Part shown: one piece after another, positions 1 through 25,296 of the stretch
How positions within the stretch are numbered: the stretch's first letter is position 1
How the letters are laid out: each line of letters begins with the position of its first letter
IMG/VR virus record: IMGVR_UViG_3300024520_000462
Span: 1 to 25,296 of that record
Source: a virus
Direction: 5' to 3' (one strand)
Length of the DNA: 25,296 bases
Translations under genes and position numbers: made by a program
Notes under the pieces: generated by a model
What the model was told of the DNA's origin: nothing
The model's input: the letters and a program-made list of their open reading frames with translations, nothing else
Database searches by the model: none

Positions 1-420
1 GTGAGCAGACCCGACTTCATTTGTGCGGCGTGCGGAGGCTCGAGGGTCCAACACGCGCATTTCGTCGACCTGAACGAGAGGGCGATCGACTGGTCCGAAT
101 CGTTCGGCGAATGGTGCGACGGCGCCGACCCGGAGAAGGATGGCGGAGTCGTCAAGGTGGCAGGGATCGGAAATTCGTGGTGCAAAGATTGCGAGATTCA
201 CGTCGCGATCATTGACCTCACTAGCGGCTACGGTCGCGCCATGGCCGACAAGCTGGCGGCGCGCTTAGCCGTTCATCATGTCCGGCCTGGCTGGTGTACA
301 GATGAGACGCGGTGCCCCTGTTGTGGCATGCGCGATCTGATTGACACCGACCCCGAAAAATATTGGCGCTGCGTTGCATGCGGCGAAACGTTCGAGGTGC
401 TGAAGGATGCGAGCGAATGA
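1..420 (+). CDS. Small protein with two CxxC zinc-ribbon-like parts
   Basis: I do not recognise a named family. The 139-residue product has CAAC near residues 8-11 and CKDC near 61-64, which could be two halves of one zinc ribbon separated by an acidic insert of about 50 residues. A compact second ribbon (CPCC near 105-108, CVAC near 124-127) lies near the C-terminus. A nucleic-acid-binding or structural zinc role is plausible but only inferred. The frame opens with GTG at the first base of the window, so the true start could lie upstream. The stop overlaps the start of the methyltransferase frame by 14 bases, suggesting a shared transcript. Confidence 0.7.
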   Translation: MSRPDFICAACGGSRVQHAHFVDLNERAIDWSESFGEWCDGADPEKDGGVVKVAGIGNSWCKDCEIHVAIIDLTSGYGRAMADKLAARLAVHHVRPGWCTDETRCPCCGMRDLIDTDPEKYWRCVACGETFEVLKDASE

Positions 421-1260
421 AACGACGACGACGCAAATTACGATCGGATCCTTGTTCAGCGGGATCGGAGGACTGGAGCTCGGGCTCGAGGCAGCAGGCC
501 TCGGCCCCGTCCTTTGGCAAGTCGAAAAGGATCCCTTCTGCCGATCGATCCTCGCCAAGCGATGGCCCGATGTCGACCGCTACACAGACGTCAGAGACGT
601 CGGCGGGGTCCATGCCATCGACTGCGATCTCGACGGCTACTGCTTCGCACAAGGAGACTGCAGCGGTGTGTTGCAATCGGTTGACCTCATCTGCGGCGGC
701 TTCCCCTGTCAGGACGTCTCCCACCCTGGCCGACGCGCTGGCATCGAAGGTACTCAGAGCGGTCTATGGTTCGAAATGCAGCGCATCATTTGCGAGCTTC
801 GACCCCGCTTCGTCTGCGTGGAAACAGCGCAGGGATCGCTACTCGAGGTCTCGGAGCTGTCATCGGCGGACTTTCCTCGATCGGGTACGACGCGATCTGG
901 TTCCCTGTTCGCGCTCACGACATTGGTGCACCTCACGGTCGGGCGCGCACCTGGATCCTGGCCTACCCCGACAGCGAGCGATTCGAAGCTGAGCCGGTGA
1001 CACGGCTACATGCTCAAAGGCAACCCGGGGACGACGCTCACAGATGCGGTGGTTATCCACCACGGCGCGGCGACGAGGACGGGTGGCGAAGCTTTACCGA
1101 CGGAGGTGGGCCCTCGCCCGGAGTTCGTCGAGGCGCTGATGGGTATCCCACGGCGCTGGACCGATCCCGACTCCGAGCTCTAGGAAACGCAGTGGTTCCT
1201 GGCGTCGCGCAGCTCGTTGGTGAGATTGTGCTGAGGCTCGAGGCCTCTCGCGCGCCATGA
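407..1260 (+). pseudogene. C5-cytosine DNA methyltransferase, frameshifted
   Basis: The first frame (ATG 407, GAGGTG Shine-Dalgarno 7 nt upstream) encodes motif I (SLFSGIGGLELGLE), the cofactor acidic residue region (QVEKDPFCRSIL) and the catalytic loop GGFPCQDVSHPG with Cys101. At 821-825 the sequence reads gaaac. Adding one A gives gaa-aac and joins VCVE to NSAGIATRGLGAVIGGL, restoring the ENV-type motif VI and continuing in the next frame through motif VIII (DIGAPHGRARTWILAYP) to motif X (RALGNAVVPGVAQLVGEI), ending at 1260. The repaired protein would be about 284 residues, a usual size for small phage enzymes. As written, the first frame stops at 998-1000, so no complete enzyme is made. 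The site does not resemble a canonical slippery heptamer, so deletion or a homopolymer sequencing error is likelier than programmed frameshifting. A second frame anomaly in the C-terminal half is described among the findings. Confidence 0.85.
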
Positions 1261-1264
1261 TGGG
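1249..1264 (+). repeat. 16-bp leader repeat, copy 1
   Basis: CGCGCGCCATGATGGG overlaps the methyltransferase stop codon and sits just before the gene starting at 1274. An identical 16-mer occurs at 1591-1606 before the next gene. The GATGGGA part supplies the Shine-Dalgarno-like purines. Confidence 0.8.
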
Positions 1265-1273
1265 AGAGAACAA

Positions 1274-1582
1274 ATGATCAATTTCATCATCAGAGCGATC
1301 CGCAATCGCGAGCGCCGGAGGGCCGGCAGACTCACTCGAGATGAGCACATTGCAGCGTGTATCGAACGCGCGAGACGGACCGATCTGCGAATCGATGAGC
1401 TGGTGGCGCTCTACAATCCACACACCGGCCACTGTTGCCCCGGCTGTTCAAGCGGCGAGTATCGAGAGCTCGGCAAGAAGTTCGATCGTCAGATCGACTG
1501 GCTGCGCCGGCTGCTCGTCAAGCGCGGAACCGCGGGCGATCTCGATATGATCCGGCGCATAGATCTTGAATGCTGGCCGTAA
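1274..1582 (+). CDS. Hypothetical 102-residue protein with a CCPGC motif
   Basis: Not recognised. ATG 1274 is preceded by GGGAGAG at a good ribosome-binding distance. The N-terminus (MINFIIRAIRNRERRRAG) is a short hydrophobic patch followed by a strongly basic stretch. The middle carries HTGHCCPGC, which could bind metal with the preceding His residues, and the C-terminal half is predicted helical and charged. It lies in the same direction as its neighbours, between the two copies of the 16-bp repeat. It is probably a phage accessory protein; function unknown. Confidence 0.65.
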   Translation: MINFIIRAIRNRERRRAGRLTRDEHIAACIERARRTDLRIDELVALYNPHTGHCCPGCSSGEYRELGKKFDRQIDWLRRLLVKRGTAGDLDMIRRIDLECWP

Positions 1583-1590
1583 GTCTCGAG

Positions 1591-1606
1591 CGCGCGCCAT
1601 GATGGG
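1591..1606 (+). repeat. 16-bp leader repeat, copy 2
   Basis: Identical to 1249-1264. It lies 8 nt after the stop of the preceding gene and 3 nt before the ATG at 1610, with GATGGGGA acting as the Shine-Dalgarno region. Confidence 0.8.
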
Positions 1607-1609
1607 GAC

Positions 1610-2035
1610 ATGAAGTGGGCGGCAATGGTTCTGGTAGTTTTGCTCGGGTGTGATGTACCGGGCGAGCAAGGCGCAGTTGGAGAGCCCGGAGATCCTGGCG
1701 AGTCAGGTGAGCAGGGAGAGCTCGGGGATCCTGGTGAGCAGGGAGAGCCCGGAGATCCTGGTGAGCCAGGCTCGAGGGTCTCGCTATGCGCGTTTTCAGA
1801 ACCCATGATGATCGCCGATGTCGGCGGCTACATTGGTGCGAGGATGCTGTGCGAGATCACGTGTCAGTCGGAGCGAGGGCATGCTTGCACGACTCACGAG
1901 GCTGGTTTGATCGCGCAGAGGATCGGCGAGTTCCCTCACGCAGATACCTTTCTTGTGTCGCCAGGCTCAGATTGCTTTGGCGAGGGCGGCTGCCCTGACA
2001 GTGTCGACGAGAGGCATGTGGCCTGCTGCATGTGA
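1610..2035 (+). CDS. Collagen-like, Cys-rich lipoprotein
   Basis: The N-terminus is a short lipoprotein signal peptide: Lys2, a hydrophobic core (residues 4-12) and a lipobox LLGC with Cys14 as the lipidation site. Asp15 at position +2 is, by the E. coli rule, a signal for retention in the inner membrane. Residues 18 to about 56 are roughly 12-13 uninterrupted Gly-X-Y triplets (GEQ, GAV, GEP, GDP and so on), a collagen-like stalk rich in Glu, Asp and Pro. The remaining ~85 residues hold eight Cys, enough for four disulphides, and fit an extracytoplasmic domain. A role at the cell surface of infected or lysogenic cells, such as superinfection exclusion, is conceivable but not shown. GGGGA gives a close ribosome-binding site. 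Confidence 0.75.
   Translation: MKWAAMVLVVLLGCDVPGEQGAVGEPGDPGESGEQGELGDPGEQGEPGDPGEPGSRVSLCAFSEPMMIADVGGYIGARMLCEITCQSERGHACTTHEAGLIAQRIGEFPHADTFLVSPGSDCFGEGGCPDSVDERHVACCM
1709..1762 (+). repeat. Tandem 27-bp repeat in the collagen-like stalk
   Basis: Two adjacent 27-bp units (1709-1735 and 1736-1762) differ at two positions and encode EQGELGDPG and EQGEPGDPG. A more diverged unit precedes them. Near-identical tandem repeats of a multiple of three can change stalk length by slippage without losing the frame. Confidence 0.8.
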
Positions 2036-2451
2036 TGGCGATCCACGATCAGGAAGCGCTGGAGAATTGGCTCGAGACTATCGGCGCCAGCTGGCCCGAT
2101 CCTCATCCTGACATCGGCGAGCCGTTCACAGCGTGCAGCATCAACTACGAAGCGGAGCACACACTCGAGACGATGTTACCGCCAGGCCCGAGGCCTGACC
2201 CGTTCGAGGATATCTACGATAGCGAGGGGATCTGCGTAGGCGAACGTGAGCTAGATCCGGTGGAGCTCGCTCGAAGGATCGCAAGCTGGGAGGCCTACTG
2301 CGAGAGCTACGCCAAGCAGGGGCGACGCCAGATCAAGCGCGGCAAATTCAAGCTCTCGGGGACATTCCAGACCGAGCGCGGGGTTGAAGCTGAGGGCGAA
2401 TGGACCGGCGAAAACTGGCACTGGGTCTCACTTTCTCTCGCAAGCTCCTGA
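2035..2451 (+). CDS. Hypothetical acidic protein
   Basis: Not recognised. I chose ATG 2035, which overlaps the preceding stop as TGATG; an in-frame GTG three bases earlier is an alternative. The product (about 138 residues) is acidic and Trp/Pro-rich at the N-terminus (NWLETIGASWPDPHPDIGEP) and ends in a segment alternating charged and aromatic residues (GKFKLSGTF, EGEWTGENWHWVSLSL) that looks like a small beta-sheet. It is probably translated together with the lipoprotein gene upstream. A 65-nt gap with a promoter follows. Confidence 0.65.
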   Translation: MAIHDQEALENWLETIGASWPDPHPDIGEPFTACSINYEAEHTLETMLPPGPRPDPFEDIYDSEGICVGERELDPVELARRIASWEAYCESYAKQGRRQIKRGKFKLSGTFQTERGVEAEGEWTGENWHWVSLSLASS

Positions 2452-2465
2452 AACCATTGGTCAAT

Positions 2466-2517
2466 AATCGGTCTGTTACCCCTTGACGTTACGGGTAACG
2501 TGGTTATGTTACCAGTA
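2466..2517 (+). promoter_or_regulatory. Promoter/operator copy 1, leaderless start
   Basis: TTGACG (2483-2488), a 16-nt spacer and TATGTT (2505-2510) form a good sigma70-type promoter. The spacer contains the palindrome GTTACGGGTAAC (2488-2499), and further GTTAC copies lie at 2475-2479 and 2508-2512, overlapping the -10, as expected for a regulator site. Only 6 nt separate the -10 from the ATG at 2517, so transcription should begin at or next to the start codon. The 52-bp element recurs at 5674-5725 with 5 mismatches. Confidence 0.75.
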
Positions 2518-3122
2518 TGAACACGAACGAGAGAGCAAAAGCCATCCGCAAGGAACTCCGCGCCAAGTTGGGCGCGACCTCGCGCGACATCAGCGTCAGG
2601 AGCGACAAATACAGCATGGGCGCGACGATCTACGTCAAGATTAAGAGCGCCGACTACAGCCTCGAGGCGGTCAAGGAAATCGCCGAGAGCCACGCGAGCA
2701 TCCGCCGCGACAGCTTCGGAGAAATCCTCAAGGGTGGAAACGTGTATGTCAGTGTCGACTACACCGCCGAGGCAATCGCGCCGTTGGTCGATGAGCTGCA
2801 GGAAAAACTAGTTTCGGTTTATCGCTCTGGCGAGACTGTCGAAATCAAGGGCTTGAGCTGCCGCAATGTAGAAGACGGCCACAACGGATTCGGCGGTCTG
2901 GAATACTGGGAAGCGCTCGATGCGAACGGCGAAGAAATCGTTTTCACCTACGGCTTGGCGAGCATCGCCCGCCAGTTGGCCGAGAAGTTCTGCAGCGGAT
3001 ACACCGCACCCAAGAAGACCGAGAAGACCCGCCCCGCGCTGCGGCTCGTAACTGAGACCGCGCCGGCCGCACCGACCACCAACACGCAAATCGAATTTCT
3101 CTCGCACCTAGGGATCGTCTGA
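2517..3122 (+). CDS. LPD29-like domain protein, probably leaderless
   Basis: The 201-residue product starts KAIRKELRAKLGATSRDISVRSDKYSMGATIYVKIKS when read in short pieces; the pattern of a basic helix, the SVRSDKYSMG segment and a following IYVKIKS strand resembles the large polyvalent protein-associated domain LPD29 seen in phage and mobile-element proteins. The family name is from memory of the pattern, so moderately certain. Residues 60-100 repeat a helix-strand arrangement (VKEIAESHASIRRDSFGEIL, then GNVYVSVDY). The C-terminus is Pro/Thr/Ala-rich and probably flexible. No Shine-Dalgarno is visible because the ATG lies directly after the promoter. The stop overlaps the next start as TGATG. 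Confidence 0.75.
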   Translation: MNTNERAKAIRKELRAKLGATSRDISVRSDKYSMGATIYVKIKSADYSLEAVKEIAESHASIRRDSFGEILKGGNVYVSVDYTAEAIAPLVDELQEKLVSVYRSGETVEIKGLSCRNVEDGHNGFGGLEYWEALDANGEEIVFTYGLASIARQLAEKFCSGYTAPKKTEKTRPALRLVTETAPAAPTTNTQIEFLSHLGIV

Positions 3123-3283
3123 TGCCCCGCGAGATTGACCCCCGCAAAGGCGCTAGCGAGCGCGCTCGAATTGCAGCGCTCGAATGGAGCGACCCGCACC
3201 AATGCCGCGACTGTGGCGAGAGCACCACAAGCGACAAGCTGCCGCGCTGCTTATGCGAACCGACCAAGGAGAAGATCCGATGA
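3122..3283 (+). CDS. 53-residue Cys-motif protein
   Basis: A short frame starting MPREIDPRKGASERARIAAL and containing HQCRDC and RCLC, which together give four Cys that could bind one zinc. Both ends are TGATG overlaps (with 2517-3122 and with 3283-3861), which is strong evidence that it is a real, translationally coupled gene. Codon use resembles that of its neighbours. No family is recognised; a small zinc-knuckle phage protein is the most that can be said. Confidence 0.7.
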   Translation: MPREIDPRKGASERARIAALEWSDPHQCRDCGESTTSDKLPRCLCEPTKEKIR

Positions 3284-3861
3284 TGACAGACCAACAACAA
3301 ATGGAAGCCGCGATCGAGAGACTGATCGCCGCGTCGACTTCGCGCGACTTGCGCAAGGGTCTCGATCCTCTGTCTAGTCACCCCAGCGATAAAGCGTTTG
3401 AGGATCTTCACCGCGCGATCGGTGGCGCTGTTTTCATGATGCGCAAGGCTGCGAAGACTGAGCCCGCACCCAAGCCCGAAACGACTGAAACGAAATGCAC
3501 GGAGTGTGGCGGGAGCAACGTTCAGATCGCGATGTGGGTCCGGCCGAACACGGGTGAGATTCTCGACATGCCAAGCTCTGATTACGACTGCGCACGATTG
3601 GCCGGCTTGGCCTACTGCGACGACTGCGAAGAACACACGACACTGACCGACAATCCGAGCCCGCGGTTTAACAAGCCGAGCGGCTACAACTATTGCGGCT
3701 GCCGCGACTGTAGCGCGGACGTGATGGACCACGACTTGTGCTCCTACTGCGCCGAAGCTGGCTGCAACATCGAAGGGGGCGAGGATTGCAAACAGTCACC
3801 GCACGCGCCTGCCTGTGATCTCGATGACGACTGCGCCGGTGATTGCATGGAGCAAGGCTGA
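3283..3861 (+). CDS. Cys-rich phage protein
   Basis: I chose ATG 3283 because it overlaps the preceding stop (TGATG) and follows AAGGAGAAG; an adjacent in-frame ATG at 3286 is equally possible. The 192-residue product has a helical N-terminal half (MEAAIERLIAAS, LHRAIGGAVFMMRKAA), a Pro/Glu linker, then a C-terminal half with many Cys: CTEC, CDDC, CGCRDC, CSYCAEAGC and further single Cys. The pattern suggests two or three zinc sites. Several tailed phages carry similar small Cys-rich proteins of unknown function. It ends with a TGATG overlap to the next gene. Confidence 0.75.
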   Translation: MTDQQQMEAAIERLIAASTSRDLRKGLDPLSSHPSDKAFEDLHRAIGGAVFMMRKAAKTEPAPKPETTETKCTECGGSNVQIAMWVRPNTGEILDMPSSDYDCARLAGLAYCDDCEEHTTLTDNPSPRFNKPSGYNYCGCRDCSADVMDHDLCSYCAEAGCNIEGGEDCKQSPHAPACDLDDDCAGDCMEQG

Positions 3862-4115
3862 TGGGCAACCGAGATTTACATTTTCTGATGAGAGTGATCG
3901 ACGGGAACACGTGGGGACAGAAAGCGATCCCGACTGCGAAGGGCGAACACGAAGCCGGGCGAAGGCTCGAGCGTGCTGGATTCTTGAAACGAGATCGGAC
4001 CGTGAAGCACCGACCCTACGCCTACATCCCAACCGATAAGGGATGGGCCGCGGCAAACGCGATGCTTGGAGTCTTGAGCGCGATCGCGGATCTCGAATGT
4101 AAGGAGGTGAGCTGA
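3861..4115 (+). CDS. Small protein with winged-helix-like pattern
   Basis: ATG 3861 overlaps the upstream stop (TGATG) and is preceded by AAGG. The 84-residue product contains a pattern typical of the recognition helix and wing of MarR/ArsR-like folds: HEAGRRLERAGFLKRDR followed by a beta-turn and YAYIPTDKGW. This suggests DNA binding, possibly as a local regulator, and makes it one candidate for the protein acting at the GTTAC palindromes. That is inference; the length is short for a full regulator. The gene ends with a near-perfect AAGGAGGTGA Shine-Dalgarno serving the next gene. Confidence 0.65.
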   Translation: MGNRDLHFLMRVIDGNTWGQKAIPTAKGEHEAGRRLERAGFLKRDRTVKHRPYAYIPTDKGWAAANAMLGVLSAIADLECKEVS

Positions 4116-4573
4116 TGGGAACTTTCATTGTGAAGATGGCCGATGAGAAAGGTTCCAATTGGTATTTCGAATACAGCACGATCAGCGATTCAGTCTGCAC
4201 GACGGCGATGACGCGCGACGAGTTTGAGAAGTATTACCGTGATGAATACGGACGCCGCGCGATGGACTTCGATTTCGGTGAGCGAATGAAGCGCGTTGAT
4301 GCGAAGGGGACTAGCGCGCGTATGGATGAGAGCGCGGAGGATACGATCGGATCGTGTGACAGGTCCGGCACCAACGAGACATGGCTGAGCCCTAAGCAAG
4401 TTCTCGAGCTTGCGATCGCGTGGCGCACAGATCCAAAACACCAGATCGAAGGAGTCGATCACGATCTGATCTGCTGTATGTGCGGCAAGCCGATTGCTAG
4501 CGAGGCGGATCGGGTATGGCAATCTGATGACGAATGCGATCCGCTACACACTGCGTGCGCGGGGAAGGGCTAA
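4115..4573 (+). CDS. Hypothetical protein with C-terminal Cys/His motif
   Basis: The start is firm: AAGGAGGTGA lies 4 nt before ATG 4115, which overlaps the previous stop as TGATG. The 152-residue product has an N-terminal strand-rich part (TFIVKMADEKGSNWYFEYST), an acidic Tyr-rich helix and a C-terminal segment ICCMCGKPI with a later HTAC, matching a CxxC...HxxC zinc finger. I do not recognise the family. The operon context, with several other CxxC proteins, suggests a shared theme but no defined function. Confidence 0.7.
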   Translation: MGTFIVKMADEKGSNWYFEYSTISDSVCTTAMTRDEFEKYYRDEYGRRAMDFDFGERMKRVDAKGTSARMDESAEDTIGSCDRSGTNETWLSPKQVLELAIAWRTDPKHQIEGVDHDLICCMCGKPIASEADRVWQSDDECDPLHTACAGKG

Positions 4574-4576
4574 GAC

Positions 4577-5164
4577 ATGGGACGCGAGATCAGACGAGTG
4601 CCGAAAGGCTGGGAGCATCCAACCAAAACAGAGTTCGATCCGTTCAAGCGAATGACGGTTACGCGCTTCACCCCGATGTATGACGAAGACTACGAGACCG
4701 CGGCCGCGCGATGGTGGCTCAAGGCTGTAGCGTGGCAAGCCAAGGATCTAGAATCGGACGCGCTCGACGACTTCGAAAAGAGATGTTGCGCGGAAGGTGA
4801 GACCAAATGGTTTTGGGAATGGGATGGGGGTCCGCCCGATCCTGACTACTACCGACCGGTATGGAGCGACGATGAGCGCACCTGCTTTCAGATTTACCAA
4901 ACGGTGAGCGAGGGCACTCCATGTTCACCTGTGTTCGAAAATCTCGAGCAGTTGATCGCGTGGATGTGCAAGCCGATCGATCGCATTCGATGGCCGCAAT
5001 ACAACCGAGGCGAGGACTGGCAATGTTCGCAAGGCCGGTCCCTCGAGCAGGCCGAGGCGTTCGCGAAATCGCAGCACACTTTCTCAGGTGCGTTTCTACC
5101 GGGTCACGGTTTCGTCGATGGTATCGAGGCCAATGAGATCATGGGACGAGAGGACGGCAGCTGA
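4577..5164 (+). CDS. Conserved phage hypothetical protein (GREIRRVP type)
   Basis: The 195-residue product opens MGREIRRVPKGWEHP and contains WFWEWDGGPPDPDYYRP and YQTVSEGTPCSPVF. The N-terminal GREIRRVP signature with the WDG-PP-DYYRP and SEGTP-SPVF segments is one I associate with a family of uncharacterised phage proteins; its role is unknown. Trp, Tyr and Pro are abundant and it has neither signal peptide nor membrane segment. It lies 3 nt after the previous stop and ends with a TGATG overlap, so it belongs to the same translation-coupled string. Confidence 0.75.
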   Translation: MGREIRRVPKGWEHPTKTEFDPFKRMTVTRFTPMYDEDYETAAARWWLKAVAWQAKDLESDALDDFEKRCCAEGETKWFWEWDGGPPDPDYYRPVWSDDERTCFQIYQTVSEGTPCSPVFENLEQLIAWMCKPIDRIRWPQYNRGEDWQCSQGRSLEQAEAFAKSQHTFSGAFLPGHGFVDGIEANEIMGREDGS

Positions 5165-5511
5165 TGGCTGCGATCCCGACGATCGCTTGCCCGATCTGCA
5201 GAGGCTCGAGACTCGTGAAGATCGAGATCACGGAGCCATGTGTCTGCAGTCTCGAACCGGTCAAGTTCGCACCGGTCAGCGACGAGGAAGCGGCGCACCG
5301 CTACCGAGAAATGTTGGCGACACTCACCCGAGCGCAGAAGCGAGGGACGCAGTTGCTCACCCGAGCGCGTGACGCAGAGGCAAGGGTCGGCGAGGCAGTC
5401 GAGAGGCTGACGGCGCTAGCGTTGGAAATGAAAAAGAACGCGATCGGCTACGGCGCAATCGAGAGGGAAATTGCCCTAGCGGTTCTGGTTTTAGCCGAGG
5501 GCGAGCTCTAG
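5164..5511 (+). CDS. CxxC plus coiled-coil hypothetical protein
   Basis: ATG 5164 overlaps the preceding stop (TGATG). The 115-residue product starts with CPIC near residues 9-12 and CVC near 26-28, a short zinc-ribbon-like module, followed from about residue 42 by a long charged helix (RYREMLATLTRAQKRG and onward) that reads as coiled coil to the C-terminus. The family is not recognised. It is the last gene of the left string; the 404-nt regulatory gap follows. Confidence 0.65.
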   Translation: MAAIPTIACPICRGSRLVKIEITEPCVCSLEPVKFAPVSDEEAAHRYREMLATLTRAQKRGTQLLTRARDAEARVGEAVERLTALALEMKKNAIGYGAIEREIALAVLVLAEGEL

Positions 5512-5547
5512 CGGCGGGCCCCTTAGCGCCACGCTACGCAGAGGCTC

Positions 5548-5653
5548 GAGGGGCATGCACCCGGGTGGCTCCCCCTCCATGAAAATGAGCCCAGCAGGCT
5601 CCGGAGAGCGGCAAATGCCAATCCAGCCCCCGAGTCTCAGGGGGTCGAGACTC
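5548..5653 (+). other. Hairpin-forming intergenic segment
   Basis: This part of the 5512-5915 gap contains GAGGGG (5548-5553) with CCCCTC (5572-5577), and two mutually exclusive hairpins: CCCCC (5627-5631) with GGGGG (5640-5644), and GAGTCT (5632-5637) with AGACTC (5648-5653). No run of T follows, so it is not a standard intrinsic terminator. It could end or process the upstream transcript. Confidence 0.4.
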
Positions 5654-5673
5654 TGGCCGGATAATCGGTCGGA

Positions 5674-5725
5674 AATCGGCTTGTCACCCCTTGACGTTAC
5701 GGGTAACGTGCTTATGTTACTAGTA
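5674..5725 (+). promoter_or_regulatory. Promoter/operator copy 2
   Basis: Matches 2466-2517 at 47 of 52 positions. TTGACG (5691-5696), a 16-nt spacer and TATGTT (5713-5718) are intact, as is the palindrome GTTACGGGTAAC (5696-5707). Here AGTA is followed by AGAGAGGG rather than by a start codon, so the transcript should begin near 5725 with a leader of about 190 nt. An extra ATAATCGGTC lies upstream (5661-5670). Confidence 0.75.
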
Positions 5726-5767
5726 AGAGAGGGGAGACACCCCGACCCCCCGCCGGCCGGATAGCCG

Positions 5768-5893
5768 AGGCCCTGAGAGGGGTTGCTCACGGTGCTACGC
5801 CGGTGGCCGGCTTGCAGATTACTCAGGCCGACCCCAAAACCCGGAGACTAAAAGTGCGACTCCGGGCACGTGAGCAACTCCCTCTGAGGGCCT
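5768..5893 (+). ncRNA. Structured leader: long stem with two internal hairpins
   Basis: Bases 5768-5791 can pair with 5869-5893 over 23 base pairs, interrupted by one bulged base (5879) and one G-G mismatch (5775/5886). The enclosed 77 nt contain GCCGG-TGG-CCGGC (5799-5811) and a 7-bp hairpin CCCGGAG/CTCCGGG (5840-5846 with 5860-5866, 13-nt loop), giving a three-way junction. It starts about 43 nt after the predicted transcription start of promoter copy 2, and its 3' arm ends 12 nt before the AAGGAG of the next gene. It matches no riboswitch or ncRNA I know. A small inverted-repeat element is an alternative, although no flanking target duplication is visible. Confidence 0.55.
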
Positions 5894-5915
5894 ACACCCC
5901 AAACAAGGAGCCAGC

Positions 5916-6146
5916 ATGGCGACCAGCAACACTTTCGACAGCATCAGCGTTAACCTCGAAACCGGCGCGATTAGCTACCCGGAAATCGAAGGCTTCGAGC
6001 TGGACAAAGAGCGAGTGTATCGCTCAGCCGAACGCTTCTTGCCTCACTGCAACGGCTCGCTGGAGATGGCAGTGAAACACGCGATTCACGAGCAAATCAG
6101 CGCCTACAAAGGGCTGCGGTCCACGCTCGCCAGCCTGAACGGCTGA
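5916..6146 (+). CDS. Hypothetical 76-residue protein
   Basis: ATG 5916 follows AAGGAG with 5-nt spacing. The product starts MATSNTFDSISVNLETGAIS and continues with helices (DKERVYRSAERFLPHC, MAVKHAIHEQISAYKGL). It shows neither signal peptide nor Cys motif beyond a single Cys. No family is recognised. Expression is probably governed by promoter copy 2 and the structured leader, so it may be an early or regulatory product. An overlapping frame beginning at 5803 is less likely because it would be translated through the stem. Confidence 0.65.
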   Translation: MATSNTFDSISVNLETGAISYPEIEGFELDKERVYRSAERFLPHCNGSLEMAVKHAIHEQISAYKGLRSTLASLNG

Positions 6147-6157
6147 CAGAAAATTCT

Positions 6158-6239
6158 CGACTCGGAGCGGTCAGCTGCCGGCGGCGCCCCGCTCCAATGA
6201 GTCATCGCCGGCATTTCAATTCCCGCGGCTCTCGAGTCG
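6158..6239 (+). promoter_or_regulatory. Foldable leader of the DUF932 gene, possible pseudoknot
   Basis: GGAGCGG (6164-6170) pairs with CCGCTCC (6189-6195). Within its loop GCCGGCG (6177-6183) can pair with CGCCGGC (6206-6212), which would form an H-type pseudoknot. An outer CGACTC (6158-6163) can pair with GAGTCG (6234-6239). The segment fills most of the 118-nt gap before ATG 6265. Shine-Dalgarno AAAGG lies just downstream. Confidence 0.4.
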
Positions 6240-6264
6240 CATCCCGACGAAAGGTAACAACACC

Positions 6265-7083
6265 ATGAGCAGCATTTTACTCGGCAATTCCGACACCGTC
6301 ACACGCGCGATGGTCGAGGCTGTGCCACTTCCCGAGCGCACGCGCAGCTACAACCCCGTCGCTTATGGCGACGCGATCGACTTTCTCCACGAGACGATCG
6401 CGGACAAGCTCGCTCTGCCGATCATCAGCGAGACTTACGGCCTGAACAAGAAGGGCGACCAACTGTTCGCGCTGGCTACGCTCGATACGGGCGAAGGCGA
6501 GAGCGGTCTCAGCATCGGGCTCCGTCAGAGCTACAACAAGAGTCTCGCTCTCGGGGTAGCGGTCGGCTCTCGAGTCTTCGTTTGCGATAACCTCTGTTTC
6601 AGTGGAGACGCTTTCATGGTGGTTCGCAAGAACACCACCAACGTCTGGGACGACTTCAAAGCTCTCGTCGCTGCGCAGGTAGCTGGGGCCCTCGGCCATC
6701 ACAGCAACATGCAAGCCGACGTTGCCAAGCTGAAGGCGACCGCATGCAACATGCGCCGCGGCTACAGTTTCCTCGGAGTCATGCAAGGCGAAGGGCTGCT
6801 GACCCCGACACAAGCCACGGTCGCTTTCGGCGACTGGACTACCCCGCGCCACGAAGAGTTCGCCGACCGGAATATGTGGGGTCTCTACAACGCGATCACC
6901 GAGGGGCTCAAGAAGGGTGCCCCGGCTCGCACCATCAACCGCCACGCTGGCGCGCACAGCTTCATGCTCTCGATGTGCAAGGATGCTCGCCCCAGTCGGC
7001 CTAGCGCACCGACCGAGCCGAGCTCTGACGGCGACAGCTACACCCGAGGCGGTTCTGGGATTCAGTGGTCACGCAGCAACTGA
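6265..7083 (+). CDS. DUF932 phage/plasmid-like protein
   Basis: The 272-residue product matches the pattern of DUF932 proteins found on phages and plasmids: a long N-terminal half with strands and the segment SIGLRQSYNKSLALGVAVGS, then VFVCDNLCFSGD, followed by a helical stretch with MRRGYSFLGVMQGEGLLTPTQ and WGLYNAITEGLKKGAP when read in pieces. The biochemical function of the family is not established. The last ~35 residues are Ser/Pro/Gly-rich and unlike the core. It stands alone between a foldable leader and two downstream hairpins, so it is probably the end of the promoter-copy-2 transcript. Confidence 0.85.
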   Translation: MSSILLGNSDTVTRAMVEAVPLPERTRSYNPVAYGDAIDFLHETIADKLALPIISETYGLNKKGDQLFALATLDTGEGESGLSIGLRQSYNKSLALGVAVGSRVFVCDNLCFSGDAFMVVRKNTTNVWDDFKALVAAQVAGALGHHSNMQADVAKLKATACNMRRGYSFLGVMQGEGLLTPTQATVAFGDWTTPRHEEFADRNMWGLYNAITEGLKKGAPARTINRHAGAHSFMLSMCKDARPSRPSAPTEPSSDGDSYTRGGSGIQWSRSN

Positions 7084-7092
7084 CCTCGAGCA

Positions 7093-7122
7093 AGCTCGGG
7101 AGGCTCGAGGGCTTCCCGAGCT
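7093..7122 (+). terminator. Hairpin after the DUF932 gene
   Basis: AGCTCGGGA (7093-7101) pairs with TCCCGAGCT (7114-7122) around a 12-nt loop, 10 nt after the DUF932 stop. No T run follows, so this may be a stabilising or pausing hairpin rather than a full terminator. Confidence 0.4.
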
Positions 7123-7192
7123 CCGTCTGTTCGCGTCAGTGTCGAAGCTCTGGTAGCTTGGTCTCAGCAGTCGTTTGAACCGTTCGTCGGGA

Positions 7193-7228
7193 GCCCCCGT
7201 GATCATTTTGATCTACGGGGGCTTTTTT
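7193..7228 (+). terminator. Strong rho-independent terminator
   Basis: GCCCCCGT (7193-7200) pairs perfectly with ACGGGGGC (7215-7222), extended inside by GATC/GATC (7201-7204 with 7210-7213), and is followed directly by six T (7223-7228). It separates the regulatory/DUF932 region from the virion operon. Confidence 0.9.
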
Positions 7229-7245
7229 CATTTATCCTGCCCGCC

Positions 7246-8004
7246 ATGACGGCCAAGAAAAAGACGAGCAAGAAGACACGCAGACGCACCCGCAAGCAGC
7301 CGAAGGCTCTCGAGACTCCATCGGAGACCCTCGAGCCTCCGCCGGCGGAGCTCGAGGCAGCAGAAGCGGCACCCGCCGACGCAGCACAGCCCGATCCAGA
7401 ATCTACGGCGACGAAGGAAATCGATAAGCCGGAGGACGAGGAAGCGACCAAAGCGGCGACTGACGATTTTGCAGCATCGGTCAAGGCCGACGCGCTGAAG
7501 AAGCGAGAGGCAGCCGCGACCAAGTCAGGTAGCAACGGCAAGAAGAAGCCAGCGCGACCCCCTCATCGGCGCGCGCAGCCCAAACCGCTGATCCGTGCTT
7601 TCCCGAGCGAGATGAGCACCGATATTTCCCGCAGGGCTGCCGAGATCCGACACGCTGGCGGCAAGGGTCCACCGCCCCCGTCCAAGGAGAAGACTCCGCG
7701 CGGTAGGTTCGGCGCGGTCGGCGACACGATCTTGTGTGCGAACCACAAATGCGATCGTCGACTGCTCGAGGATGGGACGCACGTTTGGGCTTTCGACAAT
7801 CCGCCGCGGCACGGTTACGAAAAGGGAAGTTGCCTCTGCACAACTTGTGCGTCGGACTTTCATCCGACGATCGGGCGACGCTGGGCCTCGATCTATGAGA
7901 GGCTCAGCAAGCGCTACGGCAGCAAGGAGGCAGATCGTGTCAGCCTCGGCAAGGCCTATCGAGGTGGCGCGCTGAGAACAGCCAACGTTTCGCGAATGGG
8001 TTGA
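7246..8004 (+). CDS. Lys/Ala/Glu-rich protein with C-terminal Cys module
   Basis: The 252-residue product has a very basic N-terminus (KKKTSKKTRRRTRKQPK), then about 80 low-complexity residues rich in Ala, Glu and Pro, a second basic patch near residues 98-112, and an ordered C-terminal half. That half contains CANHKC and CLCTTC around 163-206, which together could form a zinc site, followed by a helical basic tail. The family is not recognised. It is the first gene of the virion operon, immediately before the portal, where Mu-type phages usually have terminase genes; it does not look like a terminase. No Shine-Dalgarno precedes ATG 7246. Confidence 0.7.
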   Translation: MTAKKKTSKKTRRRTRKQPKALETPSETLEPPPAELEAAEAAPADAAQPDPESTATKEIDKPEDEEATKAATDDFAASVKADALKKREAAATKSGSNGKKKPARPPHRRAQPKPLIRAFPSEMSTDISRRAAEIRHAGGKGPPPPSKEKTPRGRFGAVGDTILCANHKCDRRLLEDGTHVWAFDNPPRHGYEKGSCLCTTCASDFHPTIGRRWASIYERLSKRYGSKEADRVSLGKAYRGGALRTANVSRMG

Positions 8005-8008
8005 GATT

Positions 8009-9940
8009 ATGAGCAGACTCGTAGGACGTCATCGCGGCCGACCAATGAGGCTGCTCGCACAAGCTCCTGGGCTGACAGTTGCACCGCCCCCGGCTGCGCG
8101 AATGCGCGTCGCTCCGTTTCAGCCGGGGATCCAAACGACGTGGACGGTGCGCGCTATTCGCGCAGCGCTGACTGGTCACGAGACGGGAATTTTCAGCGAC
8201 TCGTCGCGCATGTGGGACTCGATGGGTCGCGACGATCGGATCACTCCGGTTCTGCGCCATAGAACGCGAGGCATGCTCGGTATGCCTCGAGCGATGGCAC
8301 CTGCGAACGAATCGCCCGAAGCGCTCGAGCTCTCTCTCAGATGGGGGTTGATGTTCGATCGCTTCGCGCCGACAGCAGTGCTGGGCCGTTTGCTCGACGA
8401 CTACATCATGATGGGTTGGGCGCTGGCGCAGATCTCCTATGAGCGTGTGATCGATGAGAGTGGTAACCGCGTATGGGAGCCGCGGCTAAACAATGAGGAA
8501 AGTCAGTTCGTCAATTACGAGCATGAGCCTAACGCCTACTTCTATGAGACGCGCGAAGGTCGGATCCAGATCGAGCCTGGCAACGGAAAATGGGTACTGC
8601 TCGAGGCAGGTGAGCGAGGGTTTCGCAACGGTGCGATCCGTGCGCTCGGTCTCATGTGGCATCTGCGAGAGCTGAGCTGGTTCGACTGGGCCCGCTACAC
8701 CGAGCGACATGGGCAGCCGCTGCTCAAAGCGATGGTCCCGTCTGAAGTTCAGGCGGCAAGTCGTGAGGCGTTCTGGAACGACATCATCAGTCTCGGTCGC
8801 GAGAGCGCGGTGCTGCTACCGCAGGGAGTCGGATCGAATAAGACGAACTTCGATGTTCAGATCGTCGAAGCGCGCGACGGAAATTGGAAAGCGTTTCAGG
8901 AGCTGAAGCGTGACGCGACGATCGCGGTAGCGGTCTATCTGCTAGGGCAGAACCTGACGACGGAGATCCAAGCTGGTAGCTACGCAGCGGCCAACGTTCA
9001 CCGCAACATTCGCAATGAGGTGTTGCAAGCTGACGAGAAGGAGCTCGGAGGCGACCTGCTCGAACAAGCGATGAGACCCATCAGCGATCTGATGGTTCCG
9101 AATGGGCGATTGATTGCGCCGCGGCCGACGTGGAATACGCAACCGCCGGCGGACAAGAAGCAGGACGCCGAAACTGCGAAGATTGCAGCCGAGACGATCG
9201 CATCGCTGCAAGAAGTTGCGAAAGCGGGCAGGCTCAAGATCGATAACTTGCCCGAGTTTGCGCGACAGTTCGGGATCGAGCTCTCGCCAGATGATGATGC
9301 GCCAGAAGTCGGGGCCGAGCTTTCCGCAGTCGATCAGAAGGAGCGCGCAGCCACGCTCGAGACTGTGGCGCGCACGATCGGAAACTTCGCACGCCAAGGA
9401 GTCCCGCTCGACATCGATGAGCTGATTGCAGAGTTCAACATCCCGATCGATCGCGCAGCGTTCGTCGCAGTTGGTCAGCAGCTTTTCCAGTACCACTTGC
9501 AATTCGGCACAGTGACGATCAATGAAGTTCGCAAGCGGCTGGGAATGGGACCAGTCGCAGGCGGCGACCAGCTGATCGAACCTCCGACAATGGAGGCGCT
9601 GAGCGCGTTCGATGACGATGAGACTCGAGAGGCTTTCATGTTCCGCCATTTCTTGGCGCAGGCTAGAGCTCGAGGCTCAGACGAGAGCGACGAGTTCAAC
9701 CGCGGGCTGAGCTCTGAGGCTGCGAAGGATGCGGCACGGAGTCTCAATGCCCGTTTGCTGCAGCCATTGCTCGATGCGATCGCAGGCGCCGAGACCGAAG
9801 AAGAGATCAGGGCTGCAGTGTTCAAGATCTACGGCGAGACCAGCCCGGAGATTGAGCAGGAGATCCTCGAGTCGCTGAGCAGGCTCGCTGAGCTGAACGC
9901 GCTGCATGATGTCGAACAGGATCTCGGTGCCACGGATTAG
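8009..9940 (+). CDS. Portal protein, DUF935 family (Mu gp29-like)
   Basis: Forms the dodecameric DNA-entry ring at the capsid vertex in this family. The 643-residue product carries the DUF935 pattern: MWDSMGRDDRITPVLRHR near residues 68-85, DYIMMGWALAQISYE near 131-145, and the hallmark ELSWFDWARYTERHGQPLLK near 221-240, then YLLGQNLTTEIQAGSYAAA. A C-terminal part (FQYHLQFGTVTINEVRKRLG and the remainder) is helical and acidic. It is longer than Mu gp29 (about 510 residues) mainly through its C-terminal extension. It is followed two bases later by the MuF-like gene, as in Mu. Confidence 0.95.
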   Translation: MSRLVGRHRGRPMRLLAQAPGLTVAPPPAARMRVAPFQPGIQTTWTVRAIRAALTGHETGIFSDSSRMWDSMGRDDRITPVLRHRTRGMLGMPRAMAPANESPEALELSLRWGLMFDRFAPTAVLGRLLDDYIMMGWALAQISYERVIDESGNRVWEPRLNNEESQFVNYEHEPNAYFYETREGRIQIEPGNGKWVLLEAGERGFRNGAIRALGLMWHLRELSWFDWARYTERHGQPLLKAMVPSEVQAASREAFWNDIISLGRESAVLLPQGVGSNKTNFDVQIVEARDGNWKAFQELKRDATIAVAVYLLGQNLTTEIQAGSYAAANVHRNIRNEVLQADEKELGGDLLEQAMRPISDLMVPNGRLIAPRPTWNTQPPADKKQDAETAKIAAETIASLQEVAKAGRLKIDNLPEFARQFGIELSPDDDAPEVGAELSAVDQKERAATLETVARTIGNFARQGVPLDIDELIAEFNIPIDRAAFVAVGQQLFQYHLQFGTVTINEVRKRLGMGPVAGGDQLIEPPTMEALSAFDDDETREAFMFRHFLAQARARGSDESDEFNRGLSSEAAKDAARSLNARLLQPLLDAIAGAETEEEIRAAVFKIYGETSPEIEQEILESLSRLAELNALHDVEQDLGATD

Positions 9941-9942
9941 AG

Positions 9943-10686
9943 ATGCCTCGCCGGCGCAAGAAGAAGCGGCGCAAGCCGAGCCCGAAGAATCGCGCCAAGG
10001 CCGAGAAGTTTTTCCGCGAGCGTGTACCGCTGACCGAAGACGAGAGTCGGCTGCTAGACGATCGGGCGAAGCAGCAGGCGTTCTGGATGGCACAGATCGA
10101 AGATCTGCGAGCCGTCGACATGATTCTTCAGAGCCTGAAAAGGGCGGTTGAGTTCGGCGAAGATCTCGACGAATGGAAGGAAAAGATCGGGGCCGCTCTC
10201 AAGGCAGCATGGGGCGAGGGCCGACGCGACAAGGCTGGACGTATCTTCGATCAGGGCCGGCGCATCGAGACGATCTACAGAAATGCGGTGAGCACCGCAC
10301 ACAATGGCTCGAGATTCCGCAGACTCCGTCGCCCGCAGACGATGGCGATCAGGCCTTTCTGGATTTTCGAGGCAGAGCGTCCGACTGAGTACCCTCACCC
10401 GACATGCACAGCTCTCAATGAGGTAGTGAGACCAGCTAACGATCCCTACTGGAACGACAAGGTTCCTCCTTTACACCATAATTGTCAGAGCAGGATCAGG
10501 GCTTTAACTCGGGTTGAGGCCACAAAAGAGGGGCTGACTGACGAGCCTCCTGACGATCAGCCCGACGCAGGGTTCGGCACTCCGCCGAGCACGGCGACCA
10601 CGGCGCTCACACAGTCGGATCTGTCGCGCATAGATCGCGAGCTAAAACGCATCTTTGACGCCAAGACGAGCCGCGGTCCGACGTGA
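9943..10686 (+). CDS. Mu F-like head morphogenesis protein
   Basis: A minor head protein that in Mu and SPP1 relatives assists early head assembly and is packed near the portal. The 247-residue product has a very basic start (MPRRRKKKRRKPSPK), a helical region, and the Mu F-like core near residues 107-187: IETIYRNAVSTAHNGSRF, RPFWIFEAE, RPANDPYW and PPLHHNCQSRIRAL, including the conserved His and Cys near the end. The C-terminal 60 residues are Pro/Thr/Asp-rich and look like a linker with no attached toxin domain, unlike some MuF polymorphic proteins. Confidence 0.92.
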   Translation: MPRRRKKKRRKPSPKNRAKAEKFFRERVPLTEDESRLLDDRAKQQAFWMAQIEDLRAVDMILQSLKRAVEFGEDLDEWKEKIGAALKAAWGEGRRDKAGRIFDQGRRIETIYRNAVSTAHNGSRFRRLRRPQTMAIRPFWIFEAERPTEYPHPTCTALNEVVRPANDPYWNDKVPPLHHNCQSRIRALTRVEATKEGLTDEPPDDQPDAGFGTPPSTATTALTQSDLSRIDRELKRIFDAKTSRGPT

Positions 10687-10739
10687 TCCTTATTTGGCTG
10701 AGTTGACGCCGCGCGACAGCTTGTGACAGCCTGCGGCCA

Positions 10740-12146
10740 ATGGCTCTCAAGGCATTCAAGAAGCTGCGTGAGGAACTCCGGCGCGTAGCGGCAAAGCTCG
10801 AGGGCGATCAGGCGACCGATCTTAATAATTTGGTCGATGCTTACGGCGACAAGCTGAGCGCCGAGGTAGTGCCGATCGAGACGGCGCGGCCAGCCCCAGA
10901 ACCGTTCGCAGCGTGGGACGTCGAGGGTCGCGACAATGTCATCGCGTTTCAGGCTGCCCCGGTAACGAGTGACGACGATCCTCCCAAAGAGTTCAAGATC
11001 CTCAGCTTTGGGTCTACCCGGATGCGCAAGGGTGGCCGAATTTTCAATGTCATCTTCGACGAGTCGAGCCGCGAGAGTATCTTCGAAGCGCTCGAATCTC
11101 AGGGGCGCAAGCAGCTACCGATCGACTTCGATCATGGAATGCTCGGGTTTATCAGCACGCGCGAGAGCTCGATGGCTGCCGGCTGGTTCACGCTCGAGGC
11201 TCGCTCCGACGGGCTGTGGGCAGCTGACATCGAGTGGACCAAGAAAGCTTTCGAGTCTATCAAAGAACGAGAGTTTCGGTTCACATCGCCAGCTCTGTTC
11301 CTTGAGGAACTCGAGCAGGTAGGAGACTTCCGCGCGACCGAGGTGATCAATGTCGCGCTCACAAATCTGCCGGCGACGGTTTCGCAGAAGCCGCTCGTTG
11401 CTAACTCAAACCCAGAGGAAGAAACTGAAATGAAGTTCACCAAAGAGATGCTCGAAAAGCTCGGGCTGAAGGAGGACGCGAGCGACGAGCAGATCGCAGA
11501 GCGCCTGTCGGTGCTAGCGAGTGCCGAGGCGATCGCGGACAATGCCAAGACGGAAGCCGACAAGGCGACCAAGCTGGCGGCGTCGGCCGCTGAGATCGCA
11601 GAGACCAAGGCGACCGAGCTCGCTACGGTCCAGGCAAATCAGCAGAAGTTGCTCGACAGCTCAGGGGCGAGCGACCTCGAGCAGATCGCTACTCGTCTCG
11701 GCAAGCTCGCGGAGTCGCAGAAGATCGCGACCGAGCTGAGCACGCGCGTCGCGACGCTCGAGGCTGACCAACAGCAGAACGCCTGGCAGATGGCGTTCAA
11801 CACTCTGGACGCCGATGGCAAGATGCCAGCATCACTCCACGACTGGGCGAAGACTCAGTCGGCAGAGCAGCTCTCAGCATGGGGTAAGGGCGCTCCGGTT
11901 GTGATGTCGTCAGCGCGGCACACTCCGCCTGTCGGTGGTCCCGCCGGCGCGACTACTGTCACGCTGACCGCAGAGGATCAGCAGATGGCGACCCTCATGG
12001 GTATCGACGTCGCGAAGTTCGCGGCAGTGCGTGCCACCGAGGGCCAGCCCCTCAAGTATCAGAGCAACGTCGTCCCGCTGTCGCGCCTCGAGCGCAACAA
12101 GCCGGCGAGACACTACATCCAGCCTTACATGACGGGCACCGGCTAG
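10740..12146 (+). CDS. Mu gpI-like capsid protease with scaffold C-terminus
   Basis: The N-terminal part (about residues 85-220) matches the Mu-like I protein family: LPIDFDHG near 127-133, MAAGWFTLEARSDGLW near 145-160, EWTKKAFESI near 165-174 and EFRFTSPAL near 178-186. In Mu this head-maturation protease and the scaffold protein Z share one frame, Z starting inside I. Here residues 231-400 are a long Ala/Glu/Lys-rich helical region suited to scaffolding, starting at an internal ATG with its own ribosome-binding site. The C-terminus ends HYIQPYMTGTG. A 53-nt gap separates it from the MuF gene; TTGACG at 10703-10708 has no clear -10. Confidence 0.92.
   Translation: MALKAFKKLREELRRVAAKLEGDQATDLNNLVDAYGDKLSAEVVPIETARPAPEPFAAWDVEGRDNVIAFQAAPVTSDDDPPKEFKILSFGSTRMRKGGRIFNVIFDESSRESIFEALESQGRKQLPIDFDHGMLGFISTRESSMAAGWFTLEARSDGLWAADIEWTKKAFESIKEREFRFTSPALFLEELEQVGDFRATEVINVALTNLPATVSQKPLVANSNPEEETEMKFTKEMLEKLGLKEDASDEQIAERLSVLASAEAIADNAKTEADKATKLAASAAEIAETKATELATVQANQQKLLDSSGASDLEQIATRLGKLAESQKIATELSTRVATLEADQQQNAWQMAFNTLDADGKMPASLHDWAKTQSAEQLSAWGKGAPVVMSSARHTPPVGGPAGATTVTLTAEDQQMATLMGIDVAKFAAVRATEGQPLKYQSNVVPLSRLERNKPARHYIQPYMTGTG
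11430..12146 (+). CDS. Nested in-frame scaffold protein (Mu Z-like)
   Basis: ATG 11430 is in frame with the protease gene (codon 231) and is preceded by AGAGGAAG and the GAAACTGA motif that also precedes the next two capsid genes. The 238-residue product starts MKFTKEMLEKLGLKEDASDE and is predominantly charged helix, as expected of an internal scaffold. Mu produces its scaffold Z in just this way from within I. The nested start is inferred from ribosome-binding-site quality, the family precedent and the domain boundary; the protein has not been shown. Confidence 0.7.
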   Translation: MKFTKEMLEKLGLKEDASDEQIAERLSVLASAEAIADNAKTEADKATKLAASAAEIAETKATELATVQANQQKLLDSSGASDLEQIATRLGKLAESQKIATELSTRVATLEADQQQNAWQMAFNTLDADGKMPASLHDWAKTQSAEQLSAWGKGAPVVMSSARHTPPVGGPAGATTVTLTAEDQQMATLMGIDVAKFAAVRATEGQPLKYQSNVVPLSRLERNKPARHYIQPYMTGTG

Positions 12147-12188
12147 GGCTAGGCCAAGGCCTAAGACTTCAGGAAAGGGAAACTGAAA

Positions 12189-12626
12189 ATGACAGCTCTA
12201 CTCGCAGACCGCGCTGGATTCGGAACGCAAGAAATTGCCTCCGCGCTCGCGCAAGAAAACTCCGTCGTGTGCGCAGTGTCGCAGACGTTCTACAAAGGCG
12301 CTCTCGTCATGGGCAACGCCTCGGGCCTGACGGTTCCTGGCGCAACGGCAACGGGCCAAGTCTGCCAAGGTGTCGCAACCGAGGCACTCGTGACGGGTGT
12401 CGCCGGCGGCGAGCGGCTGCGCACGCGCAGCGGTATCCACAAGTTCGAGAACGACACCGGCGGAACCCCTGTGGTTCAAGCCGACGTCGGCTCGGACTGC
12501 TGGATCCTCGACGACCAAACGGTCACAGGAGACAATACCGGCGCCTCGCTCGCCGGTAAGGTCTACTCCATCGAACCAGACGGGCAGATCGCAGTCGCGA
12601 TTTCCTTCCCCTGGAGCAACGCTTAG
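12189..12626 (+). CDS. Putative capsid decoration protein
   Basis: The 145-residue product is Gly/Thr/Val-rich with short alternating strands (LVMGNASGLTVPG, GQVCQGVATEALVTGVAGGE), typical of small beta-structured head-decoration or stabilisation proteins. It sits between the protease/scaffold and the major capsid gene, a usual place for such proteins. No specific family is certain. The ribosome-binding region AGGAAAGGGAAACTGA indicates strong translation. A small inverted repeat TAGGCC/GGCCTA lies upstream at 12150-12163. Confidence 0.65.
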   Translation: MTALLADRAGFGTQEIASALAQENSVVCAVSQTFYKGALVMGNASGLTVPGATATGQVCQGVATEALVTGVAGGERLRTRSGIHKFENDTGGTPVVQADVGSDCWILDDQTVTGDNTGASLAGKVYSIEPDGQIAVAISFPWSNA

Positions 12627-12656
12627 TCCGTAAGGGCGAAGGAAGGAAACTGAGAA

Positions 12657-13577
12657 ATGCTGGTAACACCCGCAGCGATTGCCGCCCTACAGACGGGCAT
12701 CAACTTGTCGTTCCAACAGGCGTGGACGACTACGCCGATCTTCTGGCAGCGTCTCGCGACGCTGGTCCCATCGACGACATCGTCGAATGTGTATGGCGCG
12801 ATGGCGCGTCTGCCCATCATGCGCGAATGGCTCGGCCCGCGACTGTTCGCGAACATCACCGGCCATGACTACACGCTCGCAAACCGAACCTTCGAGCTGT
12901 CGGTCGGTGTCGAGCGTGAGGACATCGAGGACGATCAGGTCGGTTGGACCGCGCCTCGAGCGGCCATGATGGGAATGCAGGCGGCCAAGTGGCCAGACCA
13001 GCTGACCGTCGAGGCGTTGCAAGAGGGCGACACCACCACCGGGCCGGGCGGCGCGGGCTTCGACGGCGAGGCCTTCTTCGACACCGATCACCCGCTGGAT
13101 CCTGCGGGTGTCCAGTCCAATGATCTGGCGGCTTCCCCGCTCACGGCTGCGAACTACGGCGTCGCGCGCGAGACGATGATGGCCTACACGGGCGAGGACT
13201 CTCAGCCGATGGGTGTCATGCCTGATCTGTTGATCGTTCCTCCGCAACTCGACACTGAGGGTCGCACGATCCTCAATGCCGATTTCATCGCCGACCCCGG
13301 CGGCGCGGCCGCTGGTGTGACGAACATTTTCAAGGGCTCGGCCGATCTTCTGGTCATTCCCGAGCTCGCTGGAGAACCGACCGTCTGGTACCTGATGGAC
13401 ACCAGCCGGCCGATCCTGCCCCTCATCTGGCAGCTTCGCCGAGCGATCCAGATGACCAGCAAAACGAATCTGACCGACGACAATGTCTTCCGTCAGAACC
13501 GTTTCGAGTGGGGCATCGACGGACGTGGTGCTGTGGGTTACGGCCCATGGTTCCTCGCCCTTCGCGCCGTGGCGTAA
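12657..13577 (+). CDS. Major capsid protein, Mu gpT-like
   Basis: The main shell protein. The 306-residue product matches the Mu-like gpT family: LQTGINLSFQQAW near residue 10, WLGPRLFANITGHDYTLANR near 58-77, then FELSVGVEREDIEDDQ, an EAFFDTDHP segment, PDLLIVPPQL and the end WGIDGRGAVGYGPWFLALRAV when read in pieces. Its length equals that of Mu gpT (about 305). GAAGGAAGGAAACTGA precedes the ATG. The position after the protease/scaffold is conserved. Confidence 0.95.
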   Translation: MLVTPAAIAALQTGINLSFQQAWTTTPIFWQRLATLVPSTTSSNVYGAMARLPIMREWLGPRLFANITGHDYTLANRTFELSVGVEREDIEDDQVGWTAPRAAMMGMQAAKWPDQLTVEALQEGDTTTGPGGAGFDGEAFFDTDHPLDPAGVQSNDLAASPLTAANYGVARETMMAYTGEDSQPMGVMPDLLIVPPQLDTEGRTILNADFIADPGGAAAGVTNIFKGSADLLVIPELAGEPTVWYLMDTSRPILPLIWQLRRAIQMTSKTNLTDDNVFRQNRFEWGIDGRGAVGYGPWFLALRAVA

Positions 13578-13620
13578 GCCGGGGGTCGGGTAACAAGAAT
13601 CAGGGATCGGTGGTGTTGTT

Positions 13621-14061
13621 GTGTCGCAGTATGCGAGCGTTCTGGACTTCGAGACGATCGGTCTGAAGATCGCCGCGCTGCAGAACGTCAAGGACAACAA
13701 CGTCACCGAGTTCCTGATCAAGACGAGCGGGATCATCGACAGCTACCTGCGAGCGAATCACACGCTGCCGCTCACTGGTGCGCTCGGTCCGCCCAACACT
13801 TTTCCACCCGAGATCATCGCGGCGACAGTATGTATTGCGCGCTACAAGCTGATGGTCTGGCGAGGGTTCGCACCGGACGAACTCGACACCAACTTGCGCG
13901 ACAGCTTCGAGGACTGCATGGCGTGGCTTCGCGATCTCGCGAAGGGCGTTGCATATCTCGATGCGGGCGACGATGCGACGGTCGAGTACGAAGCGCGGCC
14001 GCGCGTCGATACGAAACCACAGAGGGGCTGGCTCGAGCTACTCGACGAGGCCAACAGCTGA
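13621..14061 (+). CDS. DUF1320 protein (Mu gp36-like)
   Basis: The 146-residue product has the DUF1320 pattern: a long helical fold with IIDSYLRANHTLPL near residue 38, PPEIIAATVCIARYKL near 62-77, and a C-terminal MAWLRDLAKGVAYLD. Members are head-tail connector (adaptor) proteins, placed after the capsid gene in Mu-type clusters. The start is GTG 13621; no ATG fits. The stop overlaps the next ATG as TGATG. Confidence 0.85.
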   Translation: MSQYASVLDFETIGLKIAALQNVKDNNVTEFLIKTSGIIDSYLRANHTLPLTGALGPPNTFPPEIIAATVCIARYKLMVWRGFAPDELDTNLRDSFEDCMAWLRDLAKGVAYLDAGDDATVEYEARPRVDTKPQRGWLELLDEANS

Positions 14062-14498
14062 TGGGGATCTCCGTCAAGATCAACATTCGCGAGCTGGTGG
14101 AGTTCGGTCGCACGATCGAGAATCTCAAGGAAGCTCCTGGCAGAATCAGTGCAGAGCTGGCGCTAACTACATTGCGACTGGTGGCGGAGGGTTTCGCTCG
14201 AGAGGCTGATCCCGAAGGGCGCGGCTGGGCCCCGAGAGTTGTCGAAGTAGCAGGGCGCGACCCCGGGCGTCCGATCCTGGTGCTTACGGGTCGCATGAAA
14301 GCGAGTTTCCGGATCATCAGAGCGAACGCGAGAGGGTTCGTCGTTGGGACGAGTGTTCGCTATGCGGGCTATCATCAGCGAGGAACGAAGAGGATGGCCC
14401 GCCGTTCAATGGTCCCGCTCACAGGTCGCGTGCCTGCTGCCTGGCAGCAGGAGTGGGAGCGCGTCGCGACCGAAGTTCTCGAGAGGGCTGTCGGGTGA
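14061..14498 (+). CDS. Phage virion morphogenesis protein (tail S/gpG type)
   Basis: The start overlaps the previous stop as TGATG. The 145-residue product carries the pattern of the phage virion morphogenesis/tail completion family: FAREADPEGRGWAP near residue 48, PILVLTGRMKASF near 73-85, FVVGTSVRYAGYHQRGT near 94-110. Proteins of this family take part in joining head and tail or in tail completion. Its place after DUF1320 is as in Mu-type clusters. Confidence 0.85.
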   Translation: MGISVKINIRELVEFGRTIENLKEAPGRISAELALTTLRLVAEGFAREADPEGRGWAPRVVEVAGRDPGRPILVLTGRMKASFRIIRANARGFVVGTSVRYAGYHQRGTKRMARRSMVPLTGRVPAAWQQEWERVATEVLERAVG

Positions 14499-14501
14499 TT
14501 G

Positions 14502-15038
14502 ATGAGCGACAGCAACTTCAAGCGGTTCGTCAATCTGGTTCACGAGGACGACGCGCTCACCGGTGTTCCCTTCGAGATCTTCAGGATCGAGGCCAAGAAG
14601 CACAACGACTGGCCGCGCGTGAATTGGATATGGCTTGGCGGAACAGTGAAGCCAAACGAGGATTCGTCTGGCCCGATCGAGTTCAACGGGTGCATGGTGA
14701 GATGCGCGTTCATCGATTTCGTGCGGGCGTCGATCGAGACGATTGGCGACGATTACGATCAGGCGGCAACGTTGCGCGACTGTGTGATCGCCGCTCTCTA
14801 CAGACTGATGGGGGCGAACTTTACGCCGGGCAACTACACGGTGTGGAACGAGCAGCTGGGGACCGCGGAGCATACAGTGAGTGGAATCAAGATCGCGCTC
14901 GAGGCGAGATTCGAGCTGCTCATCGGAACAGAGGCCAAGCCGATCACTACGATCGCCGGGACAAGTACGACCGCAACTTTCCAAGACACGCCCGAAGGTA
15001 GTAGCGTCGAAATCGAAAAGGTGTGGACACAGCCATGA
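14502..15038 (+). CDS. Probable tail terminator/completion protein
   Basis: Start ATG 14502 was chosen; a TTG at 14499 is in frame. The 178-residue product has an alpha/beta pattern with FEIFRIEAKKHNDWPRVNW, a helix RDCVIAALYRLMGANF and strands near the end (GIKIALEARFELLIG). Its size and position between the virion morphogenesis gene and the sheath fit the tail terminator slot (Mu gp37/38 region). No motif makes this firm. It overlaps the next gene by ATGA. Confidence 0.6.
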   Translation: MSDSNFKRFVNLVHEDDALTGVPFEIFRIEAKKHNDWPRVNWIWLGGTVKPNEDSSGPIEFNGCMVRCAFIDFVRASIETIGDDYDQAATLRDCVIAALYRLMGANFTPGNYTVWNEQLGTAEHTVSGIKIALEARFELLIGTEAKPITTIAGTSTTATFQDTPEGSSVEIEKVWTQP

Positions 15039-15451
15039 GCGACAAAGAAAAGAAGGCAGCAGAAGCGAAGGCTGCGAAAGCTAAGGCGGCTGAAAAGGCT
15101 GCAGCGAAGGCGGCAGAGGCTAAGGCGAAAGCGCCTGACACTCCCGACGGCTGGGTCAAAAGACTCGGCAAGCAGCGAACGATCAAGCTGCTGAACGGTA
15201 AGAAGGTCAAGCGACCCGATCCGATTCATCTCGCAGCGGCGCAGCTGCACGGCTGGGACGATCATCGTCATCACGCAGGCGGTCACATGCGACTGACGCA
15301 AGCCGACTATGAAAAGGCGCTCAAAGCTGCCGAGCGTCCGGTGCTCTGCGACGACGGAAAGCATCACTACGTTCCACACCCCGGAGCGCTGAGTGAGCAT
15401 CACCCGCACGGAAAATCATTCAAGGCCTCGAAGATCGGCCAGGAGAAGTAG
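15035..15451 (+). CDS. Lys/Ala coiled-coil and His-rich small tail-region protein
   Basis: The start overlaps the previous stop as ATGA. The 138-residue product has an N-terminal helix of almost pure Lys, Ala and Glu (residues 4-33), a basic strand region (RTIKLLNGKKVKRPDP), and a C-terminal part with two His clusters, DDHRHHAGGHM and GKHHYVPHPG followed by EHHPHGK. The His count suggests metal binding, but this is unproven. It occupies the place of small uncharacterised proteins just before the sheath in Mu-like phages. The family is not recognised. Confidence 0.65.
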   Translation: MSDKEKKAAEAKAAKAKAAEKAAAKAAEAKAKAPDTPDGWVKRLGKQRTIKLLNGKKVKRPDPIHLAAAQLHGWDDHRHHAGGHMRLTQADYEKALKAAERPVLCDDGKHHYVPHPGALSEHHPHGKSFKASKIGQEK

Positions 15452-15454
15452 GCG

Positions 15455-17344
15455 ATGGGTATCCCGAACCAGGAAATCACAGTTCTCGATCCCGGGCTGG
15501 GTCTGGTCGAGGCGTCGCCCGATACACCGATCGTGCTAGGAGTCTCGAGCCTCGGCGATGACAACTTGTTGCGGACATACGCTCGCAAGACTGACGTCGT
15601 CAGCAACTTCGGCCAGGGCCCGCTGCCCGAGGCGTGGTGCAAAGCGCTCGATATCGCAGGCGGTCCGGTGCGTGGAATGCGCCTGACCAAGAGCGTAGTT
15701 CCGACGTTCGGCAGCATCACGACGACTCGAACCAGCGACAGCACTGGAACGATCGCAGTTGCGATCACGCAGAAGGACGCGGCGCGCGCATGGCAGATCG
15801 ACGATCCTGCGGGAACTCCTGTGTTCACCGAGCAGACTGCTGATTTCGCCAGCGCAACTACTGCTGATGTCGATCCGCTTCCCGCCGGGGCGGTCACCGG
15901 CGACCAGTTCGCGATCGGCTACGATCAGCCATTCACTTCGCTCGAACAGATCATTTCGACGAGCGGTGTCGGTGGGACTTTCGCTTACAGCTATTACAAC
16001 GGGACCGCAGTCGTTCCGCTCACAGGTGTGAGCGATTTGACTGTCAGCTACACGGCTGCTCCGGGCACATACCTGTCGACGTGGACGATGCCGACAGACT
16101 GGGTCCGGCAGAGTCTCAACAGCACCGAGCTCCTGTACTACGCCTATGCCGAAGTCGATACAGGGCCATACGGAACCGACGCGGTTCTCAGTCAAGGTCA
16201 GATCAACGGCCACGGCGCACACGATGACTATGAGGTCATCGTCGAGATCCTGAAGACCGGAACCGTTGCTACGGGAACTTTCCGCTACAGCCTGGACGAT
16301 GGCCGCAGCTACTCAGGCGAGTTCGTAATTCCGAGCGCAGGGGATTTCGACATTCCGTTCGCCGACATTACGATCACTTTCACGCCTGGAGCTGGCGCGA
16401 TCTTCTTCGAGGACGGGGACGTTTTCGAGTTCGACGTCAACGCTCCCTACTATGCGGTGGTCGATCTCGCGACGGCAGTGACGGCGCTTCTCGCTCAGAG
16501 TCTCGAGTTTCCATTTGCCACGCTAACCGGAACCCCGGCGAGCGCGGCCGACGGTGCCACGATGTTCGCGGCTGTCGACGGTCACGCGACCAGCTTCGAG
16601 AACATCAACCGCTACATTGCGTTCATCATGGATTCGGGTGACGACACCACAACGGCGACGCTGAGCAGCTACGCAGCGGTCTCGAGCCGGCGTGTGATGC
16701 CGGTTTACGGAACGACAGACATCACCAGCGCCAAGCCGTTCGAAGGCTACAGCGTGCCAAAGCGCAGCGCCGTCGAGCTGCTCGGCGGGTGGGCTGCAGA
16801 CAAGCTGATCAGCACCGACCTGGCTCGCGTGCGAGAGGGTCCGGTTCCGGGCGTGCTCGAGATTAGCCATGACGAGAACCTGACCGAGGAATTGGACGCA
16901 GGTCGGATCACGACGCTTCGCACACACACCGGCCGCGCTGGCTTCTTCGTCACCAATGGACGGATCAAGGCGCCGAGCGGTAGCGACTTCCGCTTCTGGC
17001 AGTTCCGCCGGATCATGGACGTCGCTTGTCGGCGAGTGTTCATCGAGCAACAGAACTTCCTGAACATCTCGGTTCGCACAAATTCGGACGGCACAATCGA
17101 CGAGCGCGACGCGCTGCGGCTGGAGTCGATCGTAAATGAGGCGCTCAAGATCGAGCTGACTCAGCCGGCGAATGCCGAGGGAACTCGCGGTCATGTCAGT
17201 GAGGTCAACTACAGCATCGACAGGACCAACAACATCAACCAATCCTCGACACTGATCAGCACGGTGGCGATCCGGCCGCTGGGTTACGCGAAGACGATCG
17301 AGACTACGATCGGCTTCGCTCTGGAGGTGGCCGAGGCGGCCTAA
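15455..17344 (+). CDS. Contractile tail sheath protein with inserted domains
   Basis: The 629-residue product is the sheath subunit. Features: an N-terminal PIVLGVSSLGDDN region, a middle beta-rich part, and the conserved C-terminal half with FENINRYIAFIMDSGDDTT, SGSDFRFWQFRRIMDVACRR and RDALRLESIVNEALKIELTQ in short pieces, ending in the strand pattern of sheath C-termini. It resembles the DUF2586-type sheaths of Mu relatives. Residues about 116-245 and 255-330 look like extra surface beta-domains, making it longer than Mu gpL (495). AGGAGA precedes ATG 15455. Confidence 0.88.
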   Translation: MGIPNQEITVLDPGLGLVEASPDTPIVLGVSSLGDDNLLRTYARKTDVVSNFGQGPLPEAWCKALDIAGGPVRGMRLTKSVVPTFGSITTTRTSDSTGTIAVAITQKDAARAWQIDDPAGTPVFTEQTADFASATTADVDPLPAGAVTGDQFAIGYDQPFTSLEQIISTSGVGGTFAYSYYNGTAVVPLTGVSDLTVSYTAAPGTYLSTWTMPTDWVRQSLNSTELLYYAYAEVDTGPYGTDAVLSQGQINGHGAHDDYEVIVEILKTGTVATGTFRYSLDDGRSYSGEFVIPSAGDFDIPFADITITFTPGAGAIFFEDGDVFEFDVNAPYYAVVDLATAVTALLAQSLEFPFATLTGTPASAADGATMFAAVDGHATSFENINRYIAFIMDSGDDTTTATLSSYAAVSSRRVMPVYGTTDITSAKPFEGYSVPKRSAVELLGGWAADKLISTDLARVREGPVPGVLEISHDENLTEELDAGRITTLRTHTGRAGFFVTNGRIKAPSGSDFRFWQFRRIMDVACRRVFIEQQNFLNISVRTNSDGTIDERDALRLESIVNEALKIELTQPANAEGTRGHVSEVNYSIDRTNNINQSSTLISTVAIRPLGYAKTIETTIGFALEVAEAA

Positions 17345-17360
17345 TCTCTGAGGTAAAACC

Positions 17361-17807
17361 ATGGCGACTTACCCCCTCATCAACGGCCGCAAGTACGACC
17401 ACAGCTCGGTCGAAATCCAGATCGGCTCCACACTGTTCACCGGGATCGAATCTCTCGAATGGACGCAGACCCTCGAGCCGGGCCAGGTCAGAGGCTCGAG
17501 AGCCGAGAAGCTGGCGCGCACTACGGGCGAGCACGACGCCGAGGGTAGCTTCTCGCTGCCGCTCGAGGATTTCGCAGAGCTGATCGCAGAGCTCGGCGAC
17601 GGTTACATGCAGGTGCCTTTCAACCTCGTGGCGAACTACTCAGACGAGGGATCGAACGTCACGAACGTGCAGCTGATTGGCTGCCGCATCACGGAGCACA
17701 CCGGCGGCAGCGAGACCGGCGGCGATCCTGCGATGGAAGAAGTTTCGATCGACGTCATGCGCGCCGAGATCAACGGCCTGCGGCCCGTGATCGGAATGCT
17801 GGTCTAG
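17361..17807 (+). CDS. Tail tube protein
   Basis: The 148-residue product directly follows the sheath, as tube genes do. It has the beta-barrel pattern with an N-terminal YDHSSVEIQIGSTLFTGIES, a loop TLEPGQVRGSR, the strand EGSFSLPLEDF, and a C-terminal GCRITEHTGGSETGG. In this class such proteins stack as hexamers inside the sheath. GAGGT is placed 8-9 nt before the ATG. No exact family name is claimed. Confidence 0.8.
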   Translation: MATYPLINGRKYDHSSVEIQIGSTLFTGIESLEWTQTLEPGQVRGSRAEKLARTTGEHDAEGSFSLPLEDFAELIAELGDGYMQVPFNLVANYSDEGSNVTNVQLIGCRITEHTGGSETGGDPAMEEVSIDVMRAEINGLRPVIGMLV

Positions 17808-17811
17808 GGCG

Positions 17812-18285
17812 ATGAGCGTCGATCGGCAAACCACATCTGACACCAGCCCGGCTTCTCCAGGTACTGCTGCCGGGACGGTCATCAGCGGGCTGGATGATTT
17901 CCAGAGTGTCGTTCTATTCCTGACCATTCAAGGCGCGACGGGCGGGACATTGGACGTCTATCTCCAATTCTACGACGGCGTAAATTGGATCGACTTCGCT
18001 CACTTCACTCAGTTGGCGGCCGGTGGCGCTGCGGTGTCGTATGTGGTGCCGATCAACCGAGCTCCGCGACCGGCCGACGCCACACCTGTCGTGACTGGTT
18101 CAGATCTGACGCCGGCATTAGCGGCCGATACGATCATTCACGGGACGCTCACTGACCGGGTTCGAATGGTGTTCGTCGCTGGGGCGGGAACTTCGGGCGG
18201 AGCTGCTCAGGTGATGACAGTGGTCGGAACCGAGGAACGGCTCGAAGAATTGCAGAAGCAAGATCTCGACCTTCGGGTTCGCTGA
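17812..18285 (+). CDS. Putative beta-sandwich virion protein
   Basis: The 157-residue product has GGTLDVYLQFYDGVNWIDF, then HFTQLAAGGAAVSYVV and a terminal VRMVFVAGAGTSGGAAQV, a regular strand pattern of a small jelly-roll or Ig-like domain, and ends in a short charged helix (EERLEELQKQDLDLRVR). Similar small proteins are seen in phage virion clusters, possibly as decoration or tail proteins. Its position between tube and chaperone is not occupied in Mu. The start ATG 17812 lies 4 nt after the tube stop. Confidence 0.65.
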   Translation: MSVDRQTTSDTSPASPGTAAGTVISGLDDFQSVVLFLTIQGATGGTLDVYLQFYDGVNWIDFAHFTQLAAGGAAVSYVVPINRAPRPADATPVVTGSDLTPALAADTIIHGTLTDRVRMVFVAGAGTSGGAAQVMTVVGTEERLEELQKQDLDLRVR

Positions 18286-18332
18286 CGATTTCACTAGCTA
18301 TCGCATAACGGCTCAGGTGTATTCTCGCGCTC

Positions 18333-18680
18333 ATGAGTGAGACTGAGACGACGACGACGACACCCGGAAACGATGTAGAGCAGACGATCGCGCAGCTAAA
18401 ATCTGAGTATGGGCGGATCGTTTTCGCCAAGACTCCGATGGGTCTGATCGCCTGTAGACCACCGACGGCTGGCGAACATCAGCGCGTGAGCGATGAGGTC
18501 CGCGACGACAAGAAGAGTGACTACCAGGCGCAGAAGAAATATGCGCTGGCTTGTCGCATCCATCCCGAGCCCGACCAGTTCCGCGCGATCATGGATAGTT
18601 ATCCGGCGCTGCCGCAGATCCTGAGCGACGGGCTGGTGGAAATCGCCGGCGGCGACATCGAGATCGAAACGGGAAAATAA
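18333..18680 (+). CDS. Tail assembly chaperone, short form
   Basis: The 115-residue acidic product sits between tube and tape measure, the fixed place for tail assembly chaperones (lambda gpG-like). It contains VFAKTPMGLIACRPPTAGEH, a helical part and ends EIETGK at TAA 18678. The last three codons before the stop, acg gga aaa, form the heptamer G GGA AAA, allowing a -1 slip into the frame of the following ORF. Confidence 0.8.
   Translation: MSETETTTTTPGNDVEQTIAQLKSEYGRIVFAKTPMGLIACRPPTAGEHQRVSDEVRDDKKSDYQAQKKYALACRIHPEPDQFRAIMDSYPALPQILSDGLVEIAGGDIEIETGK
18671..18677 (+). promoter_or_regulatory. -1 programmed ribosomal frameshift site GGGAAAA
   Basis: The heptamer is positioned exactly as X XXY YYZ in the reading frame (acG GGA AAA taa) and is followed at once by the stop. 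Lambda G/T uses GGGAAAG. After slipping, translation continues ATA AAA GAT in the -1 frame, which is open to 18952. Confidence 0.8.
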
Positions 18681-18952
18681 AAGATCTCTGGTTGTCCAGC
18701 CAGAGAGATTTCATCACCGCTTCGGAGTGCCTTTACGCTCACCATCACGGCGAGCTCGAGGGGGGCGGCTATCTGCGAGATGCGCCGCGATACAACAAGG
18801 ACGGGACAGAGACTGATCGCAGACCTTCGCGTCGAGCGCTCGCAGGCGGTATGCTCATCGCCGAACAGCAGCACCACGTTCGACAACTGGTAACCGGACT
18901 AGCGAGGGCGTCGAAGAAGATGAATCGAAGGCGAGGGCGTCGTGGCCGCTAG
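18677..18952 (+). CDS. Tail assembly chaperone extension (T-like), reached by -1 frameshift
   Basis: This frame has no ATG start; only a TTG at 18692 could start it independently. Entry by the -1 shift gives a fusion of about 206 residues (115 from the first ORF and 91 here), the G-GT arrangement. The segment contains SQRDFITASECLYAHHHGEL, resembling the metal-binding/His pattern of T-parts, then GYLRDAPRYNKDG and a highly basic Arg-rich tail (NRRRGRRGR). It overlaps the tape-measure start by 11 bases. Confidence 0.75.
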   Translation: MKDLWLSSQRDFITASECLYAHHHGELEGGGYLRDAPRYNKDGTETDRRPSRRALAGGMLIAEQQHHVRQLVTGLARASKKMNRRRGRRGR

Positions 18953-20831
18953 TGTCGAAGTAAGACTCGACGACGAAGTTTCTGACTCCGCACAGAAGGG
19001 AGCACATGCAATCTTCGAGCTGGTCAAGGCGATGGCTGGGCTCAAGAACGCAGGCGTCGATGCTTCGGGCGCACTGTTCAAAGTTGCGAGCGCGACGGAG
19101 CGCGTGTCAGCGAGCGCGAACAAATTCAACGCCAACGTCGCGAAGGCCAACAAGCAAACCATTCGTCGAGACCAGCTTAACAAGCAGCTGATCGCGTCGG
19201 ACAACAAGCTGAGGGGAGGACTCGACGAGGTTGCTGGCGGAATGAATAAGATGGGCGGCGCATCGGCGATCGCTAGCGCTGCTCTCGGCATAGTGGCGGA
19301 CGCTGCGGTCGCTGTGCTCGGGATTCTGGCAAACCTAGCGAAAGGCGTAGCGCTGGCGGCGCTGAAGTTCACAATTTTGGCGCAGTCGGCGAAGGGATCT
19401 TTTCAGCAGCTGACCGGGTCAGGGCCTCGAGCAGCGCAGAAGCAGATCAGCAAGACCGCGAAAATGGCTGCAGCGCTGGGACTCGATGTTGCGGTTTCGC
19501 TCAAACAGTTCAACAAGCTGATCGCGTTCAGGTTCCCGCCAGAGCAGGCGCGATCGATCATCGCAATGAGCGCAGATCTCAGGGTGCTGGGCGCGAGTGC
19601 TGATGAGGCCTCGCGCGTGGTCGGTGTGATTCAGGACATTCAGGCAGCGGGCAAGCTGGGTGCTGGCGACATTTCTGATCTGGCTGATGCGGGCATTGAC
19701 GCCAGCCGAGTCTACGATGCGCTCGCGAAGAATCTCGGCAAGTCGAAGGAAGAAGTTCTGAAGCTGCTCGCGGCTGGGAAGATCACAGCCGATCAGGGGA
19801 TCAAGGCGATCGGCGATGCGATCAAGAATAAGCTGCACCTGGAGAAGTTCGGTGACGCGGCCAAGAAGCAGGTCAAAACACTGGGCGGTTTCGTAGGGTT
19901 TCTCAAGAGTAATTTTCAGCTAGCGCTACTCGAGATTGGAGAGAAGATCGCGCCGAAGCTGCAGAAGGCTCTCGACCAGCTAGACCTCGCGGGCTTCTTC
20001 GACAGCAAGGCTTTCGCGACGTTCAAGGATGTAGTCGCAGGAGTGTTCGGGTTCATCGTCGACTCGCTCGCCGTGGTGATCCCTCTGTTCAAGGCGTTCG
20101 CCAAGGGGATCGCCGACAGCTTAGGCACCGCGGGTCCGGCGCTCTCGGTGCTGGGAAAATCTCTGCTCAATATCCTGACGCAGAAGGACACCTTGAGAGG
20201 ACTCACGGTGATTTTCCGGCTGTTCGGCGCGGTGCTTGGAGCGGTAGGGGTTGTTGCAGCAGGTATCGCGGCTTTAATTGCCAACTTAGTCGCTCAGATT
20301 ACCGTGTTAGTCGGAGCCGTCGGATCTGTGGCGGGGGCGATCATCGACTGGGGTAACAGTCTTGGTGGGCTCCGCGGGATCTTCGACGCAGTAATCAACG
20401 GAGTCTCGAGCCTCGGAAAGAGAATGATCGAGGGGATCATAGGTGCTCTCACCGGCGGCTCCGGCGCAGTAGCGAGCGCGCTCAAGGGTGTCGTCGATGG
20501 AGCGATCGCAGCAGCGAAAGCAGCGCTCGGAATCAGCAGCCCGTCGAAAGTCTTCAAGGACATCGGCATCAATACGATGGTCGGTTTCCAGAAGGGCATG
20601 GCCGATGAGGGCCCGCGCGTCAGCGCTGCTACTGCAGGTGTGATCGATCCGTCTGCGCTAGCTGCACTCGGGCCCGGCGGTGGTGTGACGAATCTCAGCG
20701 CCGACACGAACGCGCAGATCAATGTTCAGGGCGCCGGCGACCCGGGCGACGTTGCGGTTCGTGTTCGCGATGTTCTGATCGATGAGATGGGCGGAGTGTT
20801 CGAGCAGCTGAATATCGAGGTCAACGGATGA
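18942..20831 (+). CDS. Tail tape measure protein
   Basis: The 629-residue product sets tail length and is ejected at infection in this family. It has a helical N-terminus, a hydrophobic segment near residues 106-147 (AALGIVADAAVAVLGILANL), a middle part with GDISDLADAGIDASRVYDAL, a second hydrophobic run near 420-470 (FGAVLGAVGVVAAGIAALIA), and the common C-terminal GISSPSKVFKDIGI with GFQKGMADEGP. The start is GTG 18942. At about 0.15 nm per residue the tail would be around 95 nm, an estimate only. Confidence 0.9.
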   Translation: MAASVEVRLDDEVSDSAQKGAHAIFELVKAMAGLKNAGVDASGALFKVASATERVSASANKFNANVAKANKQTIRRDQLNKQLIASDNKLRGGLDEVAGGMNKMGGASAIASAALGIVADAAVAVLGILANLAKGVALAALKFTILAQSAKGSFQQLTGSGPRAAQKQISKTAKMAAALGLDVAVSLKQFNKLIAFRFPPEQARSIIAMSADLRVLGASADEASRVVGVIQDIQAAGKLGAGDISDLADAGIDASRVYDALAKNLGKSKEEVLKLLAAGKITADQGIKAIGDAIKNKLHLEKFGDAAKKQVKTLGGFVGFLKSNFQLALLEIGEKIAPKLQKALDQLDLAGFFDSKAFATFKDVVAGVFGFIVDSLAVVIPLFKAFAKGIADSLGTAGPALSVLGKSLLNILTQKDTLRGLTVIFRLFGAVLGAVGVVAAGIAALIANLVAQITVLVGAVGSVAGAIIDWGNSLGGLRGIFDAVINGVSSLGKRMIEGIIGALTGGSGAVASALKGVVDGAIAAAKAALGISSPSKVFKDIGINTMVGFQKGMADEGPRVSAATAGVIDPSALAALGPGGGVTNLSADTNAQINVQGAGDPGDVAVRVRDVLIDEMGGVFEQLNIEVNG

Positions 20832-21598
20832 GCAACGCGGGCGAAGATTTCGAACCAGCGAATTTCGATGCAGCTGGTCCATACGACGGCGGCAAGGGCG
20901 GCCCCGACGGAGTCTTCACCGAAGGCGGAGACCCTTCAGATCTCAAGGCGCTGATCCCGTTCTGGGAGAACACCGAAGATCCGCTCGCATGGGACACTGT
21001 CGAGATTGCAGGCAAGATATTTCCGGGCGTCGCATCGGTCAGGGGCTCAGGGCTGAAGCGGAAGGTCGATGTCAAAAAGCCAAAGGGTAGCGACGGCGCG
21101 AGCCTGAAAGACGAAGGCATCGAACCAGCGAAGCTCGAGATTACTTTGCTGATCTACAACCGCTATTTTTGGGAGCAGTTGCAGGGGCTCATGCCTTTGA
21201 TCAACCCGCGCAAGAAGGGCGGGCTCCGGCGACCGATGTCGATCGTTCATCCTCTTACGCGGCTGATGAACATCACGAATATCTACGTTGACGGGATCCC
21301 GATCCCTGAGCACGACAAGCGCAACGGTTTTTTGCGGTTCAAATTCACGGCGATCGAGTGGTTCCCCGGGCCGAAGCCTGCGCGCAAGGCGGCCGGCAGT
21401 GGCGGTCCGAACACAGCCGACGAGAAGGCCGATCTGCTAGCGCTGTTGGAGTCGGAGCAGAACGATCTGAACGAGGCGGGGTTGAACAATGACAACCTAG
21501 GCAGCAACCCAGCCGAGACCGTCGAGGAACGACAGTTCTCAGACGAAGAAAACCGCGTCGCACAGTGCAATGCTTTTCCGGACAAGGAAGAATGTTGA
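20828..21598 (+). CDS. Baseplate/tail protein in the Mu gpN (gp43) position
   Basis: The start overlaps the tape measure stop by ATGA. The 256-residue product has an acidic Gly-rich N-terminus, a central beta-domain WDTVEIAGKIFPGVASVRG followed by KRKVDVKKPKGSDGAS and LEITLLIYNRYFWEQLQGLM, and a charged helical C-terminus. The order tape measure, this gene, hub, spike is that of Mu, where gp43 (N) joins tail tip and tape measure. The central domain reads like a tube-initiator or hub-associated fold. The assignment is mostly from synteny. Confidence 0.65.
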   Translation: MSNAGEDFEPANFDAAGPYDGGKGGPDGVFTEGGDPSDLKALIPFWENTEDPLAWDTVEIAGKIFPGVASVRGSGLKRKVDVKKPKGSDGASLKDEGIEPAKLEITLLIYNRYFWEQLQGLMPLINPRKKGGLRRPMSIVHPLTRLMNITNIYVDGIPIPEHDKRNGFLRFKFTAIEWFPGPKPARKAAGSGGPNTADEKADLLALLESEQNDLNEAGLNNDNLGSNPAETVEERQFSDEENRVAQCNAFPDKEEC

Positions 21599-21607
21599 GC
21601 CTGGTCG

Positions 21608-22294
21608 ATGGGCACCAACACGATCAATGGCGATGATATTCTCAAGGCTCGGATCTACGAGCCACGCTTTGGTGTGTGGCATGCAGACATCGAGAGCGAC
21701 ACGTTCGAGGACATGCCGAAAGGAACGGCGGTTACGCTCGAGCTCGAGGATGGGCTCCAGACTTTCGTCGGCACGGTCTTTCGTGGCGGTCTCGAGCAAG
21801 GTCGCTGGATCGGGCGCGTAGTTGGCGGAGCTGGTGGGCTGCGGACACCGGTGGCTGCGAAGTATTATCTCGACGTCAGTCTCGGCGAAGTGCTTCAGGA
21901 TCTGGCGACCGCTAGCAGCGAGACGATCAGCACTAGTAGCGATGTGGCGATTACTCAGCATCAGAGGGCCCGCTGGTGGCGCAGCCAGGGGAAGGTGGCT
22001 GAGGCAATTACGATGCTGATCGAGACTCTGAACCGCTCTGAAGGCGACCCCGGGTACATCTGGAGAGTGCAGCGAGACGGCACGATCTTTCTCGGCGTCG
22101 ATACGTTCGCGACGCTCGAGCTCCAAAATGAGGAACTCGGGCGCAAACCATCGCTCGATGAAGTTGTGATCGCTCCATTGCTCGGCGCATCGCTGCGGCC
22201 CGGTGTGACTTTCAACGCGCAGCCGATCGACTATGTGCTGACCGACCTTGTCAGCGAGAGCCTAAGGCAACGATACTGGGCGGCGAACCCATGA
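21608..22294 (+). CDS. Baseplate hub protein (Mu gpP/gp44-like)
   Basis: The 228-residue product reads as a shortened gpD/gpP-like hub: beta-rich N-terminus (ARIYEPRFGVWHADIE, VTLELEDGLQTFVGTVFRGG), a middle helix SLGEVLQDLATASS, QRARWWRSQGKVAEAITMLI, and the segment YIWRVQRDGTIFLGVDTF, in which a scanned hub protein normally carries a WR..RDG.I motif. Located between the gpN-position gene and the spike. Shorter than Mu gp44 (379 residues), so part of the usual fold may be reduced. Confidence 0.75.
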   Translation: MGTNTINGDDILKARIYEPRFGVWHADIESDTFEDMPKGTAVTLELEDGLQTFVGTVFRGGLEQGRWIGRVVGGAGGLRTPVAAKYYLDVSLGEVLQDLATASSETISTSSDVAITQHQRARWWRSQGKVAEAITMLIETLNRSEGDPGYIWRVQRDGTIFLGVDTFATLELQNEELGRKPSLDEVVIAPLLGASLRPGVTFNAQPIDYVLTDLVSESLRQRYWAANP

Positions 22295-22806
22295 CTCTGG
22301 ACCGTCTCAAGAAAGAGATCCGCGAGTTCGTCGAGCATCTCGTCGGGCAGCGCCAGAAATATCTCGCGCCCTATAAGGCGCAAGTGGTGAGCTACGACGC
22401 AGCGAAGGGGTTGGTCGAGCTGGTCGTCGATGATGATCGTTTCAAGGGGACAGGCGCGAAGGACGTTGAGAATCTCACCGGCCTGCCTGGTTCGATCGTC
22501 GAGCTCCGCGAAGGTGATCGAGTGATCCTGATGTTCGATGGAGGCAACCCCGACAAGCCGTTCTGTGTCCTGGCTGAGCAGGCGATCGGGGCTAGCACTC
22601 TGGCCAAGCTTTCTCGGATCGGCGATCTCATCGACGGAGGAACCGTGACAGGATCGGTAGCTGCAGCACCGGGCGCGGTCACTTTCGTGTATGCCCCTCC
22701 GGGGGCGCCTCCGCATGCGCCAGGCCCAACACTTGATCTTTCGAATGCTCTTCTGAAGGGACCTGAAATCCTGACTGGTAGCGATCGCGCGGAGCTGGAG
22801 GACTGA
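22291..22806 (+). CDS. Baseplate central spike/assembly protein (Mu gp45-like)
   Basis: Start ATG overlaps the hub stop (ATGA). The 171-residue product has an OB-fold-like part: YKAQVVSYDAAKGLVELVVD, ENLTGLPGSIVELREGDRVI and LMFDGGNPDKPFCVLAEQ, followed by a short C-terminal repeat region without a long beta-helix. It would form the trimeric membrane-piercing tip together with the hub. No HxH iron-binding apex motif is seen. The TGATG at 22804 couples it to the next gene. Confidence 0.8.
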   Translation: MTLDRLKKEIREFVEHLVGQRQKYLAPYKAQVVSYDAAKGLVELVVDDDRFKGTGAKDVENLTGLPGSIVELREGDRVILMFDGGNPDKPFCVLAEQAIGASTLAKLSRIGDLIDGGTVTGSVAAAPGAVTFVYAPPGAPPHAPGPTLDLSNALLKGPEILTGSDRAELED

Positions 22807-23222
22807 TGGCCTCGGGACTTGGCAGCGACTTCTCGTGTGTGAGCGATGTCGACGAGAGCCTCTCGGTCGTTACCGGGCGGCTTGCTCTCGCGCAGGCGCA
22901 GGCTCGTCGGCTTGGAACTCCCAAACGTCATTTGTTCTATGACAAGGAGTACGGCGAGGACATGCGCGATCTGATTGGTAGCGCTCGCAGTGCTTTGAGC
23001 ATTCAGCAGGCGGCCGAAGTCGAGATGCTTCAGGACGAACGTGTCGAGGACACAGCTGTGAAAGTCGTCCGAAAAGAATACGGGGATCCTGGTGTACAAG
23101 CCGACCAAATCGGGGACATGGAGATAGTGGTTGAGCTAGAGGATGCCGATGGGCCTTTCCCGCTCACGCTCGACGTCAGCAAGGGCGAGGTCACGCTTGA
23201 GATCCTAGAGGAAAATCTCTGA
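22806..23222 (+). CDS. gp25/W-like baseplate wedge protein (Mu gp46-like)
   Basis: Start overlaps the spike stop as TGATG. The 138-residue product resembles the gp25-like family: GLGSDFSCVSDVDESLSVVT at the N-terminus, LALAQAQARRLGTPKRHLFY, then YGEDMRDLIGSARSALSIQQ, and a C-terminal beta-part with a typical VVELEDADGPFPLTLDVS. These proteins, despite an old lysozyme label, are structural parts of the inner baseplate wedge. It ends with a TGATG overlap to the J gene. Confidence 0.85.
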   Translation: MASGLGSDFSCVSDVDESLSVVTGRLALAQAQARRLGTPKRHLFYDKEYGEDMRDLIGSARSALSIQQAAEVEMLQDERVEDTAVKVVRKEYGDPGVQADQIGDMEIVVELEDADGPFPLTLDVSKGEVTLEILEENL

Positions 23223-24400
23223 TGCCATTCACGATCCTTCAGCTGTCGACGCCGATCACTCGCGATCAGGCTCTCAACACGATGCTCGGAAACCTCCAGG
23301 CGCTGGGGTTCAATGTCACCAGCTGGCAGAGCGGTAGCGTGCAGCGAACGATCCTGACTGGGGTCGCACAGACATGGTCGACCGCTACGGAGTTCGTCGC
23401 GACGCTTGTGAAAATGGCGTTCAACGACACGTCGGACGGCGGAGCTCTGACCACGTTCAGCGACAGCCACTATGATAATCAACGCATCGAAAATCTCTCT
23501 ACGCAGGGCGAGATGATTTTCGCTGGTAGCGCGGTCGGCCCACCCCATACGATCAGCCCCAGCGATGTAGTGGTGCAGGATACGGCGACTGGTCAGACCT
23601 ATCGCAATCTCACAGGCGGCACGATCCCTCTCGGCGGGTCGGTCACTCTCGACATGGAAGCGCAGACTCCTGGCATCGCCGGCAACATCGGGACGGGGCT
23701 GGTGACGCTCGAGCTTGTGACAAGCTTCACCGGAGTGACAGTTACGAATCCTGCGCTCGCCGGCGCGTCGACTTGGATCACACAGCTCGGTGTAGACGAG
23801 GAAGAAGATTCGATCCTGCGAGAGCGCAATTCGACGAAGTGGACGACGCTGAATTTCGCGACACCTGACGGCGCGTACATTCAGATCTCGCTTGCGGCCG
23901 ATAGCGACATCACCCGCGTAACTGTTGACGACTCCAACCCTCGAGGGCCGGGAACAGTCGACGTCTACATCGCTCGAGCGGATGGCGTCGCTACGGGTGC
24001 AGACGTCACGCAAGTTCAAGTAACAGGGACGGACGATGTAGCAGTCGATAAAAAGCGTCCGGTTACGGCCGACGCTTTGGTCATTGCTGCAGCGGCGCAG
24101 GCGGCGACAGTTACAGGAACGATCCACATCACTACATCTCTCGACGATGCGGCTGGTTTGAAGCGCGCTGAAATCGAGCAGGCGGCGATCGACTACGTGA
24201 ACAGCTTGGACATTGGCGGTGAGATCTTCACGCCAGCCACGACGGGCGTTCTCTCGTTCAGCGAATTGATCGGCGCGATCACTTCGGTCGTGGGTGTGAG
24301 AAAGGTCGCGCTTTCGGCACCTACCACCGACATTCCTATCAGTGGGTTCAGCGTCGCGACGCTGGGCGCCCCTAGTTTCTCCTACGCAACAATCGACTGA
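23222..24400 (+). CDS. Baseplate J-like wedge protein (Mu gp47-like)
   Basis: The 392-residue product matches the baseplate J family: helical N-terminus (TRDQALNTMLGNLQALGFNV), a beta-domain with GQTYRNLTGGTIPLGGSVTL and APGIAGN-like TPGIAGNIGTGLVTL, then DEEEDSILRERNSTKWTTLN, PDGAYIQISLAADSDITRV, and a C-terminal AEIEQAAIDYVNSLDIGG. It pairs with the gp25-like and gpI-like proteins to build the wedge. Start overlaps the upstream stop as TGATG. Confidence 0.92.
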   Translation: MPFTILQLSTPITRDQALNTMLGNLQALGFNVTSWQSGSVQRTILTGVAQTWSTATEFVATLVKMAFNDTSDGGALTTFSDSHYDNQRIENLSTQGEMIFAGSAVGPPHTISPSDVVVQDTATGQTYRNLTGGTIPLGGSVTLDMEAQTPGIAGNIGTGLVTLELVTSFTGVTVTNPALAGASTWITQLGVDEEEDSILRERNSTKWTTLNFATPDGAYIQISLAADSDITRVTVDDSNPRGPGTVDVYIARADGVATGADVTQVQVTGTDDVAVDKKRPVTADALVIAAAAQAATVTGTIHITTSLDDAAGLKRAEIEQAAIDYVNSLDIGGEIFTPATTGVLSFSELIGAITSVVGVRKVALSAPTTDIPISGFSVATLGAPSFSYATID

Positions 24401-24404
24401 CGCT

Positions 24405-25296
24405 GTGCCGAACTTCCGAGATTACGTCGAGCAGATCAGCCCTCCCTGGCTGCGTCGCCATTATGGGCTTCGCCTCATGGGCGCGATCTCTGGGCTGATG
24501 GGCGATATCATCATGGAGGGCGCGAGCCAGGCTATCCAAGGTCCGTGGTTGCGTAGTGGGTTCCAACCGCCGGACGCGCTGCCGCTCGTAGGCAATGAGC
24601 GGCGCATGCCGCGCTACCCGAGCGACACCGATGCTACCTATCGCGAGAGGCTGGCCGAGGCCTGGAGCACCTATGGGAGGGGCGGCAATGAGGGCGCGAT
24701 CATCGAGCAGCTGATCGCGTTCGGGCTCACTAACCCTGTAGTGATTCCTGCCGAGAACTCCGCCCCGACCCTCGGATTCGCGAGCTCGAGGGTCGACACG
24801 TGGCGTTTCGAGGAACCGCCTACCATCATCGCGACAGCCGACTTTGATCTCGAAAGTACGGGGACAAGCATCAGCGGCATGACTGAGATTGTGCTTACCG
24901 GAGCAGGGGTGACATGGACCAGCATCGGCGCTCCGTCTGCGCCGACCAAGGTGTGGTTCGACACTCCGGTAAACGGGCGTCACTACATGCGCCTCGATAG
25001 TTTCCCGAGCACGACGCGGGCAATCGTTTCCGATCAGCTGGATCCGACCTTGGACTTCACTGATGAAAGTCTGACCGGCGAAATTCTCGACTTCACAAAT
25101 TGGTCGCGCTTCGTGGTGGTGATCGAGCAGCCCAACCCCTACGAGTCATGGTCCTACGGCGATGGCTTCGTCTACGGCGAGGGCGACGAGTTCATGACCT
25201 ACGGCTCGACGGCGACGCAGGGAGACATTCGATCGATCAAGGCGATTATCCGCAAGTGGAAGGAACGCCACGCGATCAATCCGCTTTTCATCATCG
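24405..25296 (+). CDS. Mu gp48/P2 gpI-like baseplate protein, truncated by window end
   Basis: A frame starting at GTG 24405 (VPNFRDYVEQISPPWLRRHYG) runs 297 codons to the window edge without a stop. It has the usual early PPWLR segment, RYPSDTDATYRERLAEAW, and a late IEQPNPYESWSYGDGFVYG, MTYGSTATQGDIRSIKAI and IRKWKERHAINP, characteristic of tail protein I-type wedge proteins. The first ATG in frame (24477) would cut the conserved N-terminus, so GTG is preferred. The Ig-like middle part (about residues 140-245) is probably an insertion. Confidence 0.85.
   Translation, partial: MPNFRDYVEQISPPWLRRHYGLRLMGAISGLMGDIIMEGASQAIQGPWLRSGFQPPDALPLVGNERRMPRYPSDTDATYRERLAEAWSTYGRGGNEGAIIEQLIAFGLTNPVVIPAENSAPTLGFASSRVDTWRFEEPPTIIATADFDLESTGTSISGMTEIVLTGAGVTWTSIGAPSAPTKVWFDTPVNGRHYMRLDSFPSTTRAIVSDQLDPTLDFTDESLTGEILDFTNWSRFVVVIEQPNPYESWSYGDGFVYGEGDEFMTYGSTATQGDIRSIKAIIRKWKERHAINPLFII

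Follow-up and report, generated by a model that had tools for sequence, protein, structure and literature searches.

Why does an operon of an uncultured phage begin with a stretch of 126 nucleotides that can fold into a long, closed RNA domain? The stretch lies on the plus strand at positions 5768 to 5893 of a 25.3-kb IMG/VR virus record, the whole of which (25,296 nucleotides) was analyzed and is called the window below. The window comes from a Mu-like phage with the head genes Portal_Mu, Mu F-like, Mu-like protease, and gpT capsid. Among isolates, the closest one found is Myxococcus phage Mx4, whose portal protein is 33% identical and whose capsid protein is about 40-42% identical. At 5512-8008, no terminase gene lies ahead of the portal gene, where the relatives L005, L007, and Mx4 have one; this region of the window carries the p76-DUF932 unit described below and a lysine-rich ORF. 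Elsewhere in the window, a C5 cytosine methyltransferase gene at 407-1260 is divided between two frames, 407-1000 and 766-1260, while the same protein is encoded by one 287-aa ORF in L007. A frameshift or a sequencing error probably accounts for the split. There is also a small ORF for a collagen-repeat, lipoprotein-like product at 1610-2035.

Is the fold real in a statistical sense? The initial annotation described an imperfect 23-bp stem with one bulge and one mismatch enclosing two G/C-rich hairpins, and this description was reproduced. The closing helix (5768-5791 with 5869-5893) consists of 23 Watson-Crick pairs, a G5775/G5886 mismatch, and a bulged U5879. Inside it, two hairpins are solid, one with a 7-bp core of CGGCUUG and CAGGCCG (5802-5835) and the other consisting of CCCGGAG, 13 nucleotides, and CUCCGGG (5840-5866). 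An additional weak hairpin of 4 bp (5791-5801) is present in the minimum free energy (MFE) structure and absent from the centroid. The loops of the branched core are 4 and 13 nt in length. The MFE of 5768-5893 is -76.3 kcal/mol, compared with a shuffle mean of -46.1 (z -7.80), and none of 200 shuffled sequences folded as well. The fold also persists when the transcript is lengthened to 5720-5935 (z -4.83) or to 5725-5945 (z -5.21), again with 0/200 shuffles in each case.

A family-wise helix test was performed over the whole window, counting only Watson-Crick pairs and allowing at most two defects and a distance of at most 150 nt between the outer paired residues. The closing helix was the best helix of the window, and at least 23 pairs were found in 0 of 3,533 dinucleotide-shuffled windows, the shuffle maximum being 22. 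When G-U pairs were allowed, about 7% of 2,219 shuffled windows reached 23 pairs. Thus, the number of pairs is ordinary by that count, and the strength of the stem lies in its G/C-rich, wobble-free pairing. The structure exceeds what chance pairing gives, as the initial annotation had supposed. The complementary strand folds equally well (z -7.8), so the strand assignment rests on context; the stretch also folds strongly as DNA (z -6.1). Among 1.93 Mb of fetched loci, helices of at least 20 Watson-Crick pairs were found in six (L097, L174, L178, L128, L115, and L085), of which L097 had been preselected by the stem pattern and L174 and L178 share one element. The window itself has another long helix at 13599-13718, with 26 pairs including G-U pairs (z -3.6), which spans the beginning of the gene that follows the capsid gene. 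This helix may hide the GTG start codon of that gene, or it may be a product of chance.

The context points to a 5′ leader. A promoter/operator module is located upstream on the same strand (5672-5727), with a -35 hexamer TTGACG (5691-5696), a 16-nt spacer, and a -10 hexamer TATGTT (5713-5718). From the position of the -10 hexamer, transcription is predicted to start at about 5725, which is 43 nt ahead of the stem, the same distance as that first proposed. The predicted leader is thus 191 nt in length (5725-5915). A good Shine-Dalgarno sequence, AAGGAG (5905-5910), lies 11 nt past the stem and, as had been noted, serves a 76-residue ORF. This ORF (p76; 5916-6146) is an ORFan of 76 codons and is followed by a gene for a DUF932 protein (6265-7083; PF06067, 35.4 bits against a cut-off of 23). 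A strong intrinsic terminator with a GC-rich stem and TTTTTT (7191-7228) ends the operon, and a late-gene ORF begins 17 nt past it, at 7246. The predicted promoter, ribosome site, and terminator, all on the plus strand like the two genes, support a two-gene, operator-controlled operon of p76 and DUF932. For p76, neither a sequence relative nor a fold match nor an RNA-binding relative was found. Its third-position G+C content is 0.77, like that of neighboring genes, and a single-sequence AlphaFold model has two helices and a small beta part (pLDDT 83.6), which together suggest that p76 is a real protein.

The promoter overlaps in its -35 hexamer and spacer with a 16-bp palindrome, ACGTTACGGGTAACGT (5694-5709), of which 0.02 matches are expected by chance. 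This palindrome is a probable operator. A half-similar sequence, TTACTAGTAA, is located at 5717-5726. It was revealed that the window has a second copy of the promoter (2483-2510, plus strand) with the identical palindrome (2486-2501), and that about 60 bp around the palindrome are largely repeated at 2466-2520. This near-copy independently supports the promoter at 5691-5718. The predicted start of the second copy coincides with the ATG of the ORF at 2517-3122, whose message would be leaderless. Both copies diverge directly past the start site. Since they diverge there and the promoter at 2483-2510 has no leader, the structured leader is specific to the operon and not part of the promoter module. 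A scan of IMG/VR for the promoter palindrome returned five matches, two of them promoter-like, and the leader accompanies none of the five. The two promoter-like matches, in L101 (at 5466) and in L103 (7265-7283, minus strand), are TTGACGTTACNNGTAACGT promoter-operators in unrelated phage contigs. They suggest a common, widespread operator of the repressor type.

Does the RNA belong to a described family? The initial annotation had recognized no riboswitch class in it, and the Rfam 15 covariance models bore this out, with no match at the gathering score and no hit within 5768-5893 even at a cut-off as loose as E <= 5. ARAGORN found no tRNA or tmRNA there. Searches of phage and plasmid records and of the fetched loci, as well as IMG/VR pattern scans for the stem, the promoter, and the loops, turned up nothing related to the RNA in sequence; records near-identical to the window may be absent from this set. 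The loop-3 pattern gave no match. The closing-stem pattern gave chance matches, one in a coding frame (L097) and one in an unrelated phage (L098), and a 21-nt match in L045 is also a matter of chance, lying in the coding sequence of a tail-sheath-like ORF. A covariance model (R1), built from the single sequence and so able to see near relatives but weak for distant ones, was searched against 44 sources and 40 phage records, against 10 genomes, and against 297 genomes from a single phylum; only the window and chance-level matches were returned. Searches with DUF932, p76, and the portal protein found no close relative. In a capsid alignment covering 80 viral and 14 genome loci, p76, the DUF932 gene, and the RNA were present in none.

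What might such a leader do? The initial annotation offered a phage regulatory RNA, an attenuator, or a cis-acting sensor. A structured 5′ leader outside the described RNA families is what stands of this interpretation. An attenuator is not supported, because no U-tract follows any of the leader hairpins between 5725 and 5915. A switch at the ribosome site, such as a translational riboswitch or a thermometer, is not supported either, because the Shine-Dalgarno sequence and the start codon are predicted to pair almost alike in all states of the helix. In partition-function folding, their pairing is nearly unchanged for transcripts from 5725, 5880, or 5894. By predicted energies only, the Shine-Dalgarno pairing is similar for the full helix, for a helix cut at 5870 or at 5880, for a leader lacking it, and for one with the 5′ arm blocked; small shifts at the ribosome site appear with the cut at 5870 and with the blocked arm. 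Folding prediction also indicates a possible early pairing of the 5′ arm, while the RNA is being transcribed, with a C-rich segment at about 5744-5749, which the 3′ arm then displaces. The transient pairing may be incidental in so GC-rich a sequence.

I favor, tentatively, a site for RNase III-type double-strand cleavage and/or message stability that acts in cis in the 5′ leader; this reading is possible and far from assured. The minimum duplex target reported for RNase III of E. coli is 22 nt (PMC5371410), and the enzyme of the host may differ. The closing helix, with 23 Watson-Crick pairs, makes about two helical turns and is just above this minimum; it is thus a nearly continuous duplex of the size (at least 22 bp) seen in RNase III-processed leaders. 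Cleavage in the 5′-UTR destabilizes the rnc and pnp messages of E. coli and stabilizes its yajQ message, and RNase III sites are listed in phages lambda, T7, and T3 (PMC5371410). It is this combination, a wobble-free duplex of sufficient length and known 5′-UTR sites that alter stability in both directions, that favors a cis-acting processing or stability element. The closing helix would be cut or bound after transcription, and this would determine how long the p76-DUF932 message lasts and what it yields. Cleavage would free an mRNA with a short leader, whose ribosome site would be little affected. The independent folding of the domain from the ribosome site, as modeled, would suit such a role, as would an apparently operon-specific leader in a unit closed by a strong terminator. 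On the other hand, the inner branched domain exceeds what cleavage needs, and the nearest DUF932 relatives (L112-L114) seem to manage without such a leader. The known processed leaders (rnc, pnp, and yajQ, and those of lambda, T7, and T3) likewise carry a long helix upstream of the ribosome site. No sequence kinship between them and the window RNA was found; in the latter, a branched domain of 126 nt is enclosed by the helix, and cleavage is putative.

Alternatively, the leader might serve to make the domain itself: cutting of the closing helix would set free a stable small RNA that functions in trans or as a decoy. This would fit a domain that folds on its own, apart from the ribosome site, and has a branched core closed by a long helix. 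Unrelated structures with long closing stems also occur in non-coding DNA of two more distantly related DUF932 phage contigs (L128 and L174). However, the domain has no terminator of its own, the message runs on into the genes, and no sequence relative turned up anywhere searched. I consider a small RNA rather unlikely.

Is there then an RNA class linked to DUF932, a frequent phage protein of unknown function? The homologs in L112-L114 are 57-68% identical, and the 300 nt upstream of their genes contain helices of at most 13 pairs and no R1 match. A DUF932-linked class is not supported by these close homologs. In L128, an intergenic element directly upstream of the DUF932 gene (2818-2968; z -7.6) has a perfect closing helix of 28 bp and holds a T-arm-like hairpin, UAGGGUUCGACCCCCUA, and a C-rich/G-rich stem. 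I take this layout to resemble that of a permuted tRNA-like Y RNA, while ARAGORN, Rfam, and TROVE searches of the element were negative. The multi-branched element shared by L174 and L178 (1470-1634) has a helix of about 20-26 pairs and a z of about -7 on both strands, and it lies 1.4 kb ahead of the DUF932 gene, in an extended region without coding sequence. These elements have a long closing helix near DUF932, as in the window, but their sequences are unrelated; neither similarity to the window RNA nor an R1 or Rfam match was found. A structured stretch of about 115-121 nt is also present in DUF932 contigs of another group (L132 at 1909-2029 and about 14 related contigs). Its stem has a few changes on both sides. 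The 12 aligned sequences are 96% identical, and the stretch lies within a radical-SAM-like ORF (motif CLYNCSYC), so it was rejected as a conserved RNA. The inverted repeat of L115 resembles a pair of operators within a region of divergent promoters. Since most DUF932 loci have no such element and the L132 group lies in coding sequence, the association of DUF932 with RNA is only a lead. It is very unlikely that the DUF932 operons of unrelated phages (the window, L128, and L174) each have their own branched RNA with a closing helix of 20-28 bp, convergent or fast-evolving, released by RNase III, and working with DUF932. Bacterial Y RNAs (in Deinococcus, and YrlA) have 5′ and 3′ parts that pair as a closing stem around an inner domain, a general layout common to the window RNA. 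A Y RNA in the window was nevertheless rejected; the window, possibly a fragment record, has no Ro60/TROVE gene, and the RNA has no T-arm-like loop and no match to the Rfam Y RNA.

Feedback control of the operon in cis, through binding of a ligand or of a protein such as p76 to the leader, is unlikely. The branched core of the leader, whose loops measure 4 and 13 nt, lies beside the first gene, and that gene encodes a small, confidently modeled ORFan. Yet the accessibility of the ribosome site hardly depends on the fold, the leader has neither a U-tract for transcription attenuation nor an Rfam riboswitch, and p76 lacks an RNA-binding relative.

Quite unlikely is an RNA antiterminator like put of phage HK022, by which polymerase would read through 7191-7228 into the late genes. 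As with put, a structured RNA lies early in a phage transcript under operator control, with a terminator further on, here a strong one 17 nt ahead of the late block. The put RNA is about 70 nt in length and consists of two side-by-side stem-loops (PMC9378689), whereas in the window a single helix of 23 pairs closes a 126-nt junction. Moreover, a separate late promoter may exist further inside the late region.

That the stretch acts only as DNA, as what is left of a mobile inverted repeat or as a protein-bound or cruciform palindrome, is improbable despite its equally strong folding on the other strand and as DNA, since it lies exactly within a leader, the stem edges carry no target duplication (flanks ATAGCCG and ACACCCC), no second copy was found in the window, the 1.9 Mb of fetched loci, or phage or plasmid records, and an integron attC site is rejected by a reversed core order and an unmatched GTTRRRY.

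If expressed, the cis-acting element favored here would be a phage leader RNA without an Rfam counterpart. The operon would share its promoter with a leaderless gene, and the two would form a natural pair with which the contribution of a structured leader could be tested. The structured leader may also offer a handle on DUF932.
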